From a virus: a stretch of 64,000 bases of DNA. Of this stretch, positions 1 through 64,000 are shown one piece after another. Made by a program: the position numbers and the translations under genes. The notes below the pieces were generated by a model. It saw nothing but the letters and a program-made list of their open reading frames with translations. It did not search any database and was not told the origin of the DNA. Where the stretch lies: positions 1 through 64,000 of the IMG/VR virus record IMGVR_UViG_3300025115_000004; one strand, 5' to 3'. The stretch's first letter is position 1. Every line of letters starts with the position of its first letter.

Positions 1-121
1 GTATTATATCAAAAATGTTAATTCACAGATAATAATAAAATTACCGAGGCAGTAAAAATATTTGCCAAAACATTTGTTTATTAAAAAAACATTACACATT
101 TTCAAAAAAATAGCATTAAAG

Positions 122-153
122 TATTGCTAATTCAAATAATATTACTATCTTTG
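122..153 (+). promoter_or_regulatory. Bacteroidota-type promoter
   Basis: The -7 element TATCTTTG (146-153) fits TAnnTTTG, and a TTG at 124-126 lies 19 bases upstream as the -33 element. It faces the first small + strand genes. The first 120 bases of the window are AT-rich and show no supportable gene. Confidence 0.55.
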
Positions 154-210
154 ATATGCTTACTGAATACACTATGCTAATAAAAGAAATTATAACGGCC
201 CCAAAAGCAG

Positions 211-474
211 ATGCGATTATTCCTTCGGGTGTATTCGGTAAGCCTTCTGTTTGCGGGGCTTATATATTTTGTCATGGAAACAATCTATAAATTTAAGGGA
301 AACATTGAGGGCAAGGAGGCTATCTGTAATGTATCAGAATGTACGTTTCAGTCTAACAAACCTAATGTTATGATTTTACCCGCTGATATGTGTACTGAGG
401 AAAGCGGAATTATTAAGATAACAAAAAGGGATTTTAATTGGTTGGCAAAAAATCATAAAATAGTATATAAGTAA
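211..474 (+). CDS. small membrane-anchored protein, unknown
   Basis: This 87-residue protein has a hydrophobic N-terminal helix (about residues 5-25) and then a polar domain with two cysteines. It is probably a one-span inner-membrane or exported protein with the polar part outside. The start at 211 keeps the whole helix; an internal ATG at 275 would remove it. The stop overlaps the next start in TAATG, which suggests translational coupling. I do not recognise the family. It lies in the AT-rich left segment, whose composition differs from the phage core. Confidence 0.5.
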   Translation: MRLFLRVYSVSLLFAGLIYFVMETIYKFKGNIEGKEAICNVSECTFQSNKPNVMILPADMCTEESGIIKITKRDFNWLAKNHKIVYK

Positions 475-731
475 TGGGACGGGAAAGATGCGCAATGATT
501 GAGCAGCGTTCCGGGAAGCTGTATTGTGGATATTATGATACTGGATGTCGGCAGTGTTCTGAAATTAAAAATTGTCCTGATGGGTTAGATGATGATTCTG
601 ATTATTTTCTTGAATCAGATATTGATGAGGTAGATCCAGTCCGTACTTTGGATTGTGTTAGCGGCGTGTTTCAATGCACGCTAACGGTTCTCGCATATAC
701 GAAGTGCGGGAATTTGAAACACAAAACATGA
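474..731 (+). CDS. small Cys-rich protein, unknown
   Basis: This 85-residue reading frame is coupled to the previous gene by TAATG. The N-terminal half has several cysteines (YCGYYDTGCRQCSEIKNC), suggesting metal binding, followed by an acidic stretch. The last 25 or so codons run through an inverted-repeat structure (657-722), so the C-terminus may be accidental read-through into a cassette boundary. An alternative start is the ATG at 498. No family recognised. Confidence 0.45.
   Translation: MGRERCAMIEQRSGKLYCGYYDTGCRQCSEIKNCPDGLDDDSDYFLESDIDEVDPVRTLDCVSGVFQCTLTVLAYTKCGNLKHKT
657..722. repeat. attC-like inverted-repeat junction
   Basis: GTTAGCGGC (657-665) and CGCTAAC (679-685) are the same inverted core words found at the other cassette-like boundaries. 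Nested arms follow: GTGTTTCAA (666-674) with TTGAAACAC (714-722), and TTCTCGCA (688-695) with TGCGGGAA (705-712). It sits directly before the Mom-like gene. The layout is less regular than a textbook attC, so the call is tentative. Confidence 0.4.
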
Positions 732-734
732 ATT

Positions 735-1466
735 ATGCAGAAAAGTTTATTTGAAAATGCAGAGTTTGATTTACCACAGAACCCCGCATTGCGTATATGC
801 GATGTTGTGTGCAGTTGCGGCTTTTCAGACGAAAGCCCCAAAGCTCTTTTTTTTATTGAGCAAGTAGATTATCAAACAGCAATGAAAATTGTAATTAATA
901 ACCACTATTTACATAGAAAGGCACCTTGCAGTAAAGCGTATGGACTTTTTTGTAACTCCTGCAAAACTATTGTAGGTGTAGTGGTGTATGGAACTCCATC
1001 ATCTTCAACTTTAAGAATGCTTTGCGGTGATGATGAGATAAATAATGTGATTGAATTAACAAGGCTTTGGATAAAAGACGGAACACCAAAGAATACAGAA
1101 AGTTTTTTAATTGGAAACACTGTTCGTAAAGTAGATAAGGAAATTATTGTAAGTTTTGCTGATACATCAGAAAATCACTTAGGGATTGTTTATCAGGCTA
1201 CAAATTGGATTTATACTGGATTAAATGCATCAGGAACTCAGAGATTTTTAGATGGTAAACCAATAACATTTCAGGCATATAAAGACAGACAAGATATTTC
1301 AAAACTGAAAGAAATTTATGGGGATAGACTAACAGTAGGGAAAAGAACACGGAAACACAGATACATTTTCTTTAATGCAAGGGGCAATAGAAAAAAAGAG
1401 CTTTTTGAAAAATTGAAATACAAGGTTGAGCCTTACCCGAAAACTTCAATAGATGCAGGGTCGTAG
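735..1466 (+). CDS. mom: Mom-family adenine-modification protein
   Basis: The 243-residue protein matches the Mom family, GNAT-fold enzymes that modify adenine in phage DNA (methylcarbamoyl-adenine in phage Mu) and block restriction enzymes. Recognisable blocks are NNHYLHRKAPCSKAYG near residues 55-70, VGVVVYG, the signature VIELTRLWIKDGTPKNTESF near 115-135 and IVSFADTSENHLGIVYQA near 138-155. Length is typical of the family. It is an isolated gene between attC-like inverted repeats, so it may be a mobile anti-restriction cassette. Start at the ATG at 735; no strong ribosome-binding site, as usual in Bacteroidota. Confidence 0.85.
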   Translation: MQKSLFENAEFDLPQNPALRICDVVCSCGFSDESPKALFFIEQVDYQTAMKIVINNHYLHRKAPCSKAYGLFCNSCKTIVGVVVYGTPSSSTLRMLCGDDEINNVIELTRLWIKDGTPKNTESFLIGNTVRKVDKEIIVSFADTSENHLGIVYQATNWIYTGLNASGTQRFLDGKPITFQAYKDRQDISKLKEIYGDRLTVGKRTRKHRYIFFNARGNRKKELFEKLKYKVEPYPKTSIDAGS

Positions 1467-1472
1467 CAATTG

Positions 1473-1539
1473 CACACAACGGATCGGTAATAAAATTGCG
1501 TTGAGGTTACGAAATGAATTTTATTATCCGTGTTAGGCG
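1473..1539. repeat. attC-like recombination site 1
   Basis: Outer arms are ACAACGGAT (1476-1484) and ATCCGTGTTAGGC (1526-1538). Inside them is a perfect 10-bp pair, TAATAAAATT (1488-1497) and AATTTTATTA (1517-1526). The right arm ends in GTTAGGC, the integron R' consensus GTTRRRY. The site lies immediately after the Mom-like gene, as expected for a cassette end. Confidence 0.55.
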
Positions 1540-1576
1540 TAGAACTTATTAGGATTTAATCACGAAATAAAAATTA

Positions 1577-1834
1577 ATGGCGATGGCAGCAATAGATAAA
1601 ATTTACGGAACCGAGGAGCAATATGCAGAATTAAAATTATGGCTTCAAAATAACAAGCCTTCTGCAATAAAATATCTTTACATGGAAGGCGGATGGATGA
1701 ATAATGAAGAAAGACCGATTAGTAATTTTCCGACAAGAATAGATAAGTGGTTGCTTAAAAACTGTTCTATCAAATGGGTGCAAGAAAGGCTAAGAGAACA
1801 ATACGGATTAAAACGCAATGAGATCACAGGCTAA
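1577..1834 (+). CDS. small unknown protein (cassette-like)
   Basis: This 85-residue acidic/aromatic protein has no recognised family. It ends in a motif of the type KWVQERLREQYG, which suggests a short C-terminal helix. ATGs at 1577 and 1583 are both possible starts. It is a single gene between GTTAGGCG on the left and GCGCCTAAC on the right, the pattern seen in integron gene cassettes. Function unknown. Confidence 0.55.
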   Translation: MAMAAIDKIYGTEEQYAELKLWLQNNKPSAIKYLYMEGGWMNNEERPISNFPTRIDKWLLKNCSIKWVQERLREQYGLKRNEITG

Positions 1835-1850
1835 TTTTTATTTCGGTTTT

Positions 1851-1863
1851 GCGCCTAACGGAC
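1851..1863. repeat. attC-type core (half site)
   Basis: GCGCCTAACGGAC contains the R'' consensus RYYYAAC as GCCTAAC, and it is the inverse of the GTTAGGCG at the left end of this cassette. No matching GTTRRRY arm follows, so it looks like a decayed or partly deleted site. Confidence 0.35.
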
Positions 1864-1884
1864 ACAAATAAATACAGAAGCGGT

Positions 1885-2157
1885 ATGAAAAAAGAAATAC
1901 GTAAAATATTAAAGAAACTTCAAGATGGTAAGTTGGCTGTGTTTCAAGCGGAGCAGCAGCTTTTGGATTTATTTGCTGTTATAAACTGGGTGGCGTTCGA
2001 CTTCTACAAACTTGAAACACGACCACCCAAATACGGGAGGTATCTGATATGCAGAAAAGATGGTAAAATTCATTGGGAAACTTGGAACGGGAATGGGTGG
2101 GCTTATAATCACAACGAAATTCGATACTGGGCGGAAATTAAGCCACCTTGTTTATAA
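1885..2157 (+). CDS. DUF551-like small protein
   Basis: From the ATG at 1885 this gives 90 residues; an upstream TTG at 1849 lies in the cassette core and is unlikely. A Lys-rich N-terminal helix is followed by a block resembling DUF551, a small domain common in phage and cassette proteins: RPPKYGRYLICRKDG, then WNGNGW and a C-terminal RYWAEIKPP. The stop TAA overlaps the left arm of the next attC-like site (TATAACG), typical of cassette genes. Function unknown. Confidence 0.6.
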   Translation: MKKEIRKILKKLQDGKLAVFQAEQQLLDLFAVINWVAFDFYKLETRPPKYGRYLICRKDGKIHWETWNGNGWAYNHNEIRYWAEIKPPCL

Positions 2158-2253
2158 CGAATGGGGCTATGTTTTAGTTTTTGCCTTGCAGAAACTCCAT
2201 TATTTGAATAAAACTTTATAAGGCAAAAATTAAATATAGCCCGTGTTATCGGC
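2152..2253. repeat. attC-like recombination site 2
   Basis: This is the clearest of the series. TATAACG (2153-2159) pairs in outline with CGTGTTATCGGC at the right. GGGCTAT (2164-2170) pairs with ATAGCCC (2236-2242), and TTTTTGCCTT (2178-2187) pairs perfectly with AAGGCAAAAA (2220-2229). The right end GTTATCGGC fits GTTRRRY. At about 102 bp it is within the known attC size range. Confidence 0.6.
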
Positions 2254-2268
2254 TTTTAATCTTTATTT

Positions 2269-3018
2269 ATGAATTTAGAAGAAAAATCAATCGAATTTAT
2301 CCGAAAAGTAGCAGAAAGTTACAAAGGACAACAATTATATGCAGGGAATAGCGGTGGAAAAGATAGTGCGGTACTTGATTACCTATTGCAAAAAAGTGGC
2401 ATAGAATACAAAAGCTACTATACCAATACAACTATTGACCCAATCGGAACTATACGCCACATAAGAGAAAATTACCCGCACACCGAAATATTGCAACCAA
2501 AACTTACCTTTTACCAATTGGTTGAAAAGAAAGGATTGCCGACTCGATTAAATCGTTATTGCTGTGAAAGATTAAAAGAGTATGGAAGTGTTGGTAAAAT
2601 AGTTTTTGAAGGAGTAAGAAGTGCCGAAAGTAGCAAAAGAAGTGGTAGAGACTACATACAATGCGACAACCGCAAATGGCAAAAAGGAAGCCAACACATA
2701 TATCCATTGTACGAATGGACTGATGAAGATATTTTAAACTTTATTGCAGAAAAAAATATACAACTTGCGCCTGCATATAGTTTAGGATTAAAAAGACTTG
2801 GCTGTGTTGGTTGCCCATTGGTAAGCAGAAAAGGACACCGACAACACGAATTTGAACTATACCCAAAATATTACGAAGCTATTAAAAAAGCAATTCAAAA
2901 AGGTATGAATAATAACCCACAATGGAAACTTACTCAATTATCAAATTGTGATAGTCAAAAAGCAATGGATTGGTGGTTAAGTGGCAAAACAATGAATGAG
3001 TGGTTTGGCTCTCTTTAA
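2269..3018 (+). CDS. PAPS-reductase-fold (N-type ATP pyrophosphatase) protein
   Basis: The 249-residue protein has the PP-loop SGGKDS near residue 27. It also has CCERLKEYG near 98, CVGCP near 184, and the overall order of the phosphoadenosine-phosphosulfate reductase (CysH/DndC) superfamily common in phages. Such enzymes adenylate a substrate or activate sulfur; in phages they are often linked to DNA or nucleotide modification, but the substrate cannot be told from sequence. It sits alone between GTTATCGGC (2245) and GCCGATAAC (3021), so it looks like a mobile cassette. Next to a Mom-like gene, a role in DNA modification or counter-defence is plausible inference. Confidence 0.75.
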   Translation: MNLEEKSIEFIRKVAESYKGQQLYAGNSGGKDSAVLDYLLQKSGIEYKSYYTNTTIDPIGTIRHIRENYPHTEILQPKLTFYQLVEKKGLPTRLNRYCCERLKEYGSVGKIVFEGVRSAESSKRSGRDYIQCDNRKWQKGSQHIYPLYEWTDEDILNFIAEKNIQLAPAYSLGLKRLGCVGCPLVSRKGHRQHEFELYPKYYEAIKKAIQKGMNNNPQWKLTQLSNCDSQKAMDWWLSGKTMNEWFGSL

Positions 3019-3020
3019 TT

Positions 3021-3063
3021 GCCGATAACTACCGGATAAGTTAACATCTTGTTAATTTATCCG
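3021..3063. repeat. attC-like site 3 / cassette array edge
   Basis: GCCGATAAC (3021-3029) is the inverse of the GTTATCGGC that opens this cassette. CGGATAA + TTAAC (3033-3045) pairs with GTTAA + TTATCCG (3051-3063). No terminal GTTRRRY is seen, so this may be the junction between the cassette-like segment and the rest of the phage. Confidence 0.4.
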
Positions 3064-3107
3064 CACAAAACAAGTGTATAGATAGAAAAAGACTTAACAT
3101 ATACAAC

Positions 3108-3245
3108 ATGAAAGACCAGACAAGACTACCAGAAGATTCCGATACAATAGTGGAGCTTATTGCTATTGTATGTGCATTCTTCATGGTTATGGGCGTGATT
3201 GCATTTATTGTGTCTATTGTATTACTTATTAAATATATTTTATGA
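3108..3245 (+). CDS. small single-span membrane protein
   Basis: This 45-residue frame has an acidic N-terminus, then a long hydrophobic helix (about residues 17-45, IVELIAIVCAFFMVMG...). The stop overlaps the next ATG (ATGA), so the two are probably translated together. Function unknown; holin-like or host-membrane roles are possible but unsupported. Confidence 0.5.
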   Translation: MKDQTRLPEDSDTIVELIAIVCAFFMVMGVIAFIVSIVLLIKYIL

Positions 3246-3415
3246 AAAAGACAGAAGTAGCAATCAGATTAACATGGAGCAAGGTAATGGCATTTATTAT
3301 CCTTGCTTGTAGTATGTTCCTTGACATAGCTATTGAAGGAAGGGCAAGCACCTTCTTTATGGCTGCGCCTCTTGCTGCCGGGCTTATTGCCGTACCATGC
3401 TTATGGTGTAGGTAA
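3242..3415 (+). CDS. small two-span membrane protein
   Basis: This 57-residue frame starts in an ATGA overlap with the previous gene. It has two hydrophobic segments (about residues 15-28 and 38-54) after a basic N-terminus, so it is probably an inner-membrane protein. Adding one G near 3408 would join it to the downstream frame (…CLW-GVGKYHSLGKEYP), so the annotated stop may be due to a frameshift or sequence error. Confidence 0.45.
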   Translation: MKKTEVAIRLTWSKVMAFIILACSMFLDIAIEGRASTFFMAAPLAAGLIAVPCLWCR

Positions 3416-3443
3416 ATATCACAGCCTTGGTAAGGAATACCCT

Positions 3444-3539
3444 ATGCCTGACATCGTCCCGCCCACCAAAGAGCGGATGATAACTATAAAGAAGTTCTTA
3501 GAAGAGACTGTCCCAAACTTGACAGTCCATGTAGGATAA
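3444..3539 (+). pseudogene. short frame, likely C-terminal part of the preceding gene
   Basis: From the ATG at 3444 this frame gives only 31 residues (MPDIVPPTKERMITIKKFLE...), but the same frame reads sensibly upstream to about 3410 (YGVGKYHSLGKEY). It probably belongs to the preceding membrane protein, with a frame change near 3408. A free-standing micro-protein is the alternative. It ends directly before a strong terminator. Confidence 0.3.
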
Positions 3540-3540
3540 A

Positions 3541-3565
3541 AAAAGGCGGGATCAACCCGCCTTTT
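3541..3565. terminator. bidirectional intrinsic terminator
   Basis: A perfect stem GGCGGG / CCCGCC (3545-3550, 3556-3561) has TTTT on the + side and a long A run on the other, which is a T run for - strand transcripts. It separates convergent operons. The TGA of the - strand gene (3552-3554) lies in its loop. Confidence 0.85.
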
Positions 3566-3950
3566 CTATAATCTCCTCTTTACGCTGTTTTAACCTCTGG
3601 ATCGTGTAATCAATGATTGCACAGGCCGTGTGATTAGGTAGCGTCATGTGAATAGATACTATATCCTTCAAATCTTTACTAGGATAAAACCTTGTATACC
3701 CGCAGGTAATAGGTCTGGGAAGCTCATCTGAATCCGGATCGAAGTCCATATCAGGAGGGAAGAATAGAGGTTCCATAATAGGCCTCATATTGACATCCTC
3801 AGGAAGATTTTCCATAGATATGTCCACATCTACAGGCGATTTTAACAACCTCTTACCTAGCTCTTCCAGCATAGCTATTTGAGAATCAATATACTTGATC
3901 TCCTCAAACTGCTTGGAGGCCTTCTGTAGTTTAATCAGATTTGGATGCAT
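3552..3950 (-). CDS. unknown protein, last gene of the leftward operon
   Basis: This 132-residue acidic protein has an N-terminal amphipathic helix (KLQKASKQFEEIKYIDSQIAMLEELGKRLL, written here in outline), a proline/acid-rich middle and a Lys-rich C-terminal helix that may form a coiled coil. No family recognised. The stop codon lies inside the loop of the bidirectional terminator. A TATATTTG -7 element just upstream may give it its own promoter. Confidence 0.6.
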   Translation of the reverse strand: MHPNLIKLQKASKQFEEIKYIDSQIAMLEELGKRLLKSPVDVDISMENLPEDVNMRPIMEPLFFPPDMDFDPDSDELPRPITCGYTRFYPSKDLKDIVSIHMTLPNHTACAIIDYTIQRLKQRKEEIIEKAG

Positions 3951-3962
3951 ATGCTATTTTTA

Positions 3963-3970
3963 CAAATATA
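3963..3970 (-). promoter_or_regulatory. candidate -7 element
   Basis: On the - strand this reads TATATTTG, a perfect TAnnTTTG. The surrounding word ACAAATATAGTGATTATT is repeated almost exactly at 16807-16824. No clear -33 TTG is seen at the right distance. Confidence 0.35.
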
Positions 3971-3977
3971 GTGATTA

Positions 3978-4118
3978 TTAGGACTCCTGCTCATTCATAG
4001 CGCAGGGTACACAAGTCTTCAAACCATCATTGTCAGCATAGTTACATCCCTTAGACACAAGTGTCCCACATAGGGGACACTTGAATCTATAATAGGATAT
4101 CCGGATGATGAACTTCAT
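3978..4118 (-). CDS. small zinc-ribbon protein
   Basis: This 46-residue protein has two CxxC pairs (KCPLCG at about 13-18 and CVPC at about 36-39), the spacing of a small zinc ribbon. The start overlaps the upstream stop in ATGA, so it is translationally coupled to the larger gene before it. The role is probably nucleic-acid or protein binding; nothing more specific can be said. Confidence 0.6.
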   Translation of the reverse strand: MKFIIRISYYRFKCPLCGTLVSKGCNYADNDGLKTCVPCAMNEQES

Positions 4119-4777
4119 ATCCTGAAGTTAGATATATGATCATATTCGGCTTTCAATACGGCCAGAGCCTGCTCAGCCTCGTACTCACTTATAGCCCAAG
4201 TCTGACGTTTCTCCCACACTTCAGAAGACTCTTCCTCTATTTTTGCCAACATCTTGTCTCTGATCACAGGAGAAGGGTAGTATCTGGTGATATTACCAGA
4301 AGGATCAATGTGCTTGATGACCATGAAACGATCAGTACCTATCTTCCTCTGATGGAGGTAATAATGGACTCTATCATGAGCCTCAGAACTGGATACACCT
4401 ATATACACCATCTCATTATCCTTGTAGACCCTGTATTTCCGGCCTTTAGGGGTCTGATCCTTACGGTTCAGAAGTTTAATAAAGTCCATAGGTTCCTCCC
4501 TTGCATCGATCTTGGTCTCAATACGCATCAGATACTGATTGTACACTACTACCTCATCAGGTTTCAGGCAGCCTCCTCTATAGATGTCGATAAAATCGAG
4601 TTCTACCAACACCAGCCTGTGCTTCTCTTTGAAGTGGGTGAAGTAACGATTAGTTTTGGGGAGATGCCCCCATTCCTCCTTACCTGACTGGGTAATAACC
4701 TTTACTTTCTCCAATTCTTTCCTCATGGCTACATCAATAACCATCTCAGTGTCGAGCGAATACATAGTCCTATCCAT
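4115..4777 (-). CDS. unknown protein with GIY-YIG-like motif
   Basis: The 220-residue protein contains KYRVYKDNEMVYIGVS followed by DRVHYYLHQRK (about residues 112-142). This has the order of a GIY-YIG module (Y-V…YIG-x-S…R) found in nicking and homing nucleases, but the expected catalytic Glu is not obvious, so the match may be structural only. It is followed by the coupled zinc-ribbon gene, and preceded on the same strand by a small gene whose end carries GGAGGAG, a rare Shine-Dalgarno-like site for this phage. Confidence 0.55.
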   Translation of the reverse strand: MDRTMYSLDTEMVIDVAMRKELEKVKVITQSGKEEWGHLPKTNRYFTHFKEKHRLVLVELDFIDIYRGGCLKPDEVVVYNQYLMRIETKIDAREEPMDFIKLLNRKDQTPKGRKYRVYKDNEMVYIGVSSSEAHDRVHYYLHQRKIGTDRFMVIKHIDPSGNITRYYPSPVIRDKMLAKIEEESSEVWEKRQTWAISEYEAEQALAVLKAEYDHISNFRI

Positions 4778-4779
4778 GG

Positions 4780-4980
4780 CTACTCCTCCGATCTTTTTGA
4801 TTCGTTAGGTAGCACCTCTTTGATGTACCCTGAAGCATCCAGTTCACAGAGAGTCTGAAACGGGAAAAGTTTCTTGGCCTCTCTGCGAAGAAGGTTCCAA
4901 TGCTGGACATTAGTAGCCGCAGACATGTGCTTTTTTAGTTCCACAAGACTGTGGTTCACTTTCATAATAGCTTTACTCAT
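4780..4980 (-). CDS. small basic helical protein, unknown
   Basis: This 66-residue protein is mostly helical with a basic N-terminal half. It ends two bases before the next ATG, and its last codons form the GGAGGAG that may drive translation of that gene. It is preceded by about 90 bases of leader and the first tRNA-like element (5070-5111). No family recognised. Confidence 0.55.
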   Translation of the reverse strand: MSKAIMKVNHSLVELKKHMSAATNVQHWNLLRREAKKLFPFQTLCELDASGYIKEVLPNESKRSEE

Positions 4981-5069
4981 GATAAAATAGTTTAAGTTAA
5001 TACTGTAATCTTATCCCTACAAAGATAGGTAAATAAAAGATACGTACCAAATCTCTAGGTAATAATTGA

Positions 5070-5111
5070 ACCGTATGCCGGAGACGATCCGGCACTAGCT
5101 CCAAGTACGGT
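5070..5111 (-). ncRNA. tRNA-like mini-element 1
   Basis: Read on the - strand: ACCGTA stem, linker CTTGGAGCTAG, TGCCGG stem, loop ATCGTCT, CCGGCA, TACGGT, then T and CAA. The 3' strand is exactly 12 nt. The first base is the last A of the stop codon of the topoisomerase-like gene. Confidence 0.75.
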
Positions 5112-5995
5112 TATTCTTCTCTGCGATCTTCAAGGAAGAATTTTGCATCCCTAAGATCATCCTTTCCGGCCTGCTCCTTAGCCATACAAGCCTGATACTT
5201 TTCCTTATCAATTAAGGCACGAATTGCATCATCCAGTATGTTATGAAGGACTTCAGGACGAAGGGCATCAACCTCCCACGATACCGGACCAAACTTTCTG
5301 ATGTAGTCTTTAGCTCTGGGGTCTGTAACTTTGGCGGGGTTAGGGGGAGGGTTATACTCTCTTATCTGATTCTGTGTCAGAGCTAAAGCATGCAACTCAA
5401 ACACATAATCCCCACGAAACTCTTCGATACGTTCTCTGATATCCCTGATCATATCCTGACCTGAGGGATCGAAGTCTCCTATATACAGGATAGTAGGCCA
5501 TGCATTAGCAGAGGAGAATCTCACATGAGCATCATACATAGCAGTTACGCTAGAGTACCCCCTGTTCACTATGATAGGAATACCATAACTTCTGGTTACC
5601 CTGTTTAATACTCCTGAGAGTGCGTCCTTCTCCACCCACACTTCAATGTACACCGGTTGATCTTCCATCCTATCCACCCTGTATTGCCTGATACAGGAGT
5701 TAATCATGTCCTCAGGAGACTTCCATGAAGAAGGTACATCAGGTTTCCTTAGGCGGTCTTCAATCGCATCCCAGTCTACCACTCCGGCCATTCTTCCCTC
5801 TTTGAGTAGAGTGGATAATTTGCCGTACTCTTTGACATTGTTAGGGATGACATCATGAGAGACCAACTGATAATACAACTGACGAAGAGTCAATCGATAC
5901 CCCTGATCCTGATACGAAACAATGATGTCGTTGATCATGTCAAGTCTTCTCAGATTGTCTTTCGATAATCTAATGTTTCTAAATGCTATTTTCAT
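5111..5995 (-). CDS. topoisomerase VI subunit A / Spo11-like protein
   Basis: The 294-residue protein has TLRQLYYQL near residue 36, with Y41/Y42 in the position of the catalytic tyrosine of the 5Y-CAP domain. A TOPRIM domain follows, with VWVEKDALSG (Glu122), an NRGYSS turn near 144 and the metal-binding DFDPSG at 174-179. This order is that of Topo VI-A/Spo11, enzymes that make double-strand DNA breaks through a tyrosine. It is shorter than cellular Topo VI-A and resembles the single-subunit mini-A proteins reported on mobile elements. No B-subunit ATPase is seen nearby. Start at the ATG preceded by TAGTT; element 2 lies upstream and element 1 at its stop. Confidence 0.7.
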   Translation of the reverse strand: MKIAFRNIRLSKDNLRRLDMINDIIVSYQDQGYRLTLRQLYYQLVSHDVIPNNVKEYGKLSTLLKEGRMAGVVDWDAIEDRLRKPDVPSSWKSPEDMINSCIRQYRVDRMEDQPVYIEVWVEKDALSGVLNRVTRSYGIPIIVNRGYSSVTAMYDAHVRFSSANAWPTILYIGDFDPSGQDMIRDIRERIEEFRGDYVFELHALALTQNQIREYNPPPNPAKVTDPRAKDYIRKFGPVSWEVDALRPEVLHNILDDAIRALIDKEKYQACMAKEQAGKDDLRDAKFFLEDRREE

Positions 5996-6031
5996 AACTA
6001 TTGTATTGGTTTCTAGGCATATGCCTATTGA

Positions 6032-6074
6032 ACCCGAAGAGGGAAACGATCCCTCTCCTGCTCCATAGTCGGGT
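6032..6074 (-). ncRNA. tRNA-like mini-element 2
   Basis: On the - strand: ACCCGA, linker CTATGGAGCAGG, AGAGGG, loop ATCGTTT, CCCTCT, TCGGGT, then T and CAA. It has twelve paired bases. It begins one base after the stop codon of the upstream gene and ends 36 nt before the next ATG. Confidence 0.75.
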
Positions 6075-6075
6075 T

Positions 6076-6306
6076 TTAATACAATATGTTTTCAATGTCC
6101 CTACGAACCACAGGATAACCCGCAATATCATCCGAGAATATCCTTGACTGATGAAAATTTCCATCAGGCATAACCTGATCCGGAGCGACCTCCCTTACCC
6201 TGTCCTCCTCATCATTATCCCAATCAACAAGGATGATCTGAGTGTCTGAATCGGTGATAATATGGGTGATTGAACCACATACCACCTCAATAAGAATTTT
6301 TCTCAT
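6076..6306 (-). CDS. small acidic unknown protein
   Basis: This 76-residue, strongly acidic protein (DWDNDEEDRVRE near the middle) begins with a beta-rich stretch MRKILIEVVCGSITHIITD. The small acidic make-up resembles early phage inhibitors or DNA mimics, but no family is recognised. Start context TAAGTAGTTATG. Confidence 0.55.
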   Translation of the reverse strand: MRKILIEVVCGSITHIITDSDTQIILVDWDNDEEDRVREVAPDQVMPDGNFHQSRIFSDDIAGYPVVRRDIENILY

Positions 6307-6327
6307 AACTACTTAATTTATTGGTTA

Positions 6328-6513
6328 TTAATCAATTCTCTCGGGATCGATATCAAACCACCTCCGAGCCGGTAGCCTGTTTTTAAACTTCTGCATAGCC
6401 TTGCGTTTGGCTTCGCCTGATGTCCGTGCCTTAACAAAGTAATCCACCGTCACATTCATGCCGATCTCTACCCTGTAAGACTTGATAGCTGATTTCTTCC
6501 TTTTACCTACCAT
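6328..6513 (-). CDS. small basic unknown protein
   Basis: This 61-residue protein has a very basic N-terminus (MVGKRKKSAIKSYRVEIG). The middle, FVKARTSGEAKRKAMQKFKN, recalls short phage proteins with an 'A-x-S-x-x-E-A-x-x-K-A' helix. Function unknown. The TAGTTATG start context is present. Confidence 0.55.
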   Translation of the reverse strand: MVGKRKKSAIKSYRVEIGMNVTVDYFVKARTSGEAKRKAMQKFKNRLPARRWFDIDPERID

Positions 6514-6515
6514 AA

Positions 6516-6722
6516 CTATTTGTATTTGTACCTACCTTCATAATCCTCATAAGAGAGGATAATACCTGCTACAAGCATCGTTAAGATACTTATAACTGTG
6601 AGAAGAGTCCACCACCATGTGGGGAGAGCGATCCATACACACACAAGTGTCGAAAGACAGGATATGTGCATTACAACATCCCAATAAGGGAAAGGCTTAC
6701 CACCTTTGTATCGAGTTTTCAT
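6516..6722 (-). CDS. small two-span membrane protein
   Basis: From the ATG at 6722 this gives 68 residues; longer in-frame starts would run into the upstream gene. The start overlaps the upstream TGA (ATGA coupling). A basic N-terminus (MKTRYKGGKPFPYW) is followed by two hydrophobic helices (about 18-33 and 37-55) and a charged tail. Probably an inner-membrane protein; role unknown. Confidence 0.55.
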   Translation of the reverse strand: MKTRYKGGKPFPYWDVVMHISCLSTLVCVWIALPTWWWTLLTVISILTMLVAGIILSYEDYEGRYKYK

Positions 6723-7126
6723 ACGTGTACTGAGTGAATATAGTAATTTACCCACTCCTGACGTACTTTCAGGTACTCTCCGATTGTTCTGGCTACAGCC
6801 TCCATGAACATGGAAATGTAGCACATATCATCTTCAAGGAACCCTTCAACCTCGAAACCAGAGGTCTCCAGAGTCTTACGGAGAGCGTAGTCAATAGCCA
6901 GAAAACTGTTCTGACATATAGCACTCCCGCTAGCGTGTACAGTCTGGTCATCGATCTGTAAAGTGAAAGAGACCACCCCGTTACTTCGATACATCCGGAG
7001 GGTTACAGGATTAAATAACTTCCTGTTTCGTCCGGCAATGATGGCGCATTCAGCTACGAAGGATCGATCCTGACGATGCCTAATGCTGTCCATCCCTTTC
7101 TTAGGTTCAAAAGACGTGATTTTCAT
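6719..7126 (-). CDS. unknown protein
   Basis: This 135-residue protein has a basic N-terminal third (RHRQDRSFVAECAIIAGRNRKLFN) and a mixed alpha/beta rest; no family recognised. It has start context AAGTAGTTATG and ends in an ATGA overlap with the membrane-protein gene. Confidence 0.55.
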   Translation of the reverse strand: MKITSFEPKKGMDSIRHRQDRSFVAECAIIAGRNRKLFNPVTLRMYRSNGVVSFTLQIDDQTVHASGSAICQNSFLAIDYALRKTLETSGFEVEGFLEDDMCYISMFMEAVARTIGEYLKVRQEWVNYYIHSVHV

Positions 7127-7128
7127 AA

Positions 7129-7524
7129 CTACTTAGTTTTTAGTGATTTGTACTTACCTTCATAACCAAATTTGACAGCATGCTTTGCTAGCTGTGGCGG
7201 GATGTGCTGGCATTCCTGTAGCTCATCCCCCGTGTACAGTACCCCACCGAGGACTGTGAATAGCTTTCCCCGATAATAGAACTGTTTGTCAGGATACTCA
7301 GGCTCAGGATCATTAACTATCTGTGTACCAAGTTTTTGCTCGATCCACTGAAGAATGATCTTTAGCCTTGTGTAGTTGGGGAACCTTCTTCTGTGTAGCG
7401 GGAACAGGTTGTGATCATAAATGATCACATAAATGTACCGCCTCTTTCCACACTGACGACTGTAACGAGTCACCAGATGCTTACGTTTCCCCACCGAAAC
7501 TGTAAACGTGTTTTTTAACCTCAT
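7129..7524 (-). CDS. unknown basic protein
   Basis: This 131-residue protein has an N-terminal 30 residues rich in Arg/Lys/Tyr (VGKRKHLVTRYSRQCGKRRYIYV). The C-terminal part contains YYRGKLFTVLGGVLYTGDE, a short beta-rich segment. Function unknown. Its start context is ACAGTAGAAATG, a deviation from the usual TAGTTATG, directly after tRNA-like element 3. Confidence 0.55.
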   Translation of the reverse strand: MRLKNTFTVSVGKRKHLVTRYSRQCGKRRYIYVIIYDHNLFPLHRRRFPNYTRLKIILQWIEQKLGTQIVNDPEPEYPDKQFYYRGKLFTVLGGVLYTGDELQECQHIPPQLAKHAVKFGYEGKYKSLKTK

Positions 7525-7543
7525 TTCTACTGTATTAATTTGA

Positions 7544-7585
7544 ACCGGATCAGGGAATCGAACCCTGATCTTGCTCCAAGCCGGT
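7544..7585 (-). ncRNA. tRNA-like mini-element 3
   Basis: On the - strand: ACCGG, linker CTTGGAGCAAG, ATCAGGG, loop TTCGATT, CCCTGAT, CCGGT, then T and CAA. The T-loop is canonical. The first base is the last A of the upstream TAA. The next ATG lies 19 nt beyond the element. Confidence 0.8.
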
Positions 7586-7794
7586 TATTTCACTAAAACG
7601 CATCCTGTCCTATAGGCGTCCAGAAACTCCACGTAGGTGTCGTCATAGTAGATCAGAGCAGAAAAAGCGGTTTCATCAGTGGAAAATCGTATGTCCTTTA
7701 CCCTGATCTGCAGATCGTTACTATCCAACCACTGGTTGATGCTTTCCTCCAGTTCTATTGATCTGGTTGACACAAAAATCTTAACTTTCTTCAT
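7585..7794 (-). CDS. small unknown protein
   Basis: This 69-residue protein has predicted beta-alpha-beta character (MKKVKIFVSTRSIELEESI…). No family recognised. It starts in AAGTAGTTATG and ends in the first bases of tRNA-like element 3. Confidence 0.55.
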   Translation of the reverse strand: MKKVKIFVSTRSIELEESINQWLDSNDLQIRVKDIRFSTDETAFSALIYYDDTYVEFLDAYRTGCVLVK

Positions 7795-7807
7795 AACTAC
7801 TTGGTTT

Positions 7808-8113
7808 TTAGCATTTAACTATTTTACCTCCAAAACTTCTGGCCTTCTTGATAGCCTCCCCCTTGGTGTACATGAGGGCTTTCCCTCCCATAGCCAGATA
7901 ACCCTCTTCAGTCATCCTACCCTCAGAAATATTCTGCTTTGAGGTATTTCTGTCTGTAGGAAGTTGTACCCTATACAGTTGCTTTATCTCTGTAGTCTGC
8001 ATCCTGAAGGTACCATACATTGCAAGATGCCACACATGAATTCCTTCCGATGAGTTTACAGGGAGTTTGTCATCTGCAATGTCATACTCTAAAGTAACAA
8101 TTACTTTTTTCAT
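7808..8113 (-). CDS. unknown protein
   Basis: This 101-residue protein opens with MKKVIVTLEYDIADDKLPV. Its C-terminal part GYLAMGGKALMYTKGEAIKKA resembles short helix-turn segments in phage early proteins. Unrecognised. Start context GAGTAGTTATG. Confidence 0.55.
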   Translation of the reverse strand: MKKVIVTLEYDIADDKLPVNSSEGIHVWHLAMYGTFRMQTTEIKQLYRVQLPTDRNTSKQNISEGRMTEEGYLAMGGKALMYTKGEAIKKARSFGGKIVKC

Positions 8114-8115
8114 AA

Positions 8116-8352
8116 CTACTCTTGTTTTATGGTTATTAATCCTTTTCTTACCAGTACTTTACAGTACTGAATCCCAAACTGAACCAAGAAAGAGGCTCTG
8201 GTAGGATGTACTTCCATGTCACCGTCTTCCTTTACGATCATGGAATCATTAGATAATCTGGTCAGTCTCTGAGTCTCTCGCAGAGCCTCTTTAAGCAGTG
8301 GAATATCCTCCTTAGAGAAGGATAAAATTTCCGGTTCTTCTTTCTTACTCAT
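8116..8352 (-). CDS. small helical unknown protein
   Basis: This 78-residue protein is rich in acidic residues and Leu in the first half (ILSFSKEDIPLLKEALRETQRL), probably a helical bundle. Its start ATG lies four bases after a TAGTTATG whose own ATG would give only a three-codon frame, so the context is shifted here. Function unknown. Confidence 0.5.
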   Translation of the reverse strand: MSKKEEPEILSFSKEDIPLLKEALRETQRLTRLSNDSMIVKEDGDMEVHPTRASFLVQFGIQYCKVLVRKGLITIKQE

Positions 8353-8369
8353 ACATAACTATTTGGTTT

Positions 8370-8588
8370 TTAATTGACTAAAGAATTAACATCGATCATC
8401 ATTACCGGTTTATCACCGATATATGCCCATAGCTGTACACCACTAACGCCTTGATATTTAGCCTCATAGTGGAAATAACTTCGAAGTGCATGGCCTATGT
8501 GATAATAGACCTTCCTGCGATCCCATGCAGCCCCCATATGGGTGACCCTGAGACGATAGGTTACTGGAGTGTAAATCTCGTAAGACAT
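8370..8588 (-). CDS. small unknown protein
   Basis: This 72-residue protein is rich in Tyr and aromatic residues (MSYEIYTPVTYRLRVTHMGAAW…). Unrecognised. Start context AATTAGTTATG, 25 nt after tRNA-like element 4. Confidence 0.5.
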   Translation of the reverse strand: MSYEIYTPVTYRLRVTHMGAAWDRRKVYYHIGHALRSYFHYEAKYQGVSGVQLWAYIGDKPVMMIDVNSLVN

Positions 8589-8613
8589 AACTAATTGATT
8601 TTAATTGATTTGT

Positions 8614-8654
8614 GCCTATCAGGGGAATCGAACCCCTGATGCAACCATTTAGGC
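8614..8654 (-). ncRNA. tRNA-like mini-element 4
   Basis: On the - strand: GCCT, linker AAATGGTTGC, ATCAGGGG, loop TTCGATT, CCCCTGAT, AGGC, then A and CAA. The split is 4+8, but the total is still 12 bp. The first base is the G of the upstream TAG stop. Confidence 0.75.
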
Positions 8655-8992
8655 TACGATCTTTCACCTATCCAGATACTGATCTCATTGTGGTAAGAGA
8701 CCTCAACAATAAACTCGGCTGAGTAGAGACCAAGAATCCCCTCAGCCTCAGCCTCCATGCGGAAAGCAGCATGGTAATCATTAGCCCTCTTACACCCCTC
8801 AAGGAGTTTATAGGCTACAATATCACCAGACGTGAGGATATTACCCTCAGCGTCAAGTATTTCGATGACTTTCCAGTCACCTAATTCCTGATCCCATATC
8901 CGGCCAGTATTTCTGATCTTGATATGATCAGCCACGTGAAATGAGATACCCCACTTCTCGCTCGCTCTTGCAAGTACTTGATCTTTAGTCAC
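8654..8992 (-). CDS. unknown protein, GTG start
   Basis: This 112-residue protein starts at a GTG (MTKDQVLARASEKWG…); no in-frame ATG gives the full helix. A central alpha-helical part ends in a beta strand (VSYHNEISIWIGERS). Unrecognised. It is the only gene of the run with a GTG start and lacks the TAGTT leader. tRNA-like element 5 lies 38 nt upstream. Confidence 0.5.
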   Translation of the reverse strand: MTKDQVLARASEKWGISFHVADHIKIRNTGRIWDQELGDWKVIEILDAEGNILTSGDIVAYKLLEGCKRANDYHAAFRMEAEAEGILGLYSAEFIVEVSYHNEISIWIGERS

Positions 8993-9030
8993 TGTACTAA
9001 CAGATTAATCTCTCGCACTATTGCGATTGT

Positions 9031-9072
9031 ACCGGAGGCTGGAGACGATCCAGCCCTAGCACCATGTCCGGT
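9031..9072 (-). ncRNA. tRNA-like mini-element 5
   Basis: On the - strand: ACCGGA, linker CATGGTGCTAG, GGCTGG, loop ATCGTCT, CCAGCC, TCCGGT, then A and CAA. It has twelve paired bases. The first base is the A of the upstream TGA. Confidence 0.75.
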
Positions 9073-9317
9073 CATTGTAAATACTCTTCCTGCTCTTTAA
9101 TGCGCTCAATCTCTGTTATTATGGCCTTGAAAGCCGTAGCAGGGATATTAATAGCCTTACCGCCCTGAGGATAGATTGTTACATCCATCACCGAGCCTTT
9201 GTTCAGGAAGCCGCCTGTATGGTTCTTTACAGGGGGTTTTACCTCTCTGAAGTACCATCTGATGACAACATCCTGTGCATCACCACTGTCGGTTGTAAAC
9301 TCTACTGCATTCTTCAT
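9072..9317 (-). CDS. small unknown protein
   Basis: This 81-residue protein has beta-rich N-terminal strands (FTTDSGDAQDVVIRWYF) and a Glu/Lys-rich C-terminal helix. Unrecognised. Start context AAGTAGTTATG; its stop is the first codon-sized word of element 5. Confidence 0.5.
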   Translation of the reverse strand: MKNAVEFTTDSGDAQDVVIRWYFREVKPPVKNHTGGFLNKGSVMDVTIYPQGGKAINIPATAFKAIITEIERIKEQEEYLQ

Positions 9318-9358
9318 AACTACTTGAATTTAAGGTTTATACTTATTCATCATAGTAT

Positions 9359-9577
9359 TCATAACCATGTTTTTCTAACAATTTTAGGCTTCTTGTTAAC
9401 TAGTTGCCATTCTTCAAACCATTCTCCCCATTGACCTCTACGTGAACGGGTTACATACACTACACCATTTTTGCTCTCATTTAAGAGATTGCGCATAACT
9501 CTTTTTACATCTCTGTAAGTAGGATAGAAACAAGAGTTTTGTCCTACTTGTACCCAAGGTCTAAGCATTTTTGCCAT
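9359..9577 (-). CDS. small basic unknown protein
   Basis: This 72-residue protein contains YPTYRDVKRVMRNLLNE, GVVYVTRSRRGQWGEWFEEW and a basic C-terminus. The Arg/Trp-rich core suggests RNA or DNA binding, but I do not know the family. Start context GATAGTTATG. Confidence 0.5.
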   Translation of the reverse strand: MAKMLRPWVQVGQNSCFYPTYRDVKRVMRNLLNESKNGVVYVTRSRRGQWGEWFEEWQLVNKKPKIVRKTWL

Positions 9578-9602
9578 AACTATCTGATTTTAATTGGTTT
9601 GA

Positions 9603-9644
9603 ACCGGAAGAGGGAGTCGAACCCTCTTCATGCTCCTAGCCGGT
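9603..9644 (-). ncRNA. tRNA-like mini-element 6
   Basis: On the - strand: ACCGG, linker CTAGGAGCATG, AAGAGGG, loop TTCGACT, CCCTCTT, CCGGT, then T and CAA. It starts about ten bases after the upstream stop, a looser position than most. Confidence 0.75.
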
Positions 9645-9654
9645 AAGTTGTTGA

Positions 9655-9972
9655 TTAATAAGCACTTTCTGACATCATTTGATTCTGTTCATAGGTAACA
9701 GATTCCCAGCTACCTTCCTCAGGATTAGTAAGATAGAAGAAATACTTCCTGAGTTGTTCTGCGATCTCATTTAACCGGTCATTATTTTCCCAGTCTGAGA
9801 TTGTACAATCATTGCACACCCTGCCCAGCATGCCACCGCCAAGGTAGTTCTGATAGGCTGTCATCTTTTCACCCTGAAAACCAAGGGTATCCAAAGTGAT
9901 CTCAATTCCACCGCCTCTGGACGATACTTTTTGCCTGAGGGTGATTTCTTCAAAATTAATGTTCTCGTTCAT
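9655..9972 (-). CDS. unknown protein
   Basis: This 105-residue acidic protein has a Gly-rich segment (YQNYLGGGMLGRVCNDC) and an Asn/Glu-rich helix. Unrecognised. Start context GATAGTTATG. Confidence 0.5.
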   Translation of the reverse strand: MNENINFEEITLRQKVSSRGGGIEITLDTLGFQGEKMTAYQNYLGGGMLGRVCNDCTISDWENNDRLNEIAEQLRKYFFYLTNPEEGSWESVTYEQNQMMSESAY

Positions 9973-9998
9973 AACTATCTGATTTAGTGTTGGTTTGA

Positions 9999-10040
9999 AC
10001 CCTGTCTGGGAAACGATCCCAGACTAGCTCCAAGCAGGGT
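9999..10040 (-). ncRNA. tRNA-like mini-element 7
   Basis: On the - strand: ACCCT, linker GCTTGGAGCTA, GTCTGGG, loop ATCGTTT, CCCAGAC, AGGGT, then T and CAA. It has twelve paired bases. The first base is the last A of the upstream TAA. Confidence 0.75.
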
Positions 10041-10321
10041 TAAGTTGTAAGGTCTTCAAAATCAGTCTGTTGGGGGTCATAATACCCGCCATTGTGGTTA
10101 CACGCATTATGTATGGTAACTTCCTCACCTACATTTAGATGCGCTGTCCTGACTGTTCTTTTGTGTGCCACGGCTAATGCTCTGGCCAATGTACGGACGG
10201 TTGTCAGATGGCTCAGGTTGTTTTGATCGATTATCAGCGAATAAACAACGGGAACTTCATTCCAACCGTTCACCGGTGAGCCACTCAAATTTACCTGAAA
10301 TGTAACGACTTTCTTATTCAT
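10040..10321 (-). CDS. unknown protein
   Basis: This 93-residue protein begins with beta strands (KKVVTFQVNLSGSP), followed by a basic helix (ARALAVAHKRTVRTAHL) and a Gly/Tyr C-terminus. Unrecognised. Start context AAGTAGTTATG; the stop runs into element 7. Confidence 0.5.
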   Translation of the reverse strand: MNKKVVTFQVNLSGSPVNGWNEVPVVYSLIIDQNNLSHLTTVRTLARALAVAHKRTVRTAHLNVGEEVTIHNACNHNGGYYDPQQTDFEDLTT

Positions 10322-10351
10322 AACTACTTGAATTTAAGGTTAATAATTTGC

Positions 10352-10393
10352 GCTGAGGAAGGGACTCGAACCCTTCCTTGCACCATGCTCAGC
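10352..10393 (-). ncRNA. tRNA-like mini-element 8
   Basis: On the - strand: GCTGA, linker GCATGGTGCAA, GGAAGGG, loop TTCGAGT, CCCTTCC, TCAGC, then G and CAA. The TGA stop of the upstream gene (10389-10391) lies inside the 5' acceptor strand, so the element overlaps coding sequence. Confidence 0.75.
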
Positions 10394-10667
10394 CTAGAAT
10401 CCTGATAGCCTCCATAACATCCTGTGTATCAGGCAGGGTGCCGTTGTTCAATCTGTCGATAACCACAATCAGGTTATCGGCATCTAGTTTGAATTGCACT
10501 ACCATGCCTTTGTTCCATACCTGTCCGTGACGGCCTTGGCAATGGCCTCTCCATGTGTAAGTTCCGGCCTTCCGATCGATACTGAGTTTACCGATATGAT
10601 TATGACCGATACCCCAGCCCCTGTGCCAGTCACTGCATCCCACTGTTGTTAACTTCTTTGCGCTCAT
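10389..10667 (-). CDS. unknown His/Trp-rich protein
   Basis: This 92-residue protein has a run of His/Trp/Cys (GCSDWHRGWGIGHNHIGK, then WRGHCQGRHG) that could bind metal, and a C-terminal helix. No family recognised. Start context AAGTAGTTATG, where the TAG is also the stop codon of the preceding small gene. Its own TGA lies inside element 8. Confidence 0.5.
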   Translation of the reverse strand: MSAKKLTTVGCSDWHRGWGIGHNHIGKLSIDRKAGTYTWRGHCQGRHGQVWNKGMVVQFKLDADNLIVVIDRLNNGTLPDTQDVMEAIRILG

Positions 10668-10669
10668 AA

Positions 10670-10816
10670 CTACTTGGTTTTAAATTGGTTATACAATCTA
10701 TTACATTCATCACGATAATTCTGTTCCCTGATACGTTTAACAGCCTCATAGTGAGCTATTTCCGATGCTGTAGGTTTAACCTTAGCTTTGATCAGGATAT
10801 TTAGCAATTTCTTCAT
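10670..10816 (-). CDS. small basic peptide
   Basis: This 48-residue frame (MKKLLNILIKAKVKPTASE… ending QFKTK) is a basic amphipathic helix. It has the conserved GATAGTTATG start context of its neighbours, which supports it as real. Its TAG stop is part of the next gene's TAGTTATG. Unrecognised. Confidence 0.55.
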   Translation of the reverse strand: MKKLLNILIKAKVKPTASEIAHYEAVKRIREQNYRDECNRLYNQFKTK

Positions 10817-10818
10817 AA

Positions 10819-11199
10819 CTATCTGATTTTAATGGTTTTACCTTCTTTTACGTCCCATATGGCCTGCTGGTTATATTTTCGGCCTGCTTCAATCGCCTCA
10901 TTTAAGTCTAAAATATTGGCAGACAGATCAATATAAACCTCACCATCATTTACCCATGCCCCTAAATATACCCCTGTTTGGAGAATACCCGCATTTGATT
11001 TGCACACTGTCAGGATATCTCCCTGAGTCAGTTCGTTAACCGGTTTGTTCATACAACCGTGAAAACCTACCATGTAACCAGCCTGTGGCCTCCTTCCGGC
11101 TATATTCAGGCTGCATCCATTATCCCTTTGGATTGTGTTAAACACATTTATAGCCAAGGAGTTAACGGCCAGTTGATTCATAAATGAATAACGTCTCAT
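10819..11199 (-). CDS. unknown protein
   Basis: The start at 11199 has the AATTAGTTATG context and gives 126 residues; the longer frame to 11259 would run through tRNA-like element 9 and is rejected. An N-terminal basic segment (MRRYSFMNQLAV) is followed by a beta-rich domain (YMVGFHGCMNKPVNELTQGDILTV) reminiscent of small barrel domains. Unrecognised. Confidence 0.55.
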   Translation of the reverse strand: MRRYSFMNQLAVNSLAINVFNTIQRDNGCSLNIAGRRPQAGYMVGFHGCMNKPVNELTQGDILTVCKSNAGILQTGVYLGAWVNDGEVYIDLSANILDLNEAIEAGRKYNQQAIWDVKEGKTIKIR

Positions 11200-11224
11200 A
11201 ACTAATTGATTTTTAATGATTTGC

Positions 11225-11266
11225 ACCCTGCACCGGACTCGAACCGGTGCCAGCACCATGCAGGGT
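11225..11266 (-). ncRNA. tRNA-like mini-element 9
   Basis: On the - strand: ACCCT, linker GCATGGTGCTG, GCACCGG, loop TTCGAGT, CCGGTGC, AGGGT, then G and CAA. It has twelve paired bases and lies three bases after the upstream TAG. Confidence 0.8.
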
Positions 11267-11269
11267 TAA

Positions 11270-11452
11270 CTATTTGAATATCAGTGTGGTACCAACCACA
11301 TACGCCTCGCTGTAGGCATTTTCAACCAGTATTGACCGGCCGTTACTCAAAAGTACTTCATGATCACCATTGTGACCTGTAACTGTCACTGTTTCAGTGT
11401 GTTTGCAGGCTACTATAGCAACCAGCAAACAGATAAGGATCAATTGCTTCAT
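11270..11452 (-). CDS. small lipoprotein
   Basis: This 60-residue protein has a short basic N-terminus, a hydrophobic signal (LILICLLVAIVA) and a lipobox-like VAC with Cys at residue 16. It is therefore probably lipid-anchored after signal peptidase II cleavage. The mature part is a short beta-rich domain. Phage lipoproteins of this size often block superinfection at the cell surface; that role is inference. Start context TTAGTTATG. Confidence 0.65.
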   Translation of the reverse strand: MKQLILICLLVAIVACKHTETVTVTGHNGDHEVLLSNGRSILVENAYSEAYVVGTTLIFK

Positions 11453-11454
11453 AA

Positions 11455-12066
11455 CTAACTGATTTCTAGGATTAACTGAAAATTAGTCTTCTTAATTCTA
11501 CGCCATATCACCCATGTTGCTGACTGCATTATCAGCGGGTTTACGTTAACTTTTGCTGCAGCATGCCGGTAACAGTCACTGAAGAATTTATACTGCTTTG
11601 CAGTCATTGCATACTCCCTGTCTCCTATATTGCGGCCTAAAGCTATCGCCAGTGCATGCCGGTCAATTGTCAGGCTAATGGCCTTGTCAGGGTACCTGAT
11701 ATTGAGGTAAAAGCTAGATATTTTTGCACCCTTTAGAATCTTAAGTATTTCTTTTTCAGTACCTTGCGAGGCCAGTATCTGCCTGCCTTTGCTTTTAAAT
11801 GACTCCATATGACCGCAATTACCTGTATACCAGAAGTCTGCAGCCAGTTTCTTATTCTGCTCCCATGTTTTTAAGGGACTGAAGCATGCAATTAACCCGC
11901 AAAACTTATTTACTTCTAACTCATTGGCAGTAAAGGTTTTAGCAAAGGTTAACGCCTCATTGTACCAGTCATACCTGTCGGCATCGCTGGTTAAGTTCCA
12001 GATTTTCAGGATGTTATTAACAGCCTTTGTTCTGGTTAACTGTTTGGTTTTGAATACCTGTTTCAT
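11455..12066 (-). CDS. phage protein with SP..W..N / DRHA motifs (DUF7178-like)
   Basis: The start at 12066 (MKQVFKTKQLT) gives 203 residues; a longer frame would cross tRNA-like element 10. Conserved-looking blocks are CFSPLKTWEQNKK near 63-75, LKGAKISSFYLNI near 112-124 and LTIDRHALAIALGR near 132-146. The pattern resembles a phage family that I believe is catalogued as DUF7178, with a helical, DNA-glycosylase-like look, but no activity is known to me. Confidence 0.5.
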   Translation of the reverse strand: MKQVFKTKQLTRTKAVNNILKIWNLTSDADRYDWYNEALTFAKTFTANELEVNKFCGLIACFSPLKTWEQNKKLAADFWYTGNCGHMESFKSKGRQILASQGTEKEILKILKGAKISSFYLNIRYPDKAISLTIDRHALAIALGRNIGDREYAMTAKQYKFFSDCYRHAAAKVNVNPLIMQSATWVIWRRIKKTNFQLILEIS

Positions 12067-12088
12067 TTTTGCTGGTTTTAAAGTTTGT

Positions 12089-12130
12089 AGCATGGGCAGG
12101 AATCGAACCTGCCCCAGTACCATACATGCT
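12089..12130 (-). ncRNA. tRNA-like mini-element 10
   Basis: On the - strand: AGCAT, linker GTATGGTACTG, GGGCAGG, loop TTCGATT, CCTGCCC, ATGCT, then A and CAA. It has twelve paired bases. It begins nine bases after the upstream stop and ends 22 nt before the next ATG. Confidence 0.8.
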
Positions 12131-12139
12131 GATAATCAA

Positions 12140-12286
12140 TTACTTCCTGTGGCCTTTCAGGTTTGCATAAACAGGCTTATTTTCACCAGTTTTAACCGAT
12201 TTTTTAACCTGTTTCTTGGCATATCCATGAAAACCTTTGTCAATCAGGTTGTTCACCTGTACCGGATTGTTAACTTTCCTTGTCAT
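12140..12286 (-). CDS. small basic peptide, first gene of the leftward operon
   Basis: From the ATG at 12286 (context GATAGTTATG) this gives 48 residues rich in Lys (GYAKKQVKKSVKTGENK), likely a nucleic-acid-binding or membrane-active peptide. The longer frame to 12352 would cross element 11 and is rejected. Unrecognised. Confidence 0.55.
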   Translation of the reverse strand: MTRKVNNPVQVNNLIDKGFHGYAKKQVKKSVKTGENKPVYANLKGHRK

Positions 12287-12314
12287 AACTATCTGAGTTT
12301 TAGTGAATAATTGT

Positions 12315-12357
12315 GGCCAGTCCTCAATCGAATGAGCACAGCTAAACTGCACTGGCC
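12315..12357 (-). ncRNA. tRNA-like mini-element 11 (leader variant)
   Basis: On the - strand: a 7-bp acceptor GGCCAGT / ACTGGCC, a 14-nt linker without GG, a short T-stem CTCA / TGAG with loop TTCGAT and one unpaired G, then A and CAA. The 3' strand is again 12 nt, here 7 + 1 + 4, close to the tRNA split. It lies in the leader of the operon rather than after a stop codon. Confidence 0.6.
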
Positions 12358-12403
12358 TGTAGTTATGCGGCTAACACGTTGAAACCAAACGGTTTGCAAG
12401 TCT

Positions 12404-12411
12404 CAAAGCTA
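12404..12411 (-). promoter_or_regulatory. candidate early promoter -7 element
   Basis: On the - strand this reads TAGCTTTG, fitting TAnnTTTG. It would start a transcript with a leader of about 110 nt that contains tRNA-like element 11 before the first gene. No good -33 TTG is visible. Confidence 0.35.
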
Positions 12412-12895
12412 CTTTTTTTATCTCCGGAACCTTGTAACCTCAGCTAGTTTGCCTTGGAGTTGACTGTCAGACAATTAAGCCTTTTTAGAACCGCTTCACA
12501 GCGGGATAACAGCCAGTTTTAAACCAGATCGCACCTATTTAATCGCGTGTCCGCCTGTCAGCATGTCAAAGAACTGACACAAATATACGGCACCGAAAAT
12601 GGCAATGTCAAACCTGATTATCAGCGAGTTACAAAGGTTTTGAGCTCAATTTGAGCCGAATTCTGCGCGGTTAATCGAGTGACAGTCAGCGAGTTAGACG
12701 CAATTTCACGCCTAAACAACTAGGTTTGCAAAAATGTAAATGTTAAAAAATGTTAAAAATAATGTGGGTGCTGCGAAACTGGCTGCAAATCAATGAGTTG
12801 TCAGGTCAAAAATTTTTCAAAATATTTCGATGCAGGTTAACAAACTAGGTGCGAAATAGGCCGAAATTAGCCTGCAGATATGTTAACGAAAACCC

Positions 12896-12909
12896 TAGTT
12901 ATATAACTA
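12896..12909. repeat. TAGTTATATAACTA palindrome
   Basis: A perfect 14-bp palindrome built from two copies of TAGTTAT, the same word that precedes most starts in the leftward operon. It recurs, extended to 16 bp, at 13517. Confidence 0.55.
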
Positions 12910-13168
12910 AAAAGTTCGTTGATAGCAACTACCTGAGTGACTGTATGTTATGTGCGAATTTGTGCGCTATTTATATGTATTTCAATATAATATTTTCCTA
13001 TCTGCATGCATCAGTGCTGATGAGCTAATATATTAAATATCAATCAGTTAACAATATTGACCGATAACACACATTATGTTAAATAGAATTGTATCGAATT
13101 GAATATCAATGAATTAAGTGGCGGGAGCGGGTGAAGCAAGCCGAGCGAAATCAAATCGAGTTTCCTTT

Positions 13169-13196
13169 CCCAGACCCCCACCCCCTCACACACCCC
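13169..13196 (-). other. G-quadruplex-capable tract
   Basis: The - strand has four G tracts of 3-5 separated by loops of 7, 1 and 3 bases, a strong G4 pattern in an otherwise AT-rich region. Confidence 0.45.
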
Positions 13197-13516
13197 AATA
13201 GTCCACCGCGTATGGAAACTTCGTTTCCCGGGCGGTACCCCTTATTTCCTCTCCTATACACCCCCATGAGGAAAATATACCTCATACCCCACCCCCTTTC
13301 ATATGAAGAGACTAGTATCATAGAGAAATATTCTATAAACCTTATACAGGTCTATAAAGTACCTGTACACCCCACAGATAGAAATATCAAATTTACCTCA
13401 TCACGCTTCGCGTGATACCGGCCATTTAAAAGATCACACCTCCCGGGAGAGTACCATACCAGAAATGTGAGAAAGTGTCTTAAATCGCCTTATTTTAAGT
13501 CGTCTTAACGAATGTC

Positions 13517-13546
13517 TTAGTTATATAACTAAAGTCTTAGTTATAG
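13517..13546. repeat. TTAGTTATATAACTAA palindrome plus half site
   Basis: A perfect 16-bp palindrome (13517-13532) is followed four bases later by another half site, TTAGTTATAG (13537-13546). This is the same core as at 12896 and as the TAGTTATG gene starts, suggesting a protein-binding site. Confidence 0.55.
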
Positions 13547-13577
13547 TAACCTGCTGATAACCAGATATATACAAAGG

Positions 13578-13599
13578 AAAAGGGGGCCGGGAAGCCCCC
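13578..13599 (-). terminator. intrinsic terminator of the accessory-gene transcript
   Basis: On the - strand: GGGGGC, loop TTCCCG, GCCCCC, then TTTT. It would end leftward transcription from the 14-19 kb genes before the control region. Confidence 0.65.
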
Positions 13600-13764
13600 A
13601 AAATACCCCGGCCATACCAATTAACCTGAAAAGAGACGAAAAAGATTCCGAAAACCGGGGATGATTAACCTAAACCTCCCCAAAGATAACTAAAAAGACC
13701 CAACCTGCAACAAATCCCGGGAAAATTTTGCATATTTGCAACAAATCCCCACATAATTTTGCAC

Positions 13765-13950
13765 ATGAAGAAGATCCAGTACATCATAATCCACAAAAAT
13801 ACAACCCCCAAAACAGCCGAAATCACCAAATCAATACAGGAAACCACCCGGCATACCCCCAAAACCAGCCCGTGGACCCTGTATAGAACCCTGCAACGTG
13901 ATAAGTTCTTCCAAAATGAATATGTAGAGATATATAGAGTGGAGAGATAG
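13765..13950 (+). CDS. small basic protein, unknown
   Basis: From the ATG at 13765 this gives 61 residues (MKKIQYIIIHKNTTPKTAE…), a beta strand then basic helices, the look of a small DNA-binding protein. It is the only supportable + strand frame between 3.5 and 19.8 kb. TAATTTTG, a -7-like element, ends only four bases before the ATG. Overlapping - strand frames have poor composition. Moderate doubt remains. Confidence 0.4.
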   Translation: MKKIQYIIIHKNTTPKTAEITKSIQETTRHTPKTSPWTLYRTLQRDKFFQNEYVEIYRVER

Positions 13951-14043
13951 AAAAACATCTTTTACATACTGTCATAAAAGGGAAACCCCCGGGTTTGTTT
14001 TCCGGAGGTCTCTGGCAATGAAAGAAAGGAGGGCTGGGAAAAA
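13951..14043 (+). other. short intergenic stretch with hairpin
   Basis: AAACCC and GGGTTT (about 13983-13996) form a tight inverted repeat followed by GTTTTCC, possibly a weak terminator for the + strand gene before it. Nothing else is seen. Confidence 0.3.
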
Positions 14044-14211
14044 TCAAAGTTTTAAAACATACTTCATCAATAGATGACCCGCGTAAGCAACTGTCGCGAT
14101 ACCGGCTACCCAAAGCTCACCCACTACATTGATCTGCTCAGCAGCTGTAGCGAATAGTAAAAGCAGAAGAACCAGAACTGCAAAATCTACTATGACCTGA
14201 CGTTTTTTCAT
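14044..14211 (-). CDS. small two-span membrane protein
   Basis: This 55-residue frame is MKKRQVIVDFAVLVLLLLLF…, with two hydrophobic helices (about 7-22 and 32-52) and a basic start and end. Probably an inner-membrane protein; holin-like size and topology, but no lysis gene lies beside it to support that. Start follows an A-rich leader. Confidence 0.55.
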   Translation of the reverse strand: MKKRQVIVDFAVLVLLLLLFATAAEQINVVGELWVAGIATVAYAGHLLMKYVLKL

Positions 14212-14277
14212 CGTATGAGTTGTTAAACGTTACAAAGGTAATAATAAAAATGATTCCACCAAACAAATCAGAGAAAA

Positions 14278-14722
14278 TTATTCATCAAAAGGATACAAAA
14301 TATAACAATAAACCCAGAAGGGGATCGTAGTAGTCTGTACGGTATGATAAACCGTGCCCGGGTTAGGAATAGGAGTAGCATACCACGAACCATTAGAGCC
14401 AATCGTTATTTGATCAATCCATGATGAAGCAGCTGCGCAGTAAGGACAGGGGTAAGAATCCACCAAAAACATATCCACGATCTGATCAGAAAGATCATAA
14501 TACTTGAAATAACCGCAGGAAGAACAACTAGTCATATGTACTTCCACCTGTTCTCCCTCGCAGAATTCAGTCCCCGAAGTCCCCGGAGGTAGAGTTCTAC
14601 ATGCCCAACAATCACTTCCCACAGGAGGATCATCAGGAGCCGATACATAATTCGATGAAGAAGCACCCATCAGGGCTATCATCACCAACATTCCGAAAAA
14701 ATAAAATCATTCTGTTTTTCAT
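14278..14722 (-). pseudogene. exported Cys-rich protein with frame change in the signal peptide
   Basis: The conserved start TAGTTATG at 14722 begins MKNRMILFF, but the mature protein (…MLVMIALMGASSSNYVSAPDD…) is in another frame. The two join across a run of six A/T bases at 14696-14701. Read through, the frame gives a normal signal peptide and a secreted domain of about 120 residues with two CxxC pairs (CWAC, CPYC) and a CSSC, probably metal-binding or disulfide-bonded. The break may be a sequencing indel in the homopolymer, programmed slippage or true decay. An alternative is initiation at the in-frame ATG at 14691. Confidence 0.5.
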
Positions 14723-14773
14723 AACTAATTGAATTTGAAGTTAATAATAAAATAGAGAAATAGTATTATGTTG

Positions 14774-14956
14774 TTATCTCTTTCCTTTTTTAGGTTTTAT
14801 GCAGGTCAACCAAGATGTTCCTGTAAAAATCATGAACGATTTTTTATCTGCATGATGTTCAACGATTCCTGTCATGCCGAAATATGGACTTGTTCTGTCA
14901 TCGTGGGTATAGATGCTTCCTTCAGGTGGTAACTCTATTTTTCTTTTAAAACACAT
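14774..14956 (-). CDS. small unknown protein
   Basis: This 60-residue protein has a basic start (MCFKRKIELPPEGSIYTHDD) and a basic tail (KPKKGKR). It looks like a small beta-barrel. It lies 11 bases after the larger upstream gene, probably in one transcript. Unrecognised. Confidence 0.5.
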   Translation of the reverse strand: MCFKRKIELPPEGSIYTHDDRTSPYFGMTGIVEHHADKKSFMIFTGTSWLTCIKPKKGKR

Positions 14957-14967
14957 ATCTCTTTCCT

Positions 14968-15879
14968 TTAAGGGTTATTAAAGCCTCCATTGGGATACCA
15001 CTTGTTCGTGTCTGATGTATCTTCTTTCTCCTCTTCCTGCAAGGCAGGGTTAAGTTTCATCTGTTCACGCATCCACATTGCGCCCATAGTGAAATACTCG
15101 GGAGCAACATTCCCAAGAAATCGCTTGTCGCACTCTTTTTTTATCTCCTCATCTGTCGGGAGGGATGGGGAGGCAATCTCCCTGTATTTCTTCAATGCCT
15201 GACAGAATGCCCAGTGTTCACGTTGTAAGTCCTTGTCATTAAGACAGGTTTCTATCATTCTTTCAAGATAATTTACGTAATCTCCTGTCATCTCCCCGCC
15301 TTTGTCTGGGAACAATGACGTTCCTGCAAATTTTGAAAATCTGTCTTCTGGCTCCTCCCATTTGTCTCTGGAGGAGAAGGAAGGGTAGTTGTTACCACAG
15401 CACCTACAATGTAATTCTTTTTTGCCTGTGTCTCCACACTGAGGGCATTCGAGTTTCATCTCCCCCCCTTGCGGCTTCTGGGAGGCGATTTGAGCATCAT
15501 CTCCTAAGTAATGCAAGCACGCTGCTCTTACCATCTCTTTATCGGGATGCCGAAGCATATACGGATGCAAGTCTTTAATTGAGTTAAAAGAATGGATATT
15601 ATCGCCAAACTGCTCTTTGATCTTCTGGGAGGCGTGTTCTTCCATTGCTGCGAGTGCCTCTGATGCTCTTACAATAGCTTTTGGGTTGCCGATATCTGAA
15701 CCGTAATTCTTGGAGTGTTTACCCAAGATTTCTTTCGCGGTCATCGGCTTCTCAACCTCGGATGAGGGGGAGAGGGATGACATTAATTCTTTTGCTCTCC
15801 TTTTAACCCATGTCGGTTCTCCGTTGATATCATCCATTCTTGAGCAATCACTTAAAAATGCCATTAACTTGTTTTTCAT
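14968..15879 (-). CDS. unknown protein with central zinc ribbon
   Basis: This 303-residue protein has helical N- and C-terminal parts around a four-cysteine-pair centre (CPQCGDTG, then CRCCGNNYP, about residues 144-166), a likely zinc ribbon. The C-terminal segment (FLGNVAPEYFTMGAMWMREQM) resembles C-termini of phage accessory proteins of unknown role. Its start overlaps the upstream stop by four bases. Confidence 0.5.
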   Translation of the reverse strand: MKNKLMAFLSDCSRMDDINGEPTWVKRRAKELMSSLSPSSEVEKPMTAKEILGKHSKNYGSDIGNPKAIVRASEALAAMEEHASQKIKEQFGDNIHSFNSIKDLHPYMLRHPDKEMVRAACLHYLGDDAQIASQKPQGGEMKLECPQCGDTGKKELHCRCCGNNYPSFSSRDKWEEPEDRFSKFAGTSLFPDKGGEMTGDYVNYLERMIETCLNDKDLQREHWAFCQALKKYREIASPSLPTDEEIKKECDKRFLGNVAPEYFTMGAMWMREQMKLNPALQEEEKEDTSDTNKWYPNGGFNNP

Positions 15880-16058
15880 GTCTCTGTTTTTAGAAGTTCA
15901 AAATGACAATCATGTGTCACACAATGAGGAAATCCGTACTCCTCGTGGTTGTCACACATGTACTTATATCTGTGAAACTCACACTGCTCACATCCCGGTT
16001 CAGTCACAGGATCAATCACTACTTTATACGTCTCTTTTCCCAGCCTAACATTTTCCAT
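15876..16058 (-). CDS. small Cys/His-rich protein
   Basis: This 60-residue protein has about five Cys and several His (CEQCEFHRYKYMCDNHEE, then CVTHDCHF), so it is likely zinc-binding. It is the first gene after a near-consensus - strand promoter, with a leader of about 14 nt. Unrecognised. Confidence 0.55.
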   Translation of the reverse strand: MENVRLGKETYKVVIDPVTEPGCEQCEFHRYKYMCDNHEEYGFPHCVTHDCHFELLKTET

Positions 16059-16077
16059 ACTTAAACAATTAATAACG

Positions 16078-16109
16078 CAAATTTACTATTCATATCTGAC
16101 AATACCAAA
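16078..16109 (-). promoter_or_regulatory. Bacteroidota-type promoter, - strand
   Basis: On the - strand, TTTG (16106-16109) is followed after 20 bases by TAAATTTG (16078-16085), a full match to the -33/-7 consensus, just upstream of the Cys/His-rich gene. Confidence 0.7.
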
Positions 16110-16159
16110 TAAAAATGCCGGAAATTTCTCTCTGGCATAACAATTTCAGAAAAATATAA

Positions 16160-16561
16160 TTACTCCAGCTTAGGTGGATTATAAGGTGAGGCATTCTTGA
16201 ACCCGTCTCTAATCTCTGGTATCCAGTGCTGATACATTGAAGAGCCTGTCAAGGTAGTAGTAAAATCATCAACGCAATATATCAGAGCGTCTGTGTGAGG
16301 GGATATATCATCCGCGGCCGCCTGTGTGAAGGCAAGCACAATTAAACCCTCAGATACCGGGTATACAACCTCAGCATCATAACTCTGAACGCCAGTGAGT
16401 ATTACCTCGAACTGGATGGCCGTTGCGTCAGCCTGAACGAATGACGGTGCCTGAATGCAGGTAGTAAAAGACTCCTGATCAGGCGGTGAAACCCCCCTAG
16501 CCAATGGCGTAGCCAAAGTCACAAGGAGCATGATCGAAAACAGAACTGTGATTTTTTTCAT
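16160..16561 (-). CDS. exported protein of unknown function
   Basis: This 133-residue protein has a clear signal peptide (MKKITVLFSIMLLVTLATPLARG), cleavage near residue 23-25. The mature domain is beta-rich and acidic. It may act in the periplasm or at the cell surface. Unrecognised. Confidence 0.6.
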   Translation of the reverse strand: MKKITVLFSIMLLVTLATPLARGVSPPDQESFTTCIQAPSFVQADATAIQFEVILTGVQSYDAEVVYPVSEGLIVLAFTQAAADDISPHTDALIYCVDDFTTTLTGSSMYQHWIPEIRDGFKNASPYNPPKLE

Positions 16562-16632
16562 GTCTCTGTGTGTTTAAATGGTTAAAAATCTCGACTGCAA
16601 TATAGTAAATAATTAATTTCCAAACAAATTTT

Positions 16633-16802
16633 TGGGCCGGGGAGTGGGAAGGATCTCAACCCTTCCCACGCCAGCCACTGGTGAACTCCGAACAGCTACG
16701 GACGGAATGTTTTCCCCCCGGAACTCCCAAGGGCTCTACAGGGGGACATCTTTCAGGTCGGTGAAAGATGGAGGTATTTTAAAGAACTTATATCAAATTA
16801 GA
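16633..16802 (-). ncRNA. candidate structured RNA
   Basis: About 170 non-coding bases lie downstream of a - strand -7 element. They contain several stable hairpins: CATCTTTCA / TGAAAGATG, TCCCCC / GGGGGGA, and a 3' hairpin with a GTGGGAAGG / CCTTCCCAC stem closed by GGCTGG / CCGGCC and followed by CAAAAATTTG. The + strand frame here has no start context and odd composition. An untranslated leader of the exported protein is the alternative. Confidence 0.4.
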
Positions 16803-16807
16803 CACTA

Positions 16808-16815
16808 CAAATATA
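16808..16815 (-). promoter_or_regulatory. candidate -7 element
   Basis: TATATTTG on the - strand within ACAAATATAGTGATTATT, an 18-base word shared with the site at 3962. It would drive the structured RNA and perhaps the exported protein. Confidence 0.35.
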
Positions 16816-16846
16816 GTGATTATTTGATTCACCAAATAAAAATAAA

Positions 16847-17392
16847 TTATTTTTCAAGTTTACCCATTACTCCGCGATCAATCCTCTCCTTCACCCGGGC
16901 ATTAAGCCATAGCAAGGCCTCTTCCATCTTGGTAATAGCAAGTGCACCTTCTCTTGATGGAAACGCATTATTGAGCTTCTTGTGCCTGTCAATAAGGGCA
17001 ATAAGCAACTGCTCACTCTGAAGACCCGGTGTCATCGATCCGTCACTTTCCTTCTTCACAAATTGAATCCTCTGGAAAGAATTGTGATAACCGGTCTCGC
17101 CATTGTTGAACCCGGTACAGTTCTGAAAGTGATACTCATGAGCACCGCCATACTCATCACCGCCCCTTGCTGCAATAGTGATCTTATTGCTGGGAAACAC
17201 AGGGGACTGAAGTTTTGCGTCAAGAGGAAACGGCTCTCCCTCTGTCAGCAACAGCTCATGATAAGCCTCTTCGAATACCTCTTTCGGGCTCCACGACTCA
17301 TACCCATCAGGGTAAATAACACGATAACCTTCGCGGCCATCTTTAACAGCAGGCTCTGCCTGAATTGTTTTTGTTCCAATGTACTTTTTCAT
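16847..17392 (-). CDS. Acb2/Tad1-type cyclic-nucleotide sponge (anti-CBASS/anti-Thoeris)
   Basis: The 181-residue protein (start MKKYIGTKTIQAEP) has two parts. The N-terminal phage module contains GYRVIYPDGYESWSPKEVFEEAY (in outline), a common phage N-terminal module. The C-terminal part has EYHFQNCTGFN near 88, then EQLLIALIDRHKKLN, FPSREGALAITKMEEALLWL and RVKERIDRGVMG. The last blocks are the hallmark of the Acb2/Tad1 helical hairpin, whose members bind and sequester cyclic nucleotide or gcADPR signals and so block CBASS or Thoeris defence. Which signal this one binds cannot be told. Confidence 0.65.
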   Translation of the reverse strand: MKKYIGTKTIQAEPAVKDGREGYRVIYPDGYESWSPKEVFEEAYHELLLTEGEPFPLDAKLQSPVFPSNKITIAARGGDEYGGAHEYHFQNCTGFNNGETGYHNSFQRIQFVKKESDGSMTPGLQSEQLLIALIDRHKKLNNAFPSREGALAITKMEEALLWLNARVKERIDRGVMGKLEK

Positions 17393-17413
17393 AATCACTT
17401 AATTTTTAAATAG

Positions 17414-17773
17414 TTAAAACGGACAATCGTTATCTTGCTTTGAAGAATTGACACTATAGTTCATAATCTGGATATTATCGTAAGAATAGCCCCTAGAGGA
17501 GTCTATCCTGTCTATAGACATCCCGGTCTTATGACGAGCTTTAAGCTCCATGTAACCGGTCTCCTGACAAAACTGGGTAAACTCCTCTATAGTCAAGGTA
17601 AACTCTTTCCTACGCCTCCTAGCATTATTCCTGAGAGCATTGAATGTATATGTGATAGGAATTCGTTCCTTGTCAATCCTAGAACGACACTTATAACAGT
17701 ATTTACCTTTACTAGGAGCTCGATCATTACGACACCATTTGGTAATACATTTCTGCTTATTCTTTTTGGTCAT
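17414..17773 (-). CDS. HNH-type endonuclease-like protein
   Basis: From the ATG at 17773 (MTKKNKQKC) this gives 119 residues. An N-terminal zinc knuckle (CITKWC…CYKC) and a basic helix (LRNNARRRRKEF) precede SIDRIDSSRGYSYDNIQIM…NSSKQ. The D-R-I-D…GY…DN…N…K order matches the catalytic region of phage HNH homing-type nucleases. It may be a free-standing homing endonuclease or an accessory nuclease; catalytic His is not certain. Confidence 0.6.
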   Translation of the reverse strand: MTKKNKQKCITKWCRNDRAPSKGKYCYKCRSRIDKERIPITYTFNALRNNARRRRKEFTLTIEEFTQFCQETGYMELKARHKTGMSIDRIDSSRGYSYDNIQIMNYSVNSSKQDNDCPF

Positions 17774-17841
17774 GTCAGAAATTATCCTTACATTTGCCAC
17801 GGTTAGGTTCATCAAATCCATCTGTTCGCGCTGGTAACGAG

Positions 17842-17863
17842 GAGGGGGCTTCAAAGCCCCCTC
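17842..17863. terminator. strong hairpin between genes
   Basis: Perfect 10-bp arms GAGGGGGCTT / AAGCCCCCTC. T5 follows on the + side only, so for the leftward genes it may act as an mRNA-stability hairpin rather than a terminator. Confidence 0.45.
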
Positions 17864-17874
17864 TGAGTTTTTAC

Positions 17875-18561
17875 TTACTTCTTCTTACTCTTTTTCGGAG
17901 TTTTCTCTACCGGAGGTACTTCATCTACCAGAGGAGCCTGACTAGCGGACGCATCAGCTATAGGGTCTTCAGCAGGGGCCATTCCTACCTGAGGAGCCTC
18001 AGAGCCCTCTGTTGCAGGAGCTCCCTGAGCAGCACCCTCAATTACTGTACCATTGGGAGGTACAGGTTCCCCACCATTAAGAGCTTCAGCAACCCTGACA
18101 GCTTCATCCAGATCGGTTTCAGGAGACTCACCAAGTTCTGATGCTGCAGGCTCTTTCGAAGCTATTAACCCCCATACTGCATTATCTGTATCCAGAGTAA
18201 CTCCCACACAACCCGTGAACCACACCGCAAACCTTTTACGACCCTCTTCAGAGAGCTGGATAGCTGAGGTTATGAAAGGAGAAGTCTTGTGCTTCCAGCT
18301 GAACTGCTGATCATATTTCCATCCCTGTTCAAGATGTGTGGGAAGATAGATCGCATCGTATAGATGACCCAAGCTATTACTAATCGTATCTGAAAATATT
18401 AGCTTGTCAGTTAATTCCAAAAGAGCTTTTTGCTCATCGAATGAGAGGTCCTCCCATACAGGGAGTTTGAAGTTGTTACCCATGATGTCGTCATACTTAC
18501 ATAGAGTCTCATGAGCCATGATGGTAGCTATCTGTACCATTGAAATCAGATCCTTTTTCAT
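17875..18561 (-). CDS. RyR-like domain protein with disordered Pro/Ala tail
   Basis: The N-terminal 115 or so residues show the RyR-like pattern seen in phage proteins: MAHETLCKYD, LPVWEDLSFDEQKALLEL, then HLEQGWKYDQQFSWKHKTSP. The rest (about 150-228) is rich in Pro/Ala/Glu and ends KTPKKSKKK, probably disordered. Function unknown in phages. It follows the 230-residue gene from the switch-region promoter. Confidence 0.5.
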   Translation of the reverse strand: MKKDLISMVQIATIMAHETLCKYDDIMGNNFKLPVWEDLSFDEQKALLELTDKLIFSDTISNSLGHLYDAIYLPTHLEQGWKYDQQFSWKHKTSPFITSAIQLSEEGRKRFAVWFTGCVGVTLDTDNAVWGLIASKEPAASELGESPETDLDEAVRVAEALNGGEPVPPNGTVIEGAAQGAPATEGSEAPQVGMAPAEDPIADASASQAPLVDEVPPVEKTPKKSKKK

Positions 18562-18590
18562 TTTTACAGTTTTTATGATGAGTGAATAGA

Positions 18591-19283
18591 TTACTCTACA
18601 GGGGTTTCTGTAGGCATCTCAGGAGTTGTCTCTACAGGTACTTTGATATCCTTTATTCCGGGAAGCTCCTCTCTCTTAAGCCTGTCATCTTCCTTCTCCA
18701 GCCATTTCATGGCTAGTAGTACATGAGTCATGGCAGAGTGATTAAGAGCATCGAACACATCTTTCTCCGAATAAACAGGATCACCTGCAGCAGAATTGAA
18801 GTAGTCATGTACAAATGACTCTAACTCGTAGTAAAGCTGAAGGATCTGATCTTTGTATCCATTCTGATGAAAATACTTGGCCTTGATAACCTTAAACTTG
18901 GGAACAGTTTTATCCGGCATAGCTGAAGACAGGTCATCTATATACTCCATAATCAGTAGAGCCTTCTCAAGCTCTCCTATGGATGAAGAGATATACAGAC
19001 TATGTTTGGTAACATCCAAATAGTCTAATTCTCTTTGGAGTGTTAAGAAAGTCTCATGAAAGGTTTGTGCATTTCTGTACAGATTTCCTTTCTCCGGATT
19101 ACTGAGAGTAGCCATGAAAGCTTTATCATGATACTGTTTATTGTAGTCACCCAGTTTACTGGAGACAATCTTCAGATTGGAGGTATGTACCTCAATAGCT
19201 TCCGAGTTAATGTTCACTGATTTCAAGAATGGAAGAATCATTCCTACAGTGCTCTTTCTGATTAAGAAGTTTTTTACGTTCAT
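18591..19283 (-). CDS. unknown helical protein, first gene after the switch region
   Basis: This 230-residue, largely helical protein ends in an acidic Pro/Thr-rich tail (VETTPEMPTETPVE). No family recognised. It is transcribed from a near-perfect promoter at 19304-19335 with a leader of about 15 nt, so it is probably expressed early and strongly. Similar tail composition in the next gene suggests they may act together. Confidence 0.55.
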   Translation of the reverse strand: MNVKNFLIRKSTVGMILPFLKSVNINSEAIEVHTSNLKIVSSKLGDYNKQYHDKAFMATLSNPEKGNLYRNAQTFHETFLTLQRELDYLDVTKHSLYISSSIGELEKALLIMEYIDDLSSAMPDKTVPKFKVIKAKYFHQNGYKDQILQLYYELESFVHDYFNSAAGDPVYSEKDVFDALNHSAMTHVLLAMKWLEKEDDRLKREELPGIKDIKVPVETTPEMPTETPVE

Positions 19284-19303
19284 ATATTCATTATATTTTT
19301 ATG

Positions 19304-19335
19304 CAAATGTAAATTGAATATTTTGATATTCCAAA
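19304..19335 (-). promoter_or_regulatory. strong leftward Bacteroidota promoter
   Basis: On the - strand, TTTG (19332-19335), 20 bases, TACATTTG (19304-19311): a full consensus match. It faces the 230-residue gene. Confidence 0.75.
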
Positions 19336-19403
19336 TGTTTTTTCTTTTCTCTTTCACTAATTCTATAGGATGAGTTATATTATAGTTTACATATATAAGT
19401 TAT

Positions 19404-19461
19404 AAAATACTTTAGTATTTTATTCCTTATAGGCGCGCGCGTAAGCGCGTACACGCGCGCG
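19404..19461. other. AT hairpin and alternating GC tract
   Basis: AAAATAC/GTATTTT form a hairpin (19404-19421). At 19433-19461 an almost uninterrupted alternating purine-pyrimidine GC tract, with arms CGCGCGCGT and ACGCGCGCG, can form a hairpin or Z-DNA. Both are striking in this AT-rich stretch. Confidence 0.5.
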
Positions 19462-19533
19462 ATTATATATTGTATATTGGGTAGTAGCGTCCCTTGGGCC
19501 ATTGGTCGTCAGGGTTGGAATTTTCCCGAAACA

Positions 19534-19790
19534 TAAGCGGAACGCTTACATAACATAAGCGAAACGCTTATGTTACATTTATACTGATAATCAATTACTT
19601 ACTATTTTCATTATGTCGATGTAAGCTAAACGCTTACATAATGTAAGCGAAACGCTTATGTACATAAGCTAAACGCTTACATTGACATAAGCGAAACGCT
19701 TATGTTCCATATGTATTGATAATCAATCAATTATATGTAACAAAATAAAAATGTAAGCGAATCGCTTACATTTACATAAGCGAATCGCTT
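19534..19790. repeat. phased array of eight operator-like palindromes
   Basis: Eight copies of TAAGC(G/T)-3 nt-CGCTTA begin at 19534, 19556, 19622, 19644, 19665, 19688, 19754 and 19776. Start-to-start steps are 22, 66, 22, 21, 23, 66 and 22, all near multiples of 22 bp, about two helical turns. The gaps are filled by a second near-palindrome TGATAATCAA (19585 and 19717, 132 apart). The last copy sits where the -33 box of the adjacent + promoter would be, so it is probably an operator array for a repressor or activator. Confidence 0.85.
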
Positions 19791-19808
19791 ATGTAATGAA
19801 ATTTGTAT

Positions 19809-19816
19809 TATATTTG
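19809..19816 (+). promoter_or_regulatory. rightward promoter -7 element
   Basis: TATATTTG fits TAnnTTTG, 18 bases before the ATG of the ribbon-helix-helix gene. The -33 region overlaps palindrome 8, suggesting direct control by its ligand. Confidence 0.5.
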
Positions 19817-19834
19817 TCCCGTAAAACTTATGTT

Positions 19835-20170
19835 ATGAAGAAGAGTGTTACTTTTTATCTGGAGCAGGAGATCTTAGACGAACTCCTTATTATCGCCATC
19901 CAAAGAGGTACTACTCCCTCACAGGTTATCAGGGAGGCTGTAAGAACTATGGTGAAGTCTCAGACCAAACCTGATCCGATTGTATCCCTCAAATCTGATC
20001 CTATCTCCATACCGGGATCGGTGTTGACCGAGGGGGATATGTACAAACATCGCCAATTCTTCAAGGAGAAGGGTATCAACATAGCTGATGTCCTCAGGGC
20101 TCACAGAAGTAAATCTCGTGGTAGGCCTTACGACACTTCTATGGAACCTTACTTCATTTATCTGACATGA
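19835..20170 (+). CDS. ribbon-helix-helix (CopG/Arc-type) regulator
   Basis: From the ATG at 19835 this gives 111 residues; the longer frame to 19796 crosses the promoter and is rejected. The N-terminal MKKSVTFYLEQEILDELLII … GTTPSQVIREAVRTM is a clear ribbon-helix-helix fold: a beta strand (residues 2-8) that enters the major groove, then two helices. The C-terminal 60 residues are unknown. It lies directly after the palindrome array and is its best candidate ligand (inference). The stop overlaps the next start in ATGA. Confidence 0.75.
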   Translation: MKKSVTFYLEQEILDELLIIAIQRGTTPSQVIREAVRTMVKSQTKPDPIVSLKSDPISIPGSVLTEGDMYKHRQFFKEKGINIADVLRAHRSKSRGRPYDTSMEPYFIYLT

Positions 20171-20457
20171 GTAAAAATAGTCAGGGGCGTAAGACCGGTC
20201 TAGATGCCGAGAAAGGCATGCTTGATGATTTGAACGTTATAGTCGATTTTGTTGTGGGTAATCAAAAATCAGAAGCTGTTGACATCAACAGTGAGACTCT
20301 AGCAGAGGCCTTAGCTTTTCTGGAGATTTACCCAAAGAACTGGGAGGCTCAGGCCGCTGCTATGAGGCAATTAAGGGTGTTAGATAAGATGGTAAAGGAT
20401 CTGATTGAGAAGGTTAGAATACTGCAGAAACGACAAGAATTGCGTATAAAGAAATAA
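20167..20457 (+). CDS. small helical protein, possible small terminase
   Basis: The 96-residue protein is helical with a basic coiled-coil C-terminus (DKMVKDLIEKVRILQKRQ). It is coupled to the regulator by ATGA and lies two genes before the large terminase, where a small terminase subunit often sits, but no helix-turn-helix is evident. Function uncertain. Confidence 0.5.
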   Translation: MSKNSQGRKTGLDAEKGMLDDLNVIVDFVVGNQKSEAVDINSETLAEALAFLEIYPKNWEAQAAAMRQLRVLDKMVKDLIEKVRILQKRQELRIKK

Positions 20458-20469
20458 TGATTACCTTTG
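20440..20469 (+). promoter_or_regulatory. rightward promoter before the packaging genes
   Basis: TTG (20440-20442), 19 bases, TACCTTTG (20462-20469). The ATG of the next gene begins only five bases later, so a transcript from here would be nearly leaderless. Confidence 0.5.
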
Positions 20470-20473
20470 CGTT

Positions 20474-21112
20474 ATGGATAAGGATTGTGTTATAGTACAA
20501 ATCAATAAGGACCTTCTTACAATAGGTCCGGGTCCTGTGGCTTTTCCTCCTGAGGTCTTTGTTGAGGATACAACTGTAAGCGAATTTGGTGATCTGCCTA
20601 AGGGTGTGTATAAGTATAATGTCACCTCAGTGGGTGTTAATGGAGAGAGCTCTTCTTGTCAAGATATTATTGTTTACGCGCGATACGAGGATAATGCTAT
20701 TGTCCTCCGATGGAAACCTATCCCATTTATTAATGAGTACAGAGTTTACAGATCAAGTCAGGAAGGTCCTGATGGTTATTTTACTGTCTTCTCTATGGAT
20801 GGTTATTTCTGTGATGATGGAAGAGGGGTGCTGAATCAGGCCTCTATGTTGCCTCCTGCGCGAACCAAGGAGGTAAATTATCCCAGAAGTATCCACCGAG
20901 CAGCAGTTAAAGGGATTACCTCAGAGTATTTAGGGGGTATGGATATGGGACCTAATATGGCCTATGTCTATATCGAATTACATTCTGGGGAGATTATCTC
21001 TATTAACATAGGTAAGGTAGTGAATCAACCATGGATATCTACTTACCAAGGTCTGTTGAGAGCTGTCAGAACTTTAGAAAAGTGGGTTGATGGCAACTAC
21101 GAAGGCGCGTGA
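20474..21112 (+). CDS. fibronectin-III-like structural protein
   Basis: The 212-residue protein is beta-rich. LPKGVYKYNVTSVGVNGESS near 36-57 and VLRWKPIPFINEYRVYR near 76-92 are the strand pattern of an FN3/Ig-like domain, as in phage surface proteins that bind carbohydrate or decorate the capsid. It overlaps the large terminase start by 23 bases, so it is tightly linked with packaging. Its exact place in the virion is unknown. Confidence 0.5.
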   Translation: MDKDCVIVQINKDLLTIGPGPVAFPPEVFVEDTTVSEFGDLPKGVYKYNVTSVGVNGESSSCQDIIVYARYEDNAIVLRWKPIPFINEYRVYRSSQEGPDGYFTVFSMDGYFCDDGRGVLNQASMLPPARTKEVNYPRSIHRAAVKGITSEYLGGMDMGPNMAYVYIELHSGEIISINIGKVVNQPWISTYQGLLRAVRTLEKWVDGNYEGA

Positions 21113-23381
21113 GAAGTATTTAAACTATCTCTACAAACAATATCAGAAAGGCCTGATAGGGCAGGATAAGCTTGAAGAGCTTAGACGGGAGGGTTATATC
21201 AAAGATGATGAACCTAAGGATGATCCAATCTCTCCAGAATTAAAACGAAGGGTACGTGAATTATCTTGGGACCAGTCCATGGACCCATTCTTGTCTTATG
21301 ATACTACACATTTCAAGTATAAACAGGAGATACGTAAAGATGATTGGTTGCCTGTAAGTGTTACCAGTCATGAGCAAGATTTTATAGACTGGATCAATTC
21401 TATGACTTATGGCTTCTTTCCTCACAGGATAGACTATAAGAAGTTCATTATGTATAAGGTTCAGGCTTATAGATGGTTACTGGATGATGACAACATAACA
21501 AGTTATCATACTGACGAGAGCCGCAGGGACTTTGTAAAGAGAGAGTATGACCGGTGTGCAGAGAATAGTCTTTATTTTGTGGATCGTTATGGGGAACTGA
21601 AAGAAGGTGATATCTCTTCAGGGTATGTGAAATATACGGCCAGAGAGCATCATGCTGTTATCTGTTATCTGTTTGATTGTGGTTACAATGTGATAGGTGG
21701 TAAAGGGAGGCAGATAGGATTTACTTCTATTATGGGGTTGTTGGCTGTTAAAAAGTTGATATTCCAATCCAATTACTATATAAAGTTTGTGACAGAGGAT
21801 AAAGAGACTGGTATAGAGATATTTACAGATAAGATTAAGTACCCATTCGGAGCTCTCCCCAGATGGATGCGCCCCAAGGTTAAGAGTGATAGTGGTACCC
21901 GGTTCTGGCTTTCTGACAAGATTCGTAAGGGGGAGAAAGGTTACCCCAATTCAAGGATTGATGTTATAGCCCCTAAGAATACTGCAATAAACGGAGGATC
22001 TCCTCAGCTGGTTCTTATAGACGAGATTGGTAACATAGGTATTCTTGGAGCTATGCTAAATGAAGGCCGTCCTACCATGTTTTGGAATAACCCTAAGACA
22101 GGTAAATTTGAGTTGAAGCGTCAGGTATGGATGTGGGGAACTGGAGGTAAGATGGAGAAAGGTGGGGGAGAGTATGAGAAAGAGTGGTACAGGATCTTAG
22201 GTTTGTGGGAAGCTAAGTCTAACCATAGTGGTTTTGTTCCTCTGTTCTTTAGTTGGCATTGTCGATTTGATGTTACAGAGTATGAGAAGGAGAAATCATG
22301 GTATTATGGAGCACGAGCTCAGAAAGAAGATATAGATCTAGAGACATCCAAGACACAATTTCACCAGCACTACCCATCTACATTTAATGATATGTTCCTT
22401 AAGACTGCCAGTACTTTGGTATCTCGGGAAATCATTGAAAGCGGTATAGACAGGTGTAGGAAGGTACCTGCCGATCTTCGTCCTGTATATGGCTACTTTG
22501 AGCCTGTATTTGATGAGAGTGATCCAATGCCTCCGGAGAGCGATGTACCTTACAGGATAATAGGTGCTAGGTTTGTGCCTGTATCTGATGAGGATATTAA
22601 GAAAGCCTCTGTTATCATATTTCAGCGTCCGGAACCCGGATGGCGACACAGATATTGGAAAGGTAGTGACCCAATAGCTACAGAGACAGGGCATTCTAAG
22701 TTTGCTTCAGTAATCTGGGATGATCTATACAAGACTATATCGGCTCTAGTCTTTTACCGCGTACAGCATGATCATAAGTATACTTTTCTACAGGTACTAT
22801 TGTTGGGGCTGTATTATGGTATGTCTTCTGACGGATCTGTGGATATAAAGGAGTTGGTAGAGGCAAACATCGGTACCAACTATATAGACTACACGGAGAC
22901 CAAAGGATATTTTCATACTCTCGTTTTCAACTCTCAACTTCCTACTAAGGTTGCGGGAGGTACCCGGCTTATAGGTATTGACAACAAGGGTACGAGGGCT
23001 GATGCTATTATCGATTACATGACGGAGGTGATAAGAGCTTACCATGATAGGTTTTATATATCTCTGATATTCGAACAGTTACATACTTTTGTACAGAAGA
23101 AGACAACTTCTGGTAAGGAGGTATGGGGGGTGGTCAATAAGACCATGCACTATGATGACGTGTTGTACGCCTTGGTTTATGCATACATATGCCGGTTATC
23201 TCACATGCATCTTTCTCCAACAAGGGAGGTGGCTTCTACCACGAGGTTTAAGGTTAGATATAAATTAGTTAGGAACGCTGCCAATGAGGTAGTAAGAGTT
23301 CCTGTCAAAGTACCTATATATGAGACTGTTACAGGTGCATCGCCATTAAATATTGATATATATGAAAATACGTCTGTTTGA
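21090..23381 (+). CDS. terL: terminase large subunit
   Basis: The ATG at 21090 gives 763 residues; a TTG one codon upstream is less likely. The ATPase domain has a Walker-A-like GGKGRQIGFTS near 203-213 and a Walker B LVLIDEIG near 306-313, followed by a coupling-type MWGTGG. The RNase-H-fold nuclease has KGSDPIATETGHS near 524 with the first catalytic Asp, an EQLHTF segment and the terminal HYDDVLYALV near 687 with the last catalytic Asp pair. It packages DNA through the portal. Length is at the large end for the family, as in crAss-like phages. Confidence 0.93.
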   Translation: MATTKAREKYLNYLYKQYQKGLIGQDKLEELRREGYIKDDEPKDDPISPELKRRVRELSWDQSMDPFLSYDTTHFKYKQEIRKDDWLPVSVTSHEQDFIDWINSMTYGFFPHRIDYKKFIMYKVQAYRWLLDDDNITSYHTDESRRDFVKREYDRCAENSLYFVDRYGELKEGDISSGYVKYTAREHHAVICYLFDCGYNVIGGKGRQIGFTSIMGLLAVKKLIFQSNYYIKFVTEDKETGIEIFTDKIKYPFGALPRWMRPKVKSDSGTRFWLSDKIRKGEKGYPNSRIDVIAPKNTAINGGSPQLVLIDEIGNIGILGAMLNEGRPTMFWNNPKTGKFELKRQVWMWGTGGKMEKGGGEYEKEWYRILGLWEAKSNHSGFVPLFFSWHCRFDVTEYEKEKSWYYGARAQKEDIDLETSKTQFHQHYPSTFNDMFLKTASTLVSREIIESGIDRCRKVPADLRPVYGYFEPVFDESDPMPPESDVPYRIIGARFVPVSDEDIKKASVIIFQRPEPGWRHRYWKGSDPIATETGHSKFASVIWDDLYKTISALVFYRVQHDHKYTFLQVLLLGLYYGMSSDGSVDIKELVEANIGTNYIDYTETKGYFHTLVFNSQLPTKVAGGTRLIGIDNKGTRADAIIDYMTEVIRAYHDRFYISLIFEQLHTFVQKKTTSGKEVWGVVNKTMHYDDVLYALVYAYICRLSHMHLSPTREVASTTRFKVRYKLVRNAANEVVRVPVKVPIYETVTGASPLNIDIYENTSV

Positions 23382-23958
23382 TCCTACCGTGGTTGCTCCT
23401 GAGGAGTATCGTCATAAGTATCCGGAGATAGATAGAATTCCGGAATTCAATGATTTGTCTGCTAGGGCTCTAGTTTTTATATGGTGGTATGCTAACCCTA
23501 CTTCTCCTCTTGTGTTATCGATCATAGATGATTATGAGCGGGTTGAGGCTGCTATGAAGATATCAAAATTTAATCCCGGTAAGGGGGAAAAGGAAAAAAT
23601 ATTATCTTTGCAATTTGAGAACAATATGGCAATAGCCATAGATAAGATGTCTCAATTTGACCCCGGTATCCGCTACAAGGGATATAAAATGATAAAAACA
23701 TTATTTGAGCAGTACGAGGGGATCATTGCAAAGGGTACTGACGCTTTCAAGGTTGTTGAGGGTAAAGGAGATAATCAGGTATCTTATATTGACTATAAGA
23801 AATTTGTAGATACAAGCTCTAAGGTAGTTGAGGTTATGCCAGATCTTATTCAGAAGTTAGAGGAAGGTTTTGGGGTAATTGAAGCTAAGGATGAGGATGA
23901 GGATGATGGTTCTGGCGGTGTTCTTAGGGATTGGCACCGTAGTCGTAGTGATGAATAA
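23362..23958 (+). CDS. unknown packaging/head-region protein
   Basis: From the ATG at 23362 this gives 198 residues and overlaps the terminase end by 20 bases. Mostly helical, with a basic middle (KFNPGKGEKEKIL) and an acidic tail (EAKDEDEDDGSGG). A gene of this size between terminase and portal is common in crAss-like phages; role unknown. Confidence 0.6.
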   Translation: MKIRLFDPTVVAPEEYRHKYPEIDRIPEFNDLSARALVFIWWYANPTSPLVLSIIDDYERVEAAMKISKFNPGKGEKEKILSLQFENNMAIAIDKMSQFDPGIRYKGYKMIKTLFEQYEGIIAKGTDAFKVVEGKGDNQVSYIDYKKFVDTSSKVVEVMPDLIQKLEEGFGVIEAKDEDEDDGSGGVLRDWHRSRSDE

Positions 23959-23972
23959 TAAAATACTTTGAT

Positions 23973-26162
23973 ATGATACAGTTACTTACAAGCCCGGCAG
24001 AGAGACCTAATAGGATCGAGACTCCGGAAGTGTTAAAGGGTGAAGAATATCACCTGAGGTATGCTAGGTGGGCCGTATGGACTGGTTCCTCCACGAAACA
24101 TTCTAAATATGTTAATGATTATGACACTAACTTGAAGTTTTATAAAGACGATCAGTGGTGTATGGATGAGGATCTGGATGCTTTCTTCAAGGATGAGGCG
24201 GGTAATGATCGTAACCGATTAAAGGTTACCCGTAATTACGTTCAACCTATGGTGGAGCAGTATAGAGGTAACGCAGAGCGTATGACTTTTGATATGAAGG
24301 CTATCAATATATCCCCATTAGCCAAAAGCCGAAGAGATAAGGCCTTAGCCAGAGCTTTGTCTTATAATCATATAGCTAGGACTTTACCGGGTTACGAGTC
24401 TCATCTTCAGGAGAGCAATGTCCCAATAGGTAATGACACTCAGGTTACTGATGTTTTTAATAATCTATATGTCGATAATTACACCATAGCACTTAACAGA
24501 ATCCTTAAGCATGGTAAGGACGTTAATAGGTTTGATGAAGCTAAATCATTATACGCTAGGGACTTAGCCTTAGCTGGTGTAGCTATAGCTAAACCTTATC
24601 CTCATGGTGGTGAGTGGATGTTTAAGAGGGTCTCTCCAGATCGATTCGGGTGGGATCGTAATGCTCAGGACCCCACTTTGAGGGATGCTGAATATTTCTT
24701 TGAACAGGACATTATTCCTACTCCTTCTATATTCGAACTTTATCAACATATACCTCACAATGTAAGGAAGGCTATTGAACAGCAGGCTACTTCTGTTGTA
24801 GGATCTACGGCTTCTATAGGTAATAAGTTTTTCTCTTTAGGTAGGACCCCGGTTTATACATCTGTATGGAAAGATATCATATACGAGAAGTATGGGTATG
24901 TGATGGATGAGTACGGCCAGAGGATATTGGTAAGAATCGATTATATTGAACCTAATCAGACTGAGCCCAAGTATAAAGAGAAGGATCTTATACCTCTAGA
25001 GAAGCTTACTGAATATCAGAAGAAAGTATTGAAAGGAGGTAATACGGCTTATCTTTATGTAGATCATTGGAGGTATTGTACATTCATCCCGGGAGAAGTT
25101 ATACCGGTTAAAGACGCTAGGGGGCGTATCATGGATGTGGCTTTGGACTATGGCGTTATTCCTTATCAGGAGCCTGATCTTTATAAGCCTACTAATATGG
25201 TGCCACCGTATAAAGTGGGGATATGGTCGTATATTGACGGAGAGGTTTTGTCTCCTGTGTCTGTGGTCATTAACCCTCAAAGGATGATAAACCGGTTTCT
25301 CTCTGTTATGGAGAATCATATAAACAATTCGGGGGGTTCTGGTGTGGTTTATGATAAGGACCTGACAGGAACCTCGCAGGAGGACGATATAAAAGCTGCT
25401 GTAAGTAGGGGCGAGGCTATAGGAGTGCATGCTAAGGGTAGGGGGGTAAACAATGTATTTGGTAGGTACGACAGTACTGTGAAGGAATCTATAGTGGCTT
25501 TTTCATCTTTGATTGAGAATTTTAAGTTAGGGATAGAACAGGTCACTGGGGTGAATGAGGGGGTTAAAGGGGAAACCAATAATCCTGATCAGTTGGTTGG
25601 GGTTATGCAGCTTATGATTCAACGCGGATTAATCATACAGGAACCATTCTATAAAGCTTTATCTGATCTTTATCAGGGATGTTATCAGAGCATAGCCTCT
25701 TCGGGTAGGAGGTATTATATCGATAATGAGGTAGAACTTATGGATATAGTGGGAGAGGATATGTCTTCAGTTATAAAGTTGTCTAAGGATATGCGTAATG
25801 AATCTATGCGCGTTACGGTTGTTCGTAATATGGATAGAGACAATGAGCGTGTGATGGTTGACAGTAATGTGATGACATGGCTTCAGTTTGGTCTTGTGGA
25901 TCAGGAGCTTGCTAGTAAACTTGTTGGTCGGGCTACCATGGAAGAAGCTTTATTCCATATGAGAGACTTCCAGAAGCAACTGGCAGTACTTAAGCGTAAA
26001 CAGCAGCAGGCTGCTGGGCAGGTCGCTCAACAGCAGGCTAACGCTACTGAGCAGGCTGGAAGGGTTGCCTACGGAGAAAAATTACGAGAGGAAATGAGGG
26101 AAGACTTTAATAGAGCCGCTGATAGGGGGGTACAATTAGCCTCTACTACTTCAGCGCAATAA
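23973..26162 (+). CDS. portal protein
   Basis: The 729-residue protein lies directly after the terminase gene. It has the portal signature of a conserved N-terminal segment (YRGNAERMTFDMKA near 89) and a long central domain with DRFGWDRNAQDPTLRDAEYF near 222. The C-terminal coiled coil is Gln/Ala-rich (LAVLKRKQQQAAGQVAQQQ), as in P22/crAss-type portals with an internal barrel. It forms the dodecameric ring through which DNA enters. Confidence 0.85.
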   Translation: MIQLLTSPAERPNRIETPEVLKGEEYHLRYARWAVWTGSSTKHSKYVNDYDTNLKFYKDDQWCMDEDLDAFFKDEAGNDRNRLKVTRNYVQPMVEQYRGNAERMTFDMKAINISPLAKSRRDKALARALSYNHIARTLPGYESHLQESNVPIGNDTQVTDVFNNLYVDNYTIALNRILKHGKDVNRFDEAKSLYARDLALAGVAIAKPYPHGGEWMFKRVSPDRFGWDRNAQDPTLRDAEYFFEQDIIPTPSIFELYQHIPHNVRKAIEQQATSVVGSTASIGNKFFSLGRTPVYTSVWKDIIYEKYGYVMDEYGQRILVRIDYIEPNQTEPKYKEKDLIPLEKLTEYQKKVLKGGNTAYLYVDHWRYCTFIPGEVIPVKDARGRIMDVALDYGVIPYQEPDLYKPTNMVPPYKVGIWSYIDGEVLSPVSVVINPQRMINRFLSVMENHINNSGGSGVVYDKDLTGTSQEDDIKAAVSRGEAIGVHAKGRGVNNVFGRYDSTVKESIVAFSSLIENFKLGIEQVTGVNEGVKGETNNPDQLVGVMQLMIQRGLIIQEPFYKALSDLYQGCYQSIASSGRRYYIDNEVELMDIVGEDMSSVIKLSKDMRNESMRVTVVRNMDRDNERVMVDSNVMTWLQFGLVDQELASKLVGRATMEEALFHMRDFQKQLAVLKRKQQQAAGQVAQQQANATEQAGRVAYGEKLREEMREDFNRAADRGVQLASTTSAQ

Positions 26163-26192
26163 ACTTTTTTGTAAAAAGCAACAATATTTTGC

Positions 26193-26222
26193 TTGTATAA
26201 TGCAGAATAATAAGTATTTTTG
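26193..26222 (+). promoter_or_regulatory. promoter before the capsid genes
   Basis: TTG (26193-26195), 19 bases, TATTTTTG (26215-26222). It is followed by a 70-base leader. Confidence 0.55.
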
Positions 26223-26291
26223 TCATTGATAATAAGTAGGTTATATAAAAAATTACCTAAAAAATTAAGTAACCAATTAAAGTAATTAGCT

Positions 26292-27416
26292 ATGCAAAAT
26301 CAAGCACCAAGGACTGCAAGTCCATCAGACATGATTAATGCTACGCAGGGGATAGTACCTGCGAGTAAGGCTCCGGCTGCTCCGGCTGCTCCGGCTGCTC
26401 CGGCTGCTCCGGCCAATCCACCTAATCCTCCGGCTAATCCTCCGGCTAATCCTCCGACCCCTCCGGCTAATCCAGCTAATCCAACTCCCGTGGTGGTTAC
26501 AACTCCTTTTGGTTCAGATACTTTTGGTGTTCCCGGTGGTCCAACGGCTCCTGTGAAGTTAGCTTCATTTGCTGATGTTCAGGCTTATGCCAAAGATGTT
26601 GCGGGAGTTGAGTTGAAGGATGTAACTGATCTTGCTCCGGTATTACAGGAGTGGGTATCATTGAAGAGAACCAGTCAGGAGATACCTGTTATACAACAGA
26701 AGCTACAAGGGTATGAGAATGTATTCAAGAATCTTCCTGATGACGTATCCCTTATAGTTACAGCGGCTATTCAGGGACAGGACTACATGCCTATAGTCAA
26801 CAAACTCAGCCAGAAGGCTTCTTTAGATCTGGATAAGACTTTTGAGTCACACGATCCTATCCGTTTGGTAAATCACTATACAGGAAACAGTTATACAAGA
26901 GAGTCTTTCGAGGCTCTGGAGGGTAATGTTAAAAATGCTCTTATAGATTCTGCTAAGATCAAATACTCTGCAGATAAGGACGACTATGTCAGGACAATAA
27001 ATAATGCTAAGGCTACCAGCCAAGCTAAGAGTGCTGCCTTTACATCGTCAATTGAAACGTCCATCGCTAATATGGTTACAGCTAATCCTAATATGGATAA
27101 GGCTGTCGTAGACAGGGTGAGACAGATCATGACCATGGGTTTCGCGGATGCTCTGTTTAGTTCGGACAAGTCAGGTTATCTGCCTGAGGCTGCTGAAAAG
27201 ATCGCTATGATGGAGTTCGGTAAGCAGGCTATTCAGGTCCAGAGGAAGACCATAGGAGAACTCGTAGCTAAGGCTCAGAATGCTGGAGCTACAGCTGCTA
27301 CAGAGCAGATATTCTTTAGAAGTGATAAACCCGGAATGCCTTCTGGGGGACCTGTAGATCCTAACATGGTTGCTACGGTCGTTAAGCAGGCTACTGGATT
27401 TTTGAATGCACGATAG
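26292..27416 (+). CDS. scaffold-like/head-assembly protein with Ala-Pro repeat
   Basis: This 374-residue protein is placed directly before the capsid gene. Residues 28-75 are an Ala-Pro/Asn-Pro repeat (AAP and NPP units, nucleotide repeat of 9 bp at about 26368-26480), surely disordered. The rest is helical and charged. This position and make-up fit a scaffolding protein or internal head protein; no protease was seen. The repeat can change length by slippage. Confidence 0.55.
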   Translation: MQNQAPRTASPSDMINATQGIVPASKAPAAPAAPAAPAAPANPPNPPANPPANPPTPPANPANPTPVVVTTPFGSDTFGVPGGPTAPVKLASFADVQAYAKDVAGVELKDVTDLAPVLQEWVSLKRTSQEIPVIQQKLQGYENVFKNLPDDVSLIVTAAIQGQDYMPIVNKLSQKASLDLDKTFESHDPIRLVNHYTGNSYTRESFEALEGNVKNALIDSAKIKYSADKDDYVRTINNAKATSQAKSAAFTSSIETSIANMVTANPNMDKAVVDRVRQIMTMGFADALFSSDKSGYLPEAAEKIAMMEFGKQAIQVQRKTIGELVAKAQNAGATAATEQIFFRSDKPGMPSGGPVDPNMVATVVKQATGFLNAR

Positions 27417-27443
27417 TTATTAACTTTTTTAATTTTTTAGGTA

Positions 27444-28760
27444 ATGCCCGATCCTTTTAACACACAGAATGCATACGTAGCAGTGCCGTCACCGGTACAG
27501 CCTACGAATGTACAGAGCCCCGCGCCTTGGAATCTTAATGCCGATGGCTCTGAGTATGCTGCAGCGTATGGTTATGATACTACTTCGCTGATTAAGAGGG
27601 CTATTGCAGAAGCCATCTATGATGCTGTTCCTGCAAAATATAAAGCCCTTAGACTTCTCTTCGACAGGCCTATAGACTATGAGGCCAGTGATGTATTCAC
27701 CTACATGGAAAAGACCTTTGGTCGTACCGCTCTTCGTGACTCTGGTGGAGGTGTTGCGGGTGGAGCAACTCAGACTATAACCCTGACTACGGGGGGAGGT
27801 AAGAACGTAACCATGAACAAAATCATTGTTTACCCAAACAACCGTAAGGGTATCGTTACCGGTGTTACAGGTGATCAGATAACAGTGAAGAGGTTTAATG
27901 GTGAGTCTAACCTTCCTACAGTTAACGCGGGAGACTATTTCTCTATTCAGGGATCGGTTATAGCTGACGGTATGAACTTCCTTACTCACTATGACAGGAT
28001 GTCTAAAATTGAGCGTTTCAATTACGTTCAGCTTATGCATCGTGATAAGAGGTGGACGAGGAAAGAAATGCAGAAGTTTGCCAACCTTGGTACCACCAAT
28101 TACTTTGAACTGGATAAGAAAGAACAGATGGATCTCCTGCTCGGGGATATGTTTGCCTCTTTCTGGAACGGTCAGAGGGGTGAGGTTGATGTAACTGTTC
28201 CGGGTACAGCTAACGTGTATAAGGCCATGACTATGGGTGGGCTATTCCCTCTTATGGTTGCTGCTGGTTGCGCTAATGCTACCGGAGTTACAGAGGCTAC
28301 CTTGCAGGCTGCTTTTGAGAATCTGGCTTTCCAGACTGACTACAAGTCAGAGGGTGGTGTACGGTTCATATTTGCCCAGAACTCCTTGCTTTATGCTCTG
28401 TCAAAGGCATGGAAAGAGACAGGTATCCGTTATACTCCTAATGATAAGATAGGTGATCTCAACCTTATGGAGTACCGTATTGGTGATATGAGGTTTGTTC
28501 CGGTTGCTACAGAACTCTTCAAGGAGCTCTCTATGTTCCCGGCCGATTTCAAGAACAGGATACTTGTTCTGGACCTCGACACTATCAAACCGGTCTGTAT
28601 GAGGGGTTATGAGCCTATCGAAATGGGTCAGACTAGTCCTAAGGGTGTGAATGGTAGCATCAATGACTACACCGAGTGGTGGATTCAGGGTATGCTGTCC
28701 CTTAAATTCAACAACCCTCTCAGTTCATTCTACATTGATACCGTAGGTATTGCCGCTTAA
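27444..28760 (+). CDS. major capsid protein
   Basis: This 438-residue protein is the most abundant-type gene in the block: isolated leader, strong terminator directly behind it. It has the N-terminal arm and mixed alpha/beta regions typical of HK97-fold capsids (IAEAIYDAVPAKYKALRLLFDRP near 55-77, a central YDRMSKIERFNYVQLMHRDKRW near 177-198). Identification rests mainly on position between scaffold-like and adaptor genes plus length. Confidence 0.75.
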   Translation: MPDPFNTQNAYVAVPSPVQPTNVQSPAPWNLNADGSEYAAAYGYDTTSLIKRAIAEAIYDAVPAKYKALRLLFDRPIDYEASDVFTYMEKTFGRTALRDSGGGVAGGATQTITLTTGGGKNVTMNKIIVYPNNRKGIVTGVTGDQITVKRFNGESNLPTVNAGDYFSIQGSVIADGMNFLTHYDRMSKIERFNYVQLMHRDKRWTRKEMQKFANLGTTNYFELDKKEQMDLLLGDMFASFWNGQRGEVDVTVPGTANVYKAMTMGGLFPLMVAAGCANATGVTEATLQAAFENLAFQTDYKSEGGVRFIFAQNSLLYALSKAWKETGIRYTPNDKIGDLNLMEYRIGDMRFVPVATELFKELSMFPADFKNRILVLDLDTIKPVCMRGYEPIEMGQTSPKGVNGSINDYTEWWIQGMLSLKFNNPLSSFYIDTVGIAA

Positions 28761-28767
28761 GCATAAC

Positions 28768-28798
28768 GGGGCCGGTAGGTACCGGCCCCATTTTTTTT
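28768..28798 (+). terminator. strong intrinsic terminator after the capsid gene
   Basis: A perfect stem GGGGCCGGT / ACCGGCCCC with four-base loop AGGT is followed by CA and eight T. It would let the capsid mRNA exceed the downstream genes or protect its 3' end. Confidence 0.9.
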
Positions 28799-28828
28799 AT
28801 TTTACTAATTTTTCTAAAAACTTTTATC

Positions 28829-29701
28829 ATGCCACCAAAAGGTAACAGACTATCAGACGAGCCTCAAAATGGGGTGCCCGGATCAGAAAATGAGAAAGAA
28901 AAATCAAATGAGATCGAGGGTAATGAAGTTGTTGCTTCTTTGCAGGAAGAGTTGAAGAATAAAGAAAAGGCTATTGAGGATCTTCAGGGCCTTATCTTTA
29001 AACTTCAGGAAGCCTCTCAGCAGCAAGCATCGGACAAACCTAAGAAGAGTGATATAGACATTGCTACTCTTCGTCAGCAGGTTGAGTCTTTAACAACACA
29101 ACTAACAGCTTTATCACAACAGAGGGCTGTAACGACTCCGCAAGGTGCTCGTGTTCTCTTTCGCGAACCTGTAGCTTCTGATCTTCAGGAGGACAGTGTA
29201 ACCTTTACCGCTAGGAGTGTTCTATATGTAGTAGGATCATATCGTGATCACAGGGGTTTGGAGGTTATACCTCCACACAGATTGATAACTTTCAGTTACG
29301 CGGCCAGTGATGTTAGGAAAGACGGTCGTGAGGAGGAGATACGTAACTACTCTCAGTACACTACCAAGCTGAAGACTGAAATTGACTTTTTGAGGAATCA
29401 CCCTCATTACGGTATAACTTTCTCTGAGAATCTTCATAACATGATGCAGGAGGATGTATTGGATATACGGTTCAAGGCTAATGCTGCTAGTCAGTTAGCT
29501 GCTCTTCCTCCGGAGGCTATCTTTGAGAGAGCTATGGAATATAAGATTCCTAATGCTAATCAGAAGTCCGCGGATCAACTTCGTCAGCTTCTTGTGGAGA
29601 TTATGTCTTCCGAGTTTAAGCAGGCTGAGAAGGATATGCAGGCTGAGGCTACCAAGAGAAGGGTGATGGCTCTTGCGTCTATAACAGCTAAAGAAGAATA
29701 A
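28829..29701 (+). CDS. head-associated protein with coiled coil
   Basis: In this 290-residue protein, residues 30-100 are a coiled coil (EEVVASLQEELKNKEKAIEDL…, then TLRQQVESLTTQL), followed by a beta-rich domain and a helical C-terminus. Position after the capsid gene suggests an auxiliary head protein or stopper. Unrecognised. Confidence 0.55.
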   Translation: MPPKGNRLSDEPQNGVPGSENEKEKSNEIEGNEVVASLQEELKNKEKAIEDLQGLIFKLQEASQQQASDKPKKSDIDIATLRQQVESLTTQLTALSQQRAVTTPQGARVLFREPVASDLQEDSVTFTARSVLYVVGSYRDHRGLEVIPPHRLITFSYAASDVRKDGREEEIRNYSQYTTKLKTEIDFLRNHPHYGITFSENLHNMMQEDVLDIRFKANAASQLAALPPEAIFERAMEYKIPNANQKSADQLRQLLVEIMSSEFKQAEKDMQAEATKRRVMALASITAKEE

Positions 29702-29705
29702 TGCT

Positions 29706-30419
29706 ATGATAACAGCCTCTGAGATATTAAATAGGGTTAAGGCCCACTTGGATGATCATGATTCTGGGAGATATAATGAGGCTGACGATCTTATACCTGC
29801 TCTGAATTCAGCGGTAGAATACTTAACCACAGTATTCTCCGCTGGTTTCGAGAGGAAGAAAATTTATCCTGAAGTTCTTACCGAGTTGGTGAGGACTCTC
29901 ATATTACCTGTTGTGGGGAATGGTCAGACTCGGAAGGTAGATATTACTTCTGTTTATGCTAGTCTTTGGACTATCATAGGCGTAGATCCTAACCCGCTGG
30001 TGACCGGTTCTCCTACTCTTGATGAATCAAGGAACAGATGGGCTACCAGACTTACCTTAGAGGAGTGGAACGATAAGGCCGAAGATCCTTTTGCAGCAGG
30101 TTCTTTGGTCTCCATACCTGATATGTTTGCTAGAGCTGCTTATACTGGTCCCGGGAATTATTTCGGGGCTTATCAGCATATTATGATAAGGCCGGGAGCG
30201 ATGTTTGATGTAGCTTCTCCGGTAATTGCTTTGTGGTATCTAAGTAAACCTAGTAAGGTTACTACTAATGCTTCAACTATTGAATTTTCGGTGTCTATGA
30301 CCAACTGGTTGGTTATGAAGACATTAAATTATATATCTCTCCAACATGGTCCTGAGAGTAAATTTGGGCCGGTTACGGAGAAAGAACTTATGTCTTTGAT
30401 ATCTCTGATAAACGCGTAG
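29706..30419 (+). CDS. ring/head-tail adaptor-like protein 1
   Basis: This 237-residue protein begins with a helical hairpin typical of gp6-type adaptors (MITASEILNRVKAHLDDHDSG, then YNEADDLIPALNSAVEYL). First of three adjacent genes of 236-248 residues in the place where crAss-like phages carry the ring proteins that join portal to tail. The assignment is inferred from position, size and the start helices. Confidence 0.55.
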   Translation: MITASEILNRVKAHLDDHDSGRYNEADDLIPALNSAVEYLTTVFSAGFERKKIYPEVLTELVRTLILPVVGNGQTRKVDITSVYASLWTIIGVDPNPLVTGSPTLDESRNRWATRLTLEEWNDKAEDPFAAGSLVSIPDMFARAAYTGPGNYFGAYQHIMIRPGAMFDVASPVIALWYLSKPSKVTTNASTIEFSVSMTNWLVMKTLNYISLQHGPESKFGPVTEKELMSLISLINA

Positions 30420-30420
30420 T

Positions 30421-31131
30421 ATGAACAATAATGCTACTCTCAGGTTTGTGGTGTATGATCTCTTAGGAGATTTTAAACAGCTTTATGACGATGCTGATAT
30501 CAGTCCCTTTAAGATGACCTATTGGGTGCTGGTGCATGCGGATAGGTTGCGTAAACAGCATATAGAGAAGCACGATGCTAGTGCCTATCTTCAGAGGTTC
30601 GATGTACCTGTTAGAGTTAATCCTACTACCGGTCGTAATTATTTTGAACTGCCCGTGGGTATATATGATATGCCTAACGATGCTGCTATTAAATATATCA
30701 CCTACGCTCCTGAAATAGACTTACATGTTCCTGTATTGGGTAGTGTGGTATTTACCCGAACTACCCCCACTAAGGCTAGGCGACTGTATTTCAGAGAAGA
30801 TGAAAGACCATCTCCTAGTAATCCTTATTTCTATAGGGAGAATAAGTATGTCATTCTGTTAGGTATAGAACAACTCAACATAACTACCTTAGAGACCGGT
30901 CTGATAGGTAACTTGAATCCAGCCGATGTTGATATGGACATAGACCAGCCATTTGACTTTCCTCAGGATCTTATACCTGTTCTTAAGAGGCAGGTACTTG
31001 ATATGGGTAGATTTGTATTAATGCTGCCTAAGGATCTTACAAATGATGGTACTGCGTCAGGTATTAAGGATGTACCATCTAACAAATTAATTAGTGTTAA
31101 CGATATAAGCTCAGAACAAGATGCACGTTAA
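30421..31131 (+). CDS. ring/head-tail adaptor-like protein 2
   Basis: This 236-residue protein starts with RFVVYDLLGDFKQLYDDAD followed by a helix (KMTYWVLVHADRLRKQHIE) and a beta-rich domain. Its stop overlaps the next start by 11 bases. Likely second ring/adaptor subunit by position. Confidence 0.5.
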   Translation: MNNNATLRFVVYDLLGDFKQLYDDADISPFKMTYWVLVHADRLRKQHIEKHDASAYLQRFDVPVRVNPTTGRNYFELPVGIYDMPNDAAIKYITYAPEIDLHVPVLGSVVFTRTTPTKARRLYFREDERPSPSNPYFYRENKYVILLGIEQLNITTLETGLIGNLNPADVDMDIDQPFDFPQDLIPVLKRQVLDMGRFVLMLPKDLTNDGTASGIKDVPSNKLISVNDISSEQDAR

Positions 31132-31867
31132 TCCACATAATTTATTAAGTATCAGTGAGATACTTGCTGATGTACTGGTAGCTATGAATGATGAGGATCA
31201 GGTCATACTGACTCCCGGGTTCTATCGTGCGCAGGTTAAATATGCGATGGATGAGTTAGGTTTCGATGTGGCGTTCTTACCTCAGGTTGTGGATGAGACT
31301 ATGCCCATAGACCTGAAGGTAGATATACCTAAAGGTTGTTATAATCTGACTGATATTCAAATATATACCGGGACACCTGATGATGTGGGGTATGTGGAGA
31401 ATGTTTACTGGAAGAAAGGTAGAATGACTCGTGGTGCCGGTACAGGATATACTTCCTCCGTACATCATCACAACATTAGTGATCCTTTCTTCAGGGTGTC
31501 TGTGAGAGAATTTAGTAAGTACTATTTTACTATACAGAATGGTATTATACACTTATCAGATTCTTGTGCTGGTTACCCCTATATAAGGATGAAATTTAAT
31601 GGGTTGGCCTCTCAGCATCTTGATGAGGTTAAAATGGTTCCCCCCGAGGTCCGTAAGGCTGTTGTGTTGTGGGTTATAGAGAAGTGTGCAAGCTTTCTAA
31701 AATCTCGCGATAATAGGTATATGGGGGTACAGAGGGATGCAGCTATGCAGTTGGATGAGTATGGTTTTAACGGTGCGTGGCACGAGGCTAAGAGCAGGTT
31801 AAGAACGATGGATAAGAAGATATTCAGGGATATGATTTTGTATAATTCAAGTTTATTAAGTACATAA
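31121..31867 (+). CDS. ring/head-tail adaptor-like protein 3
   Basis: This 248-residue protein begins LLSISEILADVLVAMNDEDQ, similar in layout to the two preceding genes: start helix, long beta region, C-terminal helical hairpin (VRKAVVLWVIEKCASFLKS). Likely third ring/adaptor subunit. Confidence 0.5.
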   Translation: MHVNPHNLLSISEILADVLVAMNDEDQVILTPGFYRAQVKYAMDELGFDVAFLPQVVDETMPIDLKVDIPKGCYNLTDIQIYTGTPDDVGYVENVYWKKGRMTRGAGTGYTSSVHHHNISDPFFRVSVREFSKYYFTIQNGIIHLSDSCAGYPYIRMKFNGLASQHLDEVKMVPPEVRKAVVLWVIEKCASFLKSRDNRYMGVQRDAAMQLDEYGFNGAWHEAKSRLRTMDKKIFRDMILYNSSLLST

Positions 31868-31868
31868 T

Positions 31869-32429
31869 ATGGAACCGATTTACAGTAAAACTGGATCAAG
31901 GCGTATAACGGTCGTAGATCGTTTCGCTGAAATAGATGCTGAATGTATCGAAGTGCAGACAGCTGCAACCTTTACTTCTCTTTCTGAGGATGGATTTAAT
32001 ACAGGAGGTACTGGTACGCCTGTAGCACAGGTAGATACTATAGTGCTGTCAGGAACTAGTGGCACAGCTAATATTACTTATAGAGGTATTACCCGGCTGG
32101 CTACTTGGAATACTTCTCTTACTCAGACAGCTACAGATTTTGTGACCGCTCATGCAGCTGCTTATAGGGCAGTAGGGGTTACTGTTACTTCGTCAGGAGG
32201 TAGTATACTATTTACTGCAGCTTTCCCGGGATTTCCTTTAATAGGTGCTCCTGAGATAGTGAACGTCACAACCAACTTGGCTGGGACGGTTTCTACCACT
32301 ACAGCTAACGTTACCACTCCCTTAGGCATCCACGGTTTAAGTGGCTCGATACCTGTAGGTACTAGGATATTTGCAAAGACTCGTTTTAAGGGTGTGCAAA
32401 TAAGTGCGGGTGTTCTGTTAGTATATTGA
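31869..32429 (+). CDS. virion protein with TANI/ATWNTSL domain, copy A
   Basis: This 186-residue beta-rich protein carries the segment SGTANITYRGITRLATWNT…TATDFVTAH, a domain repeated in the next gene. The N-terminus is basic (KTGSRRITVVDRF). Probably a minor virion or tail decoration protein. A 63-base block (32091-32153) is nearly identical to one in the next gene, so the pair arose or was homogenised recently. Confidence 0.5.
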   Translation: MEPIYSKTGSRRITVVDRFAEIDAECIEVQTAATFTSLSEDGFNTGGTGTPVAQVDTIVLSGTSGTANITYRGITRLATWNTSLTQTATDFVTAHAAAYRAVGVTVTSSGGSILFTAAFPGFPLIGAPEIVNVTTNLAGTVSTTTANVTTPLGIHGLSGSIPVGTRIFAKTRFKGVQISAGVLLVY

Positions 32430-32436
32430 TTTTTTG

Positions 32437-32444
32437 TATATTTG
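32437..32444 (+). promoter_or_regulatory. candidate -7 element
   Basis: TATATTTG, 22 bases before the next ATG (32467). The -33 match is weak. Confidence 0.4.
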
Positions 32445-32466
32445 TAACAATTTAATATTTAAGGAA

Positions 32467-33084
32467 ATGAAATTCTTCGATCTCATTAATGTGCCTAAAA
32501 AAGCCGTCCATAAGATGACTTTAGGGGCTAATCAGGTTACCCTGACTGGAACTGGTGGTACAGCCAATATCACTGTAAACGGTGTTACCCGGCTGGCTAC
32601 TTGGAATACTTCTCTTACTCAGACAGCCACAGATTTTGTGGCAGCTCATTTTGCTACTTTTCTTAATGCTGGATTGAGGGTCTCATCTGCGGCTGCTGTT
32701 CTTACTTTTACCCCGGTAGCTGGGTGGAAAACATCTAATGATGTTACAGCGACTATAGCTAACGTTACGACTAACCTTAACGGTACCCTTGCGGCTACTC
32801 TTGTGGTTGACTTCAACAAGGCTAGGATATGGCAGGTTACAGTTGGTTGTCCTTATACGATAGCTAAACCGGTGAATATGAGGGATGGAGATGTTATATC
32901 TCTCGAATTAAAGGTTACTGGTTCTTTTGCTCGTACATGGGATACCTCGTGGCAGTTTGCGGGTGGTACAGAGATGGTTCAGACAGCTAGTGGTCTGGAC
33001 ATCTGTAATGGTCGTTACAATGCTACAGCTGATAAGGTTTATATCTTTAATACAGCTGCTGACGTTAAAGCGAAGATCACGTAA
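32467..33084 (+). CDS. virion protein with TANI/ATWNTSL domain, copy B
   Basis: From the ATG at 32467 this gives 205 residues; the longer frame to 32434 crosses the promoter-like element. It shares GGTANITVNGVTRLATWNT…TATDFVAAH with the previous protein, then continues with a different beta-rich C-terminal half. Probably also a virion protein. Confidence 0.5.
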   Translation: MKFFDLINVPKKAVHKMTLGANQVTLTGTGGTANITVNGVTRLATWNTSLTQTATDFVAAHFATFLNAGLRVSSAAAVLTFTPVAGWKTSNDVTATIANVTTNLNGTLAATLVVDFNKARIWQVTVGCPYTIAKPVNMRDGDVISLELKVTGSFARTWDTSWQFAGGTEMVQTASGLDICNGRYNATADKVYIFNTAADVKAKIT

Positions 33085-33086
33085 TC

Positions 33087-33272
33087 ATGAGACGTAAAGA
33101 GAGGCCAATATACGAGGTAGAAATCGAGAAAGTTCTCAAGGATACCGGGGCACCCAATAAACCATTCTACGCTAAAGTAGCTGAGTATAAGAGGTACAGA
33201 TTATTCGGTATCTTACTCAAGAAAGTGTCGGTTAAAGGTGATTTTCCGGACCCTGAGGATAGGGATAAGTGA
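33087..33272 (+). CDS. small basic protein
   Basis: This 61-residue protein is very basic (MRRKERPIYEVEIEKVLKD, then KRYRLFGILLKKV) with a Pro/Asp tail. Possibly a small virion or nucleic-acid-binding protein. Unrecognised. Confidence 0.5.
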   Translation: MRRKERPIYEVEIEKVLKDTGAPNKPFYAKVAEYKRYRLFGILLKKVSVKGDFPDPEDRDK

Positions 33273-33298
33273 TAAACCCCGTTACTCTATAACATATC

Positions 33299-33338
33299 GA
33301 TGAAATCCTATTTTGGCTAGACCGGATAGGATTTCATC
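33299..33338. promoter_or_regulatory. long intercistronic hairpin
   Basis: Perfect 13-bp arms GATGAAATCCTAT / ATAGGATTTCATC surround a 14-base loop, 18 bases before the next ATG. No strong T run follows, so this is a control or stability hairpin rather than a clear terminator. Confidence 0.6.
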
Positions 33339-33355
33339 ACTTTATCTTCGAACTA

Positions 33356-36300
33356 ATGCGTAGTACTGAAGGACAGAAATATACAGCCTCCTTATTCTTT
33401 GGTGGTTTGGCTAGGGATATAGATCCCGAAATGTTAGATCCTAAAACAGGAGCCTTTCTTGAGGCTCATGGTATGAGGATCTCTAATATGGTTAAGAATA
33501 TATTGACCAAGTTACCCGGAGATAAGGAGTTTATCACTGCTACGGCTGTAGAGGCTAACATACTCACAGGATTGGTGTGGTTAAATGGTTATGTGGTAGA
33601 GTTTTGGCATGACACCTTAACAGGTTACGGTACTATAAGGGCTAATGGGGTTGTTGTAGCCTCTTCCTTAGATATCCCCGGGGACGACTCCCACTGGTTG
33701 GATATAGATACTAATAGTGATACCGGGGAGTTATTCATCACGGATAACAAGCAGTGTCCTGTGGTATATGAGTTGCCGGATTTATTAGCTAATGTTGCTA
33801 CCCAAAAATACTTCACTAACTACGACAGGACGTTATACGAGATTAATAAACCGGTTCAGTTGAATCAACCTATGTTCGTGTCTCTGGAGGATCTTGGAGC
33901 TGCTGGAGGTTTAAGAACAGGCAGCTATGCTTACTCCATGTGTTACTCTACTCTTAGTGGTGAGGATACCGCGTGGAGTCCTGTGTCGCCTTATATACCT
34001 GTACCTGTGGAGAATGTTACTCAGAGGAGTCTCCCTATTAGCGGTTATTACTCAGGTCTTGAAACCTATGGCTCTGAGCCATCTTTATCTCCTACTAGGT
34101 ATGGAATTAGGTTGCGTTTGCGTGTGGTCAACAAGGCTGGGTTTGATTACATTAAGCTTAGGAGGGTTGAAAACGTTACTGGACAACCTCCAAGTTATAC
34201 TCCTGCAGCTCAGTTTTTGATTCTTACAGTAGATGCTGGAGGTACACCTATTGACATTAAACAGAACCCTTTCACTATAATAGATTTTGTGGATAGCAGT
34301 GCTCAGCAGTGGGCTGCTTTAGATACTTCTATAATAAATACTTTGAGTACCGTTAAGAGGGCTAGGACAATTAGATATTACGATAGAAGGATTATTCTAG
34401 GGGGTGTGGAGTATATGCCTAAGACCTTGTCATCCGAGGATATATTTATACAACATTCTGGTGTGGCTAAGGTACTATTTCCGGTTGTTGAGAGGTTAAA
34501 TGCTGATGGTTTTGCAGATATCCAGAATCAGGTATTTAAGAAATCACACAGGCTAGGTGAGAGGTATGGTTTTGGTCTAAAGCTTAGGGACGAACAGGGG
34601 AATGATCTATACACAATACCTTTAAAGAAGGGGGCAGAGGATTACACAAACTATTTATTTCCTCAACGAAGAGACGCTATTCCAGCAAGTGAATTATCCT
34701 TTTCTTCGAATCCTTTGATTGATTCTACAGTAGAAAGTAACTCCGCGGGGACTAAGACACAATATTCTTATCCTATCCTTATTCATAATAGTAACTGTGT
34801 GATGACTCCTTTGAGTCAGAATTCGGTATCTTTCAGTATACCGAATTTCAAATCTATTATGAACATACCTTCTAACGCCTCTATAAGTAGCACATTTGTA
34901 GGTAAATGTAACACATTATCAGGTATTTATGAGGCTATAGATAATGATTACCCGTTCAGTATTGAAGGTAGTTTATTGGATAACGGTTCTTCCGTGGTAT
35001 ATACCTCCGGGACAGATACTTTGACTTTTACTATTATATACTCCAGCGGGGATATCTTTGACGAGAGTCCTATCCAGATTTTGTCAGGGACAGCTACTTT
35101 TCTACAGTTAATGTGCCAATATACTGTACAGTCGTCATATGACTATGTATATGACCCAGTTACTGCTATTAGGACTGCGAAGACAGGGACTCCGTCTAGT
35201 GATGTCAACATTATCGAAGACAGTAATAACTATCCTTATAATCCTCTAACTCCCACCGGTGTCGGTGGTGGTTCTGGGGGTAGAGGCAACAATTATGAGG
35301 GGCATAGGATTGAGGTGATGGATACCATTGAGTCTACTAATAATGTGGTAGGTAAGTATGGGGTACATAAATCTACTGTGGGGGTAAGTATAGGGGGTTT
35401 AGATCTATCTAAACTACCTGACTATGTTAAGTCTTTCAGCGTGGTAAGGACTCCTCCTGCTGGGCGTGTGGTGTGTCAGGGTATAGGTATGTACGCTTTG
35501 GTCCCTCAGAATTATGGGGATACTTCTCCCGGGCTTGTTAAACATTTAAACAGGTTGTGGTTTTATTCTCCTGAGCTTGATCAGGTAATAGGGGATAAGG
35601 CTCATCTATTCGATGATATTGCTAATAATCCGAGTAACTATCAAATTCAATTAGTGTCCCCTTGCGGCTTTTTCACTGATGTCTATTCTTCGGAATATAT
35701 ACTACCACCAATACCATCACCTCCTATAGATAGATACACCCACATGGATATGGTTTCTATGCCTATATCTGGGGCTGACACTAATGTGGCTGATATGAGT
35801 CCTATGGATAGCTCTGATCAGATAGGGGTAGCTGGTAGGATCACTTTCGGTAAATGGAGGAATCAATCAAATCAAGGTAGCGGGATTACTTCTAGTACAG
35901 ATAAATACATATACGATATAACAAGTGCATCTACTGCTATACATGGTAAGTTCAGGTTACCTTACTTAGAACTAGCTCTTGGGGCTAATATCTATTATAC
36001 CGCTAACGTTGGTACGGTGGCAGGTACTAATTCTGGGGCGAGAGACTTTCATGAGCCTTGGTATATTGTGAACATCATACAGACAGGTAAGAATATTATT
36101 TCCGGGAATATAGACACTTACAATGAGATAGGTCATAATATACATATAAGCAGTGTGTTGGGAGTAAGTAACGGACTGTTTTCACAATCCTTTGAACTGC
36201 TCGAGGAACGTCCTGAAGATGTGACAGGTCTAGGTACCTCTGCTTCACAATATAGGTACATCTATGTGGACGGGGAGCCTTGGCTTAGCGGTAATAATAT

Positions 36301-38113
36301 ACCTGTAGGGAACATCAACACATATAGAGCTGATCTTTTGAATAATGGATCGTTCACTCCTTCAGGTGGTTTGACCTGTTATGGTTTATATCAAGTTACG
36401 GGTCGAACTATAACTTTTCCTTACCTAATGCCCGGATCAGGTACGCCTATTGTACCGGTAATCGGTACAGAGATTGTTGTCAGATATAATCCTAATTCTC
36501 CTATTAAGGTTTTCTTAGGGGATACTGTGGTGGGGGAGGCTTCTTTCCTTGCTGTTGATGGTGAAGGTGGAGGTAAGGGAGTGTCTAATTATACTACACA
36601 CTTTAGGATGGCCGCTCCTATGCCTCAATTAAACTTTACCTTGCATGCCAATTATCGTCAGCCTTATGATCCGGCTAATACTCTGGGAGGTACTTTAAAG
36701 GCTATAGAGACAGTTACTTCCTTCCAGTTGGGGTGGATAAGACAATGGTTGGTTATGTTCACCTGCGAAAGTACAGTGAACTTACCTATGGTGTATAAGG
36801 ATATGTTCCCCAGACGTAATTATGTTATGCGTCCTAAGTTCTTTGCCGCTAAATTAGACTCTGAATCGATCAATGATTACCTTGAAAGACATCTCACTTA
36901 CCTTGATTATAATGTAGACTATCCTGATGAGATATATAATTGGGCCTACGGAGGGTTTCATACCCCTTCTGGATCTAATTTTGATTACCAGAAGAATCTT
37001 CCTTATAAAGGGTTCACAAAGCCTAAGATAGGTTCTATAGATCTGTTGAGTATGATGAAGAGGCTCCATTGGTCTACTGAGACGAGAGTGGGTTTCAGAT
37101 TTAGCAGGGTATTTATTCCTTTGAATGTCTATGACCTCCGTAATGATAAAGCCTCTCAGATAAGTATTTTATATGACGAATTCTCGGAGAAGGGGTCGAA
37201 TCTTTATGTGATTACTGATAGGGGTGTTGGTATGCTTCTAGTGGGTAAGAAGATGCTATCTGATGCTGGTGGTAACGCTTTAACTATCAGAGCTTCTGAT
37301 GCTACCTTTATCGGTGGAGAGGTATGGTTAAGTAATGGTATTAGTTGCCCGGACGATTATTGGAGAGGTAAGTCAGAGGGGATTATCAAAGCCCCTAATA
37401 ATATTAAGATGCCTGTACTGATCTTCCCCACAACTAGGGAGATTATCATGTTGACTAACAATACCTTCATGGATATCTCAACAAATAATCGACAGGTTAT
37501 CTCGGACGCTCTGAAGGGTATAGGTAGCAACAACATGTTTAGTGTTATTGACGAAGAGTTAAATGCTATGCATATACACCTAAATGGTTATATGTATAGT
37601 TTTAATATGGATATCAATAATTGGGATTTCTCTTTACATAATCCTTTATATGTGAAATCTGTATACACCCCTTATCTGAATGGTGTCAACGATAAGTCTG
37701 TGGTTGCTTCTGTGGTTGTAGATGATTTAGTGGAGGAGAGATCTGTAGTGATTTCCAGCTCATTACCTGCGAGGGTCACGTTATCTGACTCTATACCTTA
37801 TGTTTCTTTCTCGGTAACTCCGGGATTAGCCTCCTCTTATGAGTTTGTTGATATATTTATAGGGGCTAGTTATAAACCGGCTAAAATTGTTCTATCCTTG
37901 GAGAGTGATTTTTCAGTGGTATCAGAAGTATTACAGGCAAAAATTAATCAGTATGCTCCCGGGTTATGGGAGGCTAAGTTACCTAGGTTAAGTAATAGTA
38001 AGAGATTGGTTGGCAAGACTTTATATGTCTCGGTTGTTTTACCGGACGATCATGCTTTTGTCTATGATCTTAAATGGGTAAAAATAGGTTATAAAGATAT
38101 CATTGGGGGTTAG
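33356..38113 (+). CDS. giant tail-hub/'muzzle'-type protein
   Basis: The 1585-residue, beta-rich protein runs without internal repeats of note. Size and position after the ring genes fit the large distal tail (muzzle/hub) protein of crAss-like podoviruses. The N-terminal segment RDIDPEMLDPKTGAFLEAHGMRI recalls phage tail-hub starts. The C-terminal 400 residues contain VFIPLNVYDLRNDKASQIS and many aromatic residues. Function inferred from context; no enzymatic motif seen. Confidence 0.55.
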   Translation: MRSTEGQKYTASLFFGGLARDIDPEMLDPKTGAFLEAHGMRISNMVKNILTKLPGDKEFITATAVEANILTGLVWLNGYVVEFWHDTLTGYGTIRANGVVVASSLDIPGDDSHWLDIDTNSDTGELFITDNKQCPVVYELPDLLANVATQKYFTNYDRTLYEINKPVQLNQPMFVSLEDLGAAGGLRTGSYAYSMCYSTLSGEDTAWSPVSPYIPVPVENVTQRSLPISGYYSGLETYGSEPSLSPTRYGIRLRLRVVNKAGFDYIKLRRVENVTGQPPSYTPAAQFLILTVDAGGTPIDIKQNPFTIIDFVDSSAQQWAALDTSIINTLSTVKRARTIRYYDRRIILGGVEYMPKTLSSEDIFIQHSGVAKVLFPVVERLNADGFADIQNQVFKKSHRLGERYGFGLKLRDEQGNDLYTIPLKKGAEDYTNYLFPQRRDAIPASELSFSSNPLIDSTVESNSAGTKTQYSYPILIHNSNCVMTPLSQNSVSFSIPNFKSIMNIPSNASISSTFVGKCNTLSGIYEAIDNDYPFSIEGSLLDNGSSVVYTSGTDTLTFTIIYSSGDIFDESPIQILSGTATFLQLMCQYTVQSSYDYVYDPVTAIRTAKTGTPSSDVNIIEDSNNYPYNPLTPTGVGGGSGGRGNNYEGHRIEVMDTIESTNNVVGKYGVHKSTVGVSIGGLDLSKLPDYVKSFSVVRTPPAGRVVCQGIGMYALVPQNYGDTSPGLVKHLNRLWFYSPELDQVIGDKAHLFDDIANNPSNYQIQLVSPCGFFTDVYSSEYILPPIPSPPIDRYTHMDMVSMPISGADTNVADMSPMDSSDQIGVAGRITFGKWRNQSNQGSGITSSTDKYIYDITSASTAIHGKFRLPYLELALGANIYYTANVGTVAGTNSGARDFHEPWYIVNIIQTGKNIISGNIDTYNEIGHNIHISSVLGVSNGLFSQSFELLEERPEDVTGLGTSASQYRYIYVDGEPWLSGNNIPVGNINTYRADLLNNGSFTPSGGLTCYGLYQVTGRTITFPYLMPGSGTPIVPVIGTEIVVRYNPNSPIKVFLGDTVVGEASFLAVDGEGGGKGVSNYTTHFRMAAPMPQLNFTLHANYRQPYDPANTLGGTLKAIETVTSFQLGWIRQWLVMFTCESTVNLPMVYKDMFPRRNYVMRPKFFAAKLDSESINDYLERHLTYLDYNVDYPDEIYNWAYGGFHTPSGSNFDYQKNLPYKGFTKPKIGSIDLLSMMKRLHWSTETRVGFRFSRVFIPLNVYDLRNDKASQISILYDEFSEKGSNLYVITDRGVGMLLVGKKMLSDAGGNALTIRASDATFIGGEVWLSNGISCPDDYWRGKSEGIIKAPNNIKMPVLIFPTTREIIMLTNNTFMDISTNNRQVISDALKGIGSNNMFSVIDEELNAMHIHLNGYMYSFNMDINNWDFSLHNPLYVKSVYTPYLNGVNDKSVVASVVVDDLVEERSVVISSSLPARVTLSDSIPYVSFSVTPGLASSYEFVDIFIGASYKPAKIVLSLESDFSVVSEVLQAKINQYAPGLWEAKLPRLSNSKRLVGKTLYVSVVLPDDHAFVYDLKWVKIGYKDIIGG

Positions 38114-38133
38114 GAAATTAGCATTATAATATG

Positions 38134-38141
38134 TAAATTTG
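38134..38141 (+). promoter_or_regulatory. candidate -7 element
   Basis: TAAATTTG, 36 bases before the IHF-like gene, fits TAnnTTTG. -33 not clear. The leader ends AAAAAGTTATG, near the TAGTTATG start word. Confidence 0.4.
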
Positions 38142-38176
38142 TGCGTCAAAAACTAATTAATAAAAACTAAAAAGTT

Positions 38177-38515
38177 ATGCCACGAAAATGTAAAGTGTCA
38201 AAAATCATGGGTAAGGTCGGTAAGAAAGCAGTAGTTAAGTATGTAGCAAAGGATACAGGAATTTCTCAGGAGACTGTCTCTTTTGTTTATGACAGCATTA
38301 TGGATTGCATACTGAAGAGTGTGTTGGACATTAAGGCTGTTACTCTTCCGGGGATCGGCATCATATATCATAATCCTGTTAAAAGCAGGTTGTCGAATAT
38401 GACCAATAGTATCGTACCTCCCCATAAGCATTTGTCCTTTAAGCCTCAGGAGGTTCTGGCTAGGACTATTCGGGTTAAGACCCGGGAATATCCGATAACA
38501 TCGAAAACGAAGTAA
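38177..38515 (+). CDS. IHF/HU-family DNA-binding protein
   Basis: The 112-residue protein shows the HU/IHF order: helical start (VVKYVAKDTGISQETVSFVYDSIMDCIL), then VTLPGIGIIYHNPVKSR with the beta-arm entry, and a basic C-terminus. HU/IHF genes inside the structural block are typical of crAss-like phages. It would bend or compact DNA in packaging, or bind within the virion. Start follows a promoter-like element. Confidence 0.8.
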   Translation: MPRKCKVSKIMGKVGKKAVVKYVAKDTGISQETVSFVYDSIMDCILKSVLDIKAVTLPGIGIIYHNPVKSRLSNMTNSIVPPHKHLSFKPQEVLARTIRVKTREYPITSKTK

Positions 38516-38516
38516 T

Positions 38517-39284
38517 ATGAGTAATGTAGGATTATCAACAGCACAAGGAGCTCTAGGTGGTGCCGGTACAGGTGCAGCCATTGGTACAGCTCTATTACCC
38601 GGTGTGGGTACAGTATTAGGCACTATAGGTGGAGGTATAATAGGGGCCTTATCTGGGAGTGACAAAGCTTCAGAGCTGGAGAAGGTCCTCAAGAATATTA
38701 ATAGTATCCCCTTAGTAGATCCTAAGATGGTGGAGCTACGCGATTCTTTGTCCGCTGAAAAGAAAGCGATAGAGTCGGGTTTCTCCACAGATTTTCAGGT
38801 TGCTAGGGACATGATTGCCGAGTCCGAGGCGGGTGGTATGTCGGTAGCAGCAGAGATAGCTGCTACCAACCCGGCCTTAGGGCTTATGGCTATGAATCAG
38901 GTATCTAGTCAGGCAGATGCCTCTGTCAACAAGGCTTTAGGTACCATAGGTACTAGATCTACCGCTTTCACACAGATGTTGGCAGATTTGATGGGGAAGA
39001 TGAGTCAAAGAGAGTTGGATATAACGATGTTTAAAAACTCACAGAACTTGGCTATCGCTTTCAAGAATATGAAGGACTTTAATGAGAATTCTATGGCAGG
39101 TATGATGCAGCTTTTAGATCCGGAAGTTATTTCTGGTTTTAAAAGTGTTATAGGTTCTGGGGGTGTTGACGGTGGTAAGGTAGCTGGATTATTACCTTTC
39201 GGTTGGGGCACTAATCCAGCTGATTTTAGGGGTTCTTCTATGGGAGATTATTTTAGTAATATGGGGATAGGTATACCTCAATAA
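38517..39284 (+). CDS. internal virion protein with glycine zipper
   Basis: In this 255-residue protein, residues 9-45 are a hydrophobic glycine-zipper (GALGGAGTGAAIGTALLPG…GTIGGGIIGALSG), which can insert into membranes, followed by a helical coiled region. Its place before two very large proteins suggests an ejected protein forming part of a DNA-entry channel. Inferred. Confidence 0.55.
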   Translation: MSNVGLSTAQGALGGAGTGAAIGTALLPGVGTVLGTIGGGIIGALSGSDKASELEKVLKNINSIPLVDPKMVELRDSLSAEKKAIESGFSTDFQVARDMIAESEAGGMSVAAEIAATNPALGLMAMNQVSSQADASVNKALGTIGTRSTAFTQMLADLMGKMSQRELDITMFKNSQNLAIAFKNMKDFNENSMAGMMQLLDPEVISGFKSVIGSGGVDGGKVAGLLPFGWGTNPADFRGSSMGDYFSNMGIGIPQ

Positions 39285-39298
39285 ATTTTGATAAAGTC

Positions 39299-41023
39299 AT
39301 GGCAGATAATCCCAGTGTTGTAAGTGATGCCTCAGGAGGTAACTACAGCGGTATATTAGACCAAACTAATTTAGCTAGTGCAGCTAATATGTCTTATCTG
39401 GAGAATCTGTGGGAACTTGCTCAGAAGGCTGCTCCAAACACTCCTGCCAGTAACCCTTATAGACCATCTGCTGGTGAGGGGGTTAAAGTGGGGGGTATAT
39501 CGAACCAAACTTTAGGTAGTGTGGATTTGTTTGCTTCCGGTTTGGCTAAGATTCCTTTTGAGGTTCTGGATCAGATGGAGAAGGCCAAACAGGATGCTGA
39601 AGCTAAATATTATAAAGAGGTAAAGACCTATCTGGATAAGCCTATTGCTGATATTACAGCCAAGTTGAATAATCCGTTTGCTCAGAAAGATTTTGTTGAG
39701 AAGATACAGGGGACCATGGATGCTTATCTGGATTCCTATGCGAATAGATTTGGGGGTGATTACATGAAGGCCTATGCAGCTGCTGTTAGTGACCCTAACT
39801 TGAAGAGGACCATGGCTCTTTACCAGAATTATGCGGATGCTTATAACATGGTATTTACGGATGTGGTAGACCTATTAAAAAAGTCTGCTAATCCTACTGA
39901 GTACTATGTACCTGACGAGATGAAACAAAGAGCTAATAGGTTCTTACAGAACCACGGGGATATGAAGAATCTTTCCATCGATAAACTGGCTCAGAACATT
40001 GATCAATTCAAAGAGGATTTATCAATATATAAGATTGTTCAGACCGCGATGAAGGACTTTAAAGATTCTGTGTATGAGAGTTATCCATATAAAGACACTA
40101 ACATCTCTACAGATGAGGAGGATGTTTATATTCAAAAGACAGTAACAGGTAAAGAAGGTGGGGCTCAATCATTTATCAATTCTATAGTAGAGGCTCATCC
40201 GTGGATTAAGAGTGATCCGATTCAAATGTCTTTATTAACCTCCTTGGTTACCAACTCTATGAAGCATGATGTTAAATATGCTATTAGTAAGGTCAAAAAG
40301 GATAGTGCTGAGCGTACATTGGATCTGAAGAAGTATGGGATTATGAACGATAAGGGAGAGATTCAGTTCAATACCAAACCAGCCGCGTTGGTTAATACTT
40401 TAGCTTATGATGCTGTGAATTATCCGAAACAGGATAAACCTATACCAACTACTGTAGGGGCCTATGCTTACTTCATTAACAACGGGAAGTTGTGTTACGG
40501 TAAGTTACCTGAATCGTACCAGATGATCCCTGTATCTGAATATGATATAAGGCAGGATGATAAGATTGTGAGGGGTAGGTATGTAGAGGGTAAGATAGCT
40601 TTTCAGAGTTCTCAACCATTCAAACCAGAACAGATTAGAACGGCTTCTTCACAAGGGGTGTTAACTGATGCTAGGAAGATTGGAGAGGGTAGAGGTACTA
40701 CTGAAGTGGTGCCTACTAAGATATTTGATGAATTAAGCGGGTCTGAGATATCAGTGTTTGGTGAAACTACTGTTCTTATGCCTTTTGAACAGATGAAGGG
40801 ACAGATAGCTGGTGCCATACCTCATATGAGTTATGTGCATGAGAAACTGGATGAAAAGAGGGGTGGTGTACATATGAAAGCAGGAACACCTGAAGTGCCT
40901 ATAGGTGTGACAGAGGACACTGACCTATCAGATATAAATAACAGTCCGTTGGTTTATTATAGGCTATGGAATGGTAACGTAATGACTGGGCAGGCTATTC
41001 ATAATATGTATACGAAGAAATGA
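39299..41023 (+). CDS. large virion/ejection-type protein
   Basis: This 574-residue protein is helical in the first two thirds (VLDQMEKAKQDAEAKYYKEV), mixed after. Its stop overlaps the next start by four bases (ATGA). Together with the flanking genes it probably forms ejected cargo. Unrecognised. Confidence 0.5.
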   Translation: MADNPSVVSDASGGNYSGILDQTNLASAANMSYLENLWELAQKAAPNTPASNPYRPSAGEGVKVGGISNQTLGSVDLFASGLAKIPFEVLDQMEKAKQDAEAKYYKEVKTYLDKPIADITAKLNNPFAQKDFVEKIQGTMDAYLDSYANRFGGDYMKAYAAAVSDPNLKRTMALYQNYADAYNMVFTDVVDLLKKSANPTEYYVPDEMKQRANRFLQNHGDMKNLSIDKLAQNIDQFKEDLSIYKIVQTAMKDFKDSVYESYPYKDTNISTDEEDVYIQKTVTGKEGGAQSFINSIVEAHPWIKSDPIQMSLLTSLVTNSMKHDVKYAISKVKKDSAERTLDLKKYGIMNDKGEIQFNTKPAALVNTLAYDAVNYPKQDKPIPTTVGAYAYFINNGKLCYGKLPESYQMIPVSEYDIRQDDKIVRGRYVEGKIAFQSSQPFKPEQIRTASSQGVLTDARKIGEGRGTTEVVPTKIFDELSGSEISVFGETTVLMPFEQMKGQIAGAIPHMSYVHEKLDEKRGGVHMKAGTPEVPIGVTEDTDLSDINNSPLVYYRLWNGNVMTGQAIHNMYTKK

Positions 41024-44000
41024 AATTAAAGGATATTTTCACCGAAGATCCCAAGAACCCGGGAGTAAAAGATTATTGGAAGGTTCCTCAGGAATCTGTC
41101 ACTATTCCTATGGCTCCAGCTACCACAACTCCGGCTGCTACTCCATCACCTAAGTTGAAGGATTTCCTCTCCGAGGATTTGAATGCTCCTAAGGTTCAAC
41201 CTACTGATAGATTTGTATCTAATCATATAACAAGTCCTGTTGTGGATGAGATGTTTAGATTGGTGGATGCTGGGGTAGAACCTATGCAAGCTATCAAACA
41301 GCTACAGGATGCTCCGGATACTCGTGTGGCTTATATCGAACAGGTTGCTTCTGAGATGGTGGGGAGGGATATGATAAAGTTACTAACCTTACCTGATGAT
41401 TATCGTAGTTTTCGGGGACCATCATGGAAGAAGGTTAAGGACAATATAACTGAATCGGGGGGTATATACAGGGATGATGAGAAAGATTTATATAAGGAAG
41501 CTGTACGTAAGCACGCTAGGAATAGCCTTTCGGTAGGGTGGATAAATAGGGCTTTTGATACATCTTATCATAGGGTGGGGGAAGCTTTCGATCCTGAGGA
41601 TAGTACATTTGATAAGATGACAGATAGTGCTTATGAATATGTGACTCCGATGCTTTCGCCTGAGATGCAGAAGAGGTTCCAGATTCAGGATCAGATAGAT
41701 GCAGAAAATGCAAAGTCTGTTGAGGACGGTAAGGATTATAATAAGATAAAGGCCTTGACTCAGCAGTTAAACTCTACAGGTAAGACGTATACCGATATGG
41801 ACGGGAACGTCATAGAGACTGCCGATATGTCCAAGGTCTCCGCGGAGGATAAGGACTTCCTCAAGATGATTCAGGATAAAGAGTCTGAACTAGAGCCTAT
41901 AAGGACTGATAGGGAGAGGTTACGGGATGTGTTTATGGAGCATTATGCTTATACCCGAGCTCTAGAGGAGATATATCAGGTGGAGGTTGCCCCAAAATTA
42001 GGGGCTGCTACAACCTTTATGCATGCTGGTATGAGTCCGGCCGAGCTTCCTAGAGATCAGATAATGACCAAAGAGAATTGGGATTTGATGGATAAGTACA
42101 GGGAGGCTAGAGCTCATCTACAGGCTATTGGATCTATGTATATGGCTAATCGGTCTCCTTTGGATGTTAAGAGAGATTTTGGCTTCTTCTTAGGTGATGC
42201 TGTGGAAAGTGCTGGTAGAGGATTGTTTGGGGACCGTATTATGAATTCCATATACGATTCTCTGGAGAAGGATGGTGATACTAGGTCGACAACAGAGTTA
42301 AGGGCCCTCTCTGCGGTGATAAGTTCTAACGAACTTCCTACTTCTGAGGAGATGTCTAAGCATCTTGAACCTACGTTCTTTGAGATGGCTAATCAGACAG
42401 TCTTTGGGGTTTTAGGTATTCTTCCAAAGTTATATATAGCTAATGTGGCCGGAGCAGGCCTTGCAGGTCAAATAGGTCTTATGAGGTATATTGACCCGGT
42501 TAAAGGTTTGTGGACTACGGGTACCAGATTTCAGCAGGCTAATGCTGCAATCGCGCGTATAATGTTTGAGGAGGCAAAAATGAGGATGGTAGGTCTTCAT
42601 GCTGGTTCGGGGGCTGGTTTTGGTCTTGCACACGAAGCTCAGATGCGTATTAATATGCCCGGAGTTCCGGCTTATCTCAACACTTTCATGAATTTTATGA
42701 AGAAACCTTTTCTCATGACCTCGTCTATGTATGTAGCTAAAATGACAGAGGCTACCTTTGAGTATATTATGTCTGATGAGGAGATGAGTACTATTCTTGA
42801 TAGGTACTATGGAGGAGGTTTCAAGGAGTTAGGGGCAACATTCGCGGCCAATATGGTATTGGGTATAGGTAGTTATGGTACTCCTAAGAACAGATATCCG
42901 GAACTTCTTAAGATGGCTGAACAGTTGGAGAAGGACGGTAACAAGGCAGAGTCTATGCAGATAAGGTCTACTATCCAACTTATGCAGAAGATGGATAAGG
43001 CAGAGGAAGCTGTAAAATCAGAAGCTAAGTGGAGGGGGTGGAACGAGAAAGAGACTCAGGCTAAGCTTGTTGAAACTCAGCGTAAGGTGACTAGTGAACA
43101 TAGTGCTTCTACCACGGCCATGATGGAAAGACATAATATTTTGGAGAGGACTATTCCTGAAGCTGATTTAGCTAAAGCATTGAGTAAGACTAAGATGGTT
43201 GATACTGAAGGTAAACCTCAGGTATGGATATATGATACTGATGCAGTATTTAATCTATTCGATACGCGGGTGGCTCAGAAGAACAGTAAGACAAAGAAGA
43301 GTGCTCCCGGACGTGCGCAGGGTATGGTATGGTTTACTTTGGAGCCTGAGTTTAGGATGGGGGCTAATAGACATTACAGGTATCTTAACTTTGAGAAACC
43401 TAAGGATGTGGGTAATGTTAGATCTTTCAAATTTTCTGCGGACAATATTGAGGCCCTTAAGAGACAGGGTTATGACGGTATAACCGGTTATGAATGGTAC
43501 ACTAACTCTAAGGGTGAGAGGGTTAAAGCTAAAGTAGCTGCATCTTTTGGTACTCAGGGGATAGTAAAGACGAGAGAAGGGTCTGCATCCGCGGGGGCTC
43601 CTGAGGTTCTGCGTGAGTGGGCCACGAAGATCAGGGAACATAAAGGATTTAACGATCCTAAACCGGGTGAAATTTATCTGAGATTGCCGTATCAGGAGAA
43701 GGTAATTAACGGGGCTATGGAGGCTGCTGCCAAGACTCTAGAGGCTACTGCTAGTATTGTGGAGGCGGTTAATAAGGCTATTGAGCATGTTAAGTCGACA
43801 GACTGGTATAAGTCTATGGCACCGGAGGTACAGGCTAAGTATGATGCAGAGATGGCGGTTAGATTTAAGCAACTACTAGAGCAACAGAAACCAGCAGAGA
43901 TTGCTAAGTCTGAGATGGCTAAGGCTGAGGCTATGGTTAAGCAAGCTGAGTCTGAGGTAATGCCTGCTTTTAAGAGTACAGGGGAGGAAGTCGCGTCTAA

Positions 44001-47000
44001 ACATAGGGGGGAGTTTGTTACTGATATTAAGAAACCGGAGAGTATCGTAGAGAAGAGATCGAGAACAGGTGCTTGGGATGTATTAGACATCGAAGATGTT
44101 GTACGCGGAGCTCTGATTCTTAGGGACATGAAGGATTTTAAGGAGGCTTCTAAAGATCTTAAGAAAATGGGTTATACTATTCATAATAAGAGGGTAGGGA
44201 ATAGTGAAACCGGATTTAAGGGTGTATGGGCTACGAAACGTGAAGGTGAGTTAGGCACTGAGATACAGATCCATACAAAAGAGACTTGGGAGGCACATCA
44301 GAAGGCTAATGCCCTTACCAAGGAGTTTAGAGGTAAACAAAAAGGGGCTGATATCAAAGCCGAAGAGTCTACTGTCAAGATTCAAGAGAAGAAAGAAGTA
44401 GAGAAAGAATTCGAGGCGGCTACTCCTGAGAGTTTTATTAATATGGATACCACCCCTTTAAAGGGTACCCAATATGCTGTTCTTACCGCGGAGAATCCGG
44501 GTAATCAACAGGCTTCGGCAAAAGAGAATGCCAAGAAGAACAAGGAGCTCATGGAGGAGTTGAAGAAAGCTGGTTATAAACCTATACCTGTGAAAGGTAA
44601 CTACAATGGTAAATCAGAGAGTTCTTTCATTATACCCGGGATGACTGAAGCTGAGGCGTTAGCTATAGGTAAGAAGTACGGACAGGAGAGTGTGATCACT
44701 ACGAAGGGTATGATCTTTCAGGACGGCACTATGCATAAGGCTGAGCCTACCATTAATTTTGATCCTAATAAGGAGGCTGACTATAGCATTATCAATCTGG
44801 GGGGTAAAGAGGTAAAATTCTCTTTAGAGTTTGATTGGATTAACAAGATACCTACAGAGTCATATTCTTCTAGGTATACGGCTGCTATGTCGGAATCTAG
44901 ATCTCTGTACGATAAAGCTTATGAAGGGTTAGAGTTGATTAATCTGGAGGGTAGTCCGGCTAAGACAGCTCTAGAGCGTAAGATGAAGGAGTTAGAGCTT
45001 CCGGTATCTACTCAGAGGGAGATAAAGACTTCTTGGAATGAGACCAAGAAGAAGCTTCTTACAGATCTGAGGGAAGATAATGCAGCTATAAAAGGTGCTT
45101 TTAACGAGTTCATTAAGACTCTTCCATTAACCGAGGTTCATGGGTTGAACATCAAGCTTAAACCGACTATGCTTCGTAGGGTTAATGCTATAGATCCTAT
45201 GAAGCCTAAATCACTGGAACGCGCTATAGAGTATTTTGATAATATAGTCAACAATGCTGCTGCCCGTCTTAATGAAATAGAGATACAGAAGTCATGGGAT
45301 TATCTTGATAAGAAGACCAGTGATATGGCTATTAAGCAAGATAATCTGATTAGAGGTAAGTTTAGTTCGGAGGGGGCACCTCTGATAGATGTTTTGACAG
45401 GTATAAGGAAGAGTATGATAGAGGGTAACTATTATGACGCACAACAGAAGATTGGTGAGATACTTCTCTCAGCTGATAGAGAAGGGAGACCCTTATCTAT
45501 AGGTGAGTATAATCAGATATCAGAGTTAAAGTTTCACGGTCTTCTTAACGAGACAGGAGGTCTAACCGCTACTGCAGAGTACTATAAGGCAGCTGTAGCT
45601 GATCTGAAGTCTATAAGGACTAAGGGACAACATATGATTGCTGCTAAGAGGATGGTTAAACAGGCTCAAATGAATGAACTGTTCTCAGAGGTTAAAAATA
45701 TTCTGGATGGTAAACCCGGGAAGCCCGTTTCGTATGATCAGAGGGTAGCTTCTAATAGGACTCTCTCTGTAGGGGAGAAGATGAGTCGTATGACAGATAT
45801 TACATATTTTGACAGTTGGTTTACTATATTAGATAAGTTATCTAAGTTTGACAAATCTAGTCAACCCTATCAATCTACTTTAAACAAGGTTTATGGAGGG
45901 GCCGTGGTTGAATCGAATATGGGTTATCACATTGATTCTAAAGCTTTCCATAATGAAACTATTACTACGGCTAAGAATATATTTAACACAAAGAGTACAA
46001 CGGCACTTAATCGTAAGCTTAAGGAACACTCTATCAAACTATATGATATATCTAAGGAGTTTCAGGAGGTTACAGGAAGTAAGGAGAATCTATCTATTAC
46101 TATGAATCAGGCTTATAAAGTTTGGATGGATATGCAGGACCGTACAAATATGAGAGCTTTGGAGAATAGTGGTTATTTCAAGAACGGGGAAATGACTTCA
46201 TTAGGACATAAGATAGAATCTATATTAACTCCTGAAGTTAAACAATGGGCTGAGTGGCAGTTAAATGTCTTCTATCCTAAGATGTATGAATACCTTAATC
46301 CTTCTTATAGGGAGTTTTACGGTATTGATATGCCGTTCAATGAGAAATACTCACCCAGATTTGTACAGAATCCTGCTACAAAAGGTATTCCGGAGCATGA
46401 GTTATTAGCTTCCCAGACTCTGATGACCTCGATTAAGAATAATCATCTTCTTACTAGGACTAATCATGGTCATAAACTGAGCTTCATGGACGGGGATAAA
46501 GTTCTTACACAATATATTGATAAGATGTCTTACTGGAAGAACTGGACCCCTACTATACAGTTGTTAAATGAGTCTTTTATCAGGAATGGTGAGATTAGGA
46601 TGGCTATTGAGCAGAATTTTGGTCCCAGATATTTAAAGAATATTGAAGGTTTTATGTATGATTACAGTAAGAAACCTAAACAGGATTATACTAAATTCTT
46701 AGCCCCTTTTGTAAATAATATGGCGGTAGCTACCTTATCTTTAAAGATACCTGTAATGTTAAAACAGTTAACGTCAGCCCCAGCGTATCTAGAAAATATG
46801 CCTGTGCTTGAGTATGGTAGGTATTTCTCCGAGATATTCTCTCACCCTGTAGAGACTGTAAAGACTATGAAGAGATTATTAGATAGCGATTATATGCAGC
46901 AGAGGTATAAGACAGGGTGGGATCAGACTGTTACGGCTGTCATGGCGAGAGATTTAAATAGTCTCTCGGGGCAGAGTAATTGGCGTAATTGGCAGAATAC

Positions 47001-48063
47001 TATGATGTTCACTGTTAAGTATGGTGATGCTGGTGCTATATTACTTGGGGGTTTCCCTTTATATCGTTATGAGTATGAACAGGCTATGAAGAGGTTAGGA
47101 CCCGGGAGTGAGCGAATGGCCGAGATGATCGCTATTAATAAGTTTGCAGACGCTACTAGGAATGCTCAACAGGCTGGGGAGGTTTATGACTTATCTAACT
47201 TTCAAAGAGATAACACCCTTACAAGGGCTTTGAGTATGTATCGGACAGCTCCTATGCAGTACCACAGGAAAGTTATTGGTGCTTATAGGAATTCTCTTCA
47301 TGGTAGGATGTCTTGGCAAGATGCAACTAAAACAATAGCTTTGTACCATGTAGTCCTCCCTTCTTTATTCCAATTAGCTTCTAACGGGTTTAGGTGGGAT
47401 AATGATGATCAGCTGTGGGCAGCTGTCTTAGGTAACTTTAATAACGTCTTGGTATATGGTGATATAGTCGCAGGCGTAACAAATGCTATTAGAGGGCTTC
47501 CATGGAATTATCAGATGACTCCTATGCAAGAGATAGGACTTACTGCTCAGGATGCTACTAGATATTTTAAAAAGTTGAATAGTCCTAGCGGTATAGATAA
47601 TTATCAGATGACTCCTATGCAAGAGATAGGACTTACTGCTCAGGATGCTACTAGATATTTTAAAAAGTTGAATAGTCCTAGCGGTATAGATGATTTATCT
47701 AAAGATGTCTTTGAGGAGGCAAAAAACATAGATCAAGTTAATCTTACAAAGGGGTTAATTGAAGTAAGTAAGTTGTTTGGTTATCTTACTGGTACACCTG
47801 TTCCGGCTATAATGTCTACAGGAAAAGGAATAAACGATTGGTTAGACAATAATACAGAATATCCTCTTCTCCGTATAATGGGTTGGTCAGAGAGTGCTTT
47901 GAAGGGAGATCCCTCAAAATTTGATACTACGGAGGATCTTGAGGTGGTGAGGAATTTACTAGATCCATCTAAACCTTCGATGGATCAGCTACAAAAGATA
48001 GCTCCGGTTACTCCAGCTTTATCTCCTCAACAGAGTGTGAAACTGAAGGATATAATCAAATAA
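41020..48063 (+). CDS. giant polyvalent virion protein (RelA/SpoT-like and DUF3293-like domains)
   Basis: The 2347-residue protein resembles phage polyvalent proteins, which carry several effector domains into the host. At about 730-850 an ART-like segment ends ALKRQGYDGITGYEW. About 990-1107 has the RelA/SpoT-fold pattern EKRSRTGAWDVLDIEDVVRGALI, then GTEIQIHTKETWE. About 1150-1240 is DUF3293-like (YAVLTAENPG, a SESSFIIPGM segment, KKYGQESVI). Long helical linkers follow, then near 1900-2250 a hydrophobic-containing region like the large polyvalent-protein-associated domains. A 31-residue segment is exactly duplicated near 2163. It is coupled to the preceding gene. Confidence 0.65.
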   Translation: MKLKDIFTEDPKNPGVKDYWKVPQESVTIPMAPATTTPAATPSPKLKDFLSEDLNAPKVQPTDRFVSNHITSPVVDEMFRLVDAGVEPMQAIKQLQDAPDTRVAYIEQVASEMVGRDMIKLLTLPDDYRSFRGPSWKKVKDNITESGGIYRDDEKDLYKEAVRKHARNSLSVGWINRAFDTSYHRVGEAFDPEDSTFDKMTDSAYEYVTPMLSPEMQKRFQIQDQIDAENAKSVEDGKDYNKIKALTQQLNSTGKTYTDMDGNVIETADMSKVSAEDKDFLKMIQDKESELEPIRTDRERLRDVFMEHYAYTRALEEIYQVEVAPKLGAATTFMHAGMSPAELPRDQIMTKENWDLMDKYREARAHLQAIGSMYMANRSPLDVKRDFGFFLGDAVESAGRGLFGDRIMNSIYDSLEKDGDTRSTTELRALSAVISSNELPTSEEMSKHLEPTFFEMANQTVFGVLGILPKLYIANVAGAGLAGQIGLMRYIDPVKGLWTTGTRFQQANAAIARIMFEEAKMRMVGLHAGSGAGFGLAHEAQMRINMPGVPAYLNTFMNFMKKPFLMTSSMYVAKMTEATFEYIMSDEEMSTILDRYYGGGFKELGATFAANMVLGIGSYGTPKNRYPELLKMAEQLEKDGNKAESMQIRSTIQLMQKMDKAEEAVKSEAKWRGWNEKETQAKLVETQRKVTSEHSASTTAMMERHNILERTIPEADLAKALSKTKMVDTEGKPQVWIYDTDAVFNLFDTRVAQKNSKTKKSAPGRAQGMVWFTLEPEFRMGANRHYRYLNFEKPKDVGNVRSFKFSADNIEALKRQGYDGITGYEWYTNSKGERVKAKVAASFGTQGIVKTREGSASAGAPEVLREWATKIREHKGFNDPKPGEIYLRLPYQEKVINGAMEAAAKTLEATASIVEAVNKAIEHVKSTDWYKSMAPEVQAKYDAEMAVRFKQLLEQQKPAEIAKSEMAKAEAMVKQAESEVMPAFKSTGEEVASKHRGEFVTDIKKPESIVEKRSRTGAWDVLDIEDVVRGALILRDMKDFKEASKDLKKMGYTIHNKRVGNSETGFKGVWATKREGELGTEIQIHTKETWEAHQKANALTKEFRGKQKGADIKAEESTVKIQEKKEVEKEFEAATPESFINMDTTPLKGTQYAVLTAENPGNQQASAKENAKKNKELMEELKKAGYKPIPVKGNYNGKSESSFIIPGMTEAEALAIGKKYGQESVITTKGMIFQDGTMHKAEPTINFDPNKEADYSIINLGGKEVKFSLEFDWINKIPTESYSSRYTAAMSESRSLYDKAYEGLELINLEGSPAKTALERKMKELELPVSTQREIKTSWNETKKKLLTDLREDNAAIKGAFNEFIKTLPLTEVHGLNIKLKPTMLRRVNAIDPMKPKSLERAIEYFDNIVNNAAARLNEIEIQKSWDYLDKKTSDMAIKQDNLIRGKFSSEGAPLIDVLTGIRKSMIEGNYYDAQQKIGEILLSADREGRPLSIGEYNQISELKFHGLLNETGGLTATAEYYKAAVADLKSIRTKGQHMIAAKRMVKQAQMNELFSEVKNILDGKPGKPVSYDQRVASNRTLSVGEKMSRMTDITYFDSWFTILDKLSKFDKSSQPYQSTLNKVYGGAVVESNMGYHIDSKAFHNETITTAKNIFNTKSTTALNRKLKEHSIKLYDISKEFQEVTGSKENLSITMNQAYKVWMDMQDRTNMRALENSGYFKNGEMTSLGHKIESILTPEVKQWAEWQLNVFYPKMYEYLNPSYREFYGIDMPFNEKYSPRFVQNPATKGIPEHELLASQTLMTSIKNNHLLTRTNHGHKLSFMDGDKVLTQYIDKMSYWKNWTPTIQLLNESFIRNGEIRMAIEQNFGPRYLKNIEGFMYDYSKKPKQDYTKFLAPFVNNMAVATLSLKIPVMLKQLTSAPAYLENMPVLEYGRYFSEIFSHPVETVKTMKRLLDSDYMQQRYKTGWDQTVTAVMARDLNSLSGQSNWRNWQNTMMFTVKYGDAGAILLGGFPLYRYEYEQAMKRLGPGSERMAEMIAINKFADATRNAQQAGEVYDLSNFQRDNTLTRALSMYRTAPMQYHRKVIGAYRNSLHGRMSWQDATKTIALYHVVLPSLFQLASNGFRWDNDDQLWAAVLGNFNNVLVYGDIVAGVTNAIRGLPWNYQMTPMQEIGLTAQDATRYFKKLNSPSGIDNYQMTPMQEIGLTAQDATRYFKKLNSPSGIDDLSKDVFEEAKNIDQVNLTKGLIEVSKLFGYLTGTPVPAIMSTGKGINDWLDNNTEYPLLRIMGWSESALKGDPSKFDTTEDLEVVRNLLDPSKPSMDQLQKIAPVTPALSPQQSVKLKDIIK
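47506..47691 (+). repeat. exact 93-bp tandem duplication
   Basis: 47506-47598 is repeated base for base at 47599-47691, in frame, adding 31 residues (NYQMTPMQEIGLTAQDATRY…). Identity at every codon position means it is recent or kept by recombination. Confidence 0.95.
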
Positions 48064-48067
48064 TTGT

Positions 48068-48075
48068 TAACTTTG
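48068..48075 (+). promoter_or_regulatory. candidate -7 element before the tail-fibre genes
   Basis: TAACTTTG, 16 bases before the ATG at 48091. No clear -33 TTG. Confidence 0.35.
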
Positions 48076-48090
48076 TAAAAATGAAATGAT

Positions 48091-48813
48091 ATGGCTAATT
48101 TTCAGATATCGCTAGTAGATCCTAACACAGGGCAACCTGATATTACTGTTGCTAATGACATATTGGCGATACAGGATCATTCTAATTATGATGAATCTGT
48201 TCCGGAAGCCGGTCATGCGCGAGCTGATTTTAAAGACTTCTATAAGCTGATTATAGGTTTACCTAACGGGGACGAACACAGATTCTCTTCTCTTGGTGAC
48301 GGTGATGAGATAATAGATACCCCGGATGCCGGAGATCCTCAGGTAGATTACTCATATCCTTCTGGTGATGGTATCTACTGGGTGTATGTATATTCGGTGC
48401 CTACCTATAACCCTGCGGCTTCGTATGACATCGCCACTAATCCTTATATTTACTATGGGGGTAAGCTATGGCGTGTTTTGATCAATTCTACCGGGGTTAC
48501 ACCTGTTGAAGGGGCTAACTATACTGAGGTAACTCTCAATCAGTTATCATCAAAGTACAGGATAGCTCAGAGATTGGTTATATACAATGACGGGAAGCGC
48601 ACATGGGCTCGCAGGTTATATAATGCCAATGCTGTTAACAATCGGGTAGGAGATAACTGGGAGAAGCTGTTGGCAGATCCCGAGTTCAGAGATTCTGTAA
48701 GGCTCTTCATCTCTATCACTTCTATCCCTGTTTTGATGGCTGCGGATGACTGGGCCGGAGTAGATAAAAATATCAATCAATTGAAACAGATATCCTCTAA
48801 ATACGAAGTCTAA
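48091..48813 (+). CDS. tail/baseplate-region protein
   Basis: This 240-residue protein is beta-rich at the start (MANFQISLVDPNTGQPDITVAND), with a carbohydrate-module-like middle (YNPAASYDIATNPYIYYGGKLWRVL) and a helical C-terminus. Probably a tail or fibre-attachment protein. Its stop overlaps the next start by one base. Confidence 0.5.
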   Translation: MANFQISLVDPNTGQPDITVANDILAIQDHSNYDESVPEAGHARADFKDFYKLIIGLPNGDEHRFSSLGDGDEIIDTPDAGDPQVDYSYPSGDGIYWVYVYSVPTYNPAASYDIATNPYIYYGGKLWRVLINSTGVTPVEGANYTEVTLNQLSSKYRIAQRLVIYNDGKRTWARRLYNANAVNNRVGDNWEKLLADPEFRDSVRLFISITSIPVLMAADDWAGVDKNINQLKQISSKYEV

Positions 48814-49025
48814 TGTCAGTCGATTTAAGATTTGCTCAGGAGGTTACCAAGTATGCTGCAAGGCATACTTATGGGATACGCAGGCCGGAAACGGATCAGG
48901 AGGAGTTACTGAAGCTTTTAAATAAGCAGATGATGCTTGTAGTACTGAGTGATCCGACATGTTTGGAGGAATTATCTGTAGATGAGGTCTCTACCTTAGA
49001 AGGTGTTTTAATACTCAAGTCATGA
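48813..49025 (+). CDS. small helical tail-region protein
   Basis: This 70-residue helical protein is coupled to both neighbours (TAATG before, overlap after). Possibly a fibre chaperone or connector; no family recognised. Confidence 0.45.
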   Translation: MSVDLRFAQEVTKYAARHTYGIRRPETDQEELLKLLNKQMMLVVLSDPTCLEELSVDEVSTLEGVLILKS

Positions 49026-50416
49026 ACGATATATTAGGTAGTGGTGGTATATATTTTGATCCGGCTCCTTCACTACCTCCTTCACAGAATTTAGATCTTG
49101 GGGAGGAGTTCAGGAGAGATTTTCTCTCCCAGAATTTCTGGAGCAGATACAATGGTTATATTTATCCTACCTTACCGGGGGATAAAGTTGTTATTGGGGG
49201 GACAACACCTGAAGCTGATGAGCATCTTACCATTTATGGTAAGCTTTACGCTTCGGGTGGTTATACTTTTGGTAATGGTGTATCGGTTACTAAGGATGGT
49301 TCGAATAACTTAGTATTTACTGATCCGGTTACAGGTACTAGGACTCTGGCTCAGTTGGCGGGACTATCTGGAGGTAATGTAATGAATTCAGGAACACCTA
49401 CTGTAGGTCAGTTAGCTAGGTGGGTTAATGCTACTACTATTGAGGGGTTCAGTATATCTTCTCTAACTTTGGCTCAATCTCAGATTACGAATCTTGTAGG
49501 TGATCTTGCAGGTAAAGCTAGTACCATCCATAATCTGGTGGACACTACTAACCATCCGGTTTCTGGATTGACTACAGGTCATTTTTTGAAGGCTTTATCC
49601 GCGACTACTTATGGGTTTGCTGTGCACGGGTTAACCAAAACAGATATAGGTCTATCTAACGTCACTAACGATGCTCAGATTAAAAAGATAACATCATCTA
49701 CTGATAATCAAATAGTTAGGTGGGATGGAATAACAGGTGATCAGGTTCAGGGGTCTGTGGTTACTATCTCCGATGGGGGTACCGTTAATTTACCTTCAGG
49801 GCAGACGTATAACATAAACGGCTCTCCTCATAACCATGCGGGTGTATATCAGCCAGCTGATGGAACCCTTACTGCTTTGGCTGGGTTAGATGGTACAACC
49901 GGTTTTCTGTATCAGACAGGTGTTGACACATTTGTGAAATACGGTTTTGCGGGGACCGGGTCAGCTAATACAGTGGCTCGTAGTGATCACAATCATACAG
50001 GTACTTATCTCACAGCTAATCAAACTATAGTGTTGTCGGGGGATATTACCGGAACAGGTACCACTGCTATTACAACCACTTTAAGAACTTTAATTGAAGC
50101 AGATATACCTACACTATCTCAATCTAAGATAACTAATCTAACCACAGATTTAGGTAATAAGCAACCATTAGATGCTGATCTTACCTCTATTGCTGGGCTA
50201 GGTTTTACTGCTTTAGCTTATCTTAAGAAGACAGCCGCTAATACGTGGGCTTTAGATACTGAGGTTATTGTATCGGTAGGAGCTAAAGCTACCGGGGTGG
50301 ATGCTGGTACTCTAGGGCAGATTTGTATTGACGATGATTATATTTATGTCTGCACCACAGGTGGTGGTGTTGGTGTAGCGGTGTGGAAGAGGGTAGCTAT
50401 TACAACAGTTTGGTAG
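49022..50416 (+). CDS. tail fibre / receptor-binding protein 1
   Basis: The 464-residue protein has an N-terminal attachment region (LDLGEEFRRDFLSQNFWSRYNGYIYP) that resembles the protein at 53340. Fibre-shaft repeats follow with HNHAGVYQPADGTLTALAGL and HNHTGTYL motifs, typical of trimeric phage fibres, then a C-terminal beta-sandwich-like tip. It probably binds the host surface. Confidence 0.65.
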   Translation: MNDILGSGGIYFDPAPSLPPSQNLDLGEEFRRDFLSQNFWSRYNGYIYPTLPGDKVVIGGTTPEADEHLTIYGKLYASGGYTFGNGVSVTKDGSNNLVFTDPVTGTRTLAQLAGLSGGNVMNSGTPTVGQLARWVNATTIEGFSISSLTLAQSQITNLVGDLAGKASTIHNLVDTTNHPVSGLTTGHFLKALSATTYGFAVHGLTKTDIGLSNVTNDAQIKKITSSTDNQIVRWDGITGDQVQGSVVTISDGGTVNLPSGQTYNINGSPHNHAGVYQPADGTLTALAGLDGTTGFLYQTGVDTFVKYGFAGTGSANTVARSDHNHTGTYLTANQTIVLSGDITGTGTTAITTTLRTLIEADIPTLSQSKITNLTTDLGNKQPLDADLTSIAGLGFTALAYLKKTAANTWALDTEVIVSVGAKATGVDAGTLGQICIDDDYIYVCTTGGGVGVAVWKRVAITTVW

Positions 50417-50419
50417 TTC

Positions 50420-52639
50420 ATGGCTCAGTACGATATTATATTGATTCAGAATGTTGCCGGTTCCGGGATAGAGTTCACGGATAGGATCGTTAATCTTGCT
50501 AAAGGTTCTTTAATATCCGCGAATGGTTCACAGGTACCTACGGTGCTTGCTGCCGGGACTAATGGTTATGTTCTTACATTAGACAGTGCAGAGACTACAG
50601 GATTAAAGTGGGCTCCTGCAGGTGCTTCAGACACTTTTAAGACTTTGACTTTTCCTGCGGATTCCGGGTATACTTGGGGATCTTCTAATGTAGTGGCTTC
50701 CGGAACTGATACTCTTGATTTTGTGGCTGGTTATGGTATAGCCATAGATTCAGATTCTACCAATAAGGCTATTAGGATCAGAGCTACAGGATCTGGAGGG
50801 TTGTCTAATGCCTACGGTACCATGACAGATGGTACTAATAATGCCACTGCTTCCGGGGCTGACACTTTCAAATTCAGATCCACGGATAATAAGTTATCGG
50901 TTCTAGTTACTAACAATGACGGTACTCACGGGGACAACTTGTTGCTTACAATTAATCAGGGTAATATTGATCATAACTCTCTCAGTAATTACGCGGCTAA
51001 TAGACATTTTCTTCAAACAGATATAGCTAACATCTCCACTGCCTTATCAACCGGTCTGGTTAAGGTTACTACAGGTACAGGGGCTCTGTCGGTGGTGACA
51101 GACAACTCAGGTAACTGGGATACCGCCTATGGTTGGGGTAACCATGCTTCTGCGGGTTATCTTACGGTATATCCCGGAACGGGTATTGCGGTATCCACTG
51201 GTTCTGCTTGGGGAACTTCATTGGCCATAAACAATAATACAGACAATTATGTTGTCACTATGACTGGTACCGGTTTTAATGGTGAGGCTAATTTAATTTT
51301 TAATGGTACCCAACTTACTGTTACTGGTAATGTTAAGCTTTCCACTATCGGCAACAGACTTGTATTTGGCGATGATGATTCATATTTCTATGAGAGCTCT
51401 GATGATCAGATAATGGTTTATCTTGCAGCTGCTGACAGATGGAGATTCACGACCGGACAATTCAGGATGAATTCAAACGGAGGTCCTTCGCTTCAGGCAG
51501 AAAACTCTTCAGCGACAAACCCGGTATTCTGTCCTATAAATTCGGATGCTAATACTGGATTAGGTGGTGCAGCTTCTCAATTATCTTTAATAATATCGAG
51601 TACTGAGATGATGAGGGTTACTTCGTCTCTTATTACTATCAATACAAGTGTTACAGGACCGGGAGGTGAATCAACCCTCAATAATTTTAAGAATATCACA
51701 GGAAGAACTTCGGATTCATTACTTCATGTAGCTGGGAATACATCCTTAACAGGTAATCTCCATTTGAATTATAACGGTGGTGCTGTTACTATGTTCTCTG
51801 GGACGGCAGGTAGTCTTCATGTTACTGGTTATCAAGAAATTATGGATACAAGGAGTGGAACTGCTATTTACGCCGGACTTCAGGCAAGGGGTTATAATGG
51901 TAATGCTGCCGGAGGCTTTATTGGATTAAGAGCCACACAACATAATGGTGAACTTGGGGTTTATGCAGGAGCAGCAATCGCAGTCCAAGCAGATGCTGGA
52001 GCTTCTGCACAACCTGATAATTATGCCTTTTATGCTCGAGCCTATGGAGCATCTGGGACAGCAAACTATTATGGGCTATACGTTAATGTCAATACGGGAG
52101 GTTCCGGGAATGCCTATGCTATTTATGTTAATGCCGGAAAGGTTAGACTCGGACTATCATCTGGTACATCAGTAAGTTCCGTTGGGGTGGATTCTTCTGG
52201 CAACCTTATAACCTTTACAGCCGGAGGTAGTGATAGTATAACCCTAACCCCATCCCCCTCAACCGACCACTCAGCTACCGGTATAAAAGTATCACTTACC
52301 GCAGGAGAGACTCTTGTAATTGGTGATGTGGTGTATATGAAGTCTGATGGTAAGGTATGGAAAGCTGATGCTGATGCTACTGGTCTTTATCCGGCTATAG
52401 CTATTGCACTTGCTGGAGCTTCTGCTGATGCTTCTGTTGAAGTTCTCATGAAAGGTATAATGAGGGATGATACATGGAACTGGACAGTAGGAGGGGTTAT
52501 TTATCTTAGTACTACAGCTGGTGCGTTAACTCAGACAGCTCCAACAGGTTCAGGGCATGTTGTGCAGGTCATAGGAGTAGCTACCCATGCAGATAGGATG
52601 TTATTTGATCCTTCACTTGACTTAATAACTTTAGTGTGA
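50420..52639 (+). CDS. tail fibre protein 2
   Basis: The 739-residue protein has shaft repeats (WDTAYGWGNHASAGYL, TGSAWGTS) and a long Gly/Ala/Thr beta-rich distal part, the usual composition of long tail fibres. The C-terminus (KSDGKVWKADADATGLYPAI…) matches a small domain common at fibre ends in Bacteroidota phages. No chaperone cleavage motif is certain. Confidence 0.65.
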   Translation: MAQYDIILIQNVAGSGIEFTDRIVNLAKGSLISANGSQVPTVLAAGTNGYVLTLDSAETTGLKWAPAGASDTFKTLTFPADSGYTWGSSNVVASGTDTLDFVAGYGIAIDSDSTNKAIRIRATGSGGLSNAYGTMTDGTNNATASGADTFKFRSTDNKLSVLVTNNDGTHGDNLLLTINQGNIDHNSLSNYAANRHFLQTDIANISTALSTGLVKVTTGTGALSVVTDNSGNWDTAYGWGNHASAGYLTVYPGTGIAVSTGSAWGTSLAINNNTDNYVVTMTGTGFNGEANLIFNGTQLTVTGNVKLSTIGNRLVFGDDDSYFYESSDDQIMVYLAAADRWRFTTGQFRMNSNGGPSLQAENSSATNPVFCPINSDANTGLGGAASQLSLIISSTEMMRVTSSLITINTSVTGPGGESTLNNFKNITGRTSDSLLHVAGNTSLTGNLHLNYNGGAVTMFSGTAGSLHVTGYQEIMDTRSGTAIYAGLQARGYNGNAAGGFIGLRATQHNGELGVYAGAAIAVQADAGASAQPDNYAFYARAYGASGTANYYGLYVNVNTGGSGNAYAIYVNAGKVRLGLSSGTSVSSVGVDSSGNLITFTAGGSDSITLTPSPSTDHSATGIKVSLTAGETLVIGDVVYMKSDGKVWKADADATGLYPAIAIALAGASADASVEVLMKGIMRDDTWNWTVGGVIYLSTTAGALTQTAPTGSGHVVQVIGVATHADRMLFDPSLDLITLV

Positions 52640-52640
52640 T

Positions 52641-53054
52641 ATGGCATATTTAAGTAAATTAAACAGTGTAACACGAGCCGATATTGCTTCTCTTAATGAG
52701 ATTAGTGATATTGATATTGATACTCTTAATGAAGTTACCTTTACCGAACCAGTTCCTCCAACGGTATCCTGTGTGGTTGCTTCTGGTGCTGGGTTTACAA
52801 TTAACGATCTTGGTGGATCAATTGATATTGATGACGATCAATTAAATTTCCAATTTGATGATATTAATGGATTTGCTGATCCTGACGCCGCTGATGAAGA
52901 AATGCCGATTGTAATTGAAGATGATGATTCTAATGTTGTATATTCTGGATCAATATGGACCAGAGATGGGCAAACTGAAAATGAAATAGTAACAATAAAT
53001 AGAACCGCTGTGTCAGGAGATGTATTTACTGTAATATGTGGAGGAGGAGTATAA
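52641..53054 (+). CDS. small fibre-associated protein
   Basis: This 137-residue acidic protein has an N-terminal attachment-like segment (SLNEISDIDIDTLNEVTFTEP), which repeats the words of fibre adaptors, and a beta-rich acidic domain. Probably a fibre tip or accessory protein. Confidence 0.5.
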   Translation: MAYLSKLNSVTRADIASLNEISDIDIDTLNEVTFTEPVPPTVSCVVASGAGFTINDLGGSIDIDDDQLNFQFDDINGFADPDAADEEMPIVIEDDDSNVVYSGSIWTRDGQTENEIVTINRTAVSGDVFTVICGGGV

Positions 53055-53072
53055 ATCTTAAATAAATATATT

Positions 53073-53336
53073 ATGGAAATACTAAGGACAATTCTGGCAA
53101 AAGAAGATCATCCTCACAGGGTGAATTTCATTACATTTAACATAGACGAGAAAAAGGCCTATGTTATTATCGAACCGAGTTCTGAAAGTTCAAAGACTGT
53201 AGTTGTAGATGTTATGTCTTTGCTTAGCATGGCAACTACCACACAGAAAAATACTATTAAAGGCTTTTTAAAGTCGGTGATAGGTGCTGCAATTGAAATA
53301 GATTCAGTAAATTTGCCTGATATATTTAATGAGTAA
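53073..53336 (+). CDS. small tail-region protein
   Basis: This 87-residue mixed alpha/beta protein (MEILRTILAKEDHPHRVNF…) has no recognised family. Between fibre genes it may be a chaperone or adaptor. Confidence 0.45.
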   Translation: MEILRTILAKEDHPHRVNFITFNIDEKKAYVIIEPSSESSKTVVVDVMSLLSMATTTQKNTIKGFLKSVIGAAIEIDSVNLPDIFNE

Positions 53337-53339
53337 GCC

Positions 53340-55580
53340 ATGCCTGATCTAATGTCAAAAGGAGGAGTAGTATTGGACACACCCCAGAACAGGGATGTGA
53401 TACCTGTTTTCTCTGTTCCTACCAATGATTTAGATCTAGGTGAGGATAGACCTACCAGATACTATGAGGATTATTGGTTTCGTGAGCATATAAATGGGGT
53501 ATTGTCCCCAACTAAGCCTCAGGATAAGGTAGCTATAGGAGCTCTTAACACTGTATATGATGAGCTCTTGTATGTTAACGGAAAGATCCATAGTACAGGT
53601 ATAATACTTGGTCCTGCTGTCAGTATATATGTTGACAGTAATGGTAATCTGGTACTTAACGATTCTATATCTGGTCCTCAGAAACTATCGGATTTATTAG
53701 GATCTATTTCTTATCCTTCTGCGGGTATTGTAGTTTCTACAGGATCAGCTTGGGGAACCTCTATAGTAGACAATTCAAGTAACTGGAATACTGCTTATGG
53801 TTGGGGCAATCATGCGGGGTTATATGAACCAGTCATCTCAAAATCAACTGGTTATGCTAGGTGGAATGGATCAGCATGGTCATTCTTGAACGAGACCTAC
53901 TCCCTATCTTCTCACAATCACTCAGGGGTTTACCAACCTAGCAACTCTAATCTTAACTCTTTGGCTGGTTTATCCTATGTATCCACCTCATTTGTTAAGA
54001 TGACGGGAGCTAATACCTTCGCATTGGATACTAACACATACTCTCTATCTACCCATAATCATAGTGGGGTGTACCAACCGGCTGCTACTAACCTGAGCTC
54101 TCTGGCAGGATTAAGTTATACGGCTCTTGCTTTTGTTAAGATGAGTGCGGCAGGTACCTTTACCTTAGATACCACAACCTACTTATCTTCTATCCCAGCT
54201 GATGTGGTTCGTACTGGTCAAGTAAATACTTACGGAGATTTTGCTCAGACATTTAAGGATAACATTATTAGGATAAATAATCCGGCCGATACTTTCTATT
54301 ACACATTAACAGCCGGGGCTATTGCAGCTAACAGGGAATTAAATTTACCGGTTATAACCGGCAGTGATACTATCGCAGTTTTAGGACTGGCGCAGACTTT
54401 TACAACAGCTCAGACGTTTAGGGCTGCTAACTCTGTTAGGGTTGAGGCGGCTACAACTCAAGATGCTATAGTTTTGGCTGGTAGGGCTGGAGGTTCGAGC
54501 AGTTATGCTGTTACTCTAATCCCCTCTACTTTAGGGGGTAACAGAACTATAACACTTCCTGATAACACTACTACCATGTGTGGTACTGATATCACTCAAA
54601 CTCTTACCAACAAAACCATTAATGCTACTAATAATACGATTACTGACACCTCTCAGGCTGCTGGAGATCTCTTAAAGAATAACGGTACCAAGTTCGTTAG
54701 GATGGCTAGGGGCAGTGCTCTACAAGTGTTAAGAGTAAACTCTGGAGGTACGGATCTTGAATGGGCCGCAGCATCTTCGGGCACTACACCTGTCAGTTCT
54801 CCTATACTATTCTGGGATTCTGGAAATACTTATTATAATGCTTATGCTTCTGGAGATAAAGCAGCCGGTAGATTCTATTATGGTACTACAGATCCTACCA
54901 ATAGTACCAGATTGAATTATGATGGATTCATTTATGCCACAGGCTTTAGAGCTGGTGGGACTAGTAATACATATTCAGACCTTACTACGAATTTTATGCA
55001 AATAGTAGTAGGTGGAAATGCGCGTGTTTTGTTTGACCCAACTGTTGCTGATGGGGGGTCTGCTATAGCACACATTCTTAATACTTCAAATACACTTACT
55101 ACCACAGCTAAGTTATTATCTGTTAGAAATAATGGTTTAGAGAGATTCAGTGTTGATCAGGCTGGTAATATAAATATTCCAACAGGCGCAGAATATAGGA
55201 TAAATGGGGTTCCTATTAGTGGTGGATCAGATACTAATAATATTACTTTTGTGTTAGCCGCGGGTGTAGATGCGACTACAGGCACTAACAAGACCAATGT
55301 TATTACCATGCCTAGGGCCGGTACAATAACAAGGTGTACTATATATGCTAAAACTGGACCTACCGGAGCGGCTCTTATCTGCGATATAAATGTCAACGGA
55401 ACAACAATATGGAGCACTCAGGGTAATAGGATTCAGATTGCAGCAGGTTCTCAATCAGGGGTTCAAACTTCTTTTAACACAACTTCTTTGGTTCAGGGTG
55501 ATCTTATCACGATAGATATTGATCAAATAGGATCATCAGTAGCAGGAAAAGATATAACAGTAATTCTAACAATTTCATAA
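53340..55580 (+). CDS. tail fibre / receptor-binding protein 3
   Basis: The 746-residue protein has an N-terminus (DLDLGEDRPTRYYEDYWFREHING) homologous in layout to fibre 1, then shaft repeats (SSHNHSGVYQPSNSNLNSLAGLSY twice, in outline) and a distal beta-rich region. It ends in a small beta-sandwich (GTITRCTIYAKTGPTGAALICDINVN in outline). Likely an alternative or distal fibre; the shared attachment region suggests both fibres use one adaptor. Confidence 0.65.
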   Translation: MPDLMSKGGVVLDTPQNRDVIPVFSVPTNDLDLGEDRPTRYYEDYWFREHINGVLSPTKPQDKVAIGALNTVYDELLYVNGKIHSTGIILGPAVSIYVDSNGNLVLNDSISGPQKLSDLLGSISYPSAGIVVSTGSAWGTSIVDNSSNWNTAYGWGNHAGLYEPVISKSTGYARWNGSAWSFLNETYSLSSHNHSGVYQPSNSNLNSLAGLSYVSTSFVKMTGANTFALDTNTYSLSTHNHSGVYQPAATNLSSLAGLSYTALAFVKMSAAGTFTLDTTTYLSSIPADVVRTGQVNTYGDFAQTFKDNIIRINNPADTFYYTLTAGAIAANRELNLPVITGSDTIAVLGLAQTFTTAQTFRAANSVRVEAATTQDAIVLAGRAGGSSSYAVTLIPSTLGGNRTITLPDNTTTMCGTDITQTLTNKTINATNNTITDTSQAAGDLLKNNGTKFVRMARGSALQVLRVNSGGTDLEWAAASSGTTPVSSPILFWDSGNTYYNAYASGDKAAGRFYYGTTDPTNSTRLNYDGFIYATGFRAGGTSNTYSDLTTNFMQIVVGGNARVLFDPTVADGGSAIAHILNTSNTLTTTAKLLSVRNNGLERFSVDQAGNINIPTGAEYRINGVPISGGSDTNNITFVLAAGVDATTGTNKTNVITMPRAGTITRCTIYAKTGPTGAALICDINVNGTTIWSTQGNRIQIAAGSQSGVQTSFNTTSLVQGDLITIDIDQIGSSVAGKDITVILTIS

Positions 55581-55581
55581 T

Positions 55582-57981
55582 ATGGCACAGTTAGCAGTAT
55601 TAGAGAGAGTAAGCTCAAAGGGACGTACCTCTCATGCTCAGTATGATAAAGACAAGTGGGGAACAGGATCTCTTATTAAGAGAGTAACAAATCTCGGAAC
55701 TCCATTCATAGGTCCAATAATTAATGCTGTAGGCAGGCCTGTTGAAACTGTTGCGGCTATTCCCGGGATATACCCCCATGCGATTCCTTGGTGCGATAAG
55801 GACGAGAGATATTCTACAGGAACCGTAGGAGTGTCTAGTACTGCTGTAACTGGTGCAGGTGGTGCCGCATGGATAACAGCCGGTATAGCTATTGGTACAA
55901 GGATAGGATTCGGATCAACCGATGCCGATCAAATAACTACATGGTACAATATTGATAGTGTAAACTCTAATACTTCTATAACACTGTCATCCTCAGCCGG
56001 TACGATATCATCAGGAACTCCTTATGTAATAGAAAATTTTAAGCAGATAGACTGGATATTTCTTGTTGACAATGCTGCTGCTGCTGCAACACGAAGGGTC
56101 CAGTTGTATGAATTTGATCGCAATACCAGTCAGATGTCATGGAAAGGTTTTGTGACTATGACAATGAATGCCGGAGGAAACCAGACAGCAAGAGGATTAA
56201 GGGTTTTGTATCAAAAATATTCAACCGGAACCGTGGCTGTTGCTACTGCTACTGTAACAGGTACAGGTACTCTTTGGCAGACAAATAAGATCTGTGCAGG
56301 GAATTCCCTTATGTCAAGCAGGATAGGATTCGGCTCTACTGATCCTTCTCAAATAAAGACATGGTACTACATCAATACCATTACGGCAGAAGGAACGATG
56401 ACTATTTCCACTTCTGCTTTGACTAACGTAGCTGCCAATATAACCATAAGTGCTGGAACTGCTTATGTTATTGAGGATCTGAAAATCTTAATGGTTACTA
56501 CCTGTGCTACCGTAACCAACGGTGGTATCTTTATGGTAAAAGGTGCCAGTTATGCTCATTTTCTTCCTGCCGGAACAACCTATGCTTATGCTGCTACTAC
56601 TGATAACATAGTTGAAGTAATCTGGTTAAAAGATGCTGCAACACAAACAAATACGAATGCTTGTGGTATAGCTCTTGGACCTTTTACTGATATGAGCAAT
56701 CAGTTTGTCTATGTGCTTGACGTTGCTACTGTCAAGATATTTAAGTATAATGTCAGAGCAGGGCTAACAATAGCTTCCGGTAACTCAGTGAGTGCTTTCG
56801 TTCTCGCGACAGGAAACCAAGCTGTTACAGGAACTATTGCTCAGAACAATAATGGAAGATTTTATACTGCCGGACATGGACCAGCATCTGGGCTACCAGC
56901 ATTATATTTTGTAACCACCACGAGAATCTATGCTTGTCTTGACTCTGCAATACTCTCAGGGGCCACGAACTTCTTAACATATCAGATGACAGAAAACCCC
57001 CCGGGAGGAACAGTCACATTCCCTCTTACTGGACAAATGGCGTGTATCGAGACTTATGATGCAATAGACCGGTTAATAATAATATCAACCGGTGCTAACT
57101 GTGCTAGGTCTTATGTGACTAGTTTCCGCACCGATGGTGGACAAATGGATCATATATTTCTTGTTGATGATAAACAGATAGATCAATCTACTGTTGATGC
57201 TAATACAACTCCGCATCCCTCAATCAGAGTCGTTACTCAATCTCCTTCGTGTGAAAAAGGAGTTCTGTACCTTGCAGGAGTAGGTACTGGGTGGGGAAGC
57301 AACATCATTAACACTGCATGTATAGGAGCTGATTGGACTTACTCGAATATAACAGGGGAGTATGCAACGTCTCCTAAACTTTCAACTCCGAATTGTGTTA
57401 AATTTATTACTCCATTTGCTATCAGAGACACTATAATAGGCGGCAATGATGTGCTTGGTAAGAGAGCTGATGCAATGAGGTTTTCTTATCGCACAACAGG
57501 TATTGATGATAATTCAGGATCGTGGACGGTTTTATCTGAGCCTTATGACATGAGTGGCGTTGCTGGCGCAGAGGCAATACAATTCAAGATAGAGTTTAAG
57601 GGTATATCAGATTTCTGTGTTCCGGGAAGGCTCTATGGAATAGGTATCGTCTATGAGGATGCTTCTACAGATTCTCATTACAGATTCTCAGGTGGTTTGT
57701 CAAGTGCGGCAAATAAACGATTTGCCTTCCGCTTTGCTAATTCGTTTGGTAGTACAGTGCCAAGACTTCGAATCAGGTTATATAACGATGTAACCAATTC
57801 TTTATTGCTTGATGATGATTCGGTTACACAGGCAGCTACATGGGAAAAATCAACTAACGATGGGGGTTCATGGGGTGCATACGATACTACTGACAAAGCC
57901 AACGACACTACTTACATCAGGGTTACGTATGCAACCCTCGGAGATAATATTAAGGTTCGCGCGGTACTAACACTTTATTAA
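55582..57981 (+). CDS. large tail-spike/fibre-like protein with internal duplication
   Basis: In this 799-residue protein, two copies of the segment STGTV…RIGFGSTD…Q-I-x-TWY (about residues 75-130 and 212-265) show internal duplication. A long beta-propeller-like central region follows and a C-terminal beta-sandwich. Probably a receptor-binding or distal tail protein; the first residues (SKGRTSHAQYDKDKWGT) are basic. Confidence 0.55.
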   Translation: MAQLAVLERVSSKGRTSHAQYDKDKWGTGSLIKRVTNLGTPFIGPIINAVGRPVETVAAIPGIYPHAIPWCDKDERYSTGTVGVSSTAVTGAGGAAWITAGIAIGTRIGFGSTDADQITTWYNIDSVNSNTSITLSSSAGTISSGTPYVIENFKQIDWIFLVDNAAAAATRRVQLYEFDRNTSQMSWKGFVTMTMNAGGNQTARGLRVLYQKYSTGTVAVATATVTGTGTLWQTNKICAGNSLMSSRIGFGSTDPSQIKTWYYINTITAEGTMTISTSALTNVAANITISAGTAYVIEDLKILMVTTCATVTNGGIFMVKGASYAHFLPAGTTYAYAATTDNIVEVIWLKDAATQTNTNACGIALGPFTDMSNQFVYVLDVATVKIFKYNVRAGLTIASGNSVSAFVLATGNQAVTGTIAQNNNGRFYTAGHGPASGLPALYFVTTTRIYACLDSAILSGATNFLTYQMTENPPGGTVTFPLTGQMACIETYDAIDRLIIISTGANCARSYVTSFRTDGGQMDHIFLVDDKQIDQSTVDANTTPHPSIRVVTQSPSCEKGVLYLAGVGTGWGSNIINTACIGADWTYSNITGEYATSPKLSTPNCVKFITPFAIRDTIIGGNDVLGKRADAMRFSYRTTGIDDNSGSWTVLSEPYDMSGVAGAEAIQFKIEFKGISDFCVPGRLYGIGIVYEDASTDSHYRFSGGLSSAANKRFAFRFANSFGSTVPRLRIRLYNDVTNSLLLDDDSVTQAATWEKSTNDGGSWGAYDTTDKANDTTYIRVTYATLGDNIKVRAVLTLY

Positions 57982-57984
57982 CAT

Positions 57985-58158
57985 ATGATAACAATTGAAA
58001 AAGGTCATAAGGTTCATACGACAGATATGATTGTCGTTACCGGTGGAGATTTTAATGAAGAAGATAATGTACTTGTAGTTAACGGAGAGGGAGTCGAGTC
58101 TTATCTTCAGGCTTATTACATTCAGAACGGTGTTGTATATGATCAAAGGAATGAATAA
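57985..58158 (+). CDS. small tail-region protein
   Basis: This 57-residue frame is MITIEKGHKVHTTDMIVV…, a beta-rich acidic peptide. It ends in TAATG with the next gene, so the two are coupled. Unrecognised. Confidence 0.5.
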   Translation: MITIEKGHKVHTTDMIVVTGGDFNEEDNVLVVNGEGVESYLQAYYIQNGVVYDQRNE

Positions 58159-58334
58159 TGGCCCTAACAGACATACTCATACCTGAAGCTGATCCACAGT
58201 GTGGCATAATGGAAATACCTTATGATCCAGAAGGAGTTCCTTTTGATGCTCTCAATGACAAGAGTGGGATCGAAGAGTTGGTATTGGCTCCGGGGCCGGG
58301 AGGAGGAGCAACAGATTATGCCTTCATAGGATAG
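58158..58334 (+). CDS. small acidic tail-region protein
   Basis: This 58-residue acidic protein begins MALTDILIPEADPQCGIMEI and has a Gly/Pro-rich end. Coupled to the previous gene. Last gene of the structural run, before a promoter. Confidence 0.45.
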   Translation: MALTDILIPEADPQCGIMEIPYDPEGVPFDALNDKSGIEELVLAPGPGGGATDYAFIG

Positions 58335-58341
58335 ATTTCTC

Positions 58342-58372
58342 TTGGAAGATTCATTTTTTATATTTAAATTTG
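58342..58372 (+). promoter_or_regulatory. promoter of the replication block
   Basis: TTG (58342-58344), 20 bases, TAAATTTG (58365-58372): a full TAnnTTTG with correctly spaced -33. Confidence 0.65.
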
Positions 58373-58404
58373 CATAAAATTATCAACTAAAAAATTAATG
58401 ATGT

Positions 58405-58725
58405 ATGGCAAAGTTTAATTTCAAAGATCAGGAACTCAAGGATTTAGCTGGTGTTTCCTTCAGGAAGGTAGAAAAAACCGACAATGGTGAGGTTGAGACT
58501 CCGGTAACAGTAGCGGATGCTATTCAGGCTAATTTGTTAGCTGAAAATCAGGAGGCTACCTCCTCAGAGAGGTACCAGTGCTTTCAGCTTGCAGAGAGGT
58601 TGAAGAGAGCTGAAGGGGAAGTGGAATTCAGTGCTGAGGAAATAGTATTGATCAAGAAGATCACAGGGAGAAATCCTAATCCGCTCATTATAGGGCGTAT
58701 ATGGGATGCCCTCGAAGGTAAGTAA
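58405..58725 (+). CDS. unknown helical protein
   Basis: This 106-residue helical protein has the segment SERYQCFQLAERLKRAEGEVEFSAEEIVLIKK, a pattern seen in small phage proteins of unknown role before replication genes. First gene after the promoter. Confidence 0.5.
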   Translation: MAKFNFKDQELKDLAGVSFRKVEKTDNGEVETPVTVADAIQANLLAENQEATSSERYQCFQLAERLKRAEGEVEFSAEEIVLIKKITGRNPNPLIIGRIWDALEGK

Positions 58726-58748
58726 TATTTTTAATTAGGTGTGTGGTT

Positions 58749-59090
58749 ATGTCTGATGTTAAAAACGAATTTTGTCTCCCCAATAGTTCTGAGGATTGTT
58801 ATCATCTTTTCGGTACTATACTGAAGAATCAGAAAGAGATGTTGGACAGTCAACGTATTCAGGGCGAGGATATAAAAATGATCCGTGAATCTTTGCTCGG
58901 CAATGAGTTTCATAAGGGGCATCTTGACGAATTTAAAGATCTACAGGAAGAAGTAGACACCTTAAGAGAGGATACGGATAGGAGACTTAAGATCATCGAG
59001 ACAGCTTATATTCGTGTTGGAGCCATTATAGCCGTAGCCGCATTCCTAATTATGAACCTACCTAAGATAATCACAGCCCTCAAGACTTAA
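58749..59090 (+). CDS. coiled-coil membrane protein (holin/lysis-type candidate)
   Basis: From the ATG at 58749 this gives 113 residues: a coiled coil (EFKDLQEEVDTLREDTDRRLKII) followed by a C-terminal transmembrane helix (VGAIIAVAAFLIMNLP). A one-span, C-tail-anchored protein of this shape may be a holin or spanin-like protein (inference). Confidence 0.5.
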   Translation: MSDVKNEFCLPNSSEDCYHLFGTILKNQKEMLDSQRIQGEDIKMIRESLLGNEFHKGHLDEFKDLQEEVDTLREDTDRRLKIIETAYIRVGAIIAVAAFLIMNLPKIITALKT

Positions 59091-59092
59091 TT

Positions 59093-59347
59093 ATGTCACA
59101 GGATATAAAGAATCTATTTTCAGAGAATCAGGGAAGGTTATCCTTTATGAGGGTGGCTTCCGGTCTTATGTGGATCGTATCTACGATCTATTTATTTATG
59201 AAGGTAGATATTAATCAGTTGACATGGCCGGGATTTGCTCTTATTGCTTTACTTTATGGGTTAGCCTTCTTCCCTAAGGTTATCCAAAAGAAGTATGAGC
59301 AGTTTAATTTACATACGCGTAAGGATTCACAGGAACCTGTAGGCTAA
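59093..59347 (+). CDS. two-span membrane protein (holin candidate)
   Basis: This 84-residue protein has two hydrophobic helices (about 21-37 and 43-61) with a short turn and a basic tail, the topology of class II holins. It lies directly after the coiled-coil membrane protein. No endolysin is seen beside it in the window. Confidence 0.5.
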   Translation: MSQDIKNLFSENQGRLSFMRVASGLMWIVSTIYLFMKVDINQLTWPGFALIALLYGLAFFPKVIQKKYEQFNLHTRKDSQEPVG

Positions 59348-59369
59348 CCATTTAATTTCCTTTTCTTTT

Positions 59370-60701
59370 ATGACGACCGACTACCAACTTGGTTTGTTGT
59401 GTTATCTCGTCCAATCTCCGGAAGGATCTACCTACATTGATCATATAGAGGATGATCTATTCGATTTGGTTGAGTATCAACTTACTTTACAAGTACTCAA
59501 GAAATATCATAAGAAATACAATACATTACCCGGTAGAGTTGCCGGTTTACAGTTTTTAGAAGAACAGATATCTTTAACCAAAGGGTTAAACGCAAATATA
59601 GCCAATGATCTTCGGGAGGTTATGGAGGATATATTTGTTCCTTTGTCAAAGTCAGATAGTGTCAAACTTAAGGATACCATTATTGTTGAGGTTCAGTCTA
59701 AGAATCTCGACAAGTTATTTATGGACTTCGCAGCTGGTTCCCTAACCACTGATCAGGTCTTCAGTAAGATGAACAAGATATCGTCTTTTGTGGGACTGAA
59801 TCATGATGATCATAAGAATGCTGGTTTCTTGGTAGAAGATAGAGGAAAGCATTACGATGAACAAGTGGAAGGGAATCCAACATTCCTTCATGATCTGAAT
59901 AAGTTAACAGCTGCCAGAGGTTTCTACTCTCCGCAGCTGATCGTTTTTATGTCTGGTCCAAAGCACTTCAAGACCGGTTTGATTATTAATATCGCGGTGG
60001 AATATGCCCGGGATGGGTACAATGTTTACTACGCTGACGGAGAGAACGGTGCTCGGAGTATTCGGAATAGGGTGAAACAGAAGATCATGGACTGTACCTT
60101 AGAGGATCTATTTGATAGTTCTATTTATGAGGAACTAGATGATACACTCTATCGATTTGGGAAGTATATGGGGGGTGATCTGTATATTGATGAATTCCCA
60201 GCGAACCAAAAGAGTATAAAAGATATCGAGGCTAGACTGGAATTTCTCAGAGAGGAGTATGGGTGGGTGCCTGATATTATTGTCTACGACTCTATAGATC
60301 ACTTCATCCCGTCAAAAATAGAAGATCAGAAGAGGGATGTTAGGATAAAGATTCAGTTGGTTTATCATGAAGCTATATCCTTGAACAAGAGATGGGAAAC
60401 ATTTGCAATAGTACCATCACAGGTTAACAGAGAGGCTATTCTCAGAAAGAAGACATTTGATATCACTGATCTATCAGAGGATTTCGGTAAAGCTATGAAT
60501 GCTCACGCTATTTTTGCTATATGCGCTACACCTGAGGAGGAGGAGAAAGGAGTTCGAAGGATAGTTCCTATCGCCCAGAGAGAAGGGGTAGCTTATAGAG
60601 GTAAATCTTCCAATATGTGTATTATTCAGATAAAGGAGGATACTATGCAGGTTTATGAGGTGGACAAGGATAAATATCTGGAAGGGTTGGTAGATGATTA
60701 A
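59370..60701 (+). CDS. DnaB-like replicative helicase
   Basis: The 443-residue protein has a Walker A GPKHFKTG near 196 in a RecA-type core, then VYYADGENGARSIRNRVKQKI near 223 and Walker B IIVYDSIDHF near 300. SQVNREAI follows near 350 with the conserved Gln/Arg, and the last part is VRRIVPIAQREG. This is the DnaB order, with a shortened N-terminal domain. The lower similarity in Walker A (K-H-F-K-T) is normal in phage forms. It would unwind the fork and pairs with the primase that follows. Confidence 0.8.
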   Translation: MTTDYQLGLLCYLVQSPEGSTYIDHIEDDLFDLVEYQLTLQVLKKYHKKYNTLPGRVAGLQFLEEQISLTKGLNANIANDLREVMEDIFVPLSKSDSVKLKDTIIVEVQSKNLDKLFMDFAAGSLTTDQVFSKMNKISSFVGLNHDDHKNAGFLVEDRGKHYDEQVEGNPTFLHDLNKLTAARGFYSPQLIVFMSGPKHFKTGLIINIAVEYARDGYNVYYADGENGARSIRNRVKQKIMDCTLEDLFDSSIYEELDDTLYRFGKYMGGDLYIDEFPANQKSIKDIEARLEFLREEYGWVPDIIVYDSIDHFIPSKIEDQKRDVRIKIQLVYHEAISLNKRWETFAIVPSQVNREAILRKKTFDITDLSEDFGKAMNAHAIFAICATPEEEEKGVRRIVPIAQREGVAYRGKSSNMCIIQIKEDTMQVYEVDKDKYLEGLVDD

Positions 60702-61659
60702 CGCAACAAAATATTACGCTTACTTCGATAAATTCCACGGACCGGTTGAACAGTCCTCTAATGGTTGGTACGTAACCAACTGTCCTTTCTGTGGTAAGAG
60801 GAAGTTTGCTATCAATCTGGATTATGGTACGGGAAAGTGCTGGAGAGGTTGTCAATCGACTACCTTATTGACTGAGATCATTATGAGGTCCCACGGAATT
60901 ACGTACTATGATGCCCGGGAACTGGTAGAGTCTATGCATGATGGCCTTCAGTATATTCCGGAATCTGTATCTAAGTATGTTAAGGTAGATATGCAATTAC
61001 CTGCCGGATATACTCCTATACTGTCTGGTACCGGGGTTATGGGTAATCGTGCTAGAGCTTATTTAGAGGGTCGGGGCTTTGATCTGAACTATATGGATAT
61101 GATAGGAGTTGGGTACTGTCAGGATGAAGGACCAACTCTAGAGACTAATTTCTTCGGGTACATAATAATACCTTTCAAGAAGCAGGGCATGTTAGTGTAT
61201 TATATTGGCCGGGATTACATAGGGAACTATATCCGGTATAAAAACCCTCCTAAGGAGATGTTTGGTATTGGTAAGGCAGAATTAATATTTAACGAAGAAG
61301 CTCTTCAGTTATGTGAGAAGGTATATGTCACAGAGGGATGGGCCGATGCTTCTACTATAAAAAGAGCTGGGACATCAATACAAGGAGCTATCTCCAGTCC
61401 TTATCAGAATAATTTACTTATTAAGAGTCCTGTTAAGCAACTTGTTATCATTCCGGACGCTGGATATTACCTAAATGGTCTTGTTATGGCCAAGGCCTTA
61501 ATTCCTTATAAAGAGGTCAAGGTATTGAATATGGATAGTGTAAAAGAGTTCGGTAAGGATGTAAATGAAGTGGGGGTAGAGAGGGTGTATGCTTTGGAAG
61601 CTGAGACACCATTAGCATCCAGACCTTGGATTTATAAAGAGATGAGAGCGCATGCGTGA
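60694..61659 (+). CDS. DNA primase (zinc-finger TOPRIM type)
   Basis: The 321-residue protein has an N-terminal zinc ribbon (NCPFCGKRKF … CWRGC, residues 28-52) and a TOPRIM domain starting VYVTEGWADAST near 210, with LVIIPDAGYYLNG near 248. This is a compact DnaG-type primase, shorter than bacterial ones and lacking a helicase-binding domain. The start overlaps the helicase end by eight bases. Confidence 0.8.
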   Translation: MINATKYYAYFDKFHGPVEQSSNGWYVTNCPFCGKRKFAINLDYGTGKCWRGCQSTTLLTEIIMRSHGITYYDARELVESMHDGLQYIPESVSKYVKVDMQLPAGYTPILSGTGVMGNRARAYLEGRGFDLNYMDMIGVGYCQDEGPTLETNFFGYIIIPFKKQGMLVYYIGRDYIGNYIRYKNPPKEMFGIGKAELIFNEEALQLCEKVYVTEGWADASTIKRAGTSIQGAISSPYQNNLLIKSPVKQLVIIPDAGYYLNGLVMAKALIPYKEVKVLNMDSVKEFGKDVNEVGVERVYALEAETPLASRPWIYKEMRAHA

Positions 61660-62557
61660 TCCTAGTATCCATATCAGAAAGTCAGACCTTACCCGGTTAC
61701 TGGAACCTTATGGCATAGGAGAGCGGGATGTTTATGATATTATGAGGAAGGCCAAAGAACATTCTATAAGGGATAGGGTATTTATCTCTACTAAGGCAAA
61801 GCAGGCTCGTAAGATGAAAAGAACTGTTGAGGCTGAATCTGATACCTTTGAGGTCTTTCACAAGATATATTCAGCTATAATGCTGGAACAGAGTATTATG
61901 TCTACCAGTATTAAGAAGGATTCTCCTATGTATTTGAGTTATAAGGAAGTAGCTGATCAGGCTAGGACTTTCTGTGATTCTATGGGTTTGTCTTATGAAA
62001 CTGGTTTTCGTTTTTATATCGAAAGTGCTATCAAGGTTATAGGTAAGAGAAGATATTCTTTATACAGATTAAAGGCTGCTCATGCTAGACTCCTTGATTA
62101 CTACAAAGCTTATAAAGTGTGGAAAGAGGATAGTAAGCCGATAGAGACCATTAGGATGTATCAGGCATGGCAGAAGACAGTTCTTAAGAACTTTGCAACT
62201 ACCCTAGATGTAATGGATGATGTGACCAAGATGGTTCATTTTATCTATTGTAGGGAAGATGCCGATGCCCTTGGAGCTAATTATGATGACTGGATGGGGG
62301 CACAGTTTGATAAGTGGTCCTATCTGAATATTATCCCGGAATTCAGTGTACTCTATGGGGATAATGCTAAGCTTGTCTATAAAATGTACATGGCGAAACA
62401 ACATAAAACTGATAGTAAAGATGAAAGAAACTACTTCAACAAAGTTCGATCGATCGAAACAGTACCGCTTAAAGCCTTACAGCAGCAAGAGGAAGCTCGC
62501 GCGAGACGCGTACAAAAGGGCTTACGAGAAGCAGGATCGGGAGATAATGGAGTCTGA
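61652..62557 (+). CDS. replication-associated helical protein, unknown
   Basis: The 301-residue, strongly helical, basic protein overlaps the primase end. Regular helices (MRKAKEHSIRDRVFISTKAKQARKMK, in outline; RLLDYYKAYKVWKE) suggest a helicase loader, DNA-binding or fork factor, but no AAA+ motif is present. Unrecognised. Confidence 0.5.
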   Translation: MRDPSIHIRKSDLTRLLEPYGIGERDVYDIMRKAKEHSIRDRVFISTKAKQARKMKRTVEAESDTFEVFHKIYSAIMLEQSIMSTSIKKDSPMYLSYKEVADQARTFCDSMGLSYETGFRFYIESAIKVIGKRRYSLYRLKAAHARLLDYYKAYKVWKEDSKPIETIRMYQAWQKTVLKNFATTLDVMDDVTKMVHFIYCREDADALGANYDDWMGAQFDKWSYLNIIPEFSVLYGDNAKLVYKMYMAKQHKTDSKDERNYFNKVRSIETVPLKALQQQEEARARRVQKGLREAGSGDNGV

Positions 62558-62897
62558 GGGGCAGATAGTATGTCGTAGCTGTGAAATACTATTGATATCT
62601 CCTTCAGGCAGAGGACTAAGACCTTGGGGTCATAGTCACAATCTTCCGGTTAAACATTTTCCTCTTCTAGAGGCTGATCCTAAGAACTTTGGCCCACGGT
62701 GTCAGAACTGGGGAGGGAGAAAGGGATGTCATGAGAAATTGGATGAACCAGACTTCAGGGAGATAGTTAAGTTCAAGGATTTTGACGATTTGATGCGTTA
62801 TCGCTATGAGAAGAATGAACTAGCTTATAATAAGTGGGTTACACAATTAAACGATTTAGGTATTAATCCGGGATGGCCTTATGCGGATAACTATTGA
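62421..62897 (+). CDS. HNH-type nuclease, NinG/recombination-like
   Basis: From the ATG at 62421 this gives 158 residues; it overlaps the previous gene in another frame. A basic N-terminus (RSKQYRLKPYSSKRKLARDAYKRA) precedes a zinc-bound HNH-like core CRSCEILLISP, GHSHNLPVKHFP near 73, and CQNWGGRKGCHEKLD near 98. The H-N-H/C-C-H order matches NinG/Rap-type and related phage nucleases that act on recombination or replication intermediates. The long overlap with the previous gene is unusual. Confidence 0.6.
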   Translation: MKETTSTKFDRSKQYRLKPYSSKRKLARDAYKRAYEKQDREIMESEGQIVCRSCEILLISPSGRGLRPWGHSHNLPVKHFPLLEADPKNFGPRCQNWGGRKGCHEKLDEPDFREIVKFKDFDDLMRYRYEKNELAYNKWVTQLNDLGINPGWPYADNY

Positions 62898-64000
62898 TAA
62901 TATCAAATGTAAGATAGATATCGGTGGGACCGATTATCTTATCGATCCTGATCTGATGAAGAGGTTTAGGGAATATATGTCTGTTGATGTTCCGGGGGCT
63001 CATTTCATCAATCAGAGGCTTCCTTTTCACTATGACGGGAAGAAATATTTCATTACCCCTAAAGGAACAATGGCTACAGGGTTCCTACCAGTATTTCTAC
63101 GTTATATTGATCAGGAGTATCCGGATTTATCTGTAGAGCTTGTAGATGCTAGGGGCTATATCCCAGAGCTGCGGGAAGAGCCTATCACTAAGGTTAGTGA
63201 TGATTGGGATATGATCGAGCAGTATTCTTATCAGAAAGATTTGATAATGAAGTATAGCCATCATATATCCTTTAGGGGACAGGTATTGAAGTTTCCTCGC
63301 GGGGTAATTGATGCTGCCACCAATGCTGGTAAAACAACTATTCTGGCAGGTCTGTATAAGAATCTGAAGAGAGAAGAGAGAATGCTAGTGATCATCCATA
63401 GTACTACCATATTCAAACAGTTAGTTAAGGATTTCAAAAAGGTTTTCCCAGAGGTGGGGGAGATTAATGCTTCTAAGTATTCAGTTAAGCCTTTTACTGT
63501 GGCTATGATTCAGACTCTATATTCTCGTAGGGATGATCTTAATATCAGAAAGGATCTGGCTTCTTTCACGGTATTAGCTGTAGATGAGTGTCATAGAGCT
63601 GGTAGTGCTCAATATGCTAAGGTTCTGGTTCATTGCCCTGCGGCTATGAGAGTGTTTCTATCAGGTACCGCTTTTGACACCTCTGATGTGGTCAACTCAT
63701 TAGTGATTACCGGGTTGTCAGGAGACAAATTAGGAGGGGTTGAAAAGAGGGAGCTAATGGATAAGAGAATAAGTACCCCGGTTAATGTAGAAGTGTTACT
63801 ATGTAATACTTCTTTGAAACAACCGGTTCTGGATTATACAGAGTGTATGGATGAACTTGTCTATTACTCCGAACAAAGAGTGAAGTTGATAGTGGAGGTT
63901 ATTAATAAGAGATTTATATTAGGCCCCGTCCTTATCGCAGTCAATTTTATTCATCACGGTGAGTTCCTTTTGGAAAGGTTGAACAGGTATTTGTGTCCTG
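62881..64000 (+). CDS. SF2 (DEAD/DEAH-type) helicase, truncated by window end
   Basis: At least 373 residues. An N-terminal domain of about 130 residues precedes Walker A AATNAGKTT near 147, VLAVDECHRAGS near 233 (DECH box) and VFLSGTAFDT near 259 (motif III, SGTA). Similar to UvsW-type helicases that process recombination intermediates in phages. It overlaps the HNH gene end by 17 bases; the C-terminal helicase domain continues past 64000. Confidence 0.8.
   Translation, partial: MRITIDNIKCKIDIGGTDYLIDPDLMKRFREYMSVDVPGAHFINQRLPFHYDGKKYFITPKGTMATGFLPVFLRYIDQEYPDLSVELVDARGYIPELREEPITKVSDDWDMIEQYSYQKDLIMKYSHHISFRGQVLKFPRGVIDAATNAGKTTILAGLYKNLKREERMLVIIHSTTIFKQLVKDFKKVFPEVGEINASKYSVKPFTVAMIQTLYSRRDDLNIRKDLASFTVLAVDECHRAGSAQYAKVLVHCPAAMRVFLSGTAFDTSDVVNSLVITGLSGDKLGGVEKRELMDKRISTPVNVEVLLCNTSLKQPVLDYTECMDELVYYSEQRVKLIVEVINKRFILGPVLIAVNFIHHGEFLLERLNRYLCP

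Follow-up and report, generated by a model that had tools for sequence, protein, structure and literature searches.

What are the short tRNA-like sequences, devoid of an anticodon arm, that follow one gene after another in this viral DNA, and do they act as RNA? The whole stretch analysed covers 64 kb and is termed the window below. The original prediction counted eleven such elements, of which ten were retained here with covariance model scores of 31-61 bits (Table 1). These ten lie on the minus strand, measure 41-43 nt and form a perfect 12-bp acceptor/T helix whose 3′ strand is constantly 12 nt long, exactly as predicted, together with a T-loop reading TTCGANT or ATCGTYT and a short linker that carries a GG like that of a D-loop. 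The stem splits, first given as 4+8 to 6+6, are partly ambiguous, the best-scoring ones being 5+7, 6+6 and, for the element at 11225, 8+4. N-C-A-A stands directly 3′ of the helix in 10/10.

A strict descriptor applied to the 64 kb matched the ten elements and zero extra sites, and 40 dinucleotide shuffles of the whole window yielded one match in total (~0.025 sites per window). When the window was searched for the T-loop only, with pairing not required, the same ten sites were recovered, each with a perfect 12-bp helix. Neither the window nor the Gordonia phage VanLee has elements in its structural-gene regions, and a scan of the remainder of the 78,044-base record found zero. The eleventh candidate, at 12315, was rejected because its score equals that of the adjacent chance match (10.1 bits); it has neither the GG linker nor the G53-C61 closing pair, and it falls within the operon's 5′ leader, between a promoter match and the first gene. 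Since the next promoter match comes only past the last element, the elements from 5070 to 12130 fall in one presumed transcription unit.

Table 1. Mini-tRNA-like elements and promoter matches in the window
Feature	Coordinates	Strand	Stems and loop	Score (bits)	Remarks
Mini-tRNA-like element	5070..5111	-	6+6 bp, ATCGTCT	57.8	First base is last A of upstream TAA
Mini-tRNA-like element	6032..6074	-	6+6 bp, ATCGTTT	42.9	Followed by palindromic hairpin TAGGCATATGCCTA
Mini-tRNA-like element	7544..7585	-	5+7 bp, TTCGATT	38.1	First base is last A of TAA
Mini-tRNA-like element	8614..8654	-	5+7 bp, TTCGATT	38.0	TAG stop overlapped
Mini-tRNA-like element	9031..9072	-	6+6 bp, ATCGTCT	58.9	TGA stop overlapped
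Mini-tRNA-like element	9603..9644	-	5+7 bp, TTCGACT	30.9	Stop 10 nt upstream
Mini-tRNA-like element	9999..10040	-	6+6 bp, ATCGTTT	59.8	First base is last A of TAA
Mini-tRNA-like element	10352..10393	-	6+6 bp, TTCGAGT	60.1	Acceptor strand contains TGA stop
Mini-tRNA-like element	11225..11266	-	Split ambiguous, 8+4 to 6+6; TTCGAGT	61.2	Stop 3 nt upstream
Mini-tRNA-like element	12089..12130	-	6+6 bp, TTCGATT	58.9	Stop 9 nt upstream
Candidate eleventh element, rejected	12315..12357	-	Bulged helix	10.4	
Bacteroidota-type promoter match	12580..12612	-			TTTG-N21-TATATTTG; upstream of operon; consensus match only
Next Bacteroidota-type promoter match	5020..5051	-			Just beyond last element; consensus match only

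Occurrence in other phages and placement at stop codons

The family had been taken as private to this phage, but it is a class present in several phage lineages: 84 non-redundant copies were found across 31 contigs or records. Because the patterns and descriptors used require some of the motif to be present, this count gives biased frequencies for all but the window and the named phages. Carriers include the Gordonia phages VanLee, Cafasso, Aleemily, ObLaDi and Morgana and the Mycobacterium smegmatis phages Fowlmouth, Cuke, SWU2, HINdeR and Sheen, in all of which the elements are unannotated; the highest copy number is ~17 per genome (VanLee). The same structure is thus recurrent in unrelated phages of two bacterial phyla, cultured isolates included. 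No close relative of the window phage turned up when viral contigs were scanned twice at the protein level or when phages were searched with blastn, and a portal tblastn against phages gave no match. The Maribacter phage Panino has DUF7178 in common with the window phage, and no elements were seen when the first 30 kb and the last 17 kb of its sequence were scanned. Among 201 genomes from a Prevotella family, one has chromosomal copies, presumed to be prophage because an integrase adjoins them. Short BLAST candidates in Bane1, Yaboi, River4, Amme-3 and Ray17 turned out to be real tRNAs or to miss the 5′ strand, and two additional rounds of pattern searching in viral sequence added none to the set.

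Across this wider class the T-loop consensus also includes TTCAANT. The GG predicted for the linkers of the ten is borne out by all of them and is found at 87/87 perfect sites, whereas random stretches contain it in 44% of cases, and position +1 is a purine in 78/84 copies. C74, which played no part in selecting these copies, is present in all 10 elements of the window and in 32 of 33 copies from named phages. Position 75 is A or G and almost never C, and therefore the full RCCA, which RNase P prefers at the 3′ side, is absent. With no encoded CCA and a 3′ side of N-C-R, the elements look like possible RNase Z substrates. In the Bacteroidota TCA group, A-1 is able to pair with U73. Downstream, 55% of copies are followed by a stem of 6 bp or more, compared with 20% in shuffled sequence.

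The elements sit on the coding strand, typically no more than ~10 nt from a stop codon, and many overlap that codon; those at 5070, 7544, 8614, 9031 and 9999 begin on the final base of the upstream stop. The upstream stop falls at -12 to +9 of the element start in 62/84 copies, as against 6% at random positions. The intercistronic location that had been predicted therefore holds in that the elements lie between genes, but the placement is more specific, being at stop codons. Their orientation tracks gene direction, even across an operon flip in the Gordonia phages. They do not resemble intrinsic terminators: TTTTT occurs within 60 nt downstream in only 2/84 copies, and no terminator-like site overlaps any of the ten window elements.

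Helix covariation and comparison with known RNAs

Among 19 diverse copies, standard pairs are formed at 12/12 helix positions, with double changes at 11 of the 12. Paired cells in the helix reach 100% (60% when shuffled), and 86 double-change cells were observed against 21.6 in shuffled alignments. In a non-circular test that used the T-loop only, a perfect helix was formed at 66 of 115 sites, a share that dropped to 1.5% when 3′ strands were swapped among sites. At an orthologous intergenic site in SWU2, HINdeR and Sheen, the linker ATGGTCGCA is kept while the stems differ and all remain paired, so that the expected change of stem sequence with pairing kept extends to other phages. Non-Watson-Crick pairs are 27 G-U against 5 A-C, and this tolerance of G-U and not of A-C indicates RNA of the sense strand. 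Judged from sequence, the data show an RNA structure under selection, its placement at stop codons and its spread among phages. The 12-bp coaxial helix, the 7-nt T-loop of tRNA consensus and the D-loop-like GG are those of a tRNA acceptor/T-arm mimic, supporting a conserved fold composed of the acceptor, the T-arm and the D-loop/T-loop elbow of a tRNA with no anticodon arm.

A tRNA proper (RF00005) is a cloverleaf with D-stem and anticodon arm, which the elements are not. ARAGORN found no tRNA gene in the window, and Rfam at gathering threshold, run on the window and five carrier loci, matched a single true tRNA, in one of the records (L015); near-threshold matches were judged to be chance. 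A description of such an element class was likewise not found in the open-access literature, in keeping with the earlier view that no described class matches, and this suggests that the class is undescribed in phages. In mitochondria, cuts at tRNAs separate the messages, and gene ends may run into the tRNA; that punctuation uses real tRNAs, whereas the phage elements would be dedicated mini-mimics. Bacterial Y RNAs, which act with Ro protein, also hold a tRNA-like module, but the phage elements are intercistronic rather than Y-RNA genes, and a TROVE protein is encoded in only 1/28 carrier records (VanLee). Viral tRNA mimicry is known from plant-virus tRNA-like structures of the TYMV type, located at mRNA 3′ ends; those are genome-terminal and aminoacylated, with a pseudoknotted acceptor and a CCA end, whereas the phage elements are internal, end in N-C-A or N-C-G, have a simple helix and display none of these traits.

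The closest comparisons concern natural and model substrates of the tRNA-processing enzymes. Plant mitochondrial t-elements next to mRNAs are processed by RNase P, RNase Z and the CCA enzyme (PMC11658184). Both kinds are tRNA-like, lie beside mRNAs, are not working tRNAs and have no encoded CCA, but t-elements are organellar and few per genome, whereas the phage elements form arrays after stop codons, are 42 nt long and lack the anticodon arm and D-stem. RNase P cleaves acceptor/T-arm model hairpins such as AT1 (PMC11143913), confirming as established that it accepts a 12-bp acceptor/T helix. Such models share the 12-bp helix and T-loop with the phage elements and are a sufficient recognised unit; they are laboratory constructs with a full 3′ RCCA and no linker, while the natural elements have the GG linker and N-C-R. 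Host RNase P also cuts phage M3 RNA, C4 antisense RNA and T4 gene 32 mRNA (cited in PMC11143913), which are single cases with other structures, in contrast to the present repeated, covarying family at gene ends.

Possible function in early messages

We favor, at a probability of about 55%, the reading that the elements are cis-acting, tRNA-mimicking punctuation on which host RNase P and/or RNase Z act in early polycistronic mRNA. In the early mRNA, each element would fold just past the stop codon into its 12-bp coaxial helix, with the D-loop-like GG holding the T-loop and the end formed by a discriminator-like N73 and C74. Host tRNA-maturation enzymes would recognise the elbow and measure the 12 bp, RNase P cutting at +1 and/or RNase Z after N73, and each gene would thereby become a separate message with structured ends, tRNA-like on one side and, in many lineages, a second hairpin on the other. 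Because the 5′ strand overlaps the stop codon, a terminating ribosome would cover or unfold it, and processing would therefore depend on translation of the upstream gene. In stop-overlapping copies a cut at +1 would break the upstream stop, so RNase Z fits better than RNase P, unless cutting occurs only after translation. The missing RCCA and the possible A-1/U73 pair of the TCA group also tell against this reading. The unrelated carriers compared have no protein in common except DUF7178 and one small protein, full-length records being compared for only some carriers so that a shared phage protein could be missed; this near absence favors a universal host reader. We infer that a tRNA enzyme acts, that cutting occurs and that expression is affected. 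The data suggest that phages borrow host tRNA-processing enzymes to cut or cap messages, and it is an even bet that the ~42-nt elements are a class of minimal tRNA mimics, spanning at least two phyla, that recruits host maturation enzymes for mitochondria-like punctuation, with stop-overlapping copies coupled to termination.

If tRNA enzymes do act, phages would hold a portable way to split one early transcript into many messages with enzymes indispensable to the host; RNase P and RNase Z would then be general processors of phage mRNA. As natural minimal tRNA elbows, the elements may reveal which features tRNA enzymes demand, and they are directly testable in the cultured Mycobacterium smegmatis and Gordonia phages.

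An alternative that we consider unlikely is that the structures stay uncut and stabilise or insulate messages, the elbow and second hairpin blocking exonucleases or protecting ends like REP/BIME, without tRNA enzymes. The position right after stop codons and the frequent downstream stem would suit this, but a plain GC hairpin would suffice, and a mere block needs no strict T-loop letters, GG linker, 12 bp or C74. That the elements are marks at gene-cassette boundaries and serve as recombination joints, whether attC-like integrase sites or simple homology patches, seems improbable to us. ObLaDi carries a single gene that Cafasso lacks, their homology breaking at element position 44 and resuming 4 nt before the next element, and several Cafasso/Morgana and Fowlmouth/Cuke breakpoints fall at elements; any repeated intergenic sequence, however, is expected to carry mosaic breakpoints. 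RNA-like pairing that tolerates G-U but not A-C, the retained tRNA tertiary and T-loop letters and the constant sense orientation differ from integron attC sites, which are bottom-strand DNA folds with conserved core boxes and a partner integrase, the freely rewritten stems leave little sequence to recombine, and no shared integrase or recombinase was found in the regions compared.

It is quite improbable that excised ~42-nt RNAs act in trans, as small tRNA mimics or decoys aimed at tRNA-binding factors of the host or at defence toxins, or as minihelices that can be charged. The copy number of VanLee and an architecture fit for elbow-binding proteins agree with this, but a decoy would not need copies tied one per gene end to the stop codon, acceptor identity letters are not conserved, and plant t-elements are not aminoacylated (PMC11658184). 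We give a similarly low chance to binding sites for a phage-encoded RNA-binding protein controlling early operons, for which the candidates are the Ro-like TROVE protein of VanLee and DUF7178, whose genes adjoin elements in the window, HINdeR and Sheen and occur in the same record as a further element (L022); as general partners both were rejected, TROVE by its single record and DUF7178 by its presence in 4/37, and no single protein unites the unrelated carriers that were compared. Decayed tRNA genes or chance hairpins have almost no probability left: the elements do resemble the 3′ half of tRNAs, but ARAGORN and Rfam detect no tRNA at them, ten perfect copies with diverse stems stand against the single match in shuffled windows, the linker is conserved, and covariation, also seen at orthologous sites, together with the stop-codon placement refutes both.

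Elements in the small-gene operon

The window, part of a 78,044-base IMG/VR virus record, carries a small-gene operon on its - strand (about 12.3-5.0 kb), with a ~42-nt element at ten of the gene ends. The 5′ acceptor strand has 5-8 nt and leads through a 10-12 nt linker with GG to a T-stem; the 7-nt loop reads TTCGANT or ATCGTYT, the 3′ strand is an uninterrupted 12 nt, and N-C-A-A comes next. A strict descriptor returned exactly these ten, with one match in 40 dinucleotide shuffles, and their covariance-model scores are 31-61 bits. Of the eleven elements in the original prediction these ten stand, and the one at 12315 was rejected: it has neither the GG nor the closing pair, and its score of 10.4 bits compares with 10.1 for a neighbouring chance match. 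Its site in the operon 5′ leader forms a stable, different hairpin (-17.9 kcal/mol) ending in ACAA as the elements do, which may be a separate leader structure. A leader motif near AAATCARNTAGTTATG is common to sixteen gene starts of the operon (24 matches in the window at up to 2 mismatches vs 2.2 expected), and the operon genes resemble modules that open with a shared start motif and close with a tRNA-like end.

Coordinates of the element-bearing operon and associated features
Feature	Positions	Strand	Remark
Bacteroidota-type promoter match	12612-12580	-	one operon boundary; consensus match only
Leader hairpin	12315-12357	-	rejected as element
Gene starts with AAATCARNTAGTTATG-like motif	5993-12299	-	sixteen
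DUF7178 protein	11455-12066		adjoins elements
Ten elements	5070-12130	-	
Bacteroidota-type promoter match	5051-5020	-	other boundary, just beyond last element; consensus match only
Ro-like (TROVE) protein, VanLee	NC_073474 65751-67367		adjoins tRNA-Arg

A selected likeness to half a tRNA

In sequence and shape the element imitates half a tRNA. Its loop matches the tRNA T-loop, the rarer TTCAANT included, with 54/58 swapped to A/T in seven non-redundant copies. The linker holds GG in 87/87 perfect sites (44% of random stretches do), at position 3 or 4 in 75 of them, and the helix totals 12 bp whatever the split. The unpaired discriminator-like base, 73, is followed by C in all ten window elements and 32/33 named-phage copies, and then by A or G, not C; position -1 is able to pair with 73 in only 24/87. 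There is neither anticodon arm nor D-stem, and the elements received no tRNA call and no Rfam family call.

When 115 sites were selected by T-loop and downstream C only, with no demand for pairing, 66 had a perfect 12-bp helix, compared with 1.5% after exchanging 3′ strands between sites. In 19 diverse equal-length copies all 12 pairs are standard in every sequence, and both-sided changes occur at 11 pairs (86 such cells vs 21.6 in shuffles); this set was chosen by a pairing descriptor, so that the 115 sites provide the unbiased test. One orthologous gap was compared across cluster A mycobacteriophages. SWU2, HINdeR and Sheen have the linker ATGGTCGCA in common but different stems (GGGAGG/CCTCCC, TGGCGCG/CGCGCCA and GGCGCG/CGCGCC, respectively), and in Peaches and A10ZJ24 the element is wholly absent. 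Non-Watson-Crick positions hold G-U 27 times vs A-C 5 times, so selection acts on the sense-strand RNA. By these sequence comparisons the element is a selected RNA structure.

Placement and possible processing

The upstream stop codon is close in most of the 84 non-redundant copies: in 62 it ends at -12..+9 relative to the first element base, a placement seen at 6% of random positions; the commonest offset is +1, where the last stop base doubles as the first element base. Element sense follows gene sense, and in Gordonia phages it does so across reversals of gene direction. The neighbouring genes are small and unknown, and their position and size suggest that they are early; structural-gene regions, in the window as in VanLee, hold no copies. 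A second hairpin (stem of at least 6 bp) follows in 55% of copies vs 20% in shuffled sequence, and T runs follow in 2/84 only. In VanLee (locus L078), Fowlmouth and Cuke (L137/L138) and L015, a second hairpin of variable sequence separates the element from the next gene's ribosome-binding site.

A tRNA-maturation enzyme would most simply fit the reader that the elements call for: one found in both Bacteroidota and Actinomycetota, indifferent to stem sequence and sensitive to the elbow letters, the 12-bp length and C74. RNase P cleaves acceptor/T-arm hairpins (PMC11143913), and plant-mitochondrial t-elements beside mRNAs are substrates of RNase P, RNase Z and the CCA enzyme and are not charged (PMC11658184). 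From these reader traits and precedents we propose that host tRNA maturation may provide tRNA-style punctuation of early polycistronic phage mRNA. Purine +1 and C74 favour an RNase P cut; the missing C75 and the stop-codon overlap favour an RNase Z cut, which would spare the upstream stop and give the message a tRNA-like 3′ cap. No described family matches the element, and organellar tRNA-like elements are of the same kind, as tRNA-like elements that may direct mRNA processing are already known there.

Alternatively, the element may be a cassette joint, as role or side effect, as gene gain/loss breakpoints fall at elements (ObLaDi vs Cafasso); however, the excess of G-U over A-C and the tRNA-specific letters would then need another reason. 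The element may also be an uncut stabiliser, a site for a phage protein or a mini-RNA acting in trans. Gene insertions and replacements break at elements in the comparisons of L081 with L083 and L080 and of L137 with L138, and ObLaDi has one extra gene with an element on each side.

Distribution across phages

Pattern scans of viral contigs found copies in many unrelated contigs; over the regions compared, unrelated carriers have hardly any proteins in common. Unannotated elements occur in the Gordonia phages VanLee (about 17 by covariance model), Cafasso, Aleemily, ObLaDi and Morgana, and in the M. smegmatis phages Fowlmouth, Cuke, SWU2, HINdeR and Sheen. Among bacterial genomes sampled, 1/201 had a copy, near an integrase. 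The TROVE RNA-binding protein of VanLee, the phage with most elements, was rejected as a general partner, as the other carriers do not share it. DUF7178 proteins, which outside the window (loci L142, L143 and L151) adjoin elements in HINdeR and Sheen and occur in the L022 record, were likewise rejected, being absent from most carriers. A tRNA-like stretch, GCGCTATGGTGCA..GGGGTTCGACTCCCCGAGTGCCCGCAATGCG, is conserved among the Bacteroides/Phocaeicola contigs L115, L117, L128 and L130; it may be what is left of a tRNA, or an insertion site.
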